NCBI RefSeq assembly: GCF_000428525.1 | Contig: NZ_AUAC01000003.1 | Coordinates: 434,001-498,000 of the forward strand | DNA from: Hellea balneolensis DSM 19091 | GTDB lineage: Bacteria; Pseudomonadota; Alphaproteobacteria; Caulobacterales; Maricaulaceae | DNA length: 64,000 bases | Direction: 5' to 3' | Part shown: piece after piece, positions 1 to 64,000 of the stretch | Layout: every line of letters begins with the position of its first letter | Numbering within the stretch: position 1 is the first letter of the stretch | The notes under the pieces: model-generated | What the model was told of the DNA's origin: nothing | The model's input: the letters and a program-made list of their open reading frames with translations, nothing else | The model's database searches: none | Position numbers and translations under genes: made by a program

Positions 1-974
1 TTCTCTTTCATCGCGTCAAATATTCGCAAGACGGAGTCCGCTGGTGATCCTGCGTCTCGAATTTTAGCGAGATCGCGCTCAAACAAGGCGAGTAAATTCT
101 GCGCGGTTAACACCCCTTGGGCAGATGTTTCTTCGATTCCCTCTAAGAAGAAAATAACCCATTCCATCCAGGTCGCTTCGAATCGCGTCTCAGAAAGTAG
201 CTTATAATACTGCTCTCTTTTGGATTTTAGATAGAGGCTGACATAGAGAATAGGCACGTCGAGCACACCGCTATCGAGCAACATAAGTACAATTAGCAAA
301 CGCCCTAAACGTCCATTTCCGTCTAAGAAGGGATGGATTGTTTCGAATTGCGCATGAACAAGCGCGGCCTTGATTAACGGACTTTGCGAGAGCGTGTCGG
401 CATGAATAAATTGCTCCAAGTCCGACATTAGCTCGACGACTTTATCTGGTGGGGGCGGCACAAAAACAGCCGTCGATGGTCGTGTCCCACCTATCCAGTT
501 TTGTGAAGTTCGAAACTCTCCAGGCCGCTTTGTCGCGCCCCTTGCGCCCTTCAATAAGATGGCATGTAGCTCTTTCAGGAGCCGCGTAGAAAGCGGCAAA
601 TCATTCAATCGCTCTAATCCAGCATTCAGCGCCGTGACGTAGTTTGAGACTTCTTCCACGTCATCGACAGGCACACGCGCATCGCCCCCCGTTTCAAAAA
701 CAAGCAAATCAGAAAGCGAGGATTGTGTGCCTTCGATCTGAGACGACAGCAGCGCCTCCTTACGCGTGTAGTAATACAAAAACACATCAGGGTTAGGTAG
801 GATAAGGCGAATGCCATCCAAGCGCCCCAGGGCGCGATTTGCGCGTGTTAAAGCCTGTGTGAGCCGCGTATCAGCCATATCCAATACTGGCGGCAGCGCG
901 TTCGGCACAAAGGCCTGTATAGCTTCACCGAAGGCAAAGGCGTCTACATATTTACCTGATAAGGTTTTACTCAT
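1..974 (-). CDS. Fic family protein (AMP-transferase type), C-terminus beyond the window
   Basis: The frame runs open from an ATG at 974 to the window edge, so at least 324 residues are present and the end is missing. Residues about 207-225 carry the Fic core HPFLDGNGRLGR. In Fic enzymes its His is the catalytic base and the GNGR loop binds ATP phosphates, usually to AMPylate target proteins. Around residues 77-82 the sequence SSQIEG fits the (S/T)xxxE(G/N) inhibitory helix, which places it with Fic proteins that carry their own N-terminal inhibition. It lies downstream of the restriction-like operon on the same strand, after a 136-base gap holding inverted repeats. Role in regulation or defence is inference. 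The family call is firm. Confidence 0.88.
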   Translation of the reverse strand, partial: MSKTLSGKYVDAFAFGEAIQAFVPNALPPVLDMADTRLTQALTRANRALGRLDGIRLILPNPDVFLYYYTRKEALLSSQIEGTQSSLSDLLVFETGGDARVPVDDVEEVSNYVTALNAGLERLNDLPLSTRLLKELHAILLKGARGATKRPGEFRTSQNWIGGTRPSTAVFVPPPPDKVVELMSDLEQFIHADTLSQSPLIKAALVHAQFETIHPFLDGNGRLGRLLIVLMLLDSGVLDVPILYVSLYLKSKREQYYKLLSETRFEATWMEWVIFFLEGIEETSAQGVLTAQNLLALFERDLAKIRDAGSPADSVLRIFDAMKE

Positions 975-981
975 TAGCTCG

Positions 982-1015
982 CTTAAGAAAGAAAACCCCA
1001 AGTTTTTTTCTTAAG
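982..1015. repeat. Inverted repeat just upstream of the fic start
   Basis: Arms CTTAAGAAAGAAAAC and GTTTTTTTCTTAAG face each other over a short loop, ending 8 bases before the Fic start codon. The position suits an operator or a translation-blocking hairpin. No terminator-type T run follows on the minus strand. Confidence 0.5.
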
Positions 1016-1071
1016 GCTCAGTTAGAATCGAACTCTTTCCTAACAGATTACTTAAAAAAATAAAAGGCCGA

Positions 1072-1101
1072 TTTCTTTCTTAAGGATATTTTTAAGAAAG
1101 A
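1072..1101. repeat. Second CTTAAGAAAG-type inverted repeat between the NucS-like gene and fic
   Basis: TTTCTTTCTTAA and TTTAAGAAAGA form an inverted repeat with a 7-base spacer. It shares the CTTAAGAAA core with the repeat at 982-1015. It could be a second regulator site or the 3' hairpin of the upstream operon. Confidence 0.45.
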
Positions 1102-1110
1102 CCTTTGAAA

Positions 1111-2154
1111 CTAAGCCTCAACGTCAAATTCGCGCTTTAAGAACTCAACTGTAGCAGGATCATAAATCCCGCAAACCACGTTCTGGTTCGCAAATATACC
1201 TGAATAGGATTTAGCTTCACTGACCGAAAACGTTTTATTCCAGTCAACTCCAACAAGATAACAAGCATTGTCTTCATTATCGATATACTCAGTCAAATAG
1301 TCGGCCTTACAAACGTCCAAAATCGGCTCCCCACTATTAGTCTTAAAATCTCGAACATGCTGCTTTTCTTGCGAGATGGTTCCAAAGCCAAGATATCCAT
1401 TTTGCTTTTGGTAGTAAAAAACAGGATCGCCAATCCGTAACTTGTTTAAGCGCTTCGTATAGAAGGTTCCTCCATGCGCCGAGAAAAATCCGTGTTTGCG
1501 CATATCTTCCCAAGGGCGGTCTTCCTCCGCTCCGCCTGTCAAATAATAGTAGCCAGACCAAGGTGGCCTGGTCTTTTTAACAGACCTTTCGACCACTTCC
1601 GTTTGGTCTAGGAGACTATCCGTTGTGAGCATTTCTTTACCGCCGGACTGAAAAACATTGAAGAATGCGGCATTGATACCGATGTCGTGTACCTCAGAGA
1701 GATATTCGATTATACGTTTGCTTTCTTCATCAACCTCGCTCGCTACAACAATCATCTGATGAGAGGCATTCAAAATTTCAGGCGGAGCACTTCTAAATTT
1801 ATCTGTGTAGAGTTCACTCAATGAGCGCCCTTGTTCGCGCTGAACAAGTTCATAAACGTCCTTAGTAGAAAGCCGATGCACCCAAGACGCATAATCCAGA
1901 AGTTGGCCAACAACATCTCGCGGACTACGATCACGCTTTAGCTCAATAATCACGAGGTTGCCCTCTTGGTCTATCGCCAGCAAATCAATTATTTTGCCGT
2001 GTCCTGTTCGAAGTTGCTGCGCTACAATTATCCCATCAACACCAATCAATGACAGGTCAGCTTTCACCCAGGCTTCAATCTTATCTTCCTTATCCAAGGC
2101 TGCACGTCGCTGCTCAATGAGGCCGTCTTGTCCAATCTCAAATAATCTTGTCAT
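1111..2154 (-). CDS. NucS/DUF91-like PD-(D/E)XK nuclease with C-terminal PUA/EVE-like domain
   Basis: 347 residues. The N-terminal half has a nuclease core: GKIIDLLAI, then LVIIELKR about 10 residues later, the D...ExK pattern of NucS/DUF91 endonucleases. The C-terminal third (about 200-340) begins YYYLTGG, has a W-E-D-M-R-K-H-GFFSA stretch and GDPVFYYQK...GYLGFG. This resembles the PUA/EVE-like domain that often follows NucS-type domains and in related folds reads modified bases. It is the last gene of the four-gene operon and its start overlaps the previous stop (ATGA). It is probably the DNA-cutting or DNA-sensing part of the island system, which is inference. Confidence 0.7.
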   Translation of the reverse strand: MTRLFEIGQDGLIEQRRAALDKEDKIEAWVKADLSLIGVDGIIVAQQLRTGHGKIIDLLAIDQEGNLVIIELKRDRSPRDVVGQLLDYASWVHRLSTKDVYELVQREQGRSLSELYTDKFRSAPPEILNASHQMIVVASEVDEESKRIIEYLSEVHDIGINAAFFNVFQSGGKEMLTTDSLLDQTEVVERSVKKTRPPWSGYYYLTGGAEEDRPWEDMRKHGFFSAHGGTFYTKRLNKLRIGDPVFYYQKQNGYLGFGTISQEKQHVRDFKTNSGEPILDVCKADYLTEYIDNEDNACYLVGVDWNKTFSVSEAKSYSGIFANQNVVCGIYDPATVEFLKREFDVEA

Positions 2155-2567
2155 ATTTTATATTCACTCAGGAGGGCCGTTGCCCATTTCGAAAGATAGG
2201 GCCAAGAATAAGCGCCTGTTTGTTTCCAGGCCTTAGAGCCATTTATTTTGTTCAAGGCTAACACATTGTCCCGGACTGTGTCATGCGGATAGAGATAACA
2301 ATCTTCCGCATCCAAAAACGCGATAAAAATATTTTTGTCTAAATACTTATCATCGATGGTGAAGCGCCCCTTTAGCTGCACTTTCAAAACATCGTCCCCA
2401 TTTATGTGAACCGCAAGAAAATCGGCCCCCTGCCAATCATCATTTAGACGCAGGCAATTATAACCATAATCAGCCAACTCGCCCGCCACTTTTTGGAAGT
2501 TATAATTCTCTTTTTGACGAGAATTAAGGTTAGCGTATTTTACTTTTTCGAAATGCATGTTTATCAC
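2151..2567 (-). CDS. Small PD-(D/E)XK-like protein of the island operon
   Basis: 138 residues, no family recognised with certainty. Residues about 45-70 read GADFLAVHI...DVLKVQLKGR, the Asp-beta-hairpin-(E/Q)xK arrangement of PD-(D/E)XK nucleases with Gln in place of the usual Glu. The rest is short mixed alpha/beta with many aromatic residues. ATGA overlaps with both neighbours show tight translational coupling inside the methyltransferase operon. A nuclease or nuclease-derived DNA-binding role is inferred from the motif and context. It could also be a structural partner. Confidence 0.5.
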   Translation of the reverse strand: MINMHFEKVKYANLNSRQKENYNFQKVAGELADYGYNCLRLNDDWQGADFLAVHINGDDVLKVQLKGRFTIDDKYLDKNIFIAFLDAEDCYLYPHDTVRDNVLALNKINGSKAWKQTGAYSWPYLSKWATALLSEYKI

Positions 2568-3424
2568 AAAGTTTCGTTTACTCTGCGGTCAAACCTTCGG
2601 ATAAATAGTCGTGCGCTAATTAGTGTGATTTGAAGCCGAAAAGTACAATCATCTTCCTCCGACAGACCAGGGTGTGATCCATGAGGGTGCATACGCGCCC
2701 ACAAGCCTTGAATATACTGTGGCTTTTGGACATTGGCATCCCATTCGTTGTAATGTGCATAAAGAAATGGAGGGTTTAGCGTACCCAAAAAACTTCTCTT
2801 ATCAGCGGATTTTTTAGTTTCATCACAGCCAAGCTTAACGGCAATTGCATTTAATAATTCTTCGAAAAAGCTGCGCAAATCACCATTTGCGGAAGCCCAT
2901 TGTCCATTCGAGAAGTTATTTATAGCCTGCCTTAGGTGTTCTAAAGCGGTCGGAAAATTATTCTTTTCAAGCAAAGAAATCATTTCGTTTTCAGCTTCGG
3001 AAACATTAACCGCGGGAACACCTTCAGGCATCATCGGGCGAAGAGAAAACTCGGAAGTATAACTTTTTTGCCCCCAAGACCCTTCAGTTTCTGTGCGTTG
3101 TTCCTCTATCTCATATCCACTAAACCTCAGACCAGTTTTAATCTTGAGCCAATCTTCACTATTATTTTCGAGAATAAAATCATTCGCAGTTATTGCCTTT
3201 TCGATCATTGCTTTAGCTAAGCTTTGCCGACCATTGGCTGTAAAGACCGTAGGATTTTCTGTGAGTGCTATATGGGCCATTTGAGTAACCCGCTTAATTA
3301 CAGATCCTGCCGTACGATCTTGCAAGCCCCACTCCAGCTCTATTCCGTCACATTCCGCTTGGGTGTGCATTTTTTCTAGAATACGCGCGGCGGCCATAAC
3401 CGTCATGTTATTGAATTCAGGCAT
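2564..3424 (-). CDS. Abi_C-like protein of the restriction-like operon
   Basis: 286 residues. The C-terminal half (about 165-280) has a helical block with N-G-Q-W-ASA-N-G-DLRSFFEELL, later HGSHPGLS and a closing Leu/Arg-rich helix. This matches the pattern I know from the abortive-infection C-terminal (Abi_C) domain, found with toxins and restriction systems. The N-terminal half is not recognised. The gene starts on the last base of the methyltransferase stop (TAATG) and overlaps the next gene by ATGA. A sensing or toxic function in defence is inference. No catalytic site is evident. Confidence 0.5.
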   Translation of the reverse strand: MPEFNNMTVMAAARILEKMHTQAECDGIELEWGLQDRTAGSVIKRVTQMAHIALTENPTVFTANGRQSLAKAMIEKAITANDFILENNSEDWLKIKTGLRFSGYEIEEQRTETEGSWGQKSYTSEFSLRPMMPEGVPAVNVSEAENEMISLLEKNNFPTALEHLRQAINNFSNGQWASANGDLRSFFEELLNAIAVKLGCDETKKSADKRSFLGTLNPPFLYAHYNEWDANVQKPQYIQGLWARMHPHGSHPGLSEEDDCTFRLQITLISARLFIRRFDRRVNETL

Positions 3425-6282
3425 TATGCCGCTTTCCCCTTGGTCATCGCCGCATACATTTCGAAGAGTTTTTCTAGGCGTTCTGTGTCGTTTTTGAAGG
3501 GGCGGCCGATGTAGATTTCTTCCAGGATGCGGTCATTCTCGGCGTGCGCGGCGCGTAGGTTTTCGGGCATGGTATCGGGTTTGTAGAGGTCAGCAATTGT
3601 AGAAGGGAAATGCGCTTCGCGCGCGAGAAGTATATTCTCTGCCGCATGAGTAAGGTCGGCTTTGTGTTCTTGGGTTAGTTTTGGGACTGGGAAGGTGTTC
3701 CAGCCAAGCGTGTTGGAGTAAGAAAACCTCATTTCCAACCGCCCACAGACTGTTCCAATCCAGACCCAATGAAGACGTGATGCAACAAGGGACAAATTCC
3801 ATATTGGCGCATCATACAGAGCAAACGCTTTATTGTGAACTCGAGCATTCGCAGGTAGCAAATCAACAGGGAGGTAAGGACGATTCTCGGAACTGACGAT
3901 AGGAACACAAATAGTAGCTTCATTCCCAAATACTTGTTCTCGAAATTGAAATGGCGTCTCTGCTAGCGCCAAGGATTGTTTATCCTTCTCTTTTCCTAAT
4001 CTTTTCTGTCTGACTTTTTCGAAGCGCTCTGAAAGCTGCGGGATCATAGACGCTTTTTCATATTCTGATGGCAAAATCCAAATACACTGCCTTGGTGATC
4101 CGCTTACTAATTCTTGGGAACCATAGAGAGGTTTTAGATATTTCTTTACTCCTGGTGCTTGCTTAACAAGTCTCAATGCATCGTTCGTTTTAAGCATAAG
4201 CTCATTGGCGTAATATGGGTGATTACCAAACCGCATTTCAGTTTGTGACGAAATTGGTAAAGAAGACTTTGAGACAAAAGTAGTAGAACCAGCGGTCAAG
4301 TAAGGTGATATCGTGTCCACATCACGACTCTCTTCGCCAGAGATAATTCGGCCATGTTCACCTTCTTCTGAAAGACCTATAATATTTACAGTAACACCCG
4401 CATTGTTCGAGGCAGAATTGGACCATTTAATAGTTTTTTCTACGAAAAATATCCTCACACCTCTATCGTATATAGGTCTCCAAAAGGTTGCTGTTTGAAG
4501 ACCTTGATTCAGTGAGTTTGTTGTAACGAAAACAGCCTTCGCACCAGCTTTTAAAATATAATCGGAGGCTAAGCCAAACCAACCCGCCACAAAATCGAGA
4601 GATAGAGTTTCAGAAGTATAGCCTTGGAGTGCAGCTTTTAAATCGCTCTTTTGGGTGTCAGATTGATACTTACGACCAAGATATGGTGGGTTTCCGCAAA
4701 TGTACGTTTCACCCCCTTCATTCTCAAAAGCGATTTCTTTTTGCTTGGCCTCACCGCCTTCTAAATCCAACGTCCAATTATGCACTTTAACTTCACGTTC
4801 TCCAGCGGGAGGGCATATACCTAGCCAATCAAGGCGGAGCGCATTTCCGCGCACAATCCAATTTTGTTTATCCAGGGGAAGGAAGCGGATATCGGCTTGC
4901 TTCTGCCCAATATAAACTTCGTCGCATTGATACTCCGCGATGATAAGCGCGAGACGCGCGACTTCTGCGGCAAATGGCTTAATCTCTATACCGCGAAAAT
5001 TTCGTAAGCTAATTTCGCTCGGTTGGCCGCTCCATCGCGGTTCGCCGTTTTCACCATCTTCCAGCCGTGTGGCTCGACCACTTTTGATATTGGAGCGGTG
5101 TTCAATATCGCGCATCCGCTTATAGGCAATCACCAAGAAATTTCCTGACCCACAGGCAGGATCAAAAACGCGGATATGCGTCATACGTTTTCGCAGCTTT
5201 CCAAGCTGTTGCGGGTTATCTCCGGCTCGTTCTAATTGCTCTTCCAAACTATCCAGGAACAGCGGGTTCAGAACTTTCAGTATATTCGGCACAGAGGTGT
5301 AGTGCATCCCCAAGCTGCCGCGCTCTTCATCATCGGCCACCGCCTGGATCATAGAGCCAAAAATATCAGGGTTGATATCCGTCCATTTCAGCTCCCCCGC
5401 CGCGATCAAATAAGACCGCGCCATTTGGGTAAAATGTGGAACGTCCAGTTTCTTATCATCCTCTGTTCCAAACAAGCCGCCATTCACATAGGGAAAGTTA
5501 TCCGCCCAGCCAGGTAACCCCGCATCCAGACGCGCAGACCCTTTGCCGTCGCGAGTGTCTATATTCATGGCTTCAAATATCAGGCGGATAGCCTCCTGCG
5601 TGCCTGAACCGTCCGCATTAGATCGCTCGCGCACCGTTTCCGTGAACAAGCCTGCGTAGGTCTTCGCGCGATCTTCGACCATGCGAAGCCCTGGGATTTG
5701 AAAAATCGAAGTGTCTTCGGCGTAAAAGCAAAAGATAAGCTGCGCCATGAAGTGATTAAAATCTTCGCGCCGTTCGGGGGTTGTCCAATCGGGGTTGTTC
5801 GCCGCCAGTTCCTGATAAAGTTTATCCAGGCGCGAGGTCGCCTTGATATCAATCGGGTTGTCGAGAATTTCTTTATTCGTGGAAATCCCAGCCAGCGGCA
5901 GTAGGAAGCCAAAATGCTTATCTGGTAAATCTGCAAAATCGCAGGCGATAAATGCGCCGCTTTTAATATTCTCCGCCTGGAGTGTTTCGCCGTCCGTCAC
6001 GAGGATAAACTTCGCTTTTTGTTTGGCCGTTTGGGGGCTGTCTTTCAGCGCCCGAAGTCCAGCTTCTACCTCTCCAGTCTGTGCCGCCAGGATATGGATA
6101 TTATTGCGCTGTAATATTGCGCCAGGCACGTCGCTCTTATTACTGCTACCTTTGCGCAGTCTGGCCAGTGTCGTCTTGCTGGATTGCGGGAAGCATTCGA
6201 TGAACTGAAAAGCGAACTCGGCAGGGTCGAAAGGCTGGGCAACCAGCTTCTCTAATTCTTCGAGTATTTCAGTTGCTTTCAC
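3424..6282 (-). CDS. MmeI-like class I DNA (adenine-N6) methyltransferase
   Basis: About 952 residues from a GTG start at 6282. The frame is open to a TTG at 6378, but the extra 32 residues look like untranslated DNA. S-adenosylmethionine motif I DPACGSGNF is near residue 374 and the catalytic GNPPYLG near 530, followed by a long target-recognition region and a helical C-terminus. This is the MmeI/type IIL-like layout. Classic MmeI proteins carry a PD-ExK nuclease at the N-terminus. None is visible here, so cleavage may depend on the downstream partner genes. It is the first gene of the operon and is preceded by three 10-base direct repeats. Confidence 0.82.
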   Translation of the reverse strand: MKATEILEELEKLVAQPFDPAEFAFQFIECFPQSSKTTLARLRKGSSNKSDVPGAILQRNNIHILAAQTGEVEAGLRALKDSPQTAKQKAKFILVTDGETLQAENIKSGAFIACDFADLPDKHFGFLLPLAGISTNKEILDNPIDIKATSRLDKLYQELAANNPDWTTPERREDFNHFMAQLIFCFYAEDTSIFQIPGLRMVEDRAKTYAGLFTETVRERSNADGSGTQEAIRLIFEAMNIDTRDGKGSARLDAGLPGWADNFPYVNGGLFGTEDDKKLDVPHFTQMARSYLIAAGELKWTDINPDIFGSMIQAVADDEERGSLGMHYTSVPNILKVLNPLFLDSLEEQLERAGDNPQQLGKLRKRMTHIRVFDPACGSGNFLVIAYKRMRDIEHRSNIKSGRATRLEDGENGEPRWSGQPSEISLRNFRGIEIKPFAAEVARLALIIAEYQCDEVYIGQKQADIRFLPLDKQNWIVRGNALRLDWLGICPPAGEREVKVHNWTLDLEGGEAKQKEIAFENEGGETYICGNPPYLGRKYQSDTQKSDLKAALQGYTSETLSLDFVAGWFGLASDYILKAGAKAVFVTTNSLNQGLQTATFWRPIYDRGVRIFFVEKTIKWSNSASNNAGVTVNIIGLSEEGEHGRIISGEESRDVDTISPYLTAGSTTFVSKSSLPISSQTEMRFGNHPYYANELMLKTNDALRLVKQAPGVKKYLKPLYGSQELVSGSPRQCIWILPSEYEKASMIPQLSERFEKVRQKRLGKEKDKQSLALAETPFQFREQVFGNEATICVPIVSSENRPYLPVDLLPANARVHNKAFALYDAPIWNLSLVASRLHWVWIGTVCGRLEMRFSYSNTLGWNTFPVPKLTQEHKADLTHAAENILLAREAHFPSTIADLYKPDTMPENLRAAHAENDRILEEIYIGRPFKNDTERLEKLFEMYAAMTKGKAA

Positions 6283-6351
6283 GCGAATCCCCAGCTTGGT
6301 TAATCTGCGAAGCCTAACCCGCTTTGCTCTGAACGGAAAGTGCTGGAGCAA

Positions 6352-6381
6352 TACCCAATTATACCCGTAAATACCCAATTC
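6352..6381. repeat. Three tandem 10-bp repeats upstream of the methyltransferase
   Basis: TACCCAATTA, TACCCGTAAA and TACCCAATTC lie head to tail about 70 bases ahead of the proposed GTG start. They look like iterated protein-binding sites, for example for autoregulation of a restriction-modification operon. The TACCC(A)AATT core also resembles the repeats in front of the integrase. Confidence 0.45.
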
Positions 6382-6470
6382 TCAGGCTAGAATTTTCCGA
6401 GACTTTGCGAGGTTAAAATACAAGGTGCCCCCATCGAAACCCCCCATGTCACGGGGGAATACTCCGAATC

Positions 6471-6503
6471 CATGCCCCCACGCCTTTTGGCGTTGGGGGC
6501 ATG
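6471..6503. repeat. GC-rich hairpin between the divergent island genes
   Basis: CATGCCCCCACGCC and GGCGTTGGGGGCATG form a strong inverted repeat around TTTT, with one bulged base. A smaller CCCCC...GGGGG pair lies just before it. It sits in the roughly 370-base stretch between the methyltransferase operon and a small plus-strand ORF. No clear T run follows, so it is not a standard terminator. I see no other gene in this gap. Confidence 0.5.
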
Positions 6504-6657
6504 AAAAACGATGTGCAGACAATGCTTTAGCATGGTGGTACCACCACCCGCTTTATCTAGCCCTCCAAAATTTCATTTTGCTTCTTTTCCCAGAATGCTC
6601 TCCAGCCGCCCCAGAGTCCTGTAATTATTCATTCGAGAAATTTTGAGTGAATATGCT

Positions 6658-6891
6658 ATGATTTACCCATGCCAGACACACCTCAACCTCTTACCGACAA
6701 TAAAAAAACTTGCTGCCGATATTCGGGAGGCCATGGTGATTTTAGCCAAGGTCATACGCAAATTTGGCGATGCGCCTTGGCCGCTCATGGAGCGCTTACA
6801 GCGCGAGTTGAAGGCTGTCGAAGACCGTGAGGCGCTGCTCGACAACCTGCTCCAAAGCGGCCCTCCACCCGCGCCTAAAACGTCAAATTAG
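6658..6891 (+). CDS. Small helical protein, possibly read through a frameshift
   Basis: A 77-residue frame from ATG 6658. An in-frame TTG at 6643 is also possible. The body, from KKLAADIREAM to LLQSG, is strongly helical and charged like a real small protein, while its first residues are not. An ATG at 6669 in another frame starts MPDTPQPLTDNKK and meets the good frame exactly at a run of seven A (6702-6708). Loss of one A, or slippage, would join the two. It ends inside the 3' end of the oppositely oriented integrase gene. No family is recognised. Excisionase or other island function is only a guess. Confidence 0.4.
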   Translation: MIYPCQTHLNLLPTIKKLAADIREAMVILAKVIRKFGDAPWPLMERLQRELKAVEDREALLDNLLQSGPPPAPKTSN

Positions 6892-8248
6892 CCAAACTTT
6901 CCGTAAACTCTTCGCTTACTGGATGCGCGATTTTGAGCATCTCTTTTAGCCGATATTCTAGCGAACCACCGTCGCCATATTGGGGCCGTGTGTTCTTGTG
7001 CCCCATCAATGTGCACCGCAATCCATAGTCCAATCCAGCCTCCTGCATGCGCTTTTCAAAGGCATGTCTAAAGCTATAAATCCGGTGTTTCTTCGTGGGC
7101 ATGAGGCCACGTGTATGGAAGGTTTTTAGCAGTGCTGCGGATAGTGAGTTGCCTTTATCACGGTAGCGCAGGAAGCCATTTGGAGCGCGTTTCATCGCTT
7201 CCAAAGCTACTCCTACAAGCGGAATATCGCGCCGTGACGCAACGGATTTAAGCTCTCTATCTGCTGTGGGGCGGATACGAATATGAGGAACGTCTGCGTC
7301 CAAACAGATGTTTTCAGGCAAGAGATTAGCTATCTCGCTCGGCCTGCATCCTGTCTCAATCAGTGTGTATGCAATGATCTGCGCCTCGGCATTTATGCCT
7401 TCAAAAGCGTATGGTTTGAGGATTTTAGAACGCACCCAATCGTCTGAAAATATAGCCGTTGGTTCCGTTGGCGTATTTTTAAAGCGCAATTTTCGGAACG
7501 GGTTTTCACGGGTTTCATCGCCGTGATACATCCAGTATTCTCGGAATAAGAGACGCAGATTCCCAAGCTCTCGATTAGCACTATTAGGTCTGTATGTGTG
7601 TCCCTGACCATTGTCGGGGCGCAAGCGTTCAGCCCACCAATCATAGAACTCTCGTCCTTGTTGGCGCGTGATGGCATCCATAGTGAGATTGCCGCAAAGG
7701 GTCACAAAGTTATCAATGGCGCGGATTTTTGCGCGCTTCCAACTCTCGATTTGCTCCGGTGATTTGCCGCTCTGGTCACTTATGCTGAGCTTGTCGCAAT
7801 AGAGCTTAAAGGCATCTCTTATTGTGTCCTTGGGCGGTTCTATTATGCCTAGGACGGCCTCGGTTTCCAACTGTGTTACGCCGTCCCCACGCAATGTTTG
7901 AACGCGGCGCAAGATGGTTTCCCTTGGCTCACTATGCGCTATTTCGAGGACAGGCTTAAACTCAAATCCTACCGCTTGAGCCTTCCGCCGCGCGAGTCGA
8001 TAGCGGCACATTTCAGGCGAGTCAGTAGTGGTTATGTTGAGCTGTTTGGTAAGTGCAAGCTCCCAATTCTGCTCGTCTGTGTCCATCATCATATCGCGCC
8101 GTTCACGCGCGATTGTGAGGCTGTCTGTGCATAGGGTTGTCCGCACGATGCGCCGCTTATCAATGCTTTTAAAGCGGGCGGGAACGCGCCGCACATAATA
8201 CCAACGCTGCCCGCGTTGTTCGAGGTGGTGGTTTCTTCTGGAGGTCAT
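6875..8248 (-). CDS. Tyrosine site-specific integrase (DUF6538 type)
   Basis: 457 residues. The N-terminal RWYYVRRVP motif is typical of DUF6538 integrases, followed by a SAM-like core-binding region. Catalytic residues are visible: Arg302 (GCRPSE), Lys334 (RELKS), Arg394 in YSFRH, His417 (LMGH) and the nucleophile Tyr424 (RPQY). The first His of the usual HxxRH box is Tyr, as is common in this subfamily. The gene begins 127 bases past the 3' end of a tRNA-Arg gene, the usual position of an island integrase at its attachment site, and is preceded by tandem 12-base repeats. It probably integrated the 1-8.4 kb island. Confidence 0.92.
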   Translation of the reverse strand: MTSRRNHHLEQRGQRWYYVRRVPARFKSIDKRRIVRTTLCTDSLTIARERRDMMMDTDEQNWELALTKQLNITTTDSPEMCRYRLARRKAQAVGFEFKPVLEIAHSEPRETILRRVQTLRGDGVTQLETEAVLGIIEPPKDTIRDAFKLYCDKLSISDQSGKSPEQIESWKRAKIRAIDNFVTLCGNLTMDAITRQQGREFYDWWAERLRPDNGQGHTYRPNSANRELGNLRLLFREYWMYHGDETRENPFRKLRFKNTPTEPTAIFSDDWVRSKILKPYAFEGINAEAQIIAYTLIETGCRPSEIANLLPENICLDADVPHIRIRPTADRELKSVASRRDIPLVGVALEAMKRAPNGFLRYRDKGNSLSAALLKTFHTRGLMPTKKHRIYSFRHAFEKRMQEAGLDYGLRCTLMGHKNTRPQYGDGGSLEYRLKEMLKIAHPVSEEFTESLANLTF

Positions 8249-8257
8249 TAGCCATTG

Positions 8258-8293
8258 TACCCATAATTGTACCCCAATTTGTGCCCATAATTG
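8258..8293. repeat. Three 12-bp tandem repeats in front of the integrase
   Basis: TACCCATAATTG, TACCCCAATTTG and TGCCCATAATTG are head to tail, 10 bases before the int start codon and 82 bases from the tRNA end. The arrangement fits recombinase arm sites or an autoregulatory operator. Confidence 0.5.
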
Positions 8294-8374
8294 GGGGAAA
8301 TTGGAGGGTTGCGAGAAAACGTGGGAAAAAACGTAGTCTTTCCAACGACTTAACGGTCTTAAGAATGAGAGAAA

Positions 8375-8451
8375 TGGCGCACCGGGGAAGATTCGAACTC
8401 CCGACCCCTTGATTCGTAGTCAAGTACTCTATCCAGCTGAGCTACCGGTGC
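8375..8451 (-). tRNA. tRNA-Arg(ACG)
   Basis: The cloverleaf is readable: acceptor stem GCACCGG/CCGGTGC, D arm AGCTCAGCTGGATAGAGT, anticodon stem CTTGA/TCAAG around CTACGAA (anticodon ACG), and T arm with GTTCGAATC. The CCA end is encoded. It is the probable attachment gene for the island, since the integrase lies directly downstream of its 3' end. The second att copy was not found in the window and would lie to the left of it. Confidence 0.95.
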
Positions 8452-8537
8452 GTCTGCGAAAGCGATGCTTTGCGCGAGTGCCGCGTTAAAGCCTATTGTT
8501 TCCGGCGCCGCAAGTGTTTTTTACGGTTAATGGGCGT

Positions 8538-9011
8538 CTAAAGTGGTTTTTCGTAATAACGCAGTATCGCATTATAGTCGGGATATTCAACATCAGCCAG
8601 GGCTCTGAAGCCTAGACGCTCATGAAACGCATGGGAGCCTGGGTTATTGGGCTTTGAGTTTACTTCACATACGAGGCGGGGCAGGCCGCGCGCCCGGGCC
8701 TCCGCTTCGAAGTCAGCATAAAGCGTCCGGCCATAGCCTTTCCCTTGTGCTGCGGCATTTAGGATGATGCGGTCAATATAATAAAACTTATTAAATCTGG
8801 CGCGGAGCCATTTCAGATTTTTATGATCATACTCAACATCATGGGCATATCCGATAAGAACACCATCTGCATCATGGATTTGCTTTTTGTAATGGGCGAG
8901 GTCAAGCAGATTGGTCAGCTCTTCTTCGTCCAGCGGGGAGAGCCAGTGCACGAACTCTTGGTTCATACGTAGAATTTTTGCGCGGTGTGATTTAAGAATA
9001 GGCCCTATCAT
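8538..9011 (-). CDS. GNAT family N-acetyltransferase
   Basis: 157 residues. The acetyl-CoA pyrophosphate-binding motif A is visible as AAQGKGYGRTLY near residue 88, followed by the helix and the N-x-x-S-x-x-F-x-x-x-x-GF signature (residues about 118-135). The family transfers an acetyl group from acetyl-CoA to an amine. The substrate cannot be told from sequence. Its ATG overlaps the stop of the P1-peptidase gene, so it is the last gene of a three-gene minus-strand operon ending just upstream of tRNA-Arg. Confidence 0.82.
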   Translation of the reverse strand: MIGPILKSHRAKILRMNQEFVHWLSPLDEEELTNLLDLAHYKKQIHDADGVLIGYAHDVEYDHKNLKWLRARFNKFYYIDRIILNAAAQGKGYGRTLYADFEAEARARGLPRLVCEVNSKPNNPGSHAFHERLGFRALADVEYPDYNAILRYYEKPL

Positions 9012-9988
9012 TTCGCAGCCTCATAGACGCCGCGCATGAGGGCGCGTGCAACGCAGCGCGCCGCCGCTGCGCCAAGCTCTGCGAGGGCGGCGGGGCTCTC
9101 ACAAGCTTTTTCCCCTGCGGAAAGTGCAAAAATCGTATCCCCATCTAGCGGCGTATGGCTGGGCTGCACGGCCATTGCAATGCCGTCTTGGGCCATAATC
9201 GCCACGCGCTTGAGCTGTTTTTGTGTCAGAGCGGCGTCTACCGCCACGGCGCCGATAACAGTGCTCTGGGCTTTCTGATTTTTAGCCGCTTTCAGGACCG
9301 CAAGCTTTGTGTCTTGAGCTTTTTGATGGACGTAATCCTCCGGCGGTCGTCTCCCGCCAAATTCGTTCTCAATTTCATAGGGCCACGCCCAAGGGCAATC
9401 CGTGCCAGGCATGAAGGGCGAGCCAACAGGATTAGCTGCGATGACAGCGCCAACAATAATACCATTGATTGTTTCCGAAGCACTGCCTAAGCCGCCGGGA
9501 TAAAGCCCTGCCGTTGCGCCGTAGCCTGCGCCCGCTGCACCGAGCCTTATATCATTTGAAGCGGCTTTACAGGCTTTAACTCCTAAGGCTCTGAACGGCG
9601 GCTCAAGACCCCAATCTTTATCTCCGCCATTGGCATTGTCAAAAAGAATAGCGCTGGGCACGATGGGGCTGACGGGTATTGGGGCCGGGCCGGGCGCATA
9701 GCCTATGCGCTGTTGCCCCAGCCAAGCACAGACTCCATCGGCCGCTGCGAGGCCGTAAACAGATCCACCTGAGAGGCAAATAGCATGTACTTTCTCGATT
9801 AAGCCGCCATCAGATAACGTATCGGTCTCCCGCGTTCCGGGCCCGCCGCCGCGCACATCAACGGCGCAGGTGGCGGGGCTATCCGGCAGGATGACGGTAA
9901 CGCCCGTTTTTACCTTCGCATCATGGGCTTGGCCGATACGTAATCCGCCAACATCTAGGATAGTATTTTGAATTTTTTTTTGTTTCAC
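9008..9988 (-). CDS. P1 family (DmpA/NylC-like) peptidase
   Basis: 326 residues. The family comprises N-terminal-nucleophile hydrolases that self-cleave into two chains and act as aminopeptidases or amide hydrolases. Visible hallmarks are DVRGGGPGTRETD near residue 44, LSGGSVYGLAAADGV near 72, and ST-VIGAVAVD near 244, where the Thr corresponds to the cleavage/nucleophile residue. HTPLDGDTIFAL follows. Length is normal. Start and stop overlap both neighbours by ATGA, indicating co-expression with a membrane protein upstream and a GNAT enzyme downstream. The substrate is unknown. Confidence 0.85.
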   Translation of the reverse strand: MKQKKIQNTILDVGGLRIGQAHDAKVKTGVTVILPDSPATCAVDVRGGGPGTRETDTLSDGGLIEKVHAICLSGGSVYGLAAADGVCAWLGQQRIGYAPGPAPIPVSPIVPSAILFDNANGGDKDWGLEPPFRALGVKACKAASNDIRLGAAGAGYGATAGLYPGGLGSASETINGIIVGAVIAANPVGSPFMPGTDCPWAWPYEIENEFGGRRPPEDYVHQKAQDTKLAVLKAAKNQKAQSTVIGAVAVDAALTQKQLKRVAIMAQDGIAMAVQPSHTPLDGDTIFALSAGEKACESPAALAELGAAAARCVARALMRGVYEAAK

Positions 9989-10617
9989 AAAAATACAAAT
10001 AGGTTGAATGCCATCGCAATCATATAGCAGAAAGCTAAATTATTTAGATTTAAAGGATCGGGAAATTTTTCTCCTATACGTCTAATGAAGAAACTTACAG
10101 CACCAAATTTAAGAATCAAGACTGCGGAACCTAAGCTTGCCAGCAGGCCTAAAGGAAGTCCTTTGATGTCAGCTTCGAAATCTGGATCTCCGTAAATAGA
10201 AATAAAGCCCATGATTAAAAATGAAATCGCCAATGCTGATTGGCCCCAAAGGTTAAGGGGATCAAATGTGGGATGCATTAAATCTTCCACAACATTGAAT
10301 TTCGAACTATTTTTAAACAAAGACTTACATCTAAAAATGGGCGCTGTAGATGTTTGCCGCGTCAAATAAATTGACATTGGATCTTGCGCAATTCTTTCAT
10401 CACCAAGTGCAAGGCCAAACTCACCTGCATCGGATGTAATGTAAAAGTCAAAATTACGCGTGAGGAGGTTATCACCATCAATAATGTTTAGATTGCCTAA
10501 TGGTTTTAGAGCGCTCTTGATGTCCTCTATTAGAGTAAATTTATTTTGAAATGTAATAAGTAATTTATGCCCATCCCGATGATAATCGGGCTGAATTTGC
10601 ACCATATATTTTGACAT
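9985..10617 (-). CDS. Hypothetical membrane protein
   Basis: About 210 residues from ATG 10617, chosen because GGAG sits 9 bases upstream. An in-frame ATG at 10656 would add 13 residues. The first 120 residues are soluble and mixed alpha/beta. The last 90 hold three hydrophobic segments (around SALAISFLIMGFISIY, LGLLASLGSAVLIL and FCYMIAMAFNLFVFL). No family is recognised. It heads an operon with a P1 peptidase and a GNAT enzyme and is divergent from the gamma-glutamyltransferase gene. Confidence 0.6.
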   Translation of the reverse strand: MSKYMVQIQPDYHRDGHKLLITFQNKFTLIEDIKSALKPLGNLNIIDGDNLLTRNFDFYITSDAGEFGLALGDERIAQDPMSIYLTRQTSTAPIFRCKSLFKNSSKFNVVEDLMHPTFDPLNLWGQSALAISFLIMGFISIYGDPDFEADIKGLPLGLLASLGSAVLILKFGAVSFFIRRIGEKFPDPLNLNNLAFCYMIAMAFNLFVFL

Positions 10618-10670
10618 GATGTCTCCAAAAGGCTTGCCGAGCGCGATTATGCTCATATGGTGCGAGCATA

Positions 10671-12479
10671 ATGAAGAAAGACCGTAATATGAAACTCTTT
10701 TCTACTTTGCTTTTGGGGAGCGCGCTTGCGCTGTCAGCTTGTACTAAAACGGAGCTTGTTTCAGCGCCAGACTTTACGATTGCCAAGACTGAGGTTTCCT
10801 CTCCAGGCATGGTGGCATCCGCTAATCCTTTGGCGACGCAAGCGGGGTTGGATATTTTGAAAGCCGGAGGCTCAGCTGTGGATGCTGCGATTGCGGTTCA
10901 GGCCATGTTGGGACTTGTAGAGCCGCAAAGCTCAGGCCTGGGCGGCGGGGCTTTCATGGTGGTTTATGACCCTAAGACGGCAAAGGTCTGGGCTTATAAT
11001 GGACGAGAAACCGCGCCTGCTGCCGTGCGTCCTGACATGTTTTTAGACTCTGAAACAGGTGAGCCTCTCCGCTATTTTGACGGCATAGCTTCGGGTATTT
11101 CAACCGGCGTACCCGGCGCGGTAGTCATGCTTCACAAAGCCCATGAGGATTACGGAACACTTGCTTGGGGCCGGCAAATGGAACCCGCGATTAAAACCGC
11201 CGAAGAGGGGTTTGCAGTCTCGCCGCGTATGGCTGGAATAACAGCGCGAATGGGACGATTTGTGCTAAAGCGCGATGATCGCGCCCGTGAATATTTTTAC
11301 TTGGAAGACGGCGAAACGACGATTCCCGAAGGCTTTATGCGAGATAATCCGGCTTATGCGGAGACGCTTCGCGCGTTACAGAAAAACCCGCGTGCTTTGC
11401 TAGAAGGCCCGATTGCTGAAGAGATTATTCGCGTCGTTCAAGAAGAGCCAAAACCCGGCACTTTGACCCTTTCAGATATGGCAGCTTATCAGCCGCAAAA
11501 GACAGAGGCACTATGCTCAACTTATCGTAAGCATATTATTTGCGGGGCGCAGCCGCCCAGTAGCGGCGCAGTAGCCGTGCAATCCATTTTGAGAACATTG
11601 GAAAACTTTGACATGTCAGGGCTAGGACAATCCGCCGAGGGCTGGCACGTTTTTGCAGAGGCCAGTTTTCTTGCCTATGCAGACCGGGATAAATATGTTG
11701 CCGACCCTGATTTTGTTGAGGTCGAAACAGGGTTGATGCTCAATAAAGACTATTTGAAATCGCGGGCCGTACTTATCAATATGGACAAAGCGATGACGGA
11801 TGTAAAAGCGGGTAATCCATCGGCCTTTTTGCGCGGACAGGACGCGACGCCTGATAATCCCGGAACCTCTCATTTCACTGTCGTGGATAAGGACGGTCTT
11901 GTTGTATCCATGACAACGACGGTCGAAGCGCCTTTTGGCTCTCAGCGTATGGCGGCAGGCTTTATGCTCAATAATCAGTTGACGGATTTTTCATTCCGCG
12001 CCGTGGATGCAGAAGGACTACCCATCGCCAATGCCCCCGCGCCTGGGAAACGCCCCCGCTCTTCTATGGCACCGAGTATAGTCTTTAGTCCGCAAGGCGA
12101 ATTTTTGTTCTCAACAGGATCTCCGGGCGGTAACTCAATCATTGCTTATACGGCCAAAACCATTGTCGGGATTCTGGATTGGGGCTTAACCCCGCAAGAG
12201 GCGATTGAGCTGCCTAATCTTATAGCGCGTAATGGGCGTGTTGCGATTGAGGCGAAAGATTTAAAAGATGAAGAGACTGGAGAAATAGATCGCGGCAGCC
12301 CGGCGGCGTCATTCGGAATGCCTGCTGAGATGATAACTGCGCTTGAGGAAAAGGGTCACAAAGTGCGCCGTTCAAAAGGTGAATTTAGTGGCCTTCACAT
12401 TATCTATCGTCAAGAAGATGGCCGTTTGATAGGCGGAGCCGACCCCAGACGTGAGGGGACAGCTCTTGAAGTTGAATAA
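10671..12479 (+). CDS. ggt: Gamma-glutamyltransferase, exported lipoprotein
   Basis: 602 residues. It cleaves the gamma-glutamyl bond of glutathione and related peptides in the periplasm. It has a lipoprotein signal with lipobox LSAC near residue 23. An internal ATG at 10689 would give a shorter and more typical signal. Family landmarks are GGSAVDAAIA and QSSGLGGGAFM in the large subunit, the autoprocessing Thr in NPGTSHF near residue 400, and PGKRPRSSM and GSPGGNSI in the small subunit. Length is usual. It stands alone, facing away from the minus-strand operon and converging on the SDR gene. Confidence 0.92.
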   Translation: MKKDRNMKLFSTLLLGSALALSACTKTELVSAPDFTIAKTEVSSPGMVASANPLATQAGLDILKAGGSAVDAAIAVQAMLGLVEPQSSGLGGGAFMVVYDPKTAKVWAYNGRETAPAAVRPDMFLDSETGEPLRYFDGIASGISTGVPGAVVMLHKAHEDYGTLAWGRQMEPAIKTAEEGFAVSPRMAGITARMGRFVLKRDDRAREYFYLEDGETTIPEGFMRDNPAYAETLRALQKNPRALLEGPIAEEIIRVVQEEPKPGTLTLSDMAAYQPQKTEALCSTYRKHIICGAQPPSSGAVAVQSILRTLENFDMSGLGQSAEGWHVFAEASFLAYADRDKYVADPDFVEVETGLMLNKDYLKSRAVLINMDKAMTDVKAGNPSAFLRGQDATPDNPGTSHFTVVDKDGLVVSMTTTVEAPFGSQRMAAGFMLNNQLTDFSFRAVDAEGLPIANAPAPGKRPRSSMAPSIVFSPQGEFLFSTGSPGGNSIIAYTAKTIVGILDWGLTPQEAIELPNLIARNGRVAIEAKDLKDEETGEIDRGSPAASFGMPAEMITALEEKGHKVRRSKGEFSGLHIIYRQEDGRLIGGADPRREGTALEVE

Positions 12480-12485
12480 TTTGGC

Positions 12486-13484
12486 CTAATCCAAAACACC
12501 TTTAACAATATCTCCCATCGGTGAGCCGCCTAAGACTGCGAGCTGCATTTGCGCAGATACTTTATTGATGGCTTCTTGCGGTTTTGCCACCGGGTGAAGT
12601 GCTATGCGTAAGGGGCGAGTGCCTTGAGGCCTAGCAATAGCTGCTGCAATAGCACGGGGAATATCCATCGGATCAGCCTCACCGCCGCCCGCTTCGCGTT
12701 TGCCCATGCCTTGCGTGAATTGCGGATAGGCGTTGAGAATATCATCTGTTAGGCGGGCCTTTAGTGCGGCTGAAGGTGCGTTCTGATTTGACCAGATCTT
12801 AGTTGGGTAACCTCCGGGTTGAATAATAGTGACATCAATGCCGTGGGGCGCGATTTCATAAGCCATTTGCTCACTCATGGCCTCAAGCGCAAATTTCGTC
12901 GGAGAATATTGTCCGAAGCCCGGAATTATGACGCGGCCAAGCTGTGAGGTCACATTGAAAATATAACCGCTTTTGGCGGCGCGCATAGACGGTAGAACAG
13001 CTTTGGCCATGCGTTGAGCGCCATAAAGATTTGTATCAAAAATTAACTGAGTGGCTTCCATATCCTGCGCTTCAATCGGTCCGGCAATCGACATGCCAGC
13101 ATTATTGATCAGAACATCAAGCTTACCGCCAGCGGCTTTTAAAGCTTTAGCGACTCCCGCTTGGACCTGGTCATCTTTGGTGATGTCGATTTCCAAAACG
13201 GTGATGTCCAACTTCTCTTTTTTGGCCAGTTGCCTTAGCTCAACTGCTTCGGGGCGGGGTAGGTTTCGCATTGTGGCAAATACTTTTGCGCCAAGACGGG
13301 CATAATGCTCTGCGCCCAAACGTCCAAAGCCTGAGGAACACCCGGTTATGAGAATAGATGTGCCCGACAAATCAACACCGTCAGTGGCTTCTGAGGATTG
13401 CGCGCATCCTGTCATGTAAGCCGCTGCCGCAACTCCGGCCCCCATCATAAGACTGCGGCGATTGAGTTTGGAAATATCTGTCAT
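12486..13484 (-). CDS. Exported SDR family oxidoreductase
   Basis: 332 residues. A twin-arginine-like start (NRRSLMMGAG) and a lipobox-like TGC near residue 27 suggest export and membrane anchoring, which is unusual for an SDR. The Rossmann fold follows: TGCSSGFG for NAD(P), NNAG near 126, catalytic S and YSPTK near 190. SDRs reduce or oxidise alcohols and ketones with NAD(P). The substrate is unknown. It ends convergently with ggt, 6 bases apart, and is followed upstream by a divergent-looking gap and the SemiSWEET gene. Confidence 0.82.
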   Translation of the reverse strand: MTDISKLNRRSLMMGAGVAAAAYMTGCAQSSEATDGVDLSGTSILITGCSSGFGRLGAEHYARLGAKVFATMRNLPRPEAVELRQLAKKEKLDITVLEIDITKDDQVQAGVAKALKAAGGKLDVLINNAGMSIAGPIEAQDMEATQLIFDTNLYGAQRMAKAVLPSMRAAKSGYIFNVTSQLGRVIIPGFGQYSPTKFALEAMSEQMAYEIAPHGIDVTIIQPGGYPTKIWSNQNAPSAALKARLTDDILNAYPQFTQGMGKREAGGGEADPMDIPRAIAAAIARPQGTRPLRIALHPVAKPQEAINKVSAQMQLAVLGGSPMGDIVKGVLD

Positions 13485-13516
13485 GCGAAGGTCCTTTGTG
13501 AGGAGGCATATTTTCT

Positions 13517-13786
13517 TTAGCCGCGGGATTTAAGTTTGTTTTGTATTACAACACTTAGAATGCAAAGCGCCAGACAAAGCGTCACAATATTGGCGGCTAT
13601 GACTGGGGTCGCTTTCAGGTAAACGCCATAAACGATCCAGAGTGCAACGCCGAGAGTGAAGACGCTATACATACCGAGCGATATGCCGCGCGTTTCTCGG
13701 GTCCTTAAAACCAAAATGGCTTGGGGTAGAAATGAAAGTGTTGTGAGAGTCGCGGCAATTGTGCCGATGAAGTCAGGAGATAACAT
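13517..13786 (-). CDS. SemiSWEET (PQ-loop) sugar transporter
   Basis: 89 residues with three transmembrane segments, the size of a bacterial SemiSWEET half-transporter that works as a dimer to carry sugars across the inner membrane. The FLPQ motif after helix 1 and the RTRETRGISLGMY loop are diagnostic. It is one of three such genes in the window (others at 30311 and 30607), with a near-identical motif pattern. It probably shares a transcript with the upstream SDR region or stands alone. Confidence 0.85.
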   Translation of the reverse strand: MLSPDFIGTIAATLTTLSFLPQAILVLRTRETRGISLGMYSVFTLGVALWIVYGVYLKATPVIAANIVTLCLALCILSVVIQNKLKSRG

Positions 13787-13922
13787 AATAGCGGTCTAAG
13801 TGATTTTGATTGGGGACGCCACATTTATAATGACCGTTCAAATATGAATATGGCTTCGTCATAAGCGAGACTGGTCAATCATTACAAATTTGTGTAGATT
13901 AAAAGAAAAACCGGAGGACACC

Positions 13923-14381
13923 ATGGTTCAGCTAACAGTCAATGGCAAAGCCCAAAAGATAGATATCGACCCGGAGACCCCTGTGCTTTGGGTTGTTAGA
14001 GAACAGCTCGGCCTTGTAGGCACAAAATTTGGATGCGGCGCGTCTCTCTGCGGGGCTTGCACTGTTCATATTGACGGCGAGCCTGTCAGGTCCTGCGTTA
14101 CGCCGCTCTCTGAGGCCGAAGGGAAAGACGTCACCACGATTGAAGGTATCGCCGCGCCTGATGGCACCCTTCACGCGGTGCAAGAGGCCTGGATAAAACA
14201 CCAAGTTCCGCAATGTGGATATTGTCAATCTGGCCAGATCATGTCGGCTGTGGCGTTGCTTAAGGAAAATGCCAATCCCTCTGACGAGGACATTGACTCG
14301 GCTATGTCGGGAAATGTGTGCCGTTGCGGCATGTATACGCGTATTAAAGCGGCCATTAAAACCGCAGCGAAGGGAGCATAG
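13923..14381 (+). CDS. iorA: (2Fe-2S) subunit of isoquinoline 1-oxidoreductase-type molybdenum hydroxylase
   Basis: 152 residues from ATG 13923, preceded by GGAGG. It carries two [2Fe-2S] sites: the plant-type set [14 protein letters not shown] with a later Cys (RSCVTP), and the helical set CGYCQSG...CRCGMY. It passes electrons from the molybdenum subunit encoded directly downstream (2 bases apart). Length and motif order fit IorA/CoxS-like subunits. The true substrate of this enzyme class member may be an aldehyde or N-heterocycle and cannot be fixed here. Confidence 0.88.
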
Positions 14382-14383
14382 TC

Positions 14384-16648
14384 ATGGTATCCAGAGCAGA
14401 GAAAAAAGCGGTTAAGAAAGCAAAACGCGCAAATGAAAGCCGCGCCCGTAAATGGACGCGCAGAAGTTTCATCGGAGCTGGAGCCGTCGCAGGTATTGGC
14501 GTCGGCGGCGCGCTTATGGTCGGTATTGCTATTCGCCCAGGTGACCGCACGGATGAGCTCGCAAAATTTGTCACAGAAGGGCAAGAGCAGCTCATCACCA
14601 CATGGGTTAAAATTGCGCCTGACAATACGGTGACGGCTATTATCCCTCACGGTGAAATGGGGCAGGGCGTTCACACCGCTCTCTCCGCGATGCTTGCCGA
14701 AGAGATGGAAGCCGATTGGGATGCCATGGACATTATGGAAGCGCCCGCTGAAAAAGACTTTGCCAATTTCGAACTTGGCCGTGAGTTTTTGACCGGCGGC
14801 GCAAATATACCGTCCCCGCTTTTCGATACAGTCAACGGACTTATGCTGACGGCGGCAAAGTCGATGGATTTGCAAATCACAGGCGGATCAACATCGGTAC
14901 GCTTTACAGGCGTTGCCGCTATGCTAACGGCGGGGGCCGCAGCCAGAGAGTTGCTTTTAGAAGCGGCGGCTCAGCAATGGGATGTGCCTTTAGGTGAATT
15001 ACGCGCCGAAAAAAGCTACATCTATCACGGTGATAAGAAAGCACCTTTCGCGGAATTTGCAGAGGTCGCGGCGACTTTAAAGCCAAATTTACAGCCTAAG
15101 CTGAAAAAGCGGAGCGACTATAAATTACTGGGCCAATCTCTGCCGCGTGTTGATATCCCGGCCAAGGTCGATGGTACAGCCATGTTCGGAATTGATGCTC
15201 AGGTTGAGGGCATCAAATACGGGACAGTTATGGCGGCGCCTGTTCATGGTCAGAAGATTGCAAAACTCGACTCCAAGGATGCCAAAGCTATGCCGGGCGT
15301 CATCGGCGTTTATAATATGAGTGATTATGTTGCTGTTGTCGCTGAGGGTTATTGGCAAGCGAAGCAAGCGCTTGATATGGTCGAGGTCGAATGGACTGTT
15401 TCTGGTACGGAAAACGTCAATGAAGAGAGTATTTTTGCGCAATATGCACAGTCGCTTGATGGCGGCAAAAAGAAAGTTCTTCACAAGGCTGGTAATGTCA
15501 CAAAAGGTCTGAAATCCGCGGCGTCTGTCTATGAAGCTGAATACCGCGTACCTTATTTGGCACATGCCTGCATGGAGCCCATGAATGCGACGGCTTGGGT
15601 CAGAGATGGGAAATGCGATCTCTGGACAGGGACACAAAACCCGCTTGGCACACGCATGGTAACGGCAGAGACACTTGGAATGGATCCTGAAAATGTAACG
15701 GTTCACACGGCCTTTATGGGCGGCGGTTTTGGCCGACGCGCGACGCCGGATTACACGAATCAAGCAGTTATGGTTGCTAAGAAAGCAGGCGTGCCTGTCA
15801 AATTAATTTGGTCACGCGAAGAAAGTACACAGCAAGATCATTACCGGCCATCAGTCTTAGGGCGTTTCAAAGCAGGTCTAGATGAAGACGGCATGCCGAT
15901 TTCTTGGGAAAGTGATTTCGTGCATAAAATGGATCCGCCCGAAGCTAGTGCTGTTTTCTACGATATTCCCAACGTCAGGGCGCAATATGCCGACAGTCCG
16001 ACACATATACGCCTTGGTCCTTGGCGCTCCGTTGACCACACGCAACATGGTTATTTTACTGAGAGCTTTATTGATGAACTTGCGGTCAATGCGGGCATAG
16101 ACGGTTACGAATATCGCCGTAAGCTGCTTAAGAATAAACCACGCCACTTAAAAGTCCTGGATACCGCCGCAAAAATGGCAGAATGGGGGAAGGCACTTCC
16201 AGCAGGACAGGCGCAGGGCATCTCTATTTGTGAGAGCTTTATGACCATCGTCGCAGAAGTCGTGACCATTGATATGAGCCAAGGTGAACCCCGCGTGCTG
16301 CATGTCGCTTGCGCGGCTGATGCAGGCTTGGCCGTGAATCCGGACGGATTTGAAGCTCAAATGGAAAGCGGTATTATTTACGGGCTGACCGCTGCACTTT
16401 ACGGCGAAATCTCCATTGAGGACGGAGCGGTTGAGCAGAGTAATTTCCATGATTATCAGCCTATGCGAATGAATGACGCGCCGGAGATTGATGTCAAAAT
16501 TATTTCTTCTGACGCACCTATTGGCGGGGCAGGCGAGCCGGGAACTCCGCCCATCGCGCCTGCCGTTGCAAATGCGGTCTTTAAGGCAACCGGCAAAAGA
16601 ATACGTCAATTGCCCCTCAGCAAGCATGAATTTGGCGCTGCGACATAG
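14384..16648 (+). CDS. iorB: Molybdopterin-binding large subunit, isoquinoline 1-oxidoreductase type
   Basis: 754 residues. A Lys/Arg-rich N-terminus with TRRSFIGAG looks like a twin-arginine signal, so the folded enzyme is likely exported with its small subunit. Molybdenum-cofactor landmarks include GEMGQGVHTAL, FMGGGFGRRATPDY and the C-terminal GGAGEPGTPPIAP, where the Glu is the catalytic base of xanthine dehydrogenase-family enzymes. It forms an operon with iorA. The cofactor genes at 40.8-45.2 kb (xdhC, mocA, moa) are the expected maturation partners. Confidence 0.9.
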   Translation: MVSRAEKKAVKKAKRANESRARKWTRRSFIGAGAVAGIGVGGALMVGIAIRPGDRTDELAKFVTEGQEQLITTWVKIAPDNTVTAIIPHGEMGQGVHTALSAMLAEEMEADWDAMDIMEAPAEKDFANFELGREFLTGGANIPSPLFDTVNGLMLTAAKSMDLQITGGSTSVRFTGVAAMLTAGAAARELLLEAAAQQWDVPLGELRAEKSYIYHGDKKAPFAEFAEVAATLKPNLQPKLKKRSDYKLLGQSLPRVDIPAKVDGTAMFGIDAQVEGIKYGTVMAAPVHGQKIAKLDSKDAKAMPGVIGVYNMSDYVAVVAEGYWQAKQALDMVEVEWTVSGTENVNEESIFAQYAQSLDGGKKKVLHKAGNVTKGLKSAASVYEAEYRVPYLAHACMEPMNATAWVRDGKCDLWTGTQNPLGTRMVTAETLGMDPENVTVHTAFMGGGFGRRATPDYTNQAVMVAKKAGVPVKLIWSREESTQQDHYRPSVLGRFKAGLDEDGMPISWESDFVHKMDPPEASAVFYDIPNVRAQYADSPTHIRLGPWRSVDHTQHGYFTESFIDELAVNAGIDGYEYRRKLLKNKPRHLKVLDTAAKMAEWGKALPAGQAQGISICESFMTIVAEVVTIDMSQGEPRVLHVACAADAGLAVNPDGFEAQMESGIIYGLTAALYGEISIEDGAVEQSNFHDYQPMRMNDAPEIDVKIISSDAPIGGAGEPGTPPIAPAVANAVFKATGKRIRQLPLSKHEFGAAT

Positions 16649-16659
16649 GGAGAGCTTAA

Positions 16660-17751
16660 ATGGATAAGCCGCCTACATGGCAACTTATCATGCGGGTGGT
16701 GATAGCTGTGCTGTGTGGTATGGCATTTCTTTTGGGAGCCCTTGCGTTTAAGGTTGGCGCATATTTTAATTTCATTATGCTCGTCATTATGGCGGCGTGC
16801 CTTTTGGTGCCGCTGGCGCGATTACCGTACCTTATCAATAAAGAAATCCATTGGGCATTTTGGAAAGCGCCTTTTTCAAAAGAAAACCGCCGGTATTGGC
16901 GACCCATTCTTCTGCGAATAATCTTTTGGGCGCTCTGTGGTTTTACTGTTTTTACAGGCGTCGTGGCCGCGCAGTTTCAGCCTGATGAACTCAAAGGTAT
17001 ATATTTCATGATAGGCGGCGGAGCCTTATTTCTTATGCTACTAAGCCTGATACCCAAGCGTATTGGCGGAAAACCCATGTCGATTTTTTCCGCTTTTGCC
17101 ATGCCTTTTATGATTTTTATTTTGAGCGACAGCCTTTTTCCCCAACTCACAGGAAAAGGTGCGGTGACTGTAAATTCTCCCTTCGCAGACGAGAGCTACA
17201 TGTTCCATGCTGGGCATAACACAATGGTGAATTATCATGTGGCCCATAGCTCTCAAAAGCATGCATTGGACATGGTGACCCTTCATGAAAACGGAACCGA
17301 AAATAAAGGAGATAAGTCAAAGCTTGAGGATTACGCCTGTTTCGGTGCGGTTTTAATTGCGCCTGTTGACGGGGTGATTGAGCGCGTCGTTAGTGATCAA
17401 ATTGATCAGCCTATAGGCTCGCGAGACCCTAAGAACCCTGCGGGGAACCATGTGGTTATAAAAATGGATGACACCCATTATGCTCTGCTCGCCCATATGA
17501 AGCAAAGCAGCACGGTCGTATCTAAAGGGGATCGCGTTTCGACAGGGCAAAAGCTTGGTGAATGTGGAAATTCTGGCAATACGTCCGCGCCACACCTGCA
17601 TTTTCAAATACAGCGTTATCCCGACCTCTTTGCAGAAGGCGGTTACACCTATCCCGTAAAATTTAACAACACGACTCGCATTCGGCGCGGAAAATCCGTC
17701 AGTAAAGACGGGTTATTTTATATTCGTAACGACCAGATGGCGCCGAATTGA
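16660..17751 (+). CDS. Membrane-anchored M23 family metallopeptidase
   Basis: 363 residues. The N-terminal half has five or so hydrophobic segments (first at 12-32, last around 146-165). The C-terminal half is an M23/LytM-like domain with HALDM (first His and Asp ligands), HYALLAHM and the closing HLHF zinc motif near residue 305, so the catalytic set appears complete. Such enzymes cut peptidoglycan cross-bridges or bacteriocin-type peptides. It follows iorB by 11 bases, apparently in the same operon, which is an odd partner for a molybdenum hydroxylase. Confidence 0.8.
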   Translation: MDKPPTWQLIMRVVIAVLCGMAFLLGALAFKVGAYFNFIMLVIMAACLLVPLARLPYLINKEIHWAFWKAPFSKENRRYWRPILLRIIFWALCGFTVFTGVVAAQFQPDELKGIYFMIGGGALFLMLLSLIPKRIGGKPMSIFSAFAMPFMIFILSDSLFPQLTGKGAVTVNSPFADESYMFHAGHNTMVNYHVAHSSQKHALDMVTLHENGTENKGDKSKLEDYACFGAVLIAPVDGVIERVVSDQIDQPIGSRDPKNPAGNHVVIKMDDTHYALLAHMKQSSTVVSKGDRVSTGQKLGECGNSGNTSAPHLHFQIQRYPDLFAEGGYTYPVKFNNTTRIRRGKSVSKDGLFYIRNDQMAPN

Positions 17752-17774
17752 GCTAGGAAATTTTTGAGCGTCAA

Positions 17775-18683
17775 TTACGATTTCGAAGCCGTCAAATTAT
17801 AAGTCCCTTTGCCGCGAATATATATCAGGCATTTAGCTACCTCACATGATAATTCGTGAGATACGATGCCCTTTGACTGGATGTGACTTCCGGCTTCTAG
17901 GGTGCGCGTTTCAGCAGCCTTAACGGATGGGTATTTGAGCGTTCCCTGTATTAAGACAGCGTCCATGTGCTCGCCGTCAGTCGTAAGAGTAGCGTCTACA
18001 CCCTTACCCAGTTTCACAAGTGACCCGCTGGCTTCTCCTGCTATAGGTTGGCCCCATAAGAAAGTGAGCTCTGCGGCTGTGCCTTGTTTAGCTGTAATCC
18101 AATTTGTGTCTTCAGGTGACAGCCACACCATATTGGATGGCACAAGATTTATCGGAAGCTCCCCATCATCAAAGGCTTCTGAGGAAGGCTGTACAAGGTA
18201 AGGACCTGAAAATATTTCAAGAAAGGCAACGCCTGCGTTACCAGGCTTTGCCGCTGTGATGTGGGGCTCTCCGGCGGGTTGGGTCCAATAAGATCCGGGA
18301 CCCATCCACATTTTAGCCGCTTCCGGATCATCATTATGGATGTGTCCCTCAATCACGACAGCTCTATAAGTGATATTGTGGATATGGGGGGGCGAGGAAA
18401 ATCCGTCTGCGAATCTTAAAATCACGCCAGAGGGAACATCCTTCATTATATCTCCCCAGAGTACACCTGCTTGCGGAGCGGCGTCGCCACGTGCTGGGTT
18501 GAGCGGTTGAAATTTGAGCTCGCTAGGTGTTGTTATGGTTACGGATGTTTCTGAGATATTCTGACTATTTAGCGGGGTCTCTGCTTCGTTTTGCGCTTGG
18601 CACGCGGCGCTCAATACCAAGGTTGATGCTGCAATGACCGAAATTGAGTATTTAGCATTAAATGGTGTTTTCGAAAAAGGCAT
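17775..18683 (-). CDS. DUF4437-like bicupin lipoprotein
   Basis: 302 residues. Signal peptide with lipobox LSAAC near residue 28. Two cupin-like halves: the first has PPHIHNITYRAVVIEGHIH near residue 97, and the second contains DAVLIQGTLKY and AGSHIQS. This is the DUF4437 arrangement of exported cupins whose substrate is unknown. The His set in the first half suggests a metal site. It converges with the M23 gene and is preceded by 247 bases without a recognisable gene before the divergent acetate operon. Confidence 0.7.
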   Translation of the reverse strand: MPFSKTPFNAKYSISVIAASTLVLSAACQAQNEAETPLNSQNISETSVTITTPSELKFQPLNPARGDAAPQAGVLWGDIMKDVPSGVILRFADGFSSPPHIHNITYRAVVIEGHIHNDDPEAAKMWMGPGSYWTQPAGEPHITAAKPGNAGVAFLEIFSGPYLVQPSSEAFDDGELPINLVPSNMVWLSPEDTNWITAKQGTAAELTFLWGQPIAGEASGSLVKLGKGVDATLTTDGEHMDAVLIQGTLKYPSVKAAETRTLEAGSHIQSKGIVSHELSCEVAKCLIYIRGKGTYNLTASKS

Positions 18684-18930
18684 TATGAAACTTTCTAATT
18701 ATTTTCTGGCGGTCAGGTTTTGCTATGAAATTTAGAAGCCAGAAGTTTGTATAAGTCTTGTAAGAGTATAGTCTGTAAAAGCTACGTACACATTGGTAAT
18801 AGGTTCCAAATTCTAGTTAATTGACCGATTTTATTGCCCCGAAATCCTTCGACCGTAATCTGAAAGCGCTTTTGTTTAGGCTATATTTTTTCATCTGATC
18901 GCTTATACTTCATACTAAACGGGAGATGAA

Positions 18931-19191
18931 ATGACGGTAACATCTGAGAGCAAAAAAGCTTATTGGCGGGCGACTATTCGTTTTACGCTTAGCCTTTTGG
19001 TTATTTGGTTTTTGGTGTCCTATGGGGCGGGTATTCTCTTTCGTGAGTTTTTAGACCAGTTTTCTATCGGAGGTGCGCCGCTTGGGTTTTGGTTCGCGCA
19101 GCAAGGCGCAATTTATGCCTTTCTTGCCCTCATCATTATTTATTGCATCGGGATGAGCCGACTCGAAAAGAAATATGGGATTGAGGGTTAA
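18931..19191 (+). CDS. DUF4212 small subunit of a sodium/acetate-type symporter
   Basis: 86 residues with two transmembrane helices. The PLGFWFAQQGAIYAF segment and the closing RLEKKYGI are characteristic of DUF4212, the small partner encoded directly before VC_2705-type sodium:solute symporters. Only 3 bases separate it from the large subunit, which uses a GTG start. GGGAG stands 7 bases ahead of the ATG. Confidence 0.9.
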   Translation: MTVTSESKKAYWRATIRFTLSLLVIWFLVSYGAGILFREFLDQFSIGGAPLGFWFAQQGAIYAFLALIIIYCIGMSRLEKKYGIEG

Positions 19192-19194
19192 GCC

Positions 19195-20949
19195 GTGGAT
19201 CAGCAGCAATGGAGCTATCTTTTCGTTGGCCTGACATTTGGGCTTTATATTGCCATCGCCTTGTGGGCGCGGGCAGGGTCTACCAAAGACTTCTATGTGG
19301 CCGGACATGATATTCATCCTGCGCTGAACGGCATGGCGACAGCGGCGGATTGGATGTCAGCCGCGAGTTTCCTGTCAATGGCAGGACTAGTTGCATTTCT
19401 CGGTTATGGCGGATCCGTTTACCTGATGGGCTGGACGGGCGGCTATGTCCTGCTTGCGCTTCTGCTCGCGCCTTTTCTGCGAGAGTTCGGAAAGTTCACA
19501 GTTCCTGATTTTGTCGGCGACCGATATTATTCCAAAGTTGCCCGCGTTATCGCAGTAATTTGTGCGCTCATGGTCTCTTTCACCTATATCGCTGGACAGA
19601 TGAAAGGGGTGGGCGTAGCGTTTTCGTCTTTCCTGGGCGTACCGTTTAATTGGGGTATTTTCATCGGCAGTTTTATTGTCTTTGTCTATGCCGTGCTGGG
19701 CGGAATGAAGGGCATTACCTATACGCAAGTCGCACAATATGTTGTGTTGATTTTTGCCTATACCGTACCCGCAATATTTATCTCGCTGATCGTCACGAAT
19801 AACCCCATTCCGCAGCTTGGCTTTATTGGCAATATGTCGGGGAGCGAGATATCCATGCTAGATAAACTCAATACGGTCGTAACGGATTTGGGCTTTACAG
19901 AATATACTTCGACCACAAAATCCAAAATAGATGTATTTTGCATCACAGCGGCGCTCATGTTTGGAACAGCGGGATTGCCGCATGTGATTATTCGCTTCTT
20001 CACCGTCAAATCGGCGAAGGCCGCGCGAAAGTCGGCGGGTTGGGCGCTGATGTTTATTGCGCTGCTCTACACCGTTGCGCCTGCCGTTGGCGCTTTCGCG
20101 CGAATGAACTTTATCGATACTGTGAATGAAGCGACTTATATTGCTGACAGCGAAAACTATGAAGAACGCGCAGCGGCTATTTTGGCTGAGGGCGGGAAGC
20201 CTGTTCCTGAGTGGTATAAAGATTGGGAAAAAACCGACCTGCTTAAGTTCAATGATTTAAACGGCGATGGGATGATGCAATATCGCGGCCCTGCTGCGCC
20301 CGATGGTCTTGAAAACGAAGTTGTGCCGAACCGGGATATTTTCGTGCTGGCTAATCCCCAAATTGCAAATTTGCCGGGATGGGTGATTGGCTTAGTGGTG
20401 GCAGGCGGTCTTGCGGCGGCGCTCTCTACAGCGGCAGGCCTGCTTATGGTGATTAGCTCTGCTATCAGCCATGATTTACTCAAGAGTACATTTTATCCCA
20501 ATATGAGTGAGAAGGGGGAACTGCGCGCCGCGCGCCTCTCCGCTTTCGCAGCTGTCATAGCGGCGGCGCTTATCGGGGCCTTTGCTTCATCCTTGCCTTT
20601 CGTGGCTCAAGTTGTAGCTTATGCCTTCGGGATTGCGGCAGCCTCGCTTTTTCCGATTATTGTGCTCGGCATTTTCTGGAAACGGATGAACAAGGAAGGG
20701 GCCATTGCTGCAATGCTGTCGGGGCTTATCCCGACAATGGCTTACATTATCTATTTTAAATCTGAATATGGCAGCGAAGCGGGTTGGTGGTTTGGTGTCT
20801 CGCCCGAAGGTATCGGTTTTGTTTTTATGTGGGTTGCTTTGGCCGTCGGAATTGTCACAGCCCTCGTGACACCGGCTCCGCCATCTGCGATACAACAACT
20901 CGTCGAAGATATCCGGATTCCCGGTCAAAGAGGTGCCCTCCATGAGTGA
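19195..20949 (+). CDS. actP: Sodium:solute symporter, ActP-like large subunit
   Basis: 584 residues from GTG 19195 with about 13 membrane segments. It carries acetate or similar carboxylates with Na+. The context (DUF4212 before, acetyl-CoA synthetase overlapping after) supports acetate. Family features are [14 protein letters not shown] near residue 50 and [19 protein letters not shown] near 403. A soluble loop of about 90 residues between helices contains [10 protein letters not shown], an EF-hand-like calcium loop known in this subfamily. Confidence 0.88.
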
Positions 20950-22888
20950 AACCAATAAGACATATTCTGTTCATGCTGACTTTGTAGCTAAAGCTAATCT
21001 GAATCCTGTGTCCTATGCGTCAATGTATGCAGCCTCAATTGCTGACCCGGAAAGCTTTTGGGGCGTGCAAGGGAAGCGTTTGAACTGGATGAAGCCTTAC
21101 ACCAAGGTCAAAGATGTCAGTTGGGATAAATCCGATCTGCATGTGAAATGGTATGAGGACGGCGTTTTGAACGTGACGGAAAATTGCCTGGATCGCCATC
21201 TTGAGACCCGCGGCGATAAAGCCGCAATCATCTGGGAAGGCGACGACCCTTCAGAATCTAAAACGCTCACTTACCGCGAGCTTCACCGCGAAGTGTGCCG
21301 CTTTTCAAATGTGATGAAAAAACTCGGCGTGAAAAAAGGTGATCGCGTCACAATTTACATGCCAATGATAGTGGAAGCGGCTTACGCCATGCTCGCTTGT
21401 GCGAGAATTGGCGCGGTGCATAGTGTCGTCTTTGGCGGCTTCAGCCCTGACGCGCTGGCCGGACGAATTACCGATTGCGAGAGTACCTTTATTATCACTG
21501 CGGATGAAGGTTTGCGCGGGACAAAAAAAGTGCCGCTTAAGGCCAATTGCGATGCGGCCTGCGACATAGCAGGGATCGTCGAAACTGTCCTGACGGTAAA
21601 GCGCACAGGCGGTGATGTCACGATGAAAGAGGGCCGTGATGTCTGGCTGCATGAGGCATTGAAGAACGTTTCGGATTACTGTCTGCCTGAACCGATGAAC
21701 GCTGAAGACCCGCTCTTTATTCTCTACACAAGCGGCTCTACTGGGAAACCCAAAGGCGTGCTCCATACGACGGGCGGCTATCTCGTTTGGGCCTCTATGA
21801 CCCATGAATATGTTTTCGACCTCAAGGAAGATGATGTTTATTGGTGTAGCGCTGATGTCGGCTGGGTCACGGGCCATACTTATATTGTGTATGGGCCGCT
21901 CGCCAATGGCGCGACAACGGTCATGTTTGAGGGCATCCCGACTTATCCTGATGCGTCCCGTTTCTGGCAAGTTTGCGATAAGCACCAAGTTAGCTTGTTT
22001 TACACAGCTCCTACAGCCATTCGCGCCTTGATGCGGGAAGGGGATGGGCCTGTGAATGCGACCTCTCGCAAGAGCTTACGTATTCTCGGCACAGTGGGCG
22101 AACCGATAAACCCCGAAGCGTGGGAATGGTATTTTCATGTGGTTGGCGAAGGGCGATGCCCTATCGTGGATACATGGTGGCAGACGGAAACAGGCGGCGC
22201 GATGATTGTGCCGCTCCCAGGCACTACTGATATGAAGCCTGGCGCGGGGAGTCATCCTTTCTTTGGCATTGTTCCGGCTTTAGTTGATGCTGAGGGGAAT
22301 GAGCTAGACGGCGCAACAGAGGGTAACTTGATTATCAAAGACAGTTGGCCTGGCCAAATGCGCACGGTCTATGGTGATCACCAGCGCTTTAAAGACACTT
22401 ACTTCTCAGCCTATCCCGGCAATTATTTTACAGGTGATGGCTGCCGCCGTGATGAGGATGGTTTTTACTGGATTACAGGCCGCGTGGATGATGTGATTAA
22501 TGTTTCGGGCCACCGCATGGGCACCGCCGAAGTGGAAAGCGCGCTGGTCAGTCATGACGCCGTCGCTGAAGCCGCCGTTGTCGGTTATCCGCACGATATA
22601 AAAGGGCAAGGCATTTACGCCTACGTCACGGTCACCGCTGGCACAGAGGTTAGTGACGAGCTAAAAGCTGCCTTGGTCAAACATGTACGAACTGAAATCG
22701 GGCCTATTGCCACCCCTGATTTGATCCAATTTGCGCCGGGTCTTCCCAAGACCCGCTCAGGCAAAATAATGCGGCGCATCTTACGCAAAATCGCCGAAGA
22801 CAGTTTCGATAATTTGGGCGACACCTCAACATTATCAGAGCCTGAAGTTGTTGACGATTTGATTGCAAACCGCCAAAATCGCGCCTAA
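20942..22888 (+). CDS. acs: Acetyl-CoA synthetase
   Basis: 648 residues from ATG 20942 (AGAGGTG upstream). The start lies inside the end of the symporter gene. It activates acetate with ATP to acetyl-AMP and then acetyl-CoA. AMP-forming signature [14 protein letters not shown] is near residue 260, TWWQTETGG near 407, and SGKIMRR near 602 contains the catalytic and regulatory acetylated Lys. Length matches the family. With the symporter it forms an acetate uptake and activation unit, and it is translationally coupled to the next gene by TAATG. Confidence 0.95.
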
Positions 22889-24105
22889 TGAAACAGTGCA
22901 TTATCATAGGGGCCTCTCATGCGGGCGCACAGCTTTGTGTCAGCCTACGTCAAGGCGGTTGGGAGGGTAGCATTACTCTTATCGGTGATGAGCCAGATCT
23001 ACCTTATCATCGTCCGCCGCTCTCCAAAGACTTTTTGTCTGGCGATAAAGCTATCGATGAAATTCTACTTCGCCCTGCCAGCGTTTATGAAAACGCTAAT
23101 GTTCAGATGAAACTTGGCACGCGCGTCGGAGCCATTGACCGCATAGCTAAAACCGTCTTGACGGATGACGGCGAGGCCCTTGCTTATGATAAGCTTGTTT
23201 TGGCGACGGGGGCCCGCGTGCGGCATTTGCCTGTGGCTGGTGTTGATTTGGACGGTGTATATTACTTGCGCGATACCACCGATGTTCGCGCCATCAAAGC
23301 GGGTGTCGCCAAAGGTAAGCAAGCTGTGATTATTGGCGGCGGCTATATTGGTCTCGAAACTGCCGCGAGCCTACGTAAACAAGGCATGGAGGTCACAGTT
23401 CTAGAAGCTATGCCGCGCATCTTGCAGCGCGTCACCGCGCCTGAGATTTCAGAGTTTTATAAGCGCATACATTCCGAGGAAGGTGTTCAAATTCTCGAAG
23501 GCGTTATGGCGTCTGAGATAAAATCATCCGGTGATGCGCTCTCTGTTCACACGGCGTGCGAGCAAAATTTTGACGCGGATATGGTGATTATTGGTATTGG
23601 CGTTATTCCCAATATTGAACTTGCGGAAATGGCGGGTTTGGACATCGGCAACGGAATTGAGGTCAATAGTTTTTGCCAAACCTCTGACACTGACATTTAT
23701 GCGGCTGGAGATGTGACGTGGCATTATAATCCCATTTATGAGCGGCATATAAGGCTTGAATCCGTGCCCAATGCGACGGAGCAAGCCAAGACTGTTGCTT
23801 TGCACATCAATGGAAAGCCCAAACCCTATAGCAGTCTGCCTTGGTTCTGGTCTGATCAGTTTGACCTTAAACTTCAAATCGCAGGTCTATCCGAAGGCTA
23901 TGATGAAATCGTCATTCGCGGCGATATTGAAGGTAGCCGGAGCTTCGCCGCCTTTTATTTCAAAGGCGATCAAATCCTGGCGGTGGATGCCGTTAATAGC
24001 CCCAGAGAATTTATGTTCACCAAAATGGCGCTCACCAAAGGGCAAGCGCTGGATAAGACTATATTAGCCGATAGTAACGCCGATTTGAAATCTTCGGTGT
24101 TATGA
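22888..24105 (+). CDS. FAD-dependent ferredoxin/rubredoxin reductase-like protein
   Basis: 405 residues. N-terminal FAD Rossmann motif GASHAG near residue 8, YHRPPLSK near 44, ATGARVRHLP near 104, NAD(P) motif IIGGGYIGLETA near 150 and the closing FAD motif DIYAAGD near 275. This is the pattern of rhodocoxin/putidaredoxin reductase-type flavoproteins that feed electrons from NAD(P)H to a [2Fe-2S] ferredoxin, often for a cytochrome P450. The P450 at 59256 is a possible distant partner, though no ferredoxin gene is seen nearby. The start overlaps the acs stop. Confidence 0.87.
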   Translation: MKQCIIIGASHAGAQLCVSLRQGGWEGSITLIGDEPDLPYHRPPLSKDFLSGDKAIDEILLRPASVYENANVQMKLGTRVGAIDRIAKTVLTDDGEALAYDKLVLATGARVRHLPVAGVDLDGVYYLRDTTDVRAIKAGVAKGKQAVIIGGGYIGLETAASLRKQGMEVTVLEAMPRILQRVTAPEISEFYKRIHSEEGVQILEGVMASEIKSSGDALSVHTACEQNFDADMVIIGIGVIPNIELAEMAGLDIGNGIEVNSFCQTSDTDIYAAGDVTWHYNPIYERHIRLESVPNATEQAKTVALHINGKPKPYSSLPWFWSDQFDLKLQIAGLSEGYDEIVIRGDIEGSRSFAAFYFKGDQILAVDAVNSPREFMFTKMALTKGQALDKTILADSNADLKSSVL

Positions 24106-25226
24106 CCAAGGCCCCGGCGATTGCGCTCCCACAACGATTGGACACAATTCAAGCTCTCAGAGGAATAGCGGCGCTCTTGGTGCTGTTTTTTCATCTTGCA
24201 GCTTTTCAACGCCAAATGGCGGAGGGGAATCCCGCCGACGTCACTTTAACGCGCGGACTTTGGGATAATGGCTGGGCCGGTGTCGATCTGTTCTTTGTCA
24301 TTTCCGGCTTCATTATGGTTTATGTCACGCGGCAATCAGGCCGAAGTTTTGAGGATGTGCGCCGTTTTTTAACGTCTCGTATCACCCGGATTTACCCCCT
24401 TTGGTGGGTTTGCGCAGGTATTATGGCACTTTACTTTTTCATGACCTACGGAATGCCTGCAGCACCCGACCGAGTGTCCGGACCGGATGAAGCTTTCAGA
24501 TTTGCTGTGAAATCTTTTTTATTAATTCCCCAAGATGTGCCGCCTATGCTGGGTCTGGGCTGGACACTCATCCATGAGATGTTCTTTTATATCATATTCG
24601 CGGGGCTTTTATTTTTACCAAGGCGTGTCTTACCTATAGGATTATTGATATGGGCGATTATCACTTTGACAGGCGCCGTATTCGTAACTCCTGCCGCCTA
24701 TGCTCGCAACGCATTGGAGCTCTTAGCCTCTCCGCTATCGCTTGAATTTATTGCAGGCGGCTTTGCGGGCTATCTTGTCACCACTGGGCGGTTCTATGCG
24801 CCAAAGATATTGGCTACCATTGGCGGTCTTTTAGCTGTAATATCTCTAGCGGCGTTTTCTGGTTTCAATATCGGCAGTTACACAACAAACCGCGTCGCTG
24901 TTTTCTTGGTGCCCTTTGTGCTGCTGACATATGGGTGGGCGAGCCATGAAATAAATTCATCGGCCAAAACTCCGCTATGGCTCGTAAAGCTTGGGGATTG
25001 GTCTTACTCGCTCTACCTCACGCATTACATTGTCTTGGTGGCATTACGGCGCCTTTATAGATCCGCTGTGCCGGAGGGTCTGAATGTGGGCGCTCCAGGT
25101 GTTTGGGATAATCTCATTTTTGCCATTATCGCTTTATCCTTGAGCATTTTGACGTCCGCTATTTTCTATAATTTTGTAGAGCGTCCATCCTTACGGATTT
25201 TCAAATCGCTTAGGCGCACGACTTAA
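24102..25226 (+). CDS. Acyltransferase 3 family membrane protein
   Basis: 374 residues with about ten transmembrane segments. The N-terminal signature is QALRGIAALLVLFFHL, and GVDLFFVISGF follows, both typical of OafA/NodX-type acyltransferases that O-acylate surface sugars from a cytoplasmic acyl-CoA. The acceptor is unknown. It overlaps the preceding flavoprotein gene by ATGA, so it is the fifth gene of the acetate operon. A link between acetyl-CoA supply and O-acetylation is possible but only inferred. Confidence 0.88.
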   Translation: MTKAPAIALPQRLDTIQALRGIAALLVLFFHLAAFQRQMAEGNPADVTLTRGLWDNGWAGVDLFFVISGFIMVYVTRQSGRSFEDVRRFLTSRITRIYPLWWVCAGIMALYFFMTYGMPAAPDRVSGPDEAFRFAVKSFLLIPQDVPPMLGLGWTLIHEMFFYIIFAGLLFLPRRVLPIGLLIWAIITLTGAVFVTPAAYARNALELLASPLSLEFIAGGFAGYLVTTGRFYAPKILATIGGLLAVISLAAFSGFNIGSYTTNRVAVFLVPFVLLTYGWASHEINSSAKTPLWLVKLGDWSYSLYLTHYIVLVALRRLYRSAVPEGLNVGAPGVWDNLIFAIIALSLSILTSAIFYNFVERPSLRIFKSLRRTT

Positions 25227-25295
25227 CCTTTTTCTTTCACTGCAAGACTGAAAGCGGCTCTTGCGTGTCCCTTCGATTCTGCCCATAAGAGGGTA

Positions 25296-25464
25296 TCCGA
25301 GGGGCACCGTAGCGCTCTGGCGGAGCCGGAATTTTTGATTGAGAATCAAAAATGGCGAAGGTGCCGAGAGCGCAAGCGATCGGAACTCAAACTGGCCTCC
25401 TAGACAATACGGTTGAGACGCACCCTTTGAACTTGATCCGGTTGATACCGGCGCGAAGGACGGA
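25296..25464 (+). promoter_or_regulatory. TPP riboswitch with an enlarged P3 arm
   Basis: The conserved thi-box is plain: GGTTGAGA, then ACCCTTTGAACTTGATCCG and ATACCGGCGCGAAGGA. The 5' side is GAGGGGCACCGT. ACCGT (25306-25310) pairs with ACGGT near 25409 to close P3, and TCCG (25296-25299) with CGGA (25461-25464) can close P1. P3 holds about 100 extra bases including a hairpin element. AAGGA at 25456-25460 is both the end of the aptamer and the ribosome-binding site for the ATG at 25467, so TPP binding should block translation directly. Confidence 0.88.
25309..25375 (+). repeat. Hairpin element, copy A, inside the riboswitch P3 arm
   Basis: The unit starts GTAGCGCTC, has CGGAA, an inner TTTTTGATT-GAG-AATCAAAAA hairpin, GGCGAAGG, and ends GAGCGCAAG. 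GCGCTCT and AGAGCGC pair as an outer stem. The same order of blocks recurs after the thiolase gene (47287-47351). Confidence 0.5.
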
Positions 25465-25466
25465 AA

Positions 25467-26281
25467 ATGAAACTGAAGGCTCTCACATCTCTTTTTGCTA
25501 TAGCGTGTCTTGGCGGCGCGGCATTGGCCCATGACCACCCTTCCACCGCGCATTACATCGCGAATGAAGGCGTTTTGGTCAGTCACGGAGAGACGAAAAT
25601 CATGTTCGATCCGCTCCCTCTCTCTGGCTTTGGCGTTTATCCTGAGCCAAGCTTTGTGCAGATTGCCAAGATGATGTCGCGGCAGGGTGAATATGAAGGC
25701 GTTGATGCTGTTTTCATCAGTCATGCCCATCGCGATCATTTTTCAGCCATAGCGATGATAACGTACTTAACCTCAAATCCTGAAGTCCGCCTTGTCGCGC
25801 CTCAACAAGCGCTTGATATGATGCAGGATGATGACAATTGGAATGAAGCTTTGCAAAGCCGTATGACCATTCTAGATATGGAAGCAGGGGATACGCCCAA
25901 AGCGATCACTATTGGCGATATCACCGCGACAGCCGTTCGCATCCCTCATGCAGGGTGGCCCGCCCCCGCACGCGCATCTGTTCAAAACATGGTTTACCGC
26001 GTAACATTAGGCGATGGGGCCACGGTCATGCATATGGGCGACGCTGACCCTCGCCGCCAACACTTCATCCCGCATAAAGAGCATTGGCAAGCCAAACGCA
26101 TCGACACAGCCTTTCCGCCATACTGGTTCCTAACATCCATGCAGGGCCGTAATATCCTTGAAGATGATATGAATGTGGCCAAAAGCATCGGCGTGCATGT
26201 CCCACTTAAGGTGCCAGATGACCTTAAAGAGTCCGGTCAAGATTATTTCTCCAAACCCGGCGAAACGCGGGAGATTGGGGA

Positions 26282-26285
<4 letters not shown>
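25467..26285 (+). CDS. Exported metallo-beta-lactamase-fold hydrolase under TPP control
   Basis: 272 residues. A clean signal peptide ends near ALAHDH (residue about 22). Metal ligands H86-A-H88-R-D90-H91 (HAHRDH), His161 (PHAGW) and HMGDAD near 189 mark an MBL-fold enzyme of the UlaG-like type. The gene follows the TPP riboswitch directly and is coupled by overlaps to a small membrane protein and thiC, so its product probably serves thiamine or pyrimidine-precursor supply from outside the cytoplasm, for example by hydrolysing a thiamine derivative. That role is inference. No such substrate is known to me for this family. Confidence 0.82.
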
Positions 26286-28716
<2,431 letters not shown>

Positions 28717-28725
28717 GAGCTAAAG

Positions 28726-29787
28726 ATGCACAAACTCATTAAAGCTTATTTTATCATTGCTTTTACTAGCTTTGTTTTCGTGGGTAATGCTCTTGCTCAA
28801 ACGGAGAATAGCCGCATTTTTGGTTCTAAAAGTGGCCCAATTGTAGCCGAGGCACAGAGGTATCAACTAGGCAGGCAGCATAAAAAGGCTATTGAGAAAT
28901 TGAATAAGGCCGTTAAAATAGAAGGCCTTACCCCATACGAAGTGTCAACTATACAGAGAATGATAGGGGCATCATATTATTCACTTCGCAATAATAAAAA
29001 GGCCATTCGTGCATTTGACACAGCAATTGAAGCGGGTGGGTTGCTTGATCATGAAGTAAAGACATTTCAGGCGAATATTGCCCAGTTGAATATTGTTGAA
29101 AGAAAATATGCGTTAGGCGCCGAGCAATTAGAGAGCTATTTTCTAGAGGGCGGGCCCCAAAAACCAAACCTGATTAAGCTCATTATACAAGCATATTTTA
29201 AAACTGAGAATTATGAAGCCGCAATTCCCTGGGGAGAAAAGATGTTGAAAGATGATATTGTTCAAACGCGAAAAGAATATGATACATTGTTATTTCTCTT
29301 TGACTCTCCTGAAAAGCGTTCCGAACAAATGATGGTAGCCAATAAAATGGTAAAGTTATGGCCTGAAGATACATCTCTGTCACTACAAGTCGGTTTGTTG
29401 CGCGGGAAGGCCAATAAAGAAGGGGTGGACCCGGTATTGGTGACAGGTCAGTCCTATCTCTTGGAAAAAACTGAAACCCCTTCGTCAACGACAGTTTCTA
29501 ATCAAGAGGCTAAGCCAATTGTTCGAATTCCGGGTATATTTCCAGCTAATGCCGAAAAATCTGGCCACTGTAATTTTCTTTTTGATGTAAATCGCGAAGG
29601 CCGCGTTTTTAATATTCGTACAGTAAGTTGTACTGATATTGTATTTGAAAAACCTTCTATCAAAGCTTTAAAGAAGTGGAGGTATAGTCCAAAAATCATC
29701 AGTGGCGAAGCTGTTGAAAGTAAAAATCTAGAAAATAGAATTTCCTTTAGATTACGCAATCAATTAGGAGAGCTCATTCCCGAGTAA
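28726..29787 (+). CDS. Exported TPR protein with TonB-like C-terminus
   Basis: 353 residues. Signal peptide cleaved near ALAQ (residue about 25). Helical TPR-like repeats run from about 40 to 220. The last 85 residues match the TonB C-terminal domain used by periplasmic energy-transducer relatives, with FLFDVNREGRVFNIR and KKWRYSPK. There is no N-terminal membrane anchor other than the signal, so it may be free in the periplasm. It starts 9 bases after thiC with TTAGGAG upstream and is probably co-transcribed. The gene is A/T-rich compared with thiC. Confidence 0.75.
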   Translation: MHKLIKAYFIIAFTSFVFVGNALAQTENSRIFGSKSGPIVAEAQRYQLGRQHKKAIEKLNKAVKIEGLTPYEVSTIQRMIGASYYSLRNNKKAIRAFDTAIEAGGLLDHEVKTFQANIAQLNIVERKYALGAEQLESYFLEGGPQKPNLIKLIIQAYFKTENYEAAIPWGEKMLKDDIVQTRKEYDTLLFLFDSPEKRSEQMMVANKMVKLWPEDTSLSLQVGLLRGKANKEGVDPVLVTGQSYLLEKTETPSSTTVSNQEAKPIVRIPGIFPANAEKSGHCNFLFDVNREGRVFNIRTVSCTDIVFEKPSIKALKKWRYSPKIISGEAVESKNLENRISFRLRNQLGELIPE

Positions 29788-29896
29788 TCCATGCAGATGT
29801 AAACATTTGTATCTTGTCGCGAGCCGATTGATTAATCCATTAAAAAGTTGCGGCGACCAAGTTCGCGTCGTCGCTATAATGTAAAGGAGCGACATC

Positions 29897-30187
29897 ATGA
29901 CGAAAATCTCAACACTTTAAGCTATTCCAGTTACACTTGGCCTTCTATTACTCGGCGCTTGCGCGTCTGTCGCAACAACACCAGAGCAAGTCGCTGAAGC
30001 CAAAGCGACCAAATCCGTTGCGGACCAGCTGAACCAGACAAAAAGAACAGCAAAGTCGGAAGATGGCAAAATGATTTGTAAGCGAACACAGGCCATAGGC
30101 TCTAAGTTTAACAAAAAAGTCTGTGCCACAGCCGAAGAATGGGAGGCTCGTGCGGCTGCCGATAGAAAGACAACTGAGGGCATATAG
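29897..30187 (+). pseudogene. Small lipoprotein gene with an in-frame TAA at codon 8
   Basis: AAAGGAG precedes ATG 29897, and the frame reads MTKISTL, TAA, then AIPVTLGLLLLGACAS and a further 70 residues to TAG at 30187. The stop splits an otherwise complete lipoprotein signal (lipobox LGAC). The body has ICKRTQAIGSKF...VCATAEEW, a pattern I know from small proteobacterial lipoproteins with a CxR...GS...C...EW core. A single TTA-to-TAA change would explain it. Downstream restart codons are poor, so it is most likely non-functional or a sequencing error. Confidence 0.6.
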
Positions 30188-30291
30188 CGAAGCACAGGGC
30201 CAGGCGCTACCAACTAATCAAGAATTTGTACTAATTGTCTCACTGCTCTTTCGAGATGCGGACCTGACAAAAGGAGTTCGTGGTACCTACG

Positions 30292-30315
30292 CTTAAGCGG
30301 GTTCGCTCGCTTAAG
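30292..30315. repeat. Inverted repeat at the end of the tandem SemiSWEET genes
   Basis: CTTAAGCG and CGCTTAAG flank GGTTCGCT. It overlaps the 3' end of the second SemiSWEET gene and is followed on the plus side by TATTTT. It could be a weak bidirectional terminator between convergent units. Confidence 0.35.
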
Positions 30316-30610
30316 TATTTTCGGGAGCGATGGCCGAGCTTGCGCCCTTTCTCCAAAACCTCTCTCTCACAGCAATCCCGAGAATAGTCGCCGCCAGAGC
30401 GAGAGTTACAGCATTGGCAAGTATAATGGGCATCGCCTTGGACGCGATCCCATAGACAAGCCAAAAGGCGACCCCCAGTGTAAAAAGAGAATACATCATA
30501 AGGCTAATCCCGCCCGTTTGCCGGGTACGGATCACCAGTAAGGCTTGGGGTAAAAATGAGAGCGAGGTTAATATCGCCGCTGCATAACCGAGCCAGACCA
30601 CCGCGCTCAT
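30311..30610 (-). CDS. SemiSWEET (PQ-loop) transporter, second copy
   Basis: 99 residues with three membrane segments. FLPQ follows helix 1, and RTRQTGGISLMMY lies in the loop. Its motif set is very close to the gene at 13517. The start overlaps the upstream SemiSWEET by ATGA, so the two are translated together and may form a heterodimer. The tail after helix 3 is short and basic. A sugar-carrier role is the family function. The actual substrate is unknown. Confidence 0.83.
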   Translation of the reverse strand: MSAVVWLGYAAAILTSLSFLPQALLVIRTRQTGGISLMMYSLFTLGVAFWLVYGIASKAMPIILANAVTLALAATILGIAVRERFWRKGASSAIAPENT

Positions 30611-30903
30611 GCGAAACGCTCCTGTCCCGTGCGGTTCTTTTTAGCCTTATAGCTATTTCTAAATGTTAGGCTGAGGATGATAGATGCCAGGCATAGCGTA
30701 AATGTTTGGGAGAGTATCAAAGGCCAAGACGTCACGAGCACGCCGTAGCTGAGCCACAATATTTTGCCGCTCGTCAACATGCTATACATTAACAGGCTGA
30801 TGCCTGTGGTCACGCCAGTGCGGATGATCATCACGGCTTGGGGAAGGTAAGCCATGGACGTGAGTAGGGCGGCGATAAAGCCAAATAATTCAATCTGTGT
30901 CAT
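30607..30903 (-). CDS. SemiSWEET (PQ-loop) transporter, third copy
   Basis: 98 residues from ATG 30903, chosen for the GGGA just upstream. An ATG at 30912 would add three residues. Three helices, YLPQ after the first, RTGVTTGISLLMY in the loop. It diverges from the other two copies (SGKILWLSYG instead of LGVALWIVYG). Upstream lies about 280 bases without a recognisable gene, holding only short A/T-rich stretches and a GAGA...TCTC hairpin, before the divergent DUF4345-like gene. Confidence 0.78.
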   Translation of the reverse strand: MTQIELFGFIAALLTSMAYLPQAVMIIRTGVTTGISLLMYSMLTSGKILWLSYGVLVTSWPLILSQTFTLCLASIILSLTFRNSYKAKKNRTGQERFA

Positions 30904-31190
30904 ATGTCCCATTTAGCTGAGGCGGAGTTTTCGGGAAGCGCCGTTACACCAATTGACCTATGCAAAAATAAGGGGACTAAAATCATCAAATGATGTGATT
31001 TTGCACGGCTTTGAACAGGATTTGTGCTATTCATAGAATATTAAGAGAGTGAAATTCTCATAATACATGCCTTTTGCTGAAAGAGCGCCATGTGGACTCC
31101 ATACATTGCCGCATGATATGTCTTCACCATCATAACTTGCTTGGGGCGATACCATGCGCCAAACTCCGTACAGAGGCTTAGAGGGAGCAT

Positions 31191-31616
31191 ATGTCCATAT
31201 CAACGCGTATAACTTTGCTTAAAGTTTTAGCATTTCTTCTGCTGATCGGGCCGGGGCTGCTTATGGTGACTGCGCCTGTTACAGGGCTTGGCGGCTTAAC
31301 TGAAATGTTTCTGGATTTTGCTTATCAACCCTATGAGGGCGCGCAGCCCATAACAGGAAAATCTGCGCATTTGCTCAATGCGATACTGGGCGGCATTCTA
31401 GTCGGGTTTGGCGCGATGATCTGGGTAGTTTCACAACATGTCTTGCGCAAAAATATCGCCCTCGGCCGGCGCTTGATTCTAATCCCGCTCATTTGTTGGT
31501 TCATCACTGATAGCCTCGGTTCAGTCCTCACAGGCGCCTGGTTTAACGCGGTTCTGAATGCAGGAATATTCGGCTCTTTCTTGATAGCGCTTTATGCAGG
31601 GAAGGTGGCTGAGTGA
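31191..31616 (+). CDS. DUF4345-like small membrane protein
   Basis: 141 residues with four hydrophobic segments (about 8-26, 62-82, 95-115, 118-137). It resembles DUF4345 membrane proteins, with GKSAHLLNAILGGILVGFGAM in the middle. Function unknown. AGGGAG lies 4-9 bases ahead of the ATG. It stands alone between SemiSWEETs and the first BLUF-like gene. Confidence 0.6.
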   Translation: MSISTRITLLKVLAFLLLIGPGLLMVTAPVTGLGGLTEMFLDFAYQPYEGAQPITGKSAHLLNAILGGILVGFGAMIWVVSQHVLRKNIALGRRLILIPLICWFITDSLGSVLTGAWFNAVLNAGIFGSFLIALYAGKVAE

Positions 31617-31784
31617 GATAGTTTTGGGTGTTATCGCTAAAGGTTCACCGAATAGAACTGGCTTTTGAATCAAAACGGAGTCTTGATTGCCCTAAGTCTC
31701 GAGGCGTTAGTGCTTAATTTACTCCGCTCTTTTCGAGTACATTAAAGTTTTTGTTCTATTATATATGAACGAAGGAGTAAGTTT

Positions 31785-32210
31785 ATGCTTTCTCAAATGA
31801 TATACACATCAACTTCGGCCCCACATGTGACCTTAGAGGATAAGGTCAACGTTGCCTCTTACAGTGTGGCGACTTGTGATGAATTAGGCTTAACGGGCCG
31901 TGTTTTGGTTGTGCCGGAAATGGCGATAAATGTTCTTGAAGGTCCAGAGGCTATTGTAAGTGCCTATGTGGCTGCGATCAGAGACGATGCCCTCATTGAC
32001 CTCTTAATTGTGCATAATACAAAGGCCATAGAGGAGCATGAATTTGACGATTATTCCGTCTGGATGACATATAAGCCCGATGAAACTCCAATAAGGGGCG
32101 TTTATCGCCTGACGCCTGACAATTTTGAACAGGCCTTGCCCAAAAATTTACCTCTTAAGACGCGATTATTCATTGAAGCAAACTTTGCCGATCACGGGCT
32201 GGAAGTCTAA
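31785..32210 (+). CDS. BLUF-like protein lacking key flavin contacts, copy 1
   Basis: 141 residues. The fold signature of BLUF blue-light sensors is visible: [10 protein letters not shown] at the start (the Tyr equals AppA Tyr21), GLTGRVL near residue 38, and NVLEGPEAI near 50. Aligned by eye with AppA, the flavin-contact Asn45 is Cys, Gln63 is Asn, and the Trp near 104 is Tyr. Loss of the Asn and Gln argues against normal flavin photochemistry, so it may be a protein-interaction relic. AAGGAG precedes the ATG. Its stop overlaps that of the opposite LLM gene. A paralogue lies at 35380. Confidence 0.6.
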
Positions 32211-33223
32211 GCGACTTTCTGTAAAGCAATTCTGCTCTGCACGCCCATCGTCAGTTCCATGCTCTTCTCTCGCGCCGCCTGATCATAAAACGGCATGGAG
32301 ATGATATATTCATCGGGTTGTAGCTGCTCTTGGAAGCTCGACAGCCGGGTTGCGACTTGGTCGGGGGTGCCGACACAGCTAGCGGCGAGCATACTCTCGA
32401 CATGGGACGCGATTTGCGGCGGCACTTTTAAATCTTCAACGGGGGCGGGGACTAAGCCGCGCTTGTTTGTAACCATACCGACAAAGGATTGGACAAGGCT
32501 CGAGAAGTGAAACCGGGCTTCGGTTTCAGTATCGGCGGCAAAGACGCTACACGCCATCATAAAATAGGGGCGCTCCAGATATTTGGACGGCTTGAAATCG
32601 CGGCGGTAAATATCTGCGGCGTCGAACAAGTGCTGCGGCGCAAAGTGGGAGGCAAAGGCATAAGGTAATCCCAAATGTGCGGCGAGCTGTGCCCCAAAGA
32701 GGGACGAGCCCAAAATCCAGACGGGCACTTCGGTGCCTTCGCCGGGAATAGCGCGGACAGGGAGCGGCGCGTTTTCATCTCGGTTGGCGAGCAGTTGCAT
32801 TAGCTCCACGACATCTTGCGGGAATTGATTGGCTGAGAGGGTACTGTCTTTCCTAAGCGCTCGAATAACATTGCGGTCGCCGCCTGGTGCGCGGCCCAAT
32901 CCAAGGTCGATACGGTCCGGGTGCAGCGTGGCGAGTGTGCCAAATTGCTCGGCAATAGTTAGGGGTGAATGATTGGGCAGCATAATGCCGCCAGCGCCGA
33001 GGCGGATGCTCGATGTCTGCGCCGCGATATGCGCAATCAGGACAGAGGTCGCGGAGCTAGCGACGCTCGCCATATTATGGTGCTCGGCATACCAGACGCG
33101 GTTATAGCCGAGGCGTTCTGCGGACCTCGCCGTGCTCACGCAATCTTTAAAGCTTTGTGCAATATTGCTGCCTTCGGTAACGCGGGCAAGATCTAGGATA
33201 GAAAAGGGAATGCTCATATCCAT
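32207..33223 (-). CDS. LLM class flavin-dependent oxidoreductase (MsnO8 family)
   Basis: 338 residues. Luciferase-like monooxygenase pattern: [17 protein letters not shown] near residue 43, [12 protein letters not shown] near 76, [11 protein letters not shown] near 105 and PVWILGSS near 165. These are typical of the MsnO8/LLM subgroup that uses reduced FMN. The substrate is unknown. An ATG six bases downstream of the first is also possible as start. It faces the secreted hypothetical at 33347 and converges on the BLUF-like gene with overlapping stop codons. Confidence 0.88.
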
Positions 33224-33346
33224 AAGATGCTATGCGGCGCGGCTAAAATCAATGTTCATATATGAATACAGTCCAAAAGCGGATTTCAGGCCATGTTCAG
33301 CTCTATGGCGCTAGGAGCAGTCCGTAAGTCTATTGGAAACAATGAA

Positions 33347-33874
33347 ATGAAAATGCGACCCCTATGCGCGGCGGTGCTCGGCGTGATGATGTTTTCGGAC
33401 AGTGCATTTGCGCTGAGCTGTATGCGTCCTGATTTGGTCAAGACCTTGGAAGAGGCCAAAACCAGTGAAAAGCTCTATTATATTTTGGTTGGGAAATTTG
33501 TCCCGCTCAACCCTCCGGCTAAGACCGAGTTTAATGGTGGATATGTATCGCCGGAAGATCAGTTCAAACCCAAGCCCCCTGTGATCACGCAAAGCTATTT
33601 TCAAGGCTATTCCTTGGCACAGGATCCGCGCCGGGATAGCCATCTAACGCGCTTTCCTGTGGATATAGAGACGAGCTGTGTTGGGCCGTGGTGTTCGGGC
33701 GTGCCGTCAGGGGATCGGGAGATCATTGCTTTTGTTGAGGCGCGTGACGGACAACCCTCACTGCTAAAAATATCGCCATGCCCTTATTGGACCTTTGGCG
33801 CAGAGCCTGAAAGCGTTAAAAAATTGCGCGTTTGCCTTGGTAAGACCTGTGAGTCTGAAGCGCCTGACTGGTAA
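33347..33874 (+). CDS. Secreted Cys-containing hypothetical protein
   Basis: 175 residues from ATG 33347 (GGAAA 7 bases upstream). The open frame extends to 33293 but without a signal-like start. A signal peptide ends near FALSC. The mature part has about eight Cys (SCMRP, SCVGPWCSG, SPCPYW, RVCLGKTCES), consistent with disulfides in the periplasm. No family is recognised. It is followed after 54 bases by a MAPEG gene. Confidence 0.6.
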   Translation: MKMRPLCAAVLGVMMFSDSAFALSCMRPDLVKTLEEAKTSEKLYYILVGKFVPLNPPAKTEFNGGYVSPEDQFKPKPPVITQSYFQGYSLAQDPRRDSHLTRFPVDIETSCVGPWCSGVPSGDREIIAFVEARDGQPSLLKISPCPYWTFGAEPESVKKLRVCLGKTCESEAPDW

Positions 33875-33928
33875 GCTCTTGCTAATTCCTTTTTATTTGC
33901 CCAAAATCAAATAAAAGGGGATTAAACG

Positions 33929-34345
33929 ATGTCACATTTTCTAACGCCGGCGCTCGCGCTGATCATATGGACGCTTATCATGATGATGGTTATGTATAAG
34001 CGGCGCATTCCGGCTATGGCGGCGATTTCGAAACGCACACAGGATTTTATCGACGATCCGGCTTTGGGTAATAAACTGCCGGCCTCAGCGCGCTGGGCCG
34101 CAGATAATTTTAACCACTTACATGAAAATCCGACGATATTTTACGCCCTAATGTTCGTGATATTTCTCATGGATAAAGTCACGCCGCTCGCGCTCTATTG
34201 CGCTTGGGCTTATGTCGCTATTCGGATCGTGCATTCCCTTGTGCAGATCACCACGAATAATGTGTTGGTGCGTTTTGGCTTATTTGTGCTGAGCGCGCTT
34301 ATGCTTATTATTATGGCGCTCAGCATGGCGGCGCGGCTTATATAG
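33929..34345 (+). CDS. MAPEG family membrane protein
   Basis: 138 residues with four membrane helices. The signature ADNFNHLHENPTIFYAL near residue 57 and RIVHSLVQITTNN near 92 match MAPEG proteins (membrane-associated eicosanoid/glutathione metabolism). Bacterial members have no settled role. Ribosome site AGGGGAT precedes the ATG. It converges with the lipoprotein gene, overlapping by 8 bases. Confidence 0.85.
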   Translation: MSHFLTPALALIIWTLIMMMVMYKRRIPAMAAISKRTQDFIDDPALGNKLPASARWAADNFNHLHENPTIFYALMFVIFLMDKVTPLALYCAWAYVAIRIVHSLVQITTNNVLVRFGLFVLSALMLIIMALSMAARLI

Positions 34346-34886
34346 ACTCGCTTTGCGCTGCAAGATAATCGGTTTTAAAGGTGTCGCAGCTATCTCTTGG
34401 GGCCGGCGTGTCCATGCCTGAAACAATGCGCCAATTCCCGCTATTATCTTTCGCCATGGAAAGCTGGTTCACGCCGCAGCCGACAATCTTGCCGTCAAAG
34501 GATATGACAAAGGGTGCCCAGACGGTTGCGAGCTTTCTATATTCCTCGGCGCGTAATCCAAATATCTCTTCATAGGCTTGCCCTGTCTCTAGGGTGCCAA
34601 CCCAATCCCGCCAGCGCTCAAGGCCATCTGGCTCGACGCTGCCATCTGCTTTGACCCGGCTGAGTCGTCCATGCTCATGGAATATACGATCCACCATGTC
34701 CGTGTCGCCGCGATACATGGCTATCATCATGGCATAGGCCGTGCCTTGGGGCGTTGAGAGATCTATAGTCGCGCTGGCATATTCAATTGGGGTGTTATCC
34801 TTCGCGGCGGACTGTATGTCCTTGTTGGAACATGCAGCCGTAAGCGATAATATGAAACATGTTGCGAAAACTTTGCGTATAGTCAT
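34338..34886 (-). CDS. Lipoprotein with NTF2/SnoaL-like domain
   Basis: 182 residues. Lipobox LTAAC near residue 19. The body starts with a helix STPQGTAYAMMIAMYRGDTDMVD, then short strands WAPFVISFDGKIVGCGVNQLSM and NWRIVSGM, the helix-then-sheet layout of NTF2-like (SnoaL/DUF4440) folds. No catalytic residues can be assigned. A stalled or binding role at the inner face of the outer membrane is possible. Confidence 0.55.
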   Translation of the reverse strand: MTIRKVFATCFILSLTAACSNKDIQSAAKDNTPIEYASATIDLSTPQGTAYAMMIAMYRGDTDMVDRIFHEHGRLSRVKADGSVEPDGLERWRDWVGTLETGQAYEEIFGLRAEEYRKLATVWAPFVISFDGKIVGCGVNQLSMAKDNSGNWRIVSGMDTPAPRDSCDTFKTDYLAAQSESI

Positions 34887-34966
34887 GGTTTGGCCTGTTA
34901 ATCTCTATTAGTTTGCGCCTTAATCATCGCTGTTCTATCCACGGGGTCAAGTCTTGTGGAGGTTTC

Positions 34967-35269
34967 ATGTCTGTATTCGTTTTGGCCCAATTTCAAATTC
35001 ATGACCCTTCGGGTTATGCAAAATATGTCGAGATCGCGACGCCGATATTTATGCGCGAAGGGGTTAAGGTTTTAGCCAATGATGAAGCGCCGCAACCGAT
35101 TACGCCTGGGCAGAAGACCGATAAGGTTGTCTTGCTCGAATTTCGGGATCACGACCATTATAAACATTTTTTTACGCAGCCGGATTACATAGAGGCCGCC
35201 AAGCACCGCGACGCGGCATCCACGATTACAGCCATGCAATTTAAACGGTTTGAAGGCTTTCCGGGTTAA
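34967..35269 (+). CDS. DUF1330-like small protein
   Basis: 100 residues from ATG 34967 (GGAGG upstream). The ferredoxin-like pattern LAQFQIHDPSGYAKYVE, LLEFRDHDHYKHFF and PDYIEAAKHRDAAS is that of DUF1330/dimeric alpha-beta-barrel proteins. Function unknown. It lies between a divergent lipoprotein gene and the second BLUF-like gene. Confidence 0.75.
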   Translation: MSVFVLAQFQIHDPSGYAKYVEIATPIFMREGVKVLANDEAPQPITPGQKTDKVVLLEFRDHDHYKHFFTQPDYIEAAKHRDAASTITAMQFKRFEGFPG

Positions 35270-35379
35270 ACCGCCTGACATTGTTTACATTTCGTAAAGG
35301 CTAAATCTAAACGCTGTTACAACGAAACGGGTGTATTCTGCGTTAACGTTTATACGGGTCGCAACACAGATAACTTTTA

Positions 35380-35814
35380 ATGCCTTTATCACAATTAATA
35401 TATACCTCTACCTGCACGGCAGAGCTGACGCCTAAGCTGTCTCATGAGATGTCCTATCAAAGCATACAAGTCTGCCAGCAATTAGGTCTGACAGGACGTG
35501 TTTTTGCAAATGATATTACAGCCTTCGCAATGACCGAGGGGCCGACGGAGCTGGTAAAAAAATACTATCATGCTGTTTCAGTGGATCCCTTGGTTGAAAC
35601 TATTTTACTACATGTTGATCGGCCTATTCCAAAACGAGAATTCTCTGACTATCGCGTTCTTCTAAATTCCAAAGAGCGCTATGATTACGGCCCGGCTATT
35701 GGTGTCTTAACACCTGAAACATTAGAGCAAGCCTTGCCCTCTCATCCGTCCTCACGCCTGCGGATTATGGTTGAGGCTTTTAAAGAGGACGTTTTGGGAG
35801 TCGAAGCTATTTAG
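35380..35814 (+). CDS. BLUF-like protein lacking key flavin contacts, copy 2
   Basis: 144 residues, a paralogue of the gene at 31785: QLIYTSTCTAELT, QLGLTGRVF and MTEGPTEL align throughout. The BLUF Tyr is kept, but the position of AppA Asn45 is Cys (QVCQQLGLTG), Gln63 is Ala (AFAMTEG) and the Trp region is SDYRV. The flavin pocket is therefore even more degraded than in copy 1. Both copies keep a Cys in the same place. Role unknown. Upstream is a 110-base gap with no clear ribosome site. Confidence 0.58.
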   Translation: MPLSQLIYTSTCTAELTPKLSHEMSYQSIQVCQQLGLTGRVFANDITAFAMTEGPTELVKKYYHAVSVDPLVETILLHVDRPIPKREFSDYRVLLNSKERYDYGPAIGVLTPETLEQALPSHPSSRLRIMVEAFKEDVLGVEAI

Positions 35815-35925
35815 CTTTAAGGCTCGAAAACTAGGTCTTAGGCCGATTTATCCACACATATGTTCATTATTTGTTCTTGTTAATTCAGGAATAAAGTCCT
35901 AGGAATATAGTCTCTAGGACATCAC

Positions 35926-37050
35926 ATGGCAAAACCGCATCTTATACCCTTTAAGCATATCAAACCCCGTCTTGAGAAAGGACGCGGCGCGCGCAGTAAT
36001 GAGAGCGGACGTTATGAGACAGACCGCCGCGAGCGATTTGAGGATGGCTGGGGCAGCTTGGCTGACTCGGATAAAAAGGGACGCCGCACGACCGTTACGA
36101 TAGAGCGGCCCAAAACCATTATCAATCGAGTCAACTCTCCCTATGTGGGTTTTGACCGTTCCATCAATCCTTACCGGGGATGCGAGCATGGCTGCATTTA
36201 TTGTTTTGCAAGGCCCACACATGCTTATCATGGTTTGTCTCCGGGACTGGATTTCGAAACCCGCCTTTTTGCTAAACCTGACGCGCCGCAAATGCTGGTC
36301 AAAGAGTTGTCCAATCCCCGCTACAAGGTAAAGTCTATTGCCATCGGCACAAATATGGATGCTTATCAACCGATAGAGAAAGAATTGCGGATTATTCGCG
36401 GTGTATTGCGGGTGTTATCTGATTTTAATCACCCTGTATCGCTTTTGACAAAGTCCAACCTTATTATTCGGGACATTGATATTTTGGCGCCTATGGCAGA
36501 GCGCAATTTATGTCGGGCTATGATATCCATAACCACTCAGGACAGGGCGTTGGCGCGGGCGATGGAGCCGCGTTGCCCGACGCCAGAGCGCCGCTTCGAA
36601 GCCCTGGAAAAGCTCGCCCAAGCGGGTATTCGTACGGGGATTATGTTGGGCCCGATGATACCCGGCCTTAATGACAGCGAGATGGAAAGCATTATGAGGC
36701 GCGCCGCTGATCTGGGGGCCAGCTATTCAGCTTATACCATTTTGCGGTTGCCTCAGGAGGTCTCGCCGCTATTCCAAGAATGGCTGCAGGCTTTTACGCC
36801 AAACCGCGCAAGCCGAATTATGAAACATATTCGGTCTATGAATGGTGGGCGGGATTATGATCCGGCCTGGTCCAGAGGCGGCGAAATCCGCACGCCCTTT
36901 GCACAGCTTATCGCAAAACGTTACCGCTTTGCTCAGACCCGTTACGGGCTGATTCAAGGCGAGAGCAGCGCGCATTCGCGGCATAGTTTGGATTGTAGCC
37001 AGTTCAGAATTCCGACACATATAACGGGGCAGGGCGAGCTCTTTGCGTGA
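35926..37050 (+). CDS. PA0069 family radical SAM protein
   Basis: 374 residues. CxxxCxxC cluster motif CEHGCIYC near residue 87, with NPYRG before it and FARPTHAYHGLSPGLDFE after it, all characteristic of the PA0069/Rv2578c radical SAM family related to SplB. LTKSNLIIRDIDIL and MLGPMIPGLND are also conserved. The reaction is not established for the family. It stands alone, followed by the cspA leader. Confidence 0.92.
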   Translation: MAKPHLIPFKHIKPRLEKGRGARSNESGRYETDRRERFEDGWGSLADSDKKGRRTTVTIERPKTIINRVNSPYVGFDRSINPYRGCEHGCIYCFARPTHAYHGLSPGLDFETRLFAKPDAPQMLVKELSNPRYKVKSIAIGTNMDAYQPIEKELRIIRGVLRVLSDFNHPVSLLTKSNLIIRDIDILAPMAERNLCRAMISITTQDRALARAMEPRCPTPERRFEALEKLAQAGIRTGIMLGPMIPGLNDSEMESIMRRAADLGASYSAYTILRLPQEVSPLFQEWLQAFTPNRASRIMKHIRSMNGGRDYDPAWSRGGEIRTPFAQLIAKRYRFAQTRYGLIQGESSAHSRHSLDCSQFRIPTHITGQGELFA

Positions 37051-37238
37051 AGCGTCATAAAATCATCACTTGCAATGAGCCTTCATCCCGCCCATATGAG
37101 CATTACTCGATTATGGCCAGACAATCCGGCTGACTAACCGCGCAAACGATCGCACGGCAAATGTTTTTTCTTCCAAGTCGAATGCCCGCAATCTCCATAC
37201 TGAGGTTTGCAACTTATATGACGTGAAAGGAAATACCC

Positions 37239-37460
37239 ATGTCAGACGAAATGAAAACAGGAACAGTTAAGTTCTTCAATACAACAAAAGGCTTCGGCTT
37301 TATCCAACCTGAAGATGGCGGAACGGACGTATTTGTCCACATCTCTGCTGTTCAGCGCTCAGGTCTTGACGGACTTAACGAAGGTGACAAAGTCTCTTTC
37401 GATACCGCCATTGACCAACGCTCAGGCAAAACAGCCGTTGACAACGTCAAAATGGCCTAA
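37239..37460 (+). CDS. cspA: Cold-shock protein
   Basis: 73 residues. Single OB-fold with RNP1 KGFGFIQ and RNP2 VFVHIS, which bind single-stranded nucleic acids. GTVKFFN near the N-terminus and an acidic middle are typical. A 188-base leader without a gene precedes it, as expected for cold-regulated translation. AAAGGAAA is the ribosome site. A strong terminator follows 21 bases after the stop. Confidence 0.95.
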
Positions 37461-37481
37461 GGCAACTGTCTTACAAATAAG

Positions 37482-37514
37482 ACCCTCATCCGCTAAGCGG
37501 GTGAGGGTTTTTTT
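37482..37514 (+). terminator. Rho-independent terminator of cspA
   Basis: ACCCTCATCCGC and GCGGGTGAGGGT form a 12-bp stem around TAA, followed by seven T. It ends the cspA transcript. Confidence 0.9.
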
Positions 37515-37612
37515 ATGCGCTCTCAAAGCTGTAATTTCACAATTCCGTCATTTGCATGTGGCGGTTTAGTTGATATCAACACGCAATAACTCAGAAGATA
37601 GAAGGCTAAGTC

Positions 37613-38782
37613 ATGGATGATTTAACGGGTGTGGATGCAACCAATGCGGATGTGCGTGATGATGTGCAAGAGCGTTACGGCGCGGGAGCGAATGCTGTTG
37701 AAGCCGCTTTGTGTTGCCCGATTGATTATGACCCGCAATATTTAAAGGTTATCCCGCAGGACGTACTCGACCGTGATTATGGATGCGGTGACCCGTCGCG
37801 TTATGTTCGTGAAGGCGAGACGGTTCTTGATCTCGGCTCAGGCGGTGGCAAAATTTGCTTTATCGCCTCACAAATCGTTGGCCCTGAGGGCAAAGTTATT
37901 GGTGTTGATATGACGGATGATATGCTTGATCTCGCACGCTCTAACGCACCGATCATTGCGGAGCGTGTTGGCTATGCAAATGTTGAATTTAAACGTGGCC
38001 ACATCGAAGACCTAAAGCTTGATTTAGATAGTTTGAATGAGTGGCTCGCGAAGAACCCGGTCAAAAATGCCGGCGATATGGAGCGCATGGAAGCGGAAAT
38101 TCTGCGGATGAAATCAGAAATGACCATGATCCCGGATAATTCGGTTGATGTAATTGTGTCCAATTGTGTGCTCAATCTTGTCTCCGATTCCAAGAAAAAA
38201 CAACTCTTCGCTGAGATGTTCCGCGTGTTGAAAGTCGGAGGCCGCGTCGCTGTGTCAGATATTATTTCAGACGAAGACAGCCCTGAAGAGCTTAAGAAAG
38301 ATGCGCGCCTATGGTCGGGCTGTATCTCCGGCGCTCTGACGGAAACAGGTTTCGTGGAGGCTTTAGAGGATGCGGGTTTCCACGGCATCACCATTGATAA
38401 ATTCGAAGATGATCCGTGGCAAATCGTCGAGGGCATTGAATATCGCAGCGCGACCTATCTCGCCTATAAAGGCAAGCAAGGTGAGTGTCTGGAGAAGAAC
38501 CAAGCGCTGATCTACAAAGGGCCTTGGAGCCATGTCAAAGATGATGATGGACATGTTTTTGTACGCGGAGAGCGTTCTGCGGTGTGTGAAAAGACATTCA
38601 ACCTCATGCAGCAAGAACCTTATACAGATATGTTTTATACCGTTGAGCCAAGCGTACCGGTCACAGAGCGTATAGAGTGGCCGGCAGAGGATTGCGGCGT
38701 CAGACGTCGTGATCCGCAAGAAACGAAAAAGGGCGCGCCTAAGCTCACCACGGACCCAAGTCAACAAAGTAGCTGCTGCTAG
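37613..38782 (+). CDS. arsM: Arsenite methyltransferase-type enzyme (ArsM, arsenosugar type)
   Basis: 389 residues. SAM motif VLDLGSGGG near residue 72. Conserved Cys at ALCCP (about 35), DYGCGDP (about 59), SNCVLNL (about 180) and SGCISGAL (about 227) follow the ArsM arrangement for As(III) methylation by thiolates. The C-terminal 100 residues and the terminal SSCC match the long form found in arsenosugar pathways. No ars regulator or transporter gene is in the window, so arsenic function rests on the Cys pattern. Confidence 0.8.
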   Translation: MDDLTGVDATNADVRDDVQERYGAGANAVEAALCCPIDYDPQYLKVIPQDVLDRDYGCGDPSRYVREGETVLDLGSGGGKICFIASQIVGPEGKVIGVDMTDDMLDLARSNAPIIAERVGYANVEFKRGHIEDLKLDLDSLNEWLAKNPVKNAGDMERMEAEILRMKSEMTMIPDNSVDVIVSNCVLNLVSDSKKKQLFAEMFRVLKVGGRVAVSDIISDEDSPEELKKDARLWSGCISGALTETGFVEALEDAGFHGITIDKFEDDPWQIVEGIEYRSATYLAYKGKQGECLEKNQALIYKGPWSHVKDDDGHVFVRGERSAVCEKTFNLMQQEPYTDMFYTVEPSVPVTERIEWPAEDCGVRRRDPQETKKGAPKLTTDPSQQSSCC

Positions 38783-38813
38783 GTCTAAAGCGATGCAACT
38801 TATAGGCGGCTTC

Positions 38814-39692
38814 ATGCGTATGTCCTATATGAAAACATCTTTGAAAGTTGTGGCCCTCGCGGCCACCATGGCACTGAGCTTCGCGGCCTGTGCCCCCGTA
38901 ACCTTGCTCAATGGAATAACGCCATCGGGCAGTTTTTCCAAGGCTGAGGATATAAGCTACGGGCCGCTCGCGCGTCAGTCGCTGGATATTTACAAAGCTG
39001 AAAGCCCCAAAGCTGACGCACCTGCTATTGTCTTTATTCATGGCGGGAGTTGGACAGAAGGCTCCAAAGACATCTATAAATTTTTAGCCGAGGGCTTTAC
39101 CAAAGATGGCTATGACGTGGTTGTCCCAAATTATCGTCTATATCCAGAAACCAAATATCCCGGTATGATAGAAGACAGCGCAAAGGCTGTTGCCTTCGCG
39201 GCGCAACAATATCCTGACAGGCCGCTCGTCGTGATGGGGCATTCCGCTGGCGCTTATAACACGCTAATGGTCATGCTCGACCCGCAATATGCGAAGGGCG
39301 CGGATTTGGACTTATGTTCGCGCGTTGCTGGGGCGATAAGCCTCTCAGGGCCAACGGGTATAATTCCTTTAGACTCAGAGCCTTACATTACGATCTTTCC
39401 CGACCGTTTTACTGGCTCTGACGCGCCGCTGAATAATGTGGCATCACCATCGCCGCCGATTATGTTCGGTCATGGGGTGGACGATACAACCGTCTATCCG
39501 CAAAATTCCCAAGCCCTTGCCGATAAAATCAAGGCGCGCGGCGGCAAGGCTGTCGTCAAGACTTATGAAGGCATGAACCACATAGAAGCCGTGCAATTTC
39601 TCTCTCGACGTTTTGACGGGAAAGCGACATTGAAGGCCGATATTATGAGGTTCATTGACGGTCTTCCCAAGAGCGGCGGTTTTTGCCGTTAG
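38814..39692 (+). CDS. Alpha/beta hydrolase lipoprotein (BD-FAE-like esterase)
   Basis: About 292 residues from ATG 38814. ATGs at 38820 and 38829 are also possible. The longer open frame reaches into arsM. Lipobox SFAAC near residue 27. Oxyanion motif HGGSW near 94 and nucleophile GHSAGAY near 150 identify an esterase of the carboxylesterase/BD-FAE type. Late GHGVDDTTV and NHIEA supply Asp and His. Substrate unknown. It converges with a TfoX-domain gene, with stops overlapping. Confidence 0.82.
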   Translation: MRMSYMKTSLKVVALAATMALSFAACAPVTLLNGITPSGSFSKAEDISYGPLARQSLDIYKAESPKADAPAIVFIHGGSWTEGSKDIYKFLAEGFTKDGYDVVVPNYRLYPETKYPGMIEDSAKAVAFAAQQYPDRPLVVMGHSAGAYNTLMVMLDPQYAKGADLDLCSRVAGAISLSGPTGIIPLDSEPYITIFPDRFTGSDAPLNNVASPSPPIMFGHGVDDTTVYPQNSQALADKIKARGGKAVVKTYEGMNHIEAVQFLSRRFDGKATLKADIMRFIDGLPKSGGFCR

Positions 39693-39943
39693 GTTTTAGC
39701 CGCGCGCTTCAATCTCGCGCGATCTTCGGCGCTTAACGTGGTAAGATTTATGTCTAAGATCGCAGCTTCCAAAGCATAAAGAAACATCAAGTGAGGACGC
39801 TGCTGAGCAAAAAAATTGGCACGGTGATAAGCTTCTACTGCGCCTAATGCTTTAAGCTGATTTTCCGTATGAATGTCTGCCGCTGCCAACCACTTTTGAC
39901 AGGCTGGACCCAAATTTCTCATTTCAGATATCTTACGGCTCAT
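39689..39943 (-). CDS. TfoX/Sxy C-terminal domain protein
   Basis: 84 residues. MRNLGPACQKWLAAADI, NQLKALGAVEAYHR and LYALEAAILD follow the TfoX C-terminal domain closely. In gamma-proteobacteria TfoX regulates competence, but stand-alone C-terminal domains in alphaproteobacteria have no fixed role. Divergent from phzF. Confidence 0.85.
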   Translation of the reverse strand: MSRKISEMRNLGPACQKWLAAADIHTENQLKALGAVEAYHRANFFAQQRPHLMFLYALEAAILDINLTTLSAEDRARLKRAAKT

Positions 39944-39985
39944 ATATGCCTCTCCAAGGGGACTTTAGCGGAAAAGGACGATCCC

Positions 39986-40765
39986 ATGCAATTCTATCAA
40001 GTCGATGCTTTCGCGGATGCGCTATTTAAAGGCAATCCAGCCGCTGTGATGAAACTCGAGGCCTTTTTATCAGACGATATGATGCAGAGAATTGCGACGG
40101 AAAATAACCTCTCAGAGACGGCCTATGTCGTGCCGAGCGGTGATCACTTCAAATTGCGCTGGTTCACGCCGACTGTAGAAATTGATTTTTGCGGTCATGC
40201 GACGGTCGCAACTGCTCATGTTATGGCGAGCGAATATGGCCTGACTCCGCCTTTTGCGTTTGAAACCAAAGTGGGGCGGCTTAGCGTTGATATTATTGAC
40301 GAGCGCTATGTCTTGGATGCGCCTATTTCCCGAGCTGTGCCCACGGATGTAACTGCGCAAATGCGAGCGGCGTTTCCTGTGCCGATAGAGACCGCTTTTA
40401 CGGCAGGCAATAATCTCTATCTCGTTTTCGAAAATACAGACGAGGTTGCGGCGATAGAGCCTGATATGTCAAAAATCATTCCGCTTTCTGATCATGGCGT
40501 AGGCATCACCGCGAAAGGTGAGGGCGAGTATGATTGTGTGTCCCGCTTCTTTGTTCCTGCAGAAGGCATTGATGAAGACCCAGTTACGGGCTCGGCTCAT
40601 GCTGCGATTGGCCCGTATTGGGCGGCGCGTTTAGGGAAAACGACCCTGAAAGCATATCAAGCTTCAAAACGCGGCGGTATCTTATGGCTTGAAGTTGGGA
40701 AGGAACGCCTCACCATCTCGGGTCATGCCGTGACCTATATGAAAGCCGAGATTACAGGGCTTTAG
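39986..40765 (+). CDS. PhzF family isomerase-like protein
   Basis: 259 residues from ATG 39986 with AAGGA upstream. The QVDAFADALFKGNPAAV start, the NNLSETAYV stretch with catalytic Glu near residue 46, LRWFTPTVEIDFCGHATVA near 63 and DEDPVTGSAHA near 202 are PhzF hallmarks. In phenazine producers PhzF is an isomerase. Elsewhere the family's reaction is unknown. The stop overlaps that of moeA on the other strand. Confidence 0.9.
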   Translation: MQFYQVDAFADALFKGNPAAVMKLEAFLSDDMMQRIATENNLSETAYVVPSGDHFKLRWFTPTVEIDFCGHATVATAHVMASEYGLTPPFAFETKVGRLSVDIIDERYVLDAPISRAVPTDVTAQMRAAFPVPIETAFTAGNNLYLVFENTDEVAAIEPDMSKIIPLSDHGVGITAKGEGEYDCVSRFFVPAEGIDEDPVTGSAHAAIGPYWAARLGKTTLKAYQASKRGGILWLEVGKERLTISGHAVTYMKAEITGL

Positions 40766-41961
40766 AATAAATCTGGCCCGGTGCCGAGCGGCAGAACGTC
40801 AATCACATCATCCGCTGCCCAAGGCCCGGCCCCTTTGGGCAAACGTATCAACACATTCGCCTTCGTCAGCGGGGTGAGGAGTGAGCTGTCTTGGCGTGGG
40901 AAGGGCGTGACCTCTAATTGTCCTGTTTTAGACAGCTTAGCAAAGGCTCGCATATAGGTCTCGCGCGGTCCATTCGTATTTATAGGCCCACTCAGTTTGG
41001 CTCTGGCATAGTTTAAGCCTTTATTTCCGCCCATAAGCGTTTTTAAAAACAGATGTGCGCAAACTGTGGCCGAGGCAGGGTTGCCTGGTAAGCCTAGCAC
41101 TGTTTGCTTACCCATCGTGCCGAACCATGTCGGCTTTCCAGGGCGCACCGCAACTTTCTCAAAAATAGAGGTCAGGCCGCATTGCTTGAAGGCGTCTCGC
41201 ATATAGTCGTGATCTCCAACCGAAGCGCCGCCGACGGGGACGATAATATCGGCGTCTTTAGCTTTATATATGAGGGCTATAATGGCCTCAATACTATCCG
41301 AGGCGATGCCCATATCCATGACCTCTCCGCCCCAATGACGTATAAGCGCTCCAAGCCCTGCGGGGTTAGAGCTTATGATATCTGTGGTCGAGACGTGACT
41401 GCCAGGCGCTTTCAGCTCATCCCCATTGGCAATGAGAGCAATGACAGGGCGTTTATAGATGGGAAGATCGGCATAATTAGCTGCCGCCGCAATCGCTATA
41501 TTCATAGGGCCAATGCGGGTGCCTTTGGTGATGAGGGTGTCGCCTAACTTAAAATCTATCCCAGCCTTTCGAATATGGCGCGGCGCATCATTATCAAAAA
41601 GTGTTGTGAGCGTGTCTCCTTCACGCTTTGCATTTTCCTGAATAACAATGTGATCAGCCCCTTCAGGTACCGCTCCGCCTGTGAAAATACGCACGGCTTG
41701 CCCTGAATTGACACGGCCTTGAAAAGGATGCCCTGCGGGGGATCGGCCGATCACCTTTAACCTTGCGCCGGCTTTGCGCGCATCACTAAGCCTAACGGCA
41801 TATCCATCCATGGCAGATGCGGCGAGGGGCGGTAGTGTGATTTTGGCGTTAATATCCTCTGCCAATATAGCGCCCATGGAGTCCGCCAATAAGACAGACA
41901 TAACAGGGCGCTTTGGTTGATGTTTAAGAAGTAAATCAATGGCGTTGATAACAGAAATCAT
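40762..41961 (-). CDS. moeA: Molybdopterin molybdotransferase
   Basis: 399 residues. MoeA inserts molybdate into adenylated molybdopterin. Visible landmarks are SAMDGYAV near residue 48, PVGGASVGDHDYM near 243, RPGKPTWFG near 273 and GLPGNPASATV near 291. Length is normal. It diverges from the xdhC-moa operon across 41 bases, which should hold both promoters. Confidence 0.95.
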   Translation of the reverse strand: MISVINAIDLLLKHQPKRPVMSVLLADSMGAILAEDINAKITLPPLAASAMDGYAVRLSDARKAGARLKVIGRSPAGHPFQGRVNSGQAVRIFTGGAVPEGADHIVIQENAKREGDTLTTLFDNDAPRHIRKAGIDFKLGDTLITKGTRIGPMNIAIAAAANYADLPIYKRPVIALIANGDELKAPGSHVSTTDIISSNPAGLGALIRHWGGEVMDMGIASDSIEAIIALIYKAKDADIIVPVGGASVGDHDYMRDAFKQCGLTSIFEKVAVRPGKPTWFGTMGKQTVLGLPGNPASATVCAHLFLKTLMGGNKGLNYARAKLSGPINTNGPRETYMRAFAKLSKTGQLEVTPFPRQDSSLLTPLTKANVLIRLPKGAGPWAADDVIDVLPLGTGPDLF

Positions 41962-42002
41962 GCGCTATGGATATATGAGCGCTTCTGCTTTACCAAGACC
42001 CA

Positions 42003-42875
42003 ATGACGGCCCATTTTGATCATCCCGCGGACATATTGAGTTTTGCCCACGAAGCCGAGCAGCCTTGCGCCCTTATCTGCGTGACCGATATTCGCGGCGG
42101 CGCGATGCGGGCCAAAGGAGCTTTGATGGCCGTGCGCGAAGATGGCGAGGTTGCGGGCTATATTTCCAATGGTTGTGTTGATGCTGATATTATTTATCAA
42201 ACGAAATCCGCGCTCAAAGATGGACAGGTTCGAAGTTTGAAATATGGCGAAGGGTCTCCTTTTAAAGATATTCAGCTACCCTGTGGGGGCACGATCGATC
42301 TCTTGGTGGTGCCTCATCCAGATCAAGACATGTTGGGCGAGGCCACATTGAAATTTGCGACACGGCAATCCGCCAAGCTTACCTTTGAAGATTTTACGTG
42401 GGAGTATGCGCCGAAATTACGCTTGCGTATAGCGGGTAGGGGCGAGGCGGTCAGAGCCTTATCATCTCAAGCCTTGCAGTCAGGTTTTGACGTACATCTT
42501 CAATCTCCCGAAGCGGATATGCATAATGATTTGCAGGTTGTGAAGTTTGATCACCTGACTAATCCTGCAGCGCCGCCCCGCCATAATGATGACGCTTGGA
42601 GCGCTGTGATTCTGATGTTCCATGACCATGATTGGGAGACCGCCTTGCTTAGCCAAGCGTTAGCCGGAGATGCGTTTTACATCGGCGCGATGGGGAGCAT
42701 CCGCACGCATGAACTACGGATTATGGCTTTAAAAAATGCTGGACTTACCGCGGATAATATTGGGCGAATAAAAGCACCGATTGGTCTTATTCCGTTCATG
42801 CGCGATGCTAACTTACTCGCCCTTTCAACCCTCGCAGAAGTCGTCAAAACAGCCCAAGAAAGCGGGCGGCTATGA
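42003..42875 (+). CDS. xdhC: XdhC/CoxI family molybdenum-enzyme maturation protein
   Basis: 290 residues. N-terminal XdhC domain with GAMRAKGALMAV and GYISNGCVDADI, then LPCGGTIDLLV. C-terminal Rossmann-like part with RIAGRGEAVRAL and FYIGAMGSIRT. XdhC binds the molybdenum cofactor, helps sulfurate it and delivers it to xanthine dehydrogenase-family enzymes such as the IorAB pair in this window. ATGA overlap with the next gene starts a six-gene cofactor operon. Confidence 0.9.
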   Translation: MTAHFDHPADILSFAHEAEQPCALICVTDIRGGAMRAKGALMAVREDGEVAGYISNGCVDADIIYQTKSALKDGQVRSLKYGEGSPFKDIQLPCGGTIDLLVVPHPDQDMLGEATLKFATRQSAKLTFEDFTWEYAPKLRLRIAGRGEAVRALSSQALQSGFDVHLQSPEADMHNDLQVVKFDHLTNPAAPPRHNDDAWSAVILMFHDHDWETALLSQALAGDAFYIGAMGSIRTHELRIMALKNAGLTADNIGRIKAPIGLIPFMRDANLLALSTLAEVVKTAQESGRL

Positions 42876-43450
42876 CCCCTGAAAATTGTGCTCTGATTAT
42901 TCTTGCTAGCGGGCTTTCCAAACGCTTTGGGGATGAGGATAAGTTGATGGCAAATTTTAGGGGTAAGCCCTTGGTTCAACATGCTATTGATGCCGCTGAG
43001 CCTGTCGCTTTTGCGAAGCGTTTTGCTGTCATTCCGAAACGTTCCGTAAAGCGACGAGAGTTGTTTAGCTCTCAAGGCTTCTCTTTGATAGAAAATGAAA
43101 ACCCCGAAGCAGGGCAAGGCGGCTCATTAAAACTGGCAGCTACTACAATTCAGGCTAAAGGTTACTCCGCGATGTGCGTGATGTTAGGGGATATGCCATT
43201 TATTAGAAGCGAAGATATATCAGCGCTTTTAAAGAGTCCCATGCGTAAAGATAGGGTTATAAGTCATTGTAATAACACGCTTATGCCGCCCGCAATTTTC
43301 CAAAAACACGCGCTAACTGAACTCATGAGCATTGAATCAAAGAGCGGCGCCAAGGCTCTGTTTAAATCTGGTAATGTCTCTAAACATCCTTTGTCAGAGA
43401 CTGCCTCGCGCGATATTGATACGCCTGAAACTTTGGCGGAGCTCTCATGA
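42872..43450 (+). CDS. mocA: Molybdenum cofactor cytidylyltransferase-like NTP transferase (MocA/MobA type)
   Basis: 192 residues. Nucleotidyltransferase start LASGLSKRFGDEDKL (the GxxxR-F...K pattern), then MLGDMPFI near residue 107. Next to xdhC it is most likely MocA, which adds CMP to make the dinucleotide cofactor of xanthine dehydrogenase-type enzymes. MobA (GMP) is less likely by context. Overlaps both neighbours by ATGA. Confidence 0.82.
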   Translation: MTPENCALIILASGLSKRFGDEDKLMANFRGKPLVQHAIDAAEPVAFAKRFAVIPKRSVKRRELFSSQGFSLIENENPEAGQGGSLKLAATTIQAKGYSAMCVMLGDMPFIRSEDISALLKSPMRKDRVISHCNNTLMPPAIFQKHALTELMSIESKSGAKALFKSGNVSKHPLSETASRDIDTPETLAELS

Positions 43451-43692
43451 TAGAGATACTTTTTTTTGGACGATTGGGAGATGCGAGCGATACACTGCGC
43501 ATCGATAAGCCAAAGGATGTGAGCGACACAGATGCTCTTACGGCTTGGCTCTCAAAACAAAACCGGACTCTTGAGGCAGAGCTAAATAAAGCCGGAAATC
43601 GTATTGCTGTGAACAAGACGATTATTAGTGAAAATACTCCCTTAAACGACGGGGATGAAATCGCTTATATGTCACCCTTGAGCGGCGGTTAA
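43447..43692 (+). CDS. moaD: Molybdopterin synthase sulfur-carrier subunit
   Basis: 81 residues, ubiquitin-like. It ends in SPLSGG, the Gly-Gly tail that is thiocarboxylated to donate sulfur to the pterin. LFFGRLGDASD at the start is typical of MoaD. moaE follows after 1 base, giving the two synthase subunits together. Confidence 0.92.
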   Translation: MIEILFFGRLGDASDTLRIDKPKDVSDTDALTAWLSKQNRTLEAELNKAGNRIAVNKTIISENTPLNDGDEIAYMSPLSGG

Positions 43693-43693
43693 A

Positions 43694-44143
43694 ATGACGG
43701 CAAGCTACCTTAGAATCTGCGATACTTCATTCGACCCCGAGGCAGAGCATAAAGCCTTTCGCGAAGCCGTTGGTGGGGCGGGCGCTATCGTGGCCTTTAC
43801 AGGATTAGTGCGCGGCGAGGGCAAGGGCCTCACACTCACCCTGTCCCATTATCCTGGCTTCACGGAAAGCCAAATTTCAGAGATTGCGCGGCAGGCCCAA
43901 GCCAGATGGCCGCTCGTCGGATGGCGCATACTGCACCGCGTCGGCGCGATGACAGCCGAAGAGCCAATTGTGTTTGTCGCCACGGCGAGCCGCCATCGGC
44001 GCGATGCTTTTGAAGCCGCAGATTTCTTGATGGATTTCCTCAAATCCGAAGCCGCTTTTTGGAAGTCTGAAAAGGTGGATGGTAATGAGCGCTGGATTGA
44101 ACCGCGTGCGCAGGATATCACAGACAAAAACAGATGGAGCTAG
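43694..44143 (+). CDS. moaE: Molybdopterin synthase catalytic subunit
   Basis: 149 residues. GAIVAFTGLVRGEGKG near residue 28, LSHYPGFTESQI, WRILHRVGAMTAEEPIVFVAT and HRRDAFEAADFLMD follow MoaE. The C-terminal KTE-like active segment reads FWKSEK. With MoaD it converts cyclic pyranopterin monophosphate to molybdopterin. Confidence 0.94.
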   Translation: MTASYLRICDTSFDPEAEHKAFREAVGGAGAIVAFTGLVRGEGKGLTLTLSHYPGFTESQISEIARQAQARWPLVGWRILHRVGAMTAEEPIVFVATASRHRRDAFEAADFLMDFLKSEAAFWKSEKVDGNERWIEPRAQDITDKNRWS

Positions 44144-44147
44144 GGCC

Positions 44148-44678
44148 ATGGCTGGCATTGATGAAAGCTTAGAATTTAAACCTGTGACCGCTGCTGTGCT
44201 GACAGTATCGGATACACGCACGCGTGAGAATGATACGTCTGGGGATATTTTGCAGGCCCGTATCGAAGAGGCCGGTCACAAAGTGCTTGGCCGCGAAATT
44301 GTCCGCGATACGATTGAGGGCGTTCAGGCGCAACTAAAGAAATGGATGGATGACCCTGACATTGATGTCATTATCTCCACGGGCGGGACAGGGCTGACGG
44401 GGCGCGATATTACTGTGGAAGCCGTCACGCCGCTTTTCGATAAGGTCATAGATGGGTTCTCTGTCGTCTTTCATCAGGAAAGTTTTAAGACGATTGGCCT
44501 TTCAACACTGCAATCGCGGGCTTGCGCAGGATTAGCCCAAGGCACCATTATTTTCTGCCTGCCGGGCTCAAATGGCGCGGTGAAAGACGGCTGGGATAAG
44601 GTGATAGCGGCGCAGCTCGATAGTCGCCATCGTCCGTGTAATATGATTGACCTCATGCCGCGATTTGGGGAAATGTAA
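44148..44678 (+). CDS. moaB: Molybdenum cofactor biosynthesis protein B
   Basis: 176 residues from ATG 44148. The open frame extends further up into moaE, but the ATG 4 bases after its stop is the likely start. AVLTVSDTRTRENDTSG and STGGTGLTGRDITVEAV are the MoaB/MogA molybdopterin-binding motifs. LPGSNGAVKDGWD near the end is typical of MoaB. It adenylates molybdopterin before MoeA acts. Confidence 0.92.
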   Translation: MAGIDESLEFKPVTAAVLTVSDTRTRENDTSGDILQARIEEAGHKVLGREIVRDTIEGVQAQLKKWMDDPDIDVIISTGGTGLTGRDITVEAVTPLFDKVIDGFSVVFHQESFKTIGLSTLQSRACAGLAQGTIIFCLPGSNGAVKDGWDKVIAAQLDSRHRPCNMIDLMPRFGEM

Positions 44679-45152
44679 ATGTCTAAACTCACTCATTTTG
44701 ACGAAACAGGCCGTGCGGCCATGGTGGATGTGTCTGAGAAAGCCGTAACCACGCGTAAAGCTGTGGCCGTTGGGCAAGTCAAAATGGCTGCGGCGACGCT
44801 CGCATTGGTGCAAAAGGGCGTTAATAAAAAGGGCGATGTGTTTTCTGTGGCTGAACTCGCGGGGATTATGGGGGCAAAGAGGACATCTGACCTTATACCT
44901 CTTTGCCACCCGCTTCCGCTTTCAAAGGTCAATGTGCGCATTGAAGTAGATGAGATCCTGCCGGGTCTTACAGTTTCAGCCGAAACGAAAATAAGCGGAC
45001 AAACTGGTGTCGAGATGGAAGCTTTGACAGCTGTCTCGGTGGCCTGCCTGACAATTTACGACATGCTGAAAGCGGCGGATAAGCATATGGTCATAGGCGA
45101 GGTGATGCTGACAGAGAAAACAGGCGGGAAATCCGGCGATTGGACGCGTTAG
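44679..45152 (+). CDS. moaC: Cyclic pyranopterin monophosphate synthase
   Basis: 157 residues. [18 protein letters not shown] at the start, [10 protein letters not shown] near residue 75 and [20 protein letters not shown] near 108 are invariant in MoaC. It completes cPMP after MoaA. No moaA is found in this window. Begins directly after the moaB stop. Its stop overlaps that of the opposite hydrolase gene. Confidence 0.95.
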
Positions 45153-45997
45153 CCGTTTATCGCTGCAGCAATGCGCTGAAATGCGCCTTTAGCTTCTTTT
45201 GTAGGCATTAGCATGTAAACATGCGGTAGGTTTTCAGCCAGATCAATTTGGGCTTTGGGGTATTTGGCCGCGAATCGAATGATATCCGGGTGCAGAGGGT
45301 CTTGGTCTCCGGTAAAGATATGTGTTTCCGGCAGCGCTAAAGCTTTCGCAAATATCGGGCTGATCAATGGGTCTTTCACGCCTAGCTCCCCGGCATAGCG
45401 TTTTCCGGCTGCCCTCAAATCGGCGTGAACCAGTAATTGCTCGCCCGAACTAAGCTCTGCGTCGGGGCCCTCCATTTCGAGATCTACCCATGGCGCAAGC
45501 AAAATAAGCTTATCGGGAGCCTTATGACCGTTAGTTATCAGCCAATCCGCAAGGCCAATGGCGAGATTTCCCCCGGCAGAATCGCCCATGATAATGACGC
45601 GCTTTGGCTTCAGCGCCTCAACAGTTTCCATAAAATGGGCCCGCATCCATCCATGCGTTTCCATAGCGGTTGCGTCTGGTGGCAAGGGATAATCGGGCGC
45701 GACCAAGGTCGCTTTGGCTGCAGTCGCAATCCCGCCCATCATGGAGAAATAAAGCGGGGAAAACCCTAAAATGAATCCGCCGCCATGCAGATAATATATC
45801 AATGTATCATCACCCGCATAAGTCCAAACGGGCTGCCCCTTAAACTCTGATTCACTAATATTATAAGCGCTCATGCCTTTTGGCTTAGGCGCAGCTGTTG
45901 CAGAACGACCTTTAGCAAATTGTTTGCCCAGAATTTTACGGCCCCCCGTTAGGCGTAACAGTAGAACAAAGAAACGGTGGGAGAGGGAAACAGCCAT
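45149..45997 (-). CDS. HSL-family alpha/beta hydrolase
   Basis: 282 residues. [11 protein letters not shown] (oxyanion HGGG), [12 protein letters not shown] (nucleophile Ser) and later DQDPLH and LPHVYM supply the catalytic Asp and His. This is the hormone-sensitive-lipase group of esterases. Substrate is unknown. It is divergent from the thiolase gene across 114 bases. Confidence 0.87.
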
Positions 45998-46111
45998 GTC
46001 TTACCATAACGTCTGCGCCTTCTGTGTAAATTCTATATTTCTTGCCCTCGAACCTTGCTTTTTAAGCGTTAGGCGCATAGCTATGCAACAAATTGCATAT
46101 AGGAGCTTATC

Positions 46112-47290
46112 ATGCGCGAAGCCGTTATCGTCTCAACTGCCCGTACCCCCATTGGCCGGGCTTATCGGGGTGCCTTTAACAATACCTATTCTCCGACTAT
46201 GGCCGGACATGTGCTTAAGCACGCTGTTGAGCGTGCGGGTCTTGAAGGTGGTGAAGTTGAAGATGTCATCATGGGTTCTGCGCTACAGCAAGGCACGCAG
46301 TCCTCAAATGTTGCGCGTATGGCGACGCTACGTGCAGGTCTGCCAGACAGCGTCTCTGCTATGACCATCGACCGTCAATGTTCATCGGGCATGATGGCCA
46401 TTGGTATGGCGGCTAAACAAATCCTTGTGGACGGCATGGATGTCGCCATTGGCGGTGGATTGGACTCTATCTCCAAAGTTCAAACGGCCGAGATGCGCGT
46501 CGAAGCCGATCCAGAGCTTTATAAAATGCACCCAACGGCTTATATGCAAATGATCGACACGGCTGAAACGGTTGCCAAGCGTTATAATGTGTCTCGCGAA
46601 GCGCAAGACGAATATGCGCTGCAAAGCCAACAGCGCACACATGCGGCGCAAGAAGCCGGTAAATTTGATGATGAAATCGTCCCTATGACTTCGGTTATGG
46701 GTGTTAAAAATAAAGAAACAGGCGAAATATCCACCCAAGAAGTGACACTTGAAAAGGACGAAGGCAACCGCCCGGGAACAACCCTTGAAGGTCTTGCAGG
46801 TCTAAAAGCCGTGCGTGGCCCAGGTAATTTCATCACCGCAGGTAACGCCTCGCAGCTTTCTGATGGCGCGTCGGCTTCAGTGCTTATGGAAGCGAAAGAG
46901 GCGTCTAAGCGCGGTTTAAACCCGCTTGGTATTTATCGCGGTATGGCGGTTGCGGGTCTTGCCCCTGACGAAATGGGCATTGGCCCTGTCTATGCGATTC
47001 CAAAGCTGCTTGAGAAAAATGGCCTCAAAATGGATGATATTGGTCTGTGGGAGCTCAATGAAGCCTTCGCTGTTCAAGTTATTTATTGCCGCGACAAGCT
47101 TGGCATTCCGAATGAAAACCTAAATGTTAATGGCGGCGCAATTTCTATTGGTCACCCTTACGGCATGTCAGGTGCCCGCATGGTCGCTCACGCCCTTATC
47201 GAAGGCAAACGTCGCGGCGCGAAATATGTCGTCAGCACAATGTGCGTCGGCGGCGGCATGGGCGCAGCGGGACTTTTTGAGGTCGCGTAG
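46112..47290 (+). CDS. Acetyl-CoA C-acyltransferase (thiolase)
   Basis: 392 residues. Thiolase catalytic set: Cys in [11 protein letters not shown] near residue 90, [20 protein letters not shown] near 340 with the His, and [10 protein letters not shown] near 378 with the second Cys. It splits or forms beta-ketoacyl-CoA. AGGAG lies 7 bases ahead of the ATG. The downstream SDR suggests a fatty-acid or steroid-side-chain oxidation pair. The stop codon lies inside a hairpin element. Confidence 0.93.
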
Positions 47291-47351
47291 CGTTCCGCAA
47301 CGCGGAAAAATCGATTGATAATCGATTTTAGCGAAGCGCGGCGAGCGCAAG
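47287..47351 (+). repeat. Hairpin element, copy B, at the end of the thiolase gene
   Basis: GTAGCGTTC, CGGAA, an AAATCGATT-GAT-AATCGATTT hairpin, GCGAAG and GAGCGCAAG follow in the same order as copy A at 25309. It begins on the thiolase stop codon and probably serves as its transcript end. Confidence 0.5.
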
Positions 47352-47417
47352 TGAGCCGCCACAAAATTTATTAGTTTTAGCCGCAAGCTAAGGCACGCGG
47401 TGAATTAGGAAAAGAAC

Positions 47418-48335
47418 ATGAGCACAGTAGAATTTAAAGACCGCGTTGCCATCGTGACAGGTGCGGGTGGCGGTTTGGGACGTTCCCATGCTTTGGCATT
47501 GGCCGCGCGCGGCGTGAAAGTCGTTGTTAATGACCTTGGCGGGTCTGTCGACGGCACAGGCGGCGGATCAACCATGGCCGAAAACGTCGTGGCTGAAATC
47601 ATTGCGGCGGGCGGCGAAGCCATTGCTAATGGCGCGAATGTCACGAAGGAAGATGAAGTCCAAGCCATGGTCGATGAAGCAATCGCCAAATGGGGTCACA
47701 TCGATATCCTCGTCAATAATGCGGGTATCTTGCGCGATAAGTCTTTTTCTAAAATGACTCTCGCGGATTGGGATCTTGTCGTGGCGGTTCACCTGCGCGG
47801 CTCTGCAACTTGTACCAAAGCCGTCTGGAACCACATGAAAGAGCGCGGCTATGGCCGTATCGTTATGACGACGTCCAGCTCAGGCATGTATGGTAATTTT
47901 GGTCAGACAAATTACGGCGCGGCGAAAGCGGGTCTTTCTGGCTTTATGCGTACGCTGTGCCTCGAAGGCGCGAAATATGATATCCGCATTAATACGCTTT
48001 CACCCACAGCGCGCAGCCGTATGACAGAGAACTTGATGCCCGAAGATATTCTGGAAAAGCTAACTGTAGAGTCTGTTTCTGCGGGTCTAGTTTACCTCGT
48101 ATGCGACGACGCGCCCAACCGTATGATTTTATGTGCGGGGGCTGGCGGCTATTCGGAAACCAAGGTTGTTGAAACACAAGGTATCAATCTCGCCGAAGGC
48201 GACCAAACACCCGAAAATGTCGCCAAATTCATTGACCAAATCCGCTCTATGGAGGGGGCCGAAGAATTCACAAATGGCGGCCAGCAAGGCACGAAATTCC
48301 TCACGCGGATACAGAAGGGTGAATTTATGGTGTAG
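47418..48335 (+). CDS. SDR family 3-hydroxyacyl-CoA dehydrogenase-like protein
   Basis: 305 residues. TGAGGGLGRSHALALAARG for NAD(P), VNDLGGSVDGTG, NNAGILRDKSF and the YGAAK catalytic pair near residue 165 match the dehydrogenase part of peroxisomal multifunctional enzyme 2-like SDRs, which oxidise (3R)-hydroxyacyl-CoA. The order thiolase then SDR supports beta-oxidation of an acyl or sterol substrate. AAAAGAAC precedes the ATG. Confidence 0.88.
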   Translation: MSTVEFKDRVAIVTGAGGGLGRSHALALAARGVKVVVNDLGGSVDGTGGGSTMAENVVAEIIAAGGEAIANGANVTKEDEVQAMVDEAIAKWGHIDILVNNAGILRDKSFSKMTLADWDLVVAVHLRGSATCTKAVWNHMKERGYGRIVMTTSSSGMYGNFGQTNYGAAKAGLSGFMRTLCLEGAKYDIRINTLSPTARSRMTENLMPEDILEKLTVESVSAGLVYLVCDDAPNRMILCAGAGGYSETKVVETQGINLAEGDQTPENVAKFIDQIRSMEGAEEFTNGGQQGTKFLTRIQKGEFMV

Positions 48336-48352
48336 GGGCAATGCTCCTATCT

Positions 48353-48502
48353 CCTCATCACAAGACTTGTTCTTGTTACCCATCTCCTACTGTTCCCGCA
48401 GAGTTGGTAAGGTTATAAGTCTTGGCTTATTCAAATTCCTCTAATACCTCACTAAACCTCAACTTTGGGTGATGGGTTGCAAGAACAAGTCTTGCAATGA
48501 GG
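48353..48502. repeat. 150-bp element with 32-bp terminal inverted repeats
   Basis: Left arm 48353-48384 and right arm 48471-48502 match in 28 of 32 positions, both containing CAAGACTTGTTCTTG or its complement. Each arm can also fold on itself (CAAGA...TCTTG). It fills the space between the convergent SDR and aminopeptidase genes and contains no ORF. A MITE-like element or a paired terminator would fit. Confidence 0.6.
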
Positions 48503-48524
48503 AAAGATTAAACAGCCTGCTTGA

Positions 48525-50354
48525 CTAGAGAGGTTCACAAGCCTCTTCCAGCCAAGACTTAACCTTACCCTCAACTTGACCACCAATCTTCGCCCAAACA
48601 TCAGCGTGATAATTATCGATGTAAGCACGTTCGGTTGGGCTCAATAATTTCACCTCAATCAAATCCTTATGTAGCGGCGCGAGTGTTAAATTCGCAAAGC
48701 CGAGCATCTTGCGCTCCCCGCCGTGTATAGCGGCTGGCTCTTTGACATATTGAAGGTTCTCAATCCGAATGCCGTAGCCGTCGGTTTTGTAATAGCCAGG
48801 CTCGTTGGACACAATCATGCCCGGCTTCAGCGCGACCTTATTTGGCATTTTGCTGATACGCTGCGGGCCTTCATGTACGCCGAGATAAACGCCAACGCCG
48901 TGGCCAGTGCCGTGATCATAATCAAGGCCGTGCTGCCAAAGCGCGTGGCGGGCAAGGACGTCGAGATTGCTGCCTGTTGTGCCTTCGGGGAAGCGCACCG
49001 TCGCGAGGGCGATGTGGCCTTTTAAGACGAGGGTAAAACGCTCGCGCATTTCGGCATCGGGCGTTCCGATGGGCACAGTCCGCGTTACATCCGTTGTGCC
49101 GTCCTGATATTGTGCGCCGCTATCAATCAAGAAGAGCGAACCTTTAGCGAGTTTCTTGGTTGTCGCTTTACTAACGCGGTAATGGACAATCGCGCCGTTA
49201 GAGCCTGCCCCTGAAATACTCTCAAAACTTAGGTCTTTGAGCTGTCCGGTTTCATGGCGGAAATGCTCAAGCTGCCCAGCGGCCTCTATTTCGTCCATCT
49301 TTCCGGATTGGGCCTCTGTATCGAGCCAGTGCAGAAATTTGATAAGCGGCACAGCATCACGATTATGTGCCTCTGTCGTGCCCGCAATTTCTGCGTTGTT
49401 TTTACAGGCCTTGGGCAGGGCAACAGGATCTTGGGCTTTTATGATCTTTGCGCCCGCCTTTTTCAAAGCTTCGAAATAAAATGCTGAACTGACAGAAGGA
49501 TCAGCAATAACGGAGTGGTCTTTAAGTTCTGTAATAGCAGCCGATATATCCTCCTCAGAACGTATGGCAACATCATTACCAAGGTGGCTGCGAAGCTCAT
49601 CGGTGAGCTTTTCAGGCTTCACAAAGAGATCAACTTGACCGTCCGCTTTCACGATAACTGTTGAGAGCGGCAGGGGCGTGCACATAACGTCACCCCCGCG
49701 AATATTGAGCAGCCATGCGATAGACGCGGGAGAGGTAATGAGTGCCGCATCCGCATTTTGCTGTTTCAGCGCTTTGCCGATACGCGCACGTTTGTCGCTA
49801 TGGCTTTCTCCGGCAAGTTCCAAGGGCTGTACGGTAATCTTGGCGGTCGGTGCGGCTGGGCGATCTGTCCATGCCTCATCAATGGGGTTTGTGCTTAAGG
49901 CTTTTAAGGTTGCCCCGCTAAGCGCCACTGATTTTTTAAAGCTATCCAAAGCCGCGGGGCTATGTAGGCGTGGATCATACCCTATGATTTGTCCCTTTTG
50001 AGTATTTTTGCGAAGCCATGACGCGACGCCGCCCGCTTCCAATTTTTCATAGGTGAAGAGTACATTATCCACCTGCGCGCCGACTTGTAATGTATAGCGG
50101 CCATCAACAAACATGGCGGCCTTATCTGTCATCACAATAGCGGCCCCCGCAGAGCCCGTAAAACCGCTTACCCACATTAGACGCTCATTGCAGTCTGGCA
50201 GATATTCGTTTTGATATTCATCTTCATGCGGAACCAAAAAGCCATCTAAGCCTTGGGCTTTAAGCGCCTTGCGGAGCTTGGGAAGGTTTCTTCGTCCATA
50301 TTCAGGTCCGCCTTGGACCTCAAAATTTTGTATCATGTCAAAGTCTTGGCGCAT
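48525..50354 (-). CDS. Aminopeptidase P family Xaa-Pro aminopeptidase
   Basis: 609 residues. Two creatinase-like N-terminal domains precede the M24 catalytic domain, the long form seen in eukaryote-like and many alphaproteobacterial APPs. Metal ligands are visible: Asp in LIDSGAQYQDG and TTDVTRT, His in GTGHGVGVYLGVHEGP, Glu in VSNEPGYY and in IRIENL. It removes N-terminal residues before proline. AAGGA lies 7 bases ahead of the ATG. Confidence 0.94.
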   Translation of the reverse strand: MRQDFDMIQNFEVQGGPEYGRRNLPKLRKALKAQGLDGFLVPHEDEYQNEYLPDCNERLMWVSGFTGSAGAAIVMTDKAAMFVDGRYTLQVGAQVDNVLFTYEKLEAGGVASWLRKNTQKGQIIGYDPRLHSPAALDSFKKSVALSGATLKALSTNPIDEAWTDRPAAPTAKITVQPLELAGESHSDKRARIGKALKQQNADAALITSPASIAWLLNIRGGDVMCTPLPLSTVIVKADGQVDLFVKPEKLTDELRSHLGNDVAIRSEEDISAAITELKDHSVIADPSVSSAFYFEALKKAGAKIIKAQDPVALPKACKNNAEIAGTTEAHNRDAVPLIKFLHWLDTEAQSGKMDEIEAAGQLEHFRHETGQLKDLSFESISGAGSNGAIVHYRVSKATTKKLAKGSLFLIDSGAQYQDGTTDVTRTVPIGTPDAEMRERFTLVLKGHIALATVRFPEGTTGSNLDVLARHALWQHGLDYDHGTGHGVGVYLGVHEGPQRISKMPNKVALKPGMIVSNEPGYYKTDGYGIRIENLQYVKEPAAIHGGERKMLGFANLTLAPLHKDLIEVKLLSPTERAYIDNYHADVWAKIGGQVEGKVKSWLEEACEPL

Positions 50355-50483
50355 GTCGTGTCCTTATATCTTTAGGCCTTTGTAATGGCGGTCACAGAAA
50401 ATCTCCAGAGCTGACTTATAAATGAGAGAAAAATCTGCTATAAGAGCAGATGGGGAGGGGTAAACCTTAACAGAGAGAATGAC

Positions 50484-50660
50484 ATGGCGCAGAAATTCTT
50501 CGGAACAATTTTTAGATATCAGAAAAATAATATTTCAGGGCGAAAGCTCAAAATAAATAACTTCACTCCCATCAAACCCGCAGAAGACATAGCTGATTTT
50601 GAATATCCTGCTGAGTCTAGCTTCTACAAAAAGACACATAAAACGATTGAGAATGGTTAA
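50484..50660 (+). CDS. Small hypothetical protein, 58 residues
   Basis: MAQKFFGTIFRYQKNN to HKTIENG, ending TAA at 50660. A GAGAGA stretch lies before the ATG. The product is basic and aromatic at the start and has no membrane segment. No family is recognised. It and the next small gene lie in the roughly 700-base space between two minus-strand genes, so coding is likely but not proven. Confidence 0.45.
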   Translation: MAQKFFGTIFRYQKNNISGRKLKINNFTPIKPAEDIADFEYPAESSFYKKTHKTIENG

Positions 50661-50789
50661 GGAAATATGACATTCTATGCATTTATGCATAGCTCTATCG
50701 GCCCTCTTGGGCGTAGAAATTAACCTTTAATATCTCCAAATAGGCTCCAAGAAAGAAAGCGGAATTTGCCGCAAAATTTGGAGCTGAAA

Positions 50790-50948
50790 ATGACTACGCA
50801 ATTTAACGGAACAGAGTTCACAACCGTCGAAACACGGACATTCCGTCCAACGTTTGAAGGTGCACAGGCTCGCCGTGAGCAAGCTACGATGAACCTTATC
50901 GGTCGTCGCAATGCACGCCGTGACCGCCGCGCCAACCGCGCAATTTAG
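50790..50948 (+). CDS. Small arginine-rich protein, 52 residues
   Basis: Starts MTTQFNGTEFTTVETRTF and ends with IGRRNARRDRRANRAI, 11 Arg in 52 residues. TTGGAG lies 5 bases before the ATG, a better signal than for the longer in-frame start at 50766. The basic tail suggests nucleic-acid binding. It is followed by a short hairpin and then by a strong plus-strand terminator at 51100-51130. Confidence 0.55.
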   Translation: MTTQFNGTEFTTVETRTFRPTFEGAQARREQATMNLIGRRNARRDRRANRAI

Positions 50949-50978
50949 TAAGTTTGAATTGATTTAGACGTCTCAAAA

Positions 50979-51002
50979 AACGACATAGTTAGGTCGTTCT
51001 TT
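50979..51002 (+). terminator. Weak hairpin after the arginine-rich small gene
   Basis: AACGAC and GTCGTT form a 6-bp stem with an 8-base loop, followed by CTTTTG. It is a weak terminator at most. The stronger one is at 51100. Confidence 0.35.
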
Positions 51003-51057
51003 TGAACCGCTAAATATAAATTTAAACGAGCGGCGCGAAGCGCGGACAAAGGACAGT

Positions 51058-51930
51058 TTAAGGCTTCTGGCCAAGTAAACTCGTCCATCCTGATAGAGAG
51101 GGCTGAGGTGAAACCTCCAGCCCTTTTTTTGTGAATGCGTCTGAAACCATCTCTGCTTGCTCGTTGAGGATACCAGAGAGGATAACTTTTCCGTCCGGCG
51201 CAAGTGCGTGTGCAATATCAGGCGCTAATCCCATGAGGGGCTTTGCGAGAATATTTGCAAATATCAAATCAAAGCGTTGGCCCTTTAGCTCTGGGCTGTC
51301 AAAACCATCAGCTTGGTAGCTTTTAACAAATTCGCTGACATTATTTGCAAGAGCATTTTGAAGCGTTACGTCAACGGCGTCTTGGTCAATATCGGTTGCT
51401 AAGATGTCTTGTTGTAAAGCTTTGGCCGCCGCGATAGCTAAAACGCCCGCACCGCAGCCTAAATCTAAAACGCGTTTCGGTTTAAAGCCGCTTTCGAGTA
51501 ATTTATCAAAAATCAGCAAGCAGCCTTTTGTTGTGCCGTGATGCCCTGTGCCAAAAGCTAGCCCAGCATTGATTTCAATGGGGAAGGGGACGTTTGAAGG
51601 GATATTATCCGCATCATGTGTCCCGTAAAGCCAGAACCGCCCCGCTTTTACAGGGGGCAATCCAGCTTGGCTTTTGCTAATCCAGTCTTCATCCGGTAGC
51701 TGTGTTATAAAGCTCTCCATATCAGAGGGGAATTTCAATCCGTCAAGGCAAGCTTCTGCTTGAGCCTGCGTTTCAAACAACGCTTGCACATGCATCGTCT
51801 CCGGGCCGTCTTCAAATAGTGAGACCGCGAGGGCCTCCATACCCGTCTCAAATCCAAGTTGATCAGAGACGGCAAAGGCGTCAACTTTACTGCCGCGGAT
51901 GAAAAGCGCAAATGGGGGGTGGTCTATCAT
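51058..51930 (-). CDS. prmA: Ribosomal protein L11 methyltransferase
   Basis: 290 residues from ATG 51930 (AGGA four bases upstream, TGATG coupling with the previous gene). An ATG at 51957 would add nine residues. SAM motif LDLGCGAGVLAIAAAK near residue 160 and FANILAKPL near 230 (N-I-L-A catalytic motif) are characteristic. It methylates L11 in the cytoplasm. Its last 60 bases contain a terminator on the opposite strand. Confidence 0.92.
   Translation of the reverse strand: MIDHPPFALFIRGSKVDAFAVSDQLGFETGMEALAVSLFEDGPETMHVQALFETQAQAEACLDGLKFPSDMESFITQLPDEDWISKSQAGLPPVKAGRFWLYGTHDADNIPSNVPFPIEINAGLAFGTGHHGTTKGCLLIFDKLLESGFKPKRVLDLGCGAGVLAIAAAKALQQDILATDIDQDAVDVTLQNALANNVSEFVKSYQADGFDSPELKGQRFDLIFANILAKPLMGLAPDIAHALAPDGKVILSGILNEQAEMVSDAFTKKGLEVSPQPSLSGWTSLLGQKP
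51100..51130 (+). terminator. Strong terminator on the plus strand inside the prmA 3' end
   Basis: GGGCTGAGGT and ACCTCCAGCCC pair around GAA (one bulged C), followed by seven T. It would end transcription of the small plus-strand genes, although it sits within the coding end of prmA on the other strand. Confidence 0.7.
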
Positions 51931-53297
51931 CAATCCTGCATTTCTGTGGCGAGGCACTCTTTGTCGTTAAGTTGGCCGTCTACAGCGCCGCAAAGAAGAT
52001 AAAGCATAAGCTCTTTCTCTCCTGCATGGCCGCTATGAGCGTCTTTGGGATCTACAAAACCGCCTAACATAGGAACGATTTTATCCGCAAATTCCAGCCG
52101 CATATCGATCATTTCAAAGCCTATATCTTCGGTGATTTTTTGCCTTATATTTGCATCTAGATAATCCATATTGTTTTGCTGTGGCCTGATGGTGCGCTTC
52201 CACAGCTGTTCATAAAAGGGAACGAGTTCATAGCTGAGAAAATCATTCAGCTCTGACATGGCGACAATTTTGGGCCGGTTAGCTGGCTTTATTCTCGCGA
52301 TAGGCTCGCCAGCCTCAGAGCTGAGCGTACTAAGTGATAGTAGTGCGATTTGATTGGCCAGCATATAAGTCTCGCTGCCGCGTATCATGTCGTCATGTAC
52401 TGTCTCGATCCCGTCAGAAAGCGCATCTTGCATAACATCAAAGGTAATCTTACTGCCGAGGCTCTCTGTAACGAAAGCAAATTGGTTGGTGTCCAAATTC
52501 GCAAAATTAGCTCTGCTGCAAATGCTGTTATAGCTGACGTTCTTGCCTTGGCTTTCAAAGCTTTTCCCAGCAGCATCTAGGGCCGCGCTGCACATAGCGC
52601 CGCGAATAGCTTTTCGGATTTCTTCTCCGGCAGGACCTAAATACATGACGGCATCGCTAAAACCGTAATTAACCAGATCATCTTTGAGGATGCCATTATA
52701 TTTGCGGCGCAATCCCGCAATATCCTGGGAGGCACCGCGATTGTCATCTTGCCCGACATGGGCAAATTGAATGTTATCCCAAAAAATATTGTCCCAAAAA
52801 ACACGGTAGAGCACAAATTCAAGATTATCATCGATATCCAGAGTTTGTTTGTCCATACAGACAAGTTCATCAAGCCTAAGCTTTGATCCTGGAAGGGAGG
52901 TTTCAAAAAATGTGGGTTGGTCGCCTTTAACATAAATATGCGGTGTTGGTGTTCCGGTATCATAATAAGGCGCTTCTCCGCATAAGGTTGTAATTAAACC
53001 ATCGGACTCGTCCAAATTATAAGCCGCCGCAATACCGCCCAAAAAGTCTTCTGCAAGCTGTCCTTTAGTGCGGTCCTCCGTCCAGCCAATGCCGTGAAGA
53101 TAGATAATATTAACGCGGTTTTTCAGCTTTCCGGGAATAGGGTCGGCCAAATATTCAAGGCCTTTAAAGCTTCCATCATTACCGTCTTCGGACGCCAAAG
53201 AATTTATATGATGCACCTTTAAAGGCACCTTACCGGATGTGACACAGCCTGTTAGCCACATCGCGGCCCACCCTAATATGAATAAACGCCACATCAC
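51930..53297 (-). CDS. Lipoprotein with alpha/beta-hydrolase-like core
   Basis: 455 residues. Lipobox LTGC near residue 18. NIIYLHGIGWTED near 64 and FVTESLGSKITFDV near 273 (nucleophile-elbow-like S in ESLGS) indicate a hydrolase fold, but the catalytic Asp and His cannot be placed. The segment FWDNI occurs twice in a row near residue 169, from a short 15-base duplication. Function unknown. It sits between uvrD and prmA with overlaps at both ends. Confidence 0.6.
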   Translation of the reverse strand: MMWRLFILGWAAMWLTGCVTSGKVPLKVHHINSLASEDGNDGSFKGLEYLADPIPGKLKNRVNIIYLHGIGWTEDRTKGQLAEDFLGGIAAAYNLDESDGLITTLCGEAPYYDTGTPTPHIYVKGDQPTFFETSLPGSKLRLDELVCMDKQTLDIDDNLEFVLYRVFWDNIFWDNIQFAHVGQDDNRGASQDIAGLRRKYNGILKDDLVNYGFSDAVMYLGPAGEEIRKAIRGAMCSAALDAAGKSFESQGKNVSYNSICSRANFANLDTNQFAFVTESLGSKITFDVMQDALSDGIETVHDDMIRGSETYMLANQIALLSLSTLSSEAGEPIARIKPANRPKIVAMSELNDFLSYELVPFYEQLWKRTIRPQQNNMDYLDANIRQKITEDIGFEMIDMRLEFADKIVPMLGGFVDPKDAHSGHAGEKELMLYLLCGAVDGQLNDKECLATEMQD

Positions 53298-55645
53298 GTT
53301 CGCTCCACAAAACCGTCTAACACTTTTTTCTCGCCTGCCTTCTCAAAAGCAACTGTTAGCTTCGTTCCGTCAGCCGCTGTAATTGTGCCATAGCCGAATT
53401 TTTGATGAAAGATACGCTCGCCTATAGCATAATTTGACGCTTTGCCTTTGGCGGGGCGCTTTACGGCATGGCCTTCTATATCTTTGGGAGCGCGGCCAAA
53501 GTTCTTGCCGCTATTAGCCTTATAACGTTGCCAGCCGGGAGAGTTGTAATTGCTTCGGGCTGACTCAAATGTTTCGGCAAAGCGCTCGCCCAACTCGCCT
53601 GCAATTTTATTGCTGTCATAATAACCTGTCTCAGACCCGGCTTCGACGTGATGAGGCGGAAGCTCGTCAATAAATCTTGAGGGCAGGGAAGATTGCCAAG
53701 ACCCGTAAACCTGACGGTTGGCGGCGAAATAGATCTTGGCCTGTTCACGGGCGCGGGTAATGCCGACATAGGCGAGGCGGCGTTCCTCTTCGAGTCCAGC
53801 CATGCCCGACTCGTCCATCGACTTTTGGCTTGGGAACATGCCTTCTTCCCAGCCGGGCAGAAAGACAAGTGGGAATTCAAGCCCCTTTGCCGAGTGTAAT
53901 GTCATCAGGGAAATTCCATCTTCCTGTGGCCCACTCTCCACATCCATCACAAGGCTGACATGTTCCAGATACGCATCCAGCGTATCAAATTCGCTCATCG
54001 CTTGAATAAGCTCTTTAAGGTTTTCAAGGCGTCCCGTTGATTTGGCATCTTTATTTTCGCGCCACATTTGCGTGTAACCGGATTCGTCCAGAATGCGCTC
54101 TGTGATTTCGGTGTGCTTTAGCGTGACCGCTTCGCGCCGCCATCGATCAACATCCAGAATAAAGGCGCGCAGAGCTGTACGGGCTTTGCCGCGGATTTCA
54201 TCTGTCTTAGTAAGCTCGCGTGTGGCAGTTTCCAGGCTAACATTCATCGTGCGAGCAGCGGTTTGTAACTTCTGTACTGTGGTTGCGCCAATGCCGCGTT
54301 TGGGCACATTCACGATGCGTTCAAAAGCCAAGTCATCTGTATCTGATTTCAAGACCCTGACATAAGCGTGAGCATCGCGAATTTCTTGGCGCTCGAAGAA
54401 TCGCGGGCCCCCAATAACACGGTAGGGCAGACCCAGCTGTATAAAGCGTTCTTCAAAGCTGCGCATTTGGCGTGACGCGCGTACAAGGATGGCAACGTCA
54501 TTATATTTTCGGTTCTTATGCCGCCAGCTCTCAATTTCATCTGAAATGAGTCGGGCTTCTGCGGGGGCGTCCCAAACACCTGTGACGGTGACTTTATGCC
54601 CGCCTGCATCTTCGGTCCAAAGTGTCTTTCCGAGCCGCCCTTGGTTAGCTGCAATCAGGCCTGACGCCGCGCCAAGTATATGTTCCGTTGAGCGGTAATT
54701 GCGCTCCAGCTTAACCACTTTAGCGCCAGGAAAGTCTTTTTCAAAGCGCAAGATATTATCGACTTCTGCGCCGCGCCATCCGTAAATGGACTGATCATCA
54801 TCGCCTACAACACAAATATTATGAGACTCCTGCGCGAGTAGGCGCAGCCATAAATACTGGCAGACATTGGTGTCCTGATATTCGTCCACCAACATATATT
54901 TAAACTTGGCATGATAGCGTTTCAGGATATCGTCATTTTCCATAAAGAGGGTCAGATTATGCAAAAGCAAATCGCCGAAATCACAGGCATTGAGAACTTT
55001 CAAGCGGGCTTGATAAATCTCGTAGATTTTCTGCCCCTTACCATCTGCAAATTTAAAAGCTTCATTCGAGGTAATTTTATCAGGCGTCCAGCCTTTGTTT
55101 TTCCAACTGTCAATTAGGCCCGCCATATATCGTGCGGTCCAGCGTTTCTCATCAATATTTTCAGCTTTAATAACTTGCTTGAGCAATCGAATTTGATCGT
55201 CTGTATCCAGAATTGTAAAGCTGGATTTAAGTCCCACAAGTTCAGCATGGATACGCAAGATTTTCGCGGCGATAGAATGAAAAGTCCCGAGCCAAGGCAA
55301 CCCTTCAACCGCGTCTCCAATCAAATCACCAACGCGGTGACGCATTTCCCGCGCTGCCTTATTGGTAAATGTTACCGAAAGGATTTGCGACGGGAAAGCC
55401 ATGCGGTTTTGAAGAATATGCGCGAGGCGGCAAGTTAGCACCCGTGTCTTTCCGGTGCCAGCACCCGCTAAAACTAGGACAGGCCCTTCTGTGGTCATTA
55501 CGGCTTCGCGCTGTTCGGGGTTTAACCCGTCCAGATAATTGCCGCCTTGAACCTCGCGCACGGGCATGGCTTGCGCAGATAGTGTCGGAGCAGGGCGCGG
55601 AGGCACAGGCTGGAACGTATCTTTTTTAGAATCGGGTAGAGACAT
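53294..55645 (-). CDS. uvrD: UvrD/PcrA-type DNA helicase
   Basis: 783 residues. Superfamily 1 motifs: LAGAGTGKTRVL (Walker A) near residue 57, VDEYQDTN near 250, VVGDDDQSIYGWRGA near 278, LMTLHSAKGLEF near 600 and YVGITRAREQA near 650. The C-terminal GERIFHQKFGYGTI is the tudor-like tail of PcrA/UvrD. It unwinds DNA in excision and mismatch repair. ATGA overlap with the following lipoprotein gene. Confidence 0.95.
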   Translation of the reverse strand: MSLPDSKKDTFQPVPPRPAPTLSAQAMPVREVQGGNYLDGLNPEQREAVMTTEGPVLVLAGAGTGKTRVLTCRLAHILQNRMAFPSQILSVTFTNKAAREMRHRVGDLIGDAVEGLPWLGTFHSIAAKILRIHAELVGLKSSFTILDTDDQIRLLKQVIKAENIDEKRWTARYMAGLIDSWKNKGWTPDKITSNEAFKFADGKGQKIYEIYQARLKVLNACDFGDLLLHNLTLFMENDDILKRYHAKFKYMLVDEYQDTNVCQYLWLRLLAQESHNICVVGDDDQSIYGWRGAEVDNILRFEKDFPGAKVVKLERNYRSTEHILGAASGLIAANQGRLGKTLWTEDAGGHKVTVTGVWDAPAEARLISDEIESWRHKNRKYNDVAILVRASRQMRSFEERFIQLGLPYRVIGGPRFFERQEIRDAHAYVRVLKSDTDDLAFERIVNVPKRGIGATTVQKLQTAARTMNVSLETATRELTKTDEIRGKARTALRAFILDVDRWRREAVTLKHTEITERILDESGYTQMWRENKDAKSTGRLENLKELIQAMSEFDTLDAYLEHVSLVMDVESGPQEDGISLMTLHSAKGLEFPLVFLPGWEEGMFPSQKSMDESGMAGLEEERRLAYVGITRAREQAKIYFAANRQVYGSWQSSLPSRFIDELPPHHVEAGSETGYYDSNKIAGELGERFAETFESARSNYNSPGWQRYKANSGKNFGRAPKDIEGHAVKRPAKGKASNYAIGERIFHQKFGYGTITAADGTKLTVAFEKAGEKKVLDGFVERT

Positions 55646-55743
55646 GGTCAGAACATAAGGACAACATTGTGCTTTGGCTATGGGCGCTGTTAAAAAAGCG
55701 CAGGGAGTCTTAATTTCGCCCCGTATTTGTGCTAAGTATATAT

Positions 55744-55995
55744 ATGCGTATAATTTTACTGATCTCTATCTTCTTATTCGGGCTGTCTTTTACGGCGAAG
55801 GCTCAAAGCTCCGGGCCAAAAGAGACTAGTCCGAAATCTGAACGCCCTCCCGAGAAGACTGACGAAAAATCGCAAAAGGCAGACAGTCAAGATGAAGCCA
55901 ATGACACCATTGATATTGATGCTTTTTTCAAACGGGGCGAAGAGAATGCTCAAAAAGGTATGGGCTGCGAAATACCGCCTGAGCCTGTTGCTTAG
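55744..55995 (+). CDS. Small exported acidic/proline-rich protein
   Basis: 83 residues from ATG 55744, the first Met that gives a clean signal peptide (MRIILLISIFLFGLSFTAKAQ). The mature part is Lys/Glu/Pro-rich and disordered, ending in FFKRGEENAQKGMGCEIPPEP. No family recognised. An earlier in-frame start at 55729 is possible. It converges with the thioesterase gene 5 bases away. Confidence 0.5.
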   Translation: MRIILLISIFLFGLSFTAKAQSSGPKETSPKSERPPEKTDEKSQKADSQDEANDTIDIDAFFKRGEENAQKGMGCEIPPEPVA

Positions 55996-55999
55996 CGTA

Positions 56000-56446
56000 T
56001 CACACTGCCACGGATAGGTGAGTGAGATCACCTTGGGCTTTCGTGGCGATGGTCTCGGGGTCTTTTCCGGCATGATGTGAAAGACCATGACGTGTTGGTT
56101 TGCCCTGCGCATTTAACGCCACAAAAGTTACGGTTTCTATTTTTATGATATCGCGCTTGTTATGCATTGTGCGAACATGGCACCTCACAGACAGGTAAGT
56201 GCGTCCTATTTTGGCTGTCTCCACGCCGATTTCTAAAACTTCACCATTTGAAGCCGCAGAGATAAAGCTCATCTCGCTCATATATTTGGTAATGATGTGG
56301 GTGTGCTTCATTTGGCATGCGCAATATATACCGCATTCCTCGTCAATCCAACTGAGCAACCGCCCTCCAAAAAGAGCGCCGCGGCAGTTCAGGTCTTCGG
56401 GCTTTATAAGTTTTCTTGTGCGATATTTAAAAGGCATGACCTTCAT
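56000..56446 (-). CDS. Acyl-CoA thioesterase, YciA-like hotdog protein
   Basis: 148 residues. NCRGALFGGRLLSWIDEECGIYC holds the catalytic-type Asp of the hotdog fold, and VGIET-like VETAKIGRTYLSVRCHV follows, as in YciA. It hydrolyses acyl-CoA in the cytoplasm. A shorter start at MPFKYRT is possible. Confidence 0.85.
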   Translation of the reverse strand: MKVMPFKYRTRKLIKPEDLNCRGALFGGRLLSWIDEECGIYCACQMKHTHIITKYMSEMSFISAASNGEVLEIGVETAKIGRTYLSVRCHVRTMHNKRDIIKIETVTFVALNAQGKPTRHGLSHHAGKDPETIATKAQGDLTHLSVAV

Positions 56447-56568
56447 CCAAGTTGCAACAGATTAATTGCATGTTTTGAGCTTAAGACATGGATAAAAAAG
56501 CCGTGCCTCTGTTTGCTAGACAGGCTTTGCTCTGTTTTTGTGCAATTTTTATGACGTTTTGCTGAAAC

Positions 56569-56793
56569 TTACATGGCGTTTTGGGCTTGCAAACGCTTCA
56601 ATACCCAGACGCGTAAATAGGAGGCAAGGTTCTGCTGCGTCCGATTTTCTGTTCGCAGATCGTCTAAATCCTGAATGAAACGGGCAAAGGATTTACCGCT
56701 AACACTTACGGCGGAGTCGATAATAGCCCAGAATTCAGCCTCTAGAGCCAGAGATGTTCGATGACCATGAATGGAAAGAGAGCGCTTAATCAT
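56569..56793 (-). CDS. Ribbon-helix-helix domain protein
   Basis: 74 residues from ATG 56793, which overlaps the end of the DUF4169 gene. KRSLSIHGHRTSLALEAEFW is the RHH start of the alphaproteobacterial family that follows fumC and DUF4169. It is probably a small DNA-binding regulator. Target unknown. Confidence 0.82.
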   Translation of the reverse strand: MIKRSLSIHGHRTSLALEAEFWAIIDSAVSVSGKSFARFIQDLDDLRTENRTQQNLASYLRVWVLKRLQAQNAM

Positions 56794-56980
56794 CAGTCTT
56801 AGGGTTATCGCGCTTATGCCCATCCAAGTGATTTTGTAGCTTTTCCGTCAGAGCTTTGGCTTTGTCTTTCTCAGACTTTTTCATACCAAATTTCACGCGA
56901 TTCTCTGCTGCGCGCAGCACTTTCTGATGCCGCGCTTTGGATTTTCGAACCTTGTTAAAGTTTACGACGTTGTCGGGCAT
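56786..56980 (-). CDS. DUF4169 family protein
   Basis: 64 residues, very basic and helical. The VVNFNKVRKSKAR start and AAENRVKFGMKKSEK are characteristic of DUF4169. The start codon overlaps the fumC stop (TAATG). Function unknown. The same gene order occurs widely in alphaproteobacteria. Confidence 0.85.
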   Translation of the reverse strand: MPDNVVNFNKVRKSKARHQKVLRAAENRVKFGMKKSEKDKAKALTEKLQNHLDGHKRDNPKTDD

Positions 56981-58371
56981 TAGCGCGGCTTGATCATTAG
57001 TTCAGGCCGTACGACTTTATCAAATTCTTTCTCTGTGACGAAACCTAGCTTGACCGCCTCTTCGCGCAAGGTTGTACCATTTTTATGCGCCGTCTTGGCG
57101 ACCTTCGTTGCGTTATCATAACCAATGGTCGGGGCGAGGGCGGTGACGAGCATTAGCGAGCGTCCCAGTAAATCAGCGATACGGTCTTCATTGGCCGTGA
57201 TACCTACGACGCATTTATCTGCGAAAGCCATACAACTATCGGTCAGCAATTGAATAGACTGCATCATATTATAGGCCATGACAGGCTTATAGACGTTGAG
57301 CTCAAAATGACCTTGGCTCCCGGCCAGGCTCATTGTGGTATTATTCCCCATCACCTGCGTGCAAACCATGGTCAGCGCTTCGCATTGTGTTGGGTTGACT
57401 TTGCCGGGCATGATAGAGGAGCCAGGCTCATTAGCGGGTAAGGAAATTTCACCCAGGCCGGAGCGCGGGCCCGAGCCAAGAAAGCGAATATCATTCGCGA
57501 TTTTAAAGAGCGAGGCCGCCACACTATTCAGTGCGCCATGGGCGGAGACATAGGCATCATGGGCGGCAAGGGCTTCAAATTTATTGGGTGCAGTCTTGAA
57601 AGGCAGCTTGGTGTAACTTGCGACCTCCTCGGCAAAGCTTTTTGCGAAACCAGGTTTGGCGTTCAGCCCCGTGCCGACCGCTGTGCCGCCTTGGGCGAGG
57701 GGGTAGAGTTCCTTAAGACCACGCTCGACACGCTTAATCCCATTATCCAGTTGCGCGACATAGCCTGAAAACTCCTGTCCCAAAGTAATGGGCGTGGCGT
57801 CTTGTGTATGGGTGCGGCCAATCTTGATGATCTTTTTAAACGTGCCCGCTTTATCATTCAGCGCATTACGAAGATATTGCAGGGCCGGGAGGAGGGAGTG
57901 ATGAATTTCCTCAGCCGCTGCAATGTGCATGGCGGTAGGGAAAGTGTCATTTGAAGACTGGCTGCGATTAACGTGGTCATTGGGGTGAACCGGATCCTTA
58001 GATCCAATCACGCCGCCCATAATCTCAATCGCGCGGTTGGAGATAACCTCATTTGTATTCATATTGGACTGTGTGCCCGACCCTGTCTGCCAGACAGAGA
58101 GCGGGAAGTTGTCATTGAGTTTGCCTTCCGCCACTTCACTGGCCGCCGCAACAATGGCTTTACAAGTTTTAGCGTCGAGGTTCTTAGCCTTTTTATTAGC
58201 AAGAGCCGCAGAGCGCTTAATGATACCTAGCGCGCGGATAATGGCAGGCGACATTGTTTCAATCCCTATAGGGAAGTTAATGAGCGAGCGGGCGGTCTGC
58301 GCGCCATAATATTTATCCGCAGGGACTTTAAGTTTGCCGAAGCTATCGGATTCAGTTCTGGTCTTGGTCAT
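56980..58371 (-). CDS. fumC: Fumarate hydratase class II
   Basis: 463 residues. [16 protein letters not shown] near residue 318 is the fumarase/aspartase signature with the catalytic Ser, and [14 protein letters not shown] near 98 and [17 protein letters not shown] near 184 are invariant. It hydrates fumarate to malate in the TCA cycle. The preceding gene ends 20 bases inside its start. Confidence 0.96.
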
Positions 58372-58603
58372 AAGGCGAGTAATCCGCTTTGTATTTTAGG
58401 CTAAAGATGAAGAACAATATTGAGCTTATGAAAACCAATATTGCAATAGGTCGCGTGAGAGTCTGCTGAGGCCACAGGCCGAATAACACGAAGATCGGGA
58501 TAATAAAGGTGAGTAAGTTAAAGCTAAAAATAGCTGAGCCCTTCATACCTACAGGCACGAGGTTGAAGCCTGTTTTTGTTGATTGGCGATACCAAACAGT
58601 CAT
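58352..58603 (-). CDS. Small two-helix membrane protein
   Basis: 83 residues with hydrophobic stretches at about 24-45 and 53-70. No family recognised. It lies between sspB (2 bases away) and fumC (20-base overlap), so it is co-expressed with both. Confidence 0.6.
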
Positions 58604-58605
58604 GT

Positions 58606-59148
58606 CTATTTCTTACGAAAAGCATCCAAGCTTACGACTTTATTCGCCGGCTCTTTTGTTGTTTCGGCTTCTTCTGCTTTTGGCTTATCGGCTTTAGCGT
58701 CGCTGCCCTTTTTTGCTTTTGCCGTTTTCGGCTTAGGCGTTTTGGCGGGTTTGATTTGCGTAACGTCTGGGGCTGATGTTTCCATTTCTTTGGGCGGATC
58801 AAATTGCAGAGCAAAGCCAACGCTTGGGTCATGGAAACGCGTAATCGCATGATAAGGCACTTTGAGATATTTTGGGATGCCGCCAAATTTCAGCGTCACC
58901 TCAAACTCATCAGCATGGGCTTGTAGGTCCCAGAATTGATGCTCAAGCACAATTGTAATTTCTTCGGGGTATTTTTTGGCCAGCCCTTCATCAATTTCCG
59001 CGCCAGGATAGCGGGTTAGAAAGGTAATGTAAAAATGATGCGCTCCGGGCAGGCCGTCTTCACGGATAACGCGGCGGATCGCGTCTCGCACAACACCGCG
59101 CAGGGCAAGTTGTGTCATTTGCTCGTAATTCATCAAGTCTTGGCTCAT
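58606..59148 (-). CDS. sspB: SspB family ClpXP adaptor
   Basis: 180 residues. MNYEQMTQLALRGVVRDAIR and the substrate-groove region GAHHFYITFLTRYPGAEI and LEHQFWDL fit the alphaproteobacterial SspB. SspB hands ssrA-tagged proteins to ClpXP. The tmRNA gene that makes such tags is in this window. The last 60 residues are a Lys/Ala-rich linker ending in NKVVSLDAFRKK, the ClpX-binding tail. Confidence 0.93.
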   Translation of the reverse strand: MSQDLMNYEQMTQLALRGVVRDAIRRVIREDGLPGAHHFYITFLTRYPGAEIDEGLAKKYPEEITIVLEHQFWDLQAHADEFEVTLKFGGIPKYLKVPYHAITRFHDPSVGFALQFDPPKEMETSAPDVTQIKPAKTPKPKTAKAKKGSDAKADKPKAEEAETTKEPANKVVSLDAFRKK

Positions 59149-59255
59149 GCCCTTACCCTAAATCACTGTTTCACGGCGTCAACTGCCGTTTTAACGAAAT
59201 GGTCGCATAACTCTGTGCTTTCCATCTTTGCTGCGCTCGCTATCGTAGAGTCCAT

Positions 59256-60632
59256 ATGACAGATACGCTTGAAAGACGAGACGAGGGGTTTTTCTACCCG
59301 CCACACGCGCAGCCTTTAAATGGCGATGAGGGCTTTATCTATTCGACCTGGAAATTTTTGCGCAATCCCATCGAAGGATTCGGGCCCATGGCTTATAATC
59401 AGCCTATCGTCAGTGTGCCCAATTTCGGTAAGAAACTGCACGTGATTACAGACCCCGAAGGCATGATGCAGGTCCTCGCATTAGAGGCAAAGAAATTTAC
59501 GAAAACCGCGATTGATGCGCGTATCCTCGGCCCTGCAACCAAGGAAGGCTTGCTCTCGGTGCATGGCGATCAATGGAAACGGCAAAGGCGGGCCGTGGCG
59601 CCGATGTTCGCCAAGCGGCATATGGCTGATCTTGCGCCTATGATAACGGAGGTGCTGAACGGGTTTAAAGCAAAATTAGATAAAGAGCCTAAGCTAGACT
59701 TAAACGCAGGTATGGCGGAGTTGACTTTTGATGTTTTGGCAAAAGCTTTGCTTGGCGATCCGAAAGGTCTGGATGGGGAGCGGCTGAAATATGCGACGCG
59801 TAATGCTGTGACCTCCGCGGGGACTTTGCGGCCTGATGATTTGGTTCCGTGGCCGCGTTGGGTGCCGCGTCCGATTTCGCCTAAGGGCTCTCGCGCCCTT
59901 AAGAAATTAAAAAGCGCCGCTGATGATTTACTCGATAGCCGCGATGTTAATAATCCAGGCGATGATCTCGTCGGTCTGTTGATTTCCGCGATTGACCCCA
60001 AGACAGGGCAGGAACTCTCTCGCCGTGAACGTCGTGATAATCTCATTGGCTTTTTCATTGCCGGGCATGAGACGACGGCGCTGACCCTGACATGGGCGCT
60101 TTACTTGGTGGGGATGCACGCGCCGACAGCAGAACGTATTCGCGCAGAAGTTATCGAGGTCTGCGGGCAAGGTGATATTGCCTATGATGATATTGATAAG
60201 CTGACCTTCACCCGTGCCGTCATTGATGAAACCATGCGCCTGTACCCACCTGCACCCATGCTTAACCGTGAATGCCATGAAGAGACCGAAATTCATGGCC
60301 GAAAGATTGAGATCGGCGATACCTTTTTACTTGCTAATTACGTCATGCACCGCACGGAAAGGCTTTGGGAGAACCCCAACGCTTTTGACCCCGACCGCTT
60401 CATCCGTCAGCCGGAGTTAAAGGCCAAGGGCGCGCCCTATATGCCCTTCGGCGCTGGCCCGCGTATCTGCGTCGGCATGGCTTTCGCGGTGATGGAAGCA
60501 GTGATGGCGCTGGGCACGTTAGTGCGCGATTATGATATTGAGATACCGGCTGATTGCTATCCGAGACCGCTGATGACGGTGACACTGAGGCCCGAGGGCG
60601 GGGTGCCTGCGCGGATGGTTAGGGTTAGCTAA
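59256..60632 (+). CDS. Cytochrome P450
   Basis: 458 residues. I-helix FFIAGHETTALTLTW near residue 268, ExxR in DETMRLYPPA near 327, heme-binding FGAGPRICVGMAFAVME near 400. Length and motifs fit the CYP102-/fatty-acid-hydroxylase-like soluble group. It needs an electron donor. The only reductase-like gene seen is at 22888 and no ferredoxin is found. Divergent from sspB. Confidence 0.94.
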   Translation: MTDTLERRDEGFFYPPHAQPLNGDEGFIYSTWKFLRNPIEGFGPMAYNQPIVSVPNFGKKLHVITDPEGMMQVLALEAKKFTKTAIDARILGPATKEGLLSVHGDQWKRQRRAVAPMFAKRHMADLAPMITEVLNGFKAKLDKEPKLDLNAGMAELTFDVLAKALLGDPKGLDGERLKYATRNAVTSAGTLRPDDLVPWPRWVPRPISPKGSRALKKLKSAADDLLDSRDVNNPGDDLVGLLISAIDPKTGQELSRRERRDNLIGFFIAGHETTALTLTWALYLVGMHAPTAERIRAEVIEVCGQGDIAYDDIDKLTFTRAVIDETMRLYPPAPMLNRECHEETEIHGRKIEIGDTFLLANYVMHRTERLWENPNAFDPDRFIRQPELKAKGAPYMPFGAGPRICVGMAFAVMEAVMALGTLVRDYDIEIPADCYPRPLMTVTLRPEGGVPARMVRVS

Positions 60633-61183
60633 ACACTATATGTTCGAGCTTTCTTCACAAAGATTTCTATGGCTTCCTTTGAATAATCAAAACCACCAAA
60701 TAACTCTCCGGCCTCGTTTAAAGTGTCGAAATCGATATTGTAAAGCCAAGTTTCTATAAGGTCCATTTGAGAAGATGTTAGGCCATAGAACAGATTTGTA
60801 GCAATATCCCACCTCACTGTCATAAACCACATCATACTATGAAAGTAACTAGATATGCAGGTCATGAGCGCTTCTTGTGTCTGCGCGACTTCGATAAATG
60901 CTCCAGTTTTCAGCGTGTGAGTTTCAATTTCGATATCATGCTTTGCTGTTAAACACATAAAGCCGGGTAAGAAGTATCTATTCCAAACACTAGACATTTG
61001 CCAAAATTCTCCTGCTACTTCTTCAAGCATATCAAGAGTTAAGTCAGGCCATTTAACGTGAACAAGGAATTCAAGCTTTTCACATCCACTTTCGCTTCTG
61101 ATGCCTTCAAACAAACGTGACGCGTCAGGGTGTTGGATTGGAAATTGCTCTTTGACGAGTTTTATAAATGTGTCAGCTTGCAT
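60629..61183 (-). CDS. Hypothetical protein, possibly DUF6714-like
   Basis: 184 residues. PDLTLDMLEEVAGEFWQMS and NRYFLPGFMCLTA near residues 45-80 resemble DUF6714. The rest is helical and no catalytic residues stand out. The gene is A/T-rich compared with the P450 beside it and overlaps it by 4 bases at the stop. Confidence 0.5.
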   Translation of the reverse strand: MQADTFIKLVKEQFPIQHPDASRLFEGIRSESGCEKLEFLVHVKWPDLTLDMLEEVAGEFWQMSSVWNRYFLPGFMCLTAKHDIEIETHTLKTGAFIEVAQTQEALMTCISSYFHSMMWFMTVRWDIATNLFYGLTSSQMDLIETWLYNIDFDTLNEAGELFGGFDYSKEAIEIFVKKARTYSV

Positions 61184-61234
61184 AATTTAGAAGAGCTAAA
61201 GCGCGGGTTGGGTTGGCGGGCGGCAACCCGCAAA

Positions 61235-61562
61235 ATAATAGTGGAGAGTTTCTGTTGCCAGCTACTCTCCGAAGCCCGCCTAGGGTTATGACACGCTAGG
61301 AGTTAAAGTGCGATTTTGTCGCGCTGCTTACGCGGCGAGAGCAAAACCTTCATTAGAATTGTCATTTGCAATTACTAAAATTAGGCATTTAACGATACCA
61401 AATCGGATGAAAGCTAACTTCTTTAGACGTCTGTCGATCCTATTTCGGCCCCATCAAAAACACAGACCGTGATCTGTATTTATGGTGGAGCCGCCGGGTA
61501 CCGCCCCCGGGTCCAGTCCGCTTATTACAAGCGCGTTTATCATCATAGCCAGCAAGCCAGCC
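61235..61562 (-). ncRNA. ssrA: tmRNA, circularly permuted two-piece type (ends approximate)
   Basis: Reading the minus strand, an acceptor piece ending CCCGGCGGCTCCACCA (CCA at 61483-61485) comes first, then a 30-base spacer, then the coding piece starting GGGGCCGAAATAGGATCGACA at 61452. GGGGCCG pairs with CGGCTCC to rebuild the acceptor stem. The tag is encoded at 61328-61369: ANDNSNEGFALAA followed by TAA. This permuted order is typical of alphaproteobacteria. Stalled ribosomes are released and the tag marks proteins for ClpXP, aided by SspB. Confidence 0.92.
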
Positions 61563-61662
61563 CCCGATATGTAGGATAACACTGCAAATTTTTCAATAAA
61601 AACTCTGCTTTTTCTTGATACCGCCACAATGCGCTTCTATCGAAGCTTTGCAGGAGAGACCC

Positions 61663-62760
61663 ATTCAAAACACATTAGATCATATTCTTGGCCACCTAGA
61701 GAAACTTGTCGCCTTTGACACGCGAAATGGCACGGGTGATGAAATGGCATGTGTGGAATATTTGCGCGGCGCTTTGTCGTTGCATAACCCTGATGAGATC
61801 ATCGTCGATAGGGTCGGGCGATCACGCGGGAAGAGCGATAGCGGATACGTTATGGCGCGGTGGGGAGAGCCCAAAGTCCTGCTGAATGTGCATATTGATA
61901 CAGTGCCAAGCGGTGAGGGGTGGGTATCTGACCCCCTCAAACTCCGCCGAGAAAAAGACCGCGTAATTGGCCTTGGTACGAGCGATATTAAAGGTGCTGC
62001 TGCCTGCATATTGGGCGCGATGGAAATGGCAAAACCCAAAGATGTGGCCATTCTTTTCTCTGGTGATGAAGAACATGGGAGTGAAGTCATGCCAGCTGTC
62101 ATAGAGCGCGGCCATTATGCAGGCGCTAAGACGGCGATTGTGTGCGAGCCGACATGTTGCGAAGTCGGGCGGCGGCACCGCGGCATGCTGGCACTCAATG
62201 CCCTATTTACAGGGCGGGGCGGTCATAGTTCGCTCTCGGATGTCACTGAGCGTCCTTTGTTGCAAGCGGCAAGGTTAGCGGCGGCTTGGGGAGATTATAA
62301 TGATATTCATCTGGGGTTCGGGAAAGACCCCTATAAAGGCTTGTGCTTGAATATCGGAAATATTGAAAATGATGGCGCCTATAATGTTATCCCTACGCGA
62401 TCCAAACTTTGGGCGTCTATGAGGCCGCCCCCGGGAGATAATGTCGGCAAACGCCGCGAAGATTTGGTCGCCATAGCGCGGGACATAACGCCCGAGGCTG
62501 TTCTTGATACGATTGTGGCATTTGAACCTTTTGACTCCCAAGACCCCAATGCCTTTGCGCCTGTTTTTGAAGATACGCCCATCGTGGATCTGCCCTATTG
62601 GACAGAGGCGGCCATGCTATCTGAGGCGGGATTGAATGTTGTTGTTTACGGCCCTGGTGATGTGGAGCAAGCCCATAAGCCCAATGAATATGTGACCGAG
62701 GCACATCTTATGACCGCGGCAGAGGCTTATGGCCGCGCGGTTGCGGGCACAATGTCATGA
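61663..62760 (+). CDS. ArgE-like M20 deacetylase (acetylcitrulline/acetylornithine type), probable AUU start
   Basis: About 365 residues from ATT 61663. AGGAGAG lies 4-10 bases ahead, and the distance from this codon to the conserved LVAFDTRN equals that I recall for Xanthomonas acetylcitrulline deacetylase. A TTG at 61615 would add 16 residues with no ribosome site. Zinc-site motifs: LNVHIDTVP, GLGTSDIKGAAA, SGDEEHGS and CEPT. The C-terminal WTEAAML...YGPGDVEQAHKPNEYVT matches ArgE. It removes acetyl from N-acetylcitrulline or N-acetylornithine. Overlaps the next gene by ATGA. Confidence 0.82.
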   Translation: MQNTLDHILGHLEKLVAFDTRNGTGDEMACVEYLRGALSLHNPDEIIVDRVGRSRGKSDSGYVMARWGEPKVLLNVHIDTVPSGEGWVSDPLKLRREKDRVIGLGTSDIKGAAACILGAMEMAKPKDVAILFSGDEEHGSEVMPAVIERGHYAGAKTAIVCEPTCCEVGRRHRGMLALNALFTGRGGHSSLSDVTERPLLQAARLAAAWGDYNDIHLGFGKDPYKGLCLNIGNIENDGAYNVIPTRSKLWASMRPPPGDNVGKRREDLVAIARDITPEAVLDTIVAFEPFDSQDPNAFAPVFEDTPIVDLPYWTEAAMLSEAGLNVVVYGPGDVEQAHKPNEYVTEAHLMTAAEAYGRAVAGTMS

Positions 62761-63902
62761 GCCAGAAGACAATACGGGAAACTGTTCTTCGCAGCTTGTC
62801 CTCAATTGGGGCGACCAAAGAGGCTAAATTTTATGCAGAGCTCTTTGCCTCACAAGATGCTGAGCGCTTTGCCCTGATTGTTCTCGACCCACGCAGCCTA
62901 AAAAATCCGTTGCTTGAAGCGTTGATCTCAAATCTTAAAATTTTATCTGATCTAGGTTTGTCGCCCGTGTTGCTAATCGGGGCATTGGATGATGACCGCA
63001 CCTCAATAAGGTTTCAAAGTCAGAGACTCGCGAAAGACTTGGAAATGGTATCCGTCAAGACAGCGAAGTTAAATACGGCGAGTTATCAACTTATACCCGA
63101 AGTACGCCAGAAGTCTCGCAAAGGCATGATACCCATTCTGGAAATGACCGAACGGCGAGGCAAGATGAATTTGACGCGCCTCGTCAGTGAGTTGAAGCCT
63201 AATAAAGTAATATTTCTGCAACCTTCAGGGGGGCTCGTGAAAGGCGACAAACGGCTTTCATTCATAGACATTGACCGCGTACAGGACAGTCTGCAACTTG
63301 ATGAATTAACTGTCGGGCAATCCAGATTTATTGCATTGGCGCAGGAACTGGCACAGGAAAAGGCTAATCACGCCGTATATGTCATTGCGTCCCCGCTTAA
63401 TCTTTTAACAGAGCTTTTCACGACCAAAGGATCGGGGACCATGCTTCGGCGCGCGGCGCCGATTATGGTGACGCCCACCTTGGCGCGAACAGATAAGCCA
63501 TCTTTAAAAAGTTCAATCGAAGAAGCCTTTGGTAAACCTATAAAACCACTTTTTTTGCGCAGTAAAATCCACCGTGCCTTTATTGAAGAGGATTATCGCG
63601 GCGGCGCGATAGTAACGCAGCTTGCGGGTTTCCCTTATCTTTCAAAGTTTTGGGTGAGCCGCGAAGCGCGCGGAGAAGGTATTGCGCGGGATATTTGGGA
63701 TCGTATGTGCGGGGAAATACCGGCCTTCTTCTGGCGCTCGCGCATGACAAATCCTTTTAACGATTGGTATATGAGCGTTTGCGAGGGGATGCAGATTAGT
63801 GGGGAGTGGCGGGTCTTTTGGAAAGGCTTAGAAGCGCCTGAAGTGCCGGGCGCAATTATTGCCGCGGCCTCAGCATCGGATGATTTTGAGCCGTCAACTT
63901 AA
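62757..63902 (+). CDS. Acetylglutamate kinase/N-acetylglutamate synthase-like protein (NAGS-K type)
   Basis: 381 residues. The C-terminal DUF619-type acetyltransferase domain is clear: SKFWVSREARGEGIARDIWDR, SRMTNPFNDWYMSVCEGM and WRVFWKGLE. The N-terminal amino-acid-kinase-like part is present, but the glycine-rich ATP motifs of ArgB are not evident, so kinase activity is doubtful. It probably makes N-acetylglutamate for arginine synthesis. Pairing with the deacetylase is known from Xanthomonas-type arginine clusters. Confidence 0.8.
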   Translation: MSQKTIRETVLRSLSSIGATKEAKFYAELFASQDAERFALIVLDPRSLKNPLLEALISNLKILSDLGLSPVLLIGALDDDRTSIRFQSQRLAKDLEMVSVKTAKLNTASYQLIPEVRQKSRKGMIPILEMTERRGKMNLTRLVSELKPNKVIFLQPSGGLVKGDKRLSFIDIDRVQDSLQLDELTVGQSRFIALAQELAQEKANHAVYVIASPLNLLTELFTTKGSGTMLRRAAPIMVTPTLARTDKPSLKSSIEEAFGKPIKPLFLRSKIHRAFIEEDYRGGAIVTQLAGFPYLSKFWVSREARGEGIARDIWDRMCGEIPAFFWRSRMTNPFNDWYMSVCEGMQISGEWRVFWKGLEAPEVPGAIIAAASASDDFEPST

Positions 63903-64000
63903 CCGAAATAGACTCTGATTGTTCCGGAGGGCCATTGAAGGATTGACGCGGGAAATAAGGCGGCATAAGCCATCCCCAATGTGGGACTGAATCGTATATA
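63899..64000 (-). CDS. Possible partial minus-strand gene at the window end
   Basis: An open frame of 33 codons runs in from the edge and ends TAA at 63901-63899, overlapping the stop of the synthase gene. The residues (MAYAALFPASILQWPSG...) are plausible, but there is too little to name it. Confidence 0.3.
   Translation of the reverse strand, partial: YIRFSPTLGMAYAALFPASILQWPSGTIRVYFG

Follow-up and report, generated by a model that had tools for sequence, protein, structure and literature searches.

The question raised by the locus

Within the window, a stretch of 64,000 nucleotides from Hellea balneolensis DSM 19091, two genes encode proteins that match the BLUF family, and the question is whether they still act as light sensors and, if not, what the BLUF fold may do in their place. 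B1 (31785..32210, + strand) is a complete ORF of 141 aa, and B2 (35380..35814, + strand) a complete ORF of 144 aa; both exceed the Pfam BLUF cut-off (PF04940, 25 bits), with scores of 40.5 bits for B1 and 39.3 bits for B2. Their start codons lie 3,595 bp apart and 3.17 kb of DNA separates the genes, in agreement with the two BLUF-like paralogues 3.6 kb apart that had been described in an earlier sequence-only reading. The two proteins are 38% identical and their synonymous sites are saturated, which rules out a recent tandem duplication. No BLUF gene besides B1 and B2 was found in the host genome, which is 99.8% complete.

Predicted fold

The structures of B1 and B2 were each modelled from an alignment without canonical BLUFs (pLDDT 89.4 for B1 and 92.8 for B2), and the top PDB matches in a fold search were all BLUF proteins. 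The fold matches (VIA) include Slr1694 (Z 14.7, rmsd 1.3 over 99) and AppA 1yrx (Z 14.6), with BlrP1 also ranking among the highest, and the profile of the family alignment A1 recovers BlrB at 6e-6, its best sequence match, and Slr1694 at 1e-5. The models thus confirm a BLUF ferredoxin-like fold for both proteins, as the earlier reading had supposed, and not some other fold. Two C-terminal helices are predicted beyond the core (residues 111-117 and 124-135 in B1, 112-118 and 125-139 in B2), and this layout, a BLUF core and two helices in about 140 aa, is that of the short PixD-type photoreceptors PixD/Slr1694 and Tll0078, a likeness found both in the PDB and in the profile match (1e-5).

Loss of the flavin contacts

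Aligned against canonical BLUFs from related genomes, Y7, T30, C31 and N49 of B1, and Y8, V31, C32 and A50 of B2, correspond to AppA Y21, H44, N45 and Q63. The photochemical Tyr is retained in both proteins, whereas the Gln of the Tyr-Gln reactive pair is replaced by Asn in B1 (codon 31929..31931, + strand) and by Ala in B2 (35527..35529, + strand), and the Asn45 that contacts the flavin C4=O is replaced by Cys (31875..31877 in B1 and 35473..35475 in B2, both + strand); this pattern, proposed from the letters of the two genes, was borne out by the alignment. The Arg-His pair that follows a conserved Asp, which we take to be AppA residues 84 and 85, is also missing, as are Trp104 and Met106. 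The BLUF domains of BlrB, AppA and BlrP1, which bind flavin, keep Tyr, Asn and Gln, whereas B1 and B2 keep the Tyr alone. In PixD/Slr1694 and Tll0078 numbering, Gln50, Asn32 and the Arg-His pair are lost and Trp91 and Met93 are replaced, so that, judging from these residues, no flavin would be expected to bind.

The same replacements characterize a family, group A, whose 18 genes, B1 and B2 among them, are spread over 15 of the 136 genomes from the host's bacterial family; it was not found in the samples of the order or class outside that bacterial family. Its members were collected by a genome search and a second contig scan using alignment A1; a scan of the genome contigs with B1 alone found no relative. 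Litorimonas cladophorae and Algimonas arctica are among the cultured bacteria that carry group-A genes. The comparison covers 110 distinct aligned BLUF-like ORFs (111 were found, one under 90 aa being left out), a non-random set of loci from earlier searches that holds the best-scoring BLUFs, the relatives of B1 and B2 and 12 mostly low-scoring picks, some rows coming from outside the host's bacterial family. Group A and two further groups, B and C, were defined from the alignment before the tree was built and after the residues were known, and the 78 rows called canonical are everything outside the three groups, including two with His in place of Gln. In a tree from which these trait columns had been removed, group A is a clade with an SH-aLRT support of 99. 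Homologues with Gln and Asn intact do exist, none of them within group A.

Gln63 is present in 76/78 canonical rows and 0/18 of group A, and the corresponding figures are 76/78 and 1/18 for Arg84, 70/78 and 0/18 for His85, 72/78 and 0/18 for Trp104, and 69/78 and 0/18 for Met106. Residues have also been gained: Arg39, Tyr61 and Glu86 (B1 numbering) are invariant in all 18 proteins, and Phe41 (17/18), His77 (17/18) and Trp93 (15/18) nearly so. The pocket Tyr is Tyr in 14 and Phe in four of the 18, and Ser23 is kept in 16/18. Retention of this Tyr and Ser23 in most members would be unneeded in a fully repurposed site, and in this respect counts against a flavin-free reading.

Loss of these residues is not in itself proof of blindness, because engineered BLUFs without Gln or Tyr may retain weak light signalling, according to PMC4630285, and the Asn is not needed for photoactivity, according to PMC5899715. 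It is conceivable, though unlikely, that flavin is still bound, if only weakly or in an altered pose, with light or redox state sensed by photoreduction without the Gln switch. The persistence of the pocket Tyr and Ser would fit this, as would LOV proteins without the photoactive Cys, which likewise keep a blue-light sensor fold without its key photochemical residue and which, according to PMC4682037, retain flavin and use its photoreduction for signalling. In B1 and B2, in contrast, the flavin contacts themselves have been lost; the equivalents of Gln, Asn45, Arg84, His85, Trp104 and Met106 have gone together, the larger Tyr61 and Trp93 have appeared, and the Tyr has itself become Phe in 4/18 members, including the second-closest relative, in genome G016. 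The loss of the Gln and the other flavin contacts is conserved throughout the family, so that these residues are best read as those of a light-blind protein, a view that is well supported at the level of sequence.

Selection on the altered family

It could be argued that such genes are decaying, pseudogene-like leftovers of a lost blue-light pathway, the host genome having no canonical BLUF and erosion of the flavin site being present in three separate groups (A, B and C) of the host's bacterial family. The ORFs are nevertheless full-length, new invariant residues run through 18 genes kept in 15 genomes, and B2, which shares 35-86% identity with its relatives from 14 further genomes, differs from its 86% relative with a pN of 0.10 and a pS of 0.73; pS is far above pN in a second relative pair too. 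B2 is under purifying selection. These figures concern B2 and not B1, which is without a close orthologue. Decay is already disfavoured, and we regard it as very improbable. Because this altered family has been kept in related marine bacteria, it probably does a job that is no longer light-dependent.

The shared cysteine

At the Asn45 column, Asn is found in 78/78 canonical rows and 0/18 of group A, which has Cys in 17/18; Cys is also found in 5/7 proteins of group B and in 0/78 canonical rows. Across the non-random set of 110, the coincidence of Cys with loss of the Gln exceeds chance, Cys occupying this column in 22/34 Gln-less rows and in 0/76 Gln-bearing ones. Together with the newly conserved His77 and Arg39, this distribution might suggest a new sensor site in the former flavin pocket, built on Cys and invariant His/Arg and responding as a redox thiol or to a metal or other ligand. 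We consider this distinctly unlikely: it is the only Cys common to both proteins (B1 has one in total and B2 two), one tandem copy of genome G049, the exception in group A, has Phe in its place, and strand parity suggests that Arg39 and Trp93 may point away from the pocket. The N-terminal domains of TrhO (UPF0176_N), which share the ferredoxin-like fold, moreover have Cys at the equivalent place in the helix in 16/21 cases, in keeping with a packing role. The earlier suggestion of a Cys-based or other ligand is for these reasons not upheld, the pocket looking filled in.

A related proposal sets the Cys in the history of the locus. The canonical BLUF genes of sister genomes adjoin ThiC and share with B1 and B2 a neighbourhood of ThiC, CspA and an alpha/beta hydrolase, as well as a related C-terminal segment; those near ThiC have Tyr, Asn45 and Gln63 intact, however, and form a separate clade in the tree. 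ThiC (26821..28716, + strand, PF01964) may thus be taken, as context, as a marker of the ancestral BLUF locus. Genes at this locus would have been converted more than once to a light-blind form, with the same Asn to Cys change in both A and B, and the pocket with its Cys and newly invariant residues would now sense chemistry, either redox state or a ligand. We find this scenario improbable. As to a separate origin of the Cys in the two groups, a tree that holds A and B together beats the quick-search tree (p-AU 0.767), on an alignment of no more than 135 columns in which the branches are long.

Genomic neighbourhood

The flavin monooxygenase noted between the two genes is indeed there, as a luciferase-like protein of the MsnO8 family (32207..33223, - strand; TIGR03558, 404 bits against a cut-off of 167), convergent with B1 so that the stop codons overlap by 4 bp, and four other genes lie between B1 and B2 as well. 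Such a monooxygenase lies at most 2.2 kb from a group-A gene in 6/15 group-A genomes; in a search of nine group-A genomes a 66-70% match was found elsewhere in four (G044, G056, G043 and G055), G049 had a 52% match only, and G059, G102, G100 and G057 had none at the threshold. Being near in 6/15 and elsewhere in others, the monooxygenase is weak evidence of a link, and a functional association was judged to be gene-order noise. No neighbour is constant across group-A genes. A radical SAM protein of the PA0069 family, encoded on the 3' side of B2 in this genome (35926..37050, + strand; NF033668, 455 bits), recurs as part of the context, and a CspA-type cold-shock protein (here 37239..37460, + strand; PF00313) lies no more than 3.3 kb away from a group-A gene in 10/15 group-A genomes. 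In the other five, the contig that carries the group-A gene is short or breaks off beside it (G046, G055 and G052), no CspA was found (G102) or that contig is unmapped (G057).

This proximity bears on the possibility that B1 and B2 bind RNA as ferredoxin-like domains related to TrhO-N or Prp3, partnered with the neighbouring cold-shock protein. Among the fold matches are the C-terminus of Prp3 (Z about 12) and TrhO in complex with tRNA (Z 11.2), and B1 matches UPF0176_N at 5.7e-4. TrhO bears a rhodanese domain and acts on tRNA, whereas B1 falls below the UPF0176_N cut-off (20.7 against 26.2 bits) and B2 has no match. Since canonical BLUFs score against a TrhO-N profile at least as well as group A does, the resemblance is a trait of the whole superfamily, and membership of the TrhO family was rejected. 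The predicted pI is 4.5 for B1 and 5.3 for B2, and the CspA linkage is read as inherited gene order. RNA binding was judged unlikely, and with a cold-shock partner very much so.

A proposed flavin-free interaction module

The reading that we favour, and hold to be reasonably probable, is that B1 and B2 are ancient paralogues, descended from PixD-like short BLUF photoreceptors, that serve as interaction modules with a BLUF fold, flavin-free, light-independent and constitutive. Their pocket would have been re-specialised as a unit, the polar flavin contacts giving way to residues that are small or non-polar, namely Cys, Ala, Val/Ile and Leu, while bulkier ones entered nearby, helix 2 contributing an invariant Tyr and strand 5 a Trp at its end. 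These new residues may fill the former flavin space, the Cys being a buried packing residue, and the protein would be locked in a single conformation and hence constitutively active. As a small interaction module it may employ the partner-binding surface of PixD-type proteins, PixD itself forming decamers with PixE according to PMC5899715, and this surface would now bear its own invariant residues, Arg39, Glu86, His77 and Trp93 (B1 numbering). The sequence-only reading had offered light-blind adaptors as one possibility. Light-blindness is favoured by the loss of Gln and the flavin contacts, and an adaptor role is likewise favoured; with no further BLUF gene in the genome, B1 and B2 would not be adaptors of a photoactive BLUF partner.

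Implications

No description of natural flavin-less or Gln-less BLUF proteins was found among the open-licence PMC papers listed. A BLUF survey used a search pattern that requires the Tyr-Gln pair, as given in PMC4844311, and Gln-less BLUF-fold proteins would for that reason fall outside it; the pattern, which ends in Gln, misses B1 and B2 and matches 75/78 canonical rows. A Pfam BLUF match need not mean a light sensor, and both BLUF matches of the host genome are, from their residues, probably blind. Were the chemosensor proposal true, the family would represent a photoreceptor turned chemosensor. As a conserved family without a flavin site, group A is a natural experiment for telling the photochemical residues of BLUF domains from the signalling ones, and would be nature's counterpart to a locked BLUF mutant.

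Two BLUF-like genes without a canonical BLUF

The two BLUF-like paralogues, B1 (31785-32210, plus strand, 141 aa) and B2 (35380-35814, plus strand, 144 aa), are complete ORFs scoring 40.5 and 39.3 bits, respectively, against the Pfam BLUF model (cut-off 25). Across all 3.2 Mb of the genome (99.8% complete), this model found neither a third BLUF gene nor a canonical one. Between B1 and B2 lie genes for a MAPEG and a DUF1330 protein, a conserved protein that looks secreted, a minus-strand lipoprotein-like product and a minus-strand luciferase-like monooxygenase of the MsnO8 family, the last being the flavin monooxygenase that the sequence-only reading had placed there. The stop codons of this gene and of the convergent B1 share 4 bp (32207-32210). 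Two adjoining PQ-loop (SemiSWEET-like) genes, coding for 99 and 101 aa and overlapping stop to start, occupy 30311-30912 on the minus strand. One relative's genome, G016, has an unrelated membrane-protein-like gene in the position of B1.

Replacement of the flavin-site residues

Alignment with canonical BLUFs of related genomes confirmed that B1 and B2 both keep the Tyr and carry Cys at AppA Asn45, and that Gln63 is replaced, by Asn or Ala. The replacement is broader than first listed, extending to the Trp104 and Met106 columns and to an Arg-His pair of columns which we take to be AppA Arg84 and His85. In the canonical rows (the 78 aligned BLUF-like ORFs outside groups A, B and C, in a non-random sample of 110) these residues are present in 78 (Asn45), 76 (Gln63), 76 (Arg84), 70 (His85), 72 (Trp104) and 69 (Met106). 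Group A, the family of B1 and B2 (n=18), has no Asn45 (17 Cys, 1 Phe), no Gln63 (15 Ala, 2 Asn, 1 Thr), one Arg84, no His85, no Trp104 (14 Tyr, 4 Phe) and no Met106 (14 Val, 4 Ile). Asn45, Gln63, Trp104 and Met106 of AppA are named in a passage of PMC4630285. Passages of a review (PMC5899715) describe the BLUF Gln and Asn as contacting the flavin C4=O, and photoactivation as abolished by mutating the Gln, not the Asn. The BLUF-finding pattern given in section 9 of PMC4844311, which demands a Tyr-Gln pair, matches 75/78 canonical rows and neither B1 nor B2; in groups A, B and C together, two of 32 rows match it, away from the Gln63 position. It had been suggested that B1 and B2 are light-blind adaptors. 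Light-blindness is supported by sequence, given the replaced flavin-contact residues; the two cannot serve a photoactive BLUF partner as adaptors here, because no photoactive BLUF is left in the genome.

Cys was found at the Asn45 column in 22/34 BLUF-like proteins without the Gln (17/18 in group A, 5/7 in group B) vs 0/76 with it. Of 21 relatives of the TrhO N-domain, 16, the window genome's own TrhO included, have Cys at the corresponding helix position, and to our knowledge this domain binds no flavin. The Cys is therefore read as this fold's preferred helix-core residue once no flavin needs contacting. It may have a chemical role in B1 and B2; however, one group-A protein has Phe instead, and this, together with the TrhO Cys, leaves the earlier proposal of a Cys-based ligand unsupported.

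A conserved family

Close group-A relatives of B2 occur in 15/136 genomes of the host's bacterial family, window genome included (Hellea, Robiginitomaculum, Algimonas arctica, Litorimonas cladophorae and uncultured Caulobacterales/Hyphomonadaceae); B1, an extra G049 copy and a distant G044 gene bring the family to 18 genes. Strong matches were limited to that family among 398 genomes of the order; outside it, among 385 genomes of the class, there were two weak matches only, both canonical BLUFs. With the Tyr, Asn and Gln columns removed, a branch with an SH-aLRT support of 99 separates group A from the other proteins, in a quick tree of 135 columns with many unresolved forks. Arg39, Tyr61 and Glu86 (B1 numbering) are newly fixed in group A (each 18/18), and Phe41 (17/18), His77 (17/18) and Trp93 (15/18) newly conserved. 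The new fixed residues, and a pN of 0.10 vs a pS of 0.73 between B2 and its 86%-identical relative, mark group A as re-specialised rather than decaying.

Gene neighbourhood

The window order is ThiC, B1, B2, radical SAM, CspA, methyltransferase, hydrolase, PhzF. In G044, G059 and G056, a canonical BLUF and a group-A gene lie on opposite sides of ThiC, CspA coming after the group-A gene; in G005, two canonical BLUFs intervene between ThiC and the hydrolase/PhzF pair. Two group-B genes separate ThiC from the hydrolase in G060, one lies 2.7 kb from ThiC in G022, and another shares a 10.5-kb contig with ThiC in G035. From these layouts, the eroded genes stand in a neighbourhood that BLUF genes have long shared. 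None of the neighbours recurs regularly enough to be named as the partner of B1 and B2: in 10/15 group-A genomes CspA is found 3.3 kb or less from a group-A gene, and in 6/15 a luciferase-like monooxygenase is found within 2.2 kb of one.

Six canonical BLUFs (L099, L130, L131, L146, L147, L148) with Cys for Ser at AppA position 23 ('IYTC') form a tight clade, near ThiC in G044, G059 and G056.

Other eroded sets

Group B (L049, L052, L055, L089 with two tandem copies, L090 and L178; genomes G022, G035, G040, G060, G017 and G037) has Phe or His for the Tyr and Gly for Ser23. Group C, from genus g12 (L158-L162, L165, L167), has Ser at the Asn45 column (7/7) and Glu, Asp or Leu at the Gln63 column, and retains Arg84 and Trp104. 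Tandem pairs resembling B1/B2 were seen within group A (G049, L132, 15290-16262, one copy with Phe for Cys) and group B (G060, L235, 7854-8859); such pairs could point to heteromers.

Predicted structure and mode of action

Models built from alignments of window and group-A proteins only reached pLDDT 92.8 (B2) and 89.4 (B1), and all their top PDB matches (Foldseek) were BLUF proteins. By VIA-align, the B2 model matches Slr1694 (Z 14.7, rmsd 1.3, 99 residues), AppA (Z 14.6) and BlrP1 (Z 15.0), followed by Prp3, acylphosphatase and TrhO at Z 11-12, as expected from their common ferredoxin-like fold. The group-A profile found BlrB at 6e-6 and Slr1694 at 1e-5 in the PDB. Beyond the fold, descent, concerted residue replacement and conservation that these data establish for the B1/B2 family, and the purifying selection seen on B2, the best-supported reading is a flavin-free BLUF-fold module held in one fixed state and acting via protein contact. 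Flavin would be absent, with the Tyr of helix 2 and the Trp of strand 5 probably filling its former pocket, and B1 and B2 would act constitutively through a putative partner protein. Group A represents a new variant within a known fold family, with a narrow distribution.
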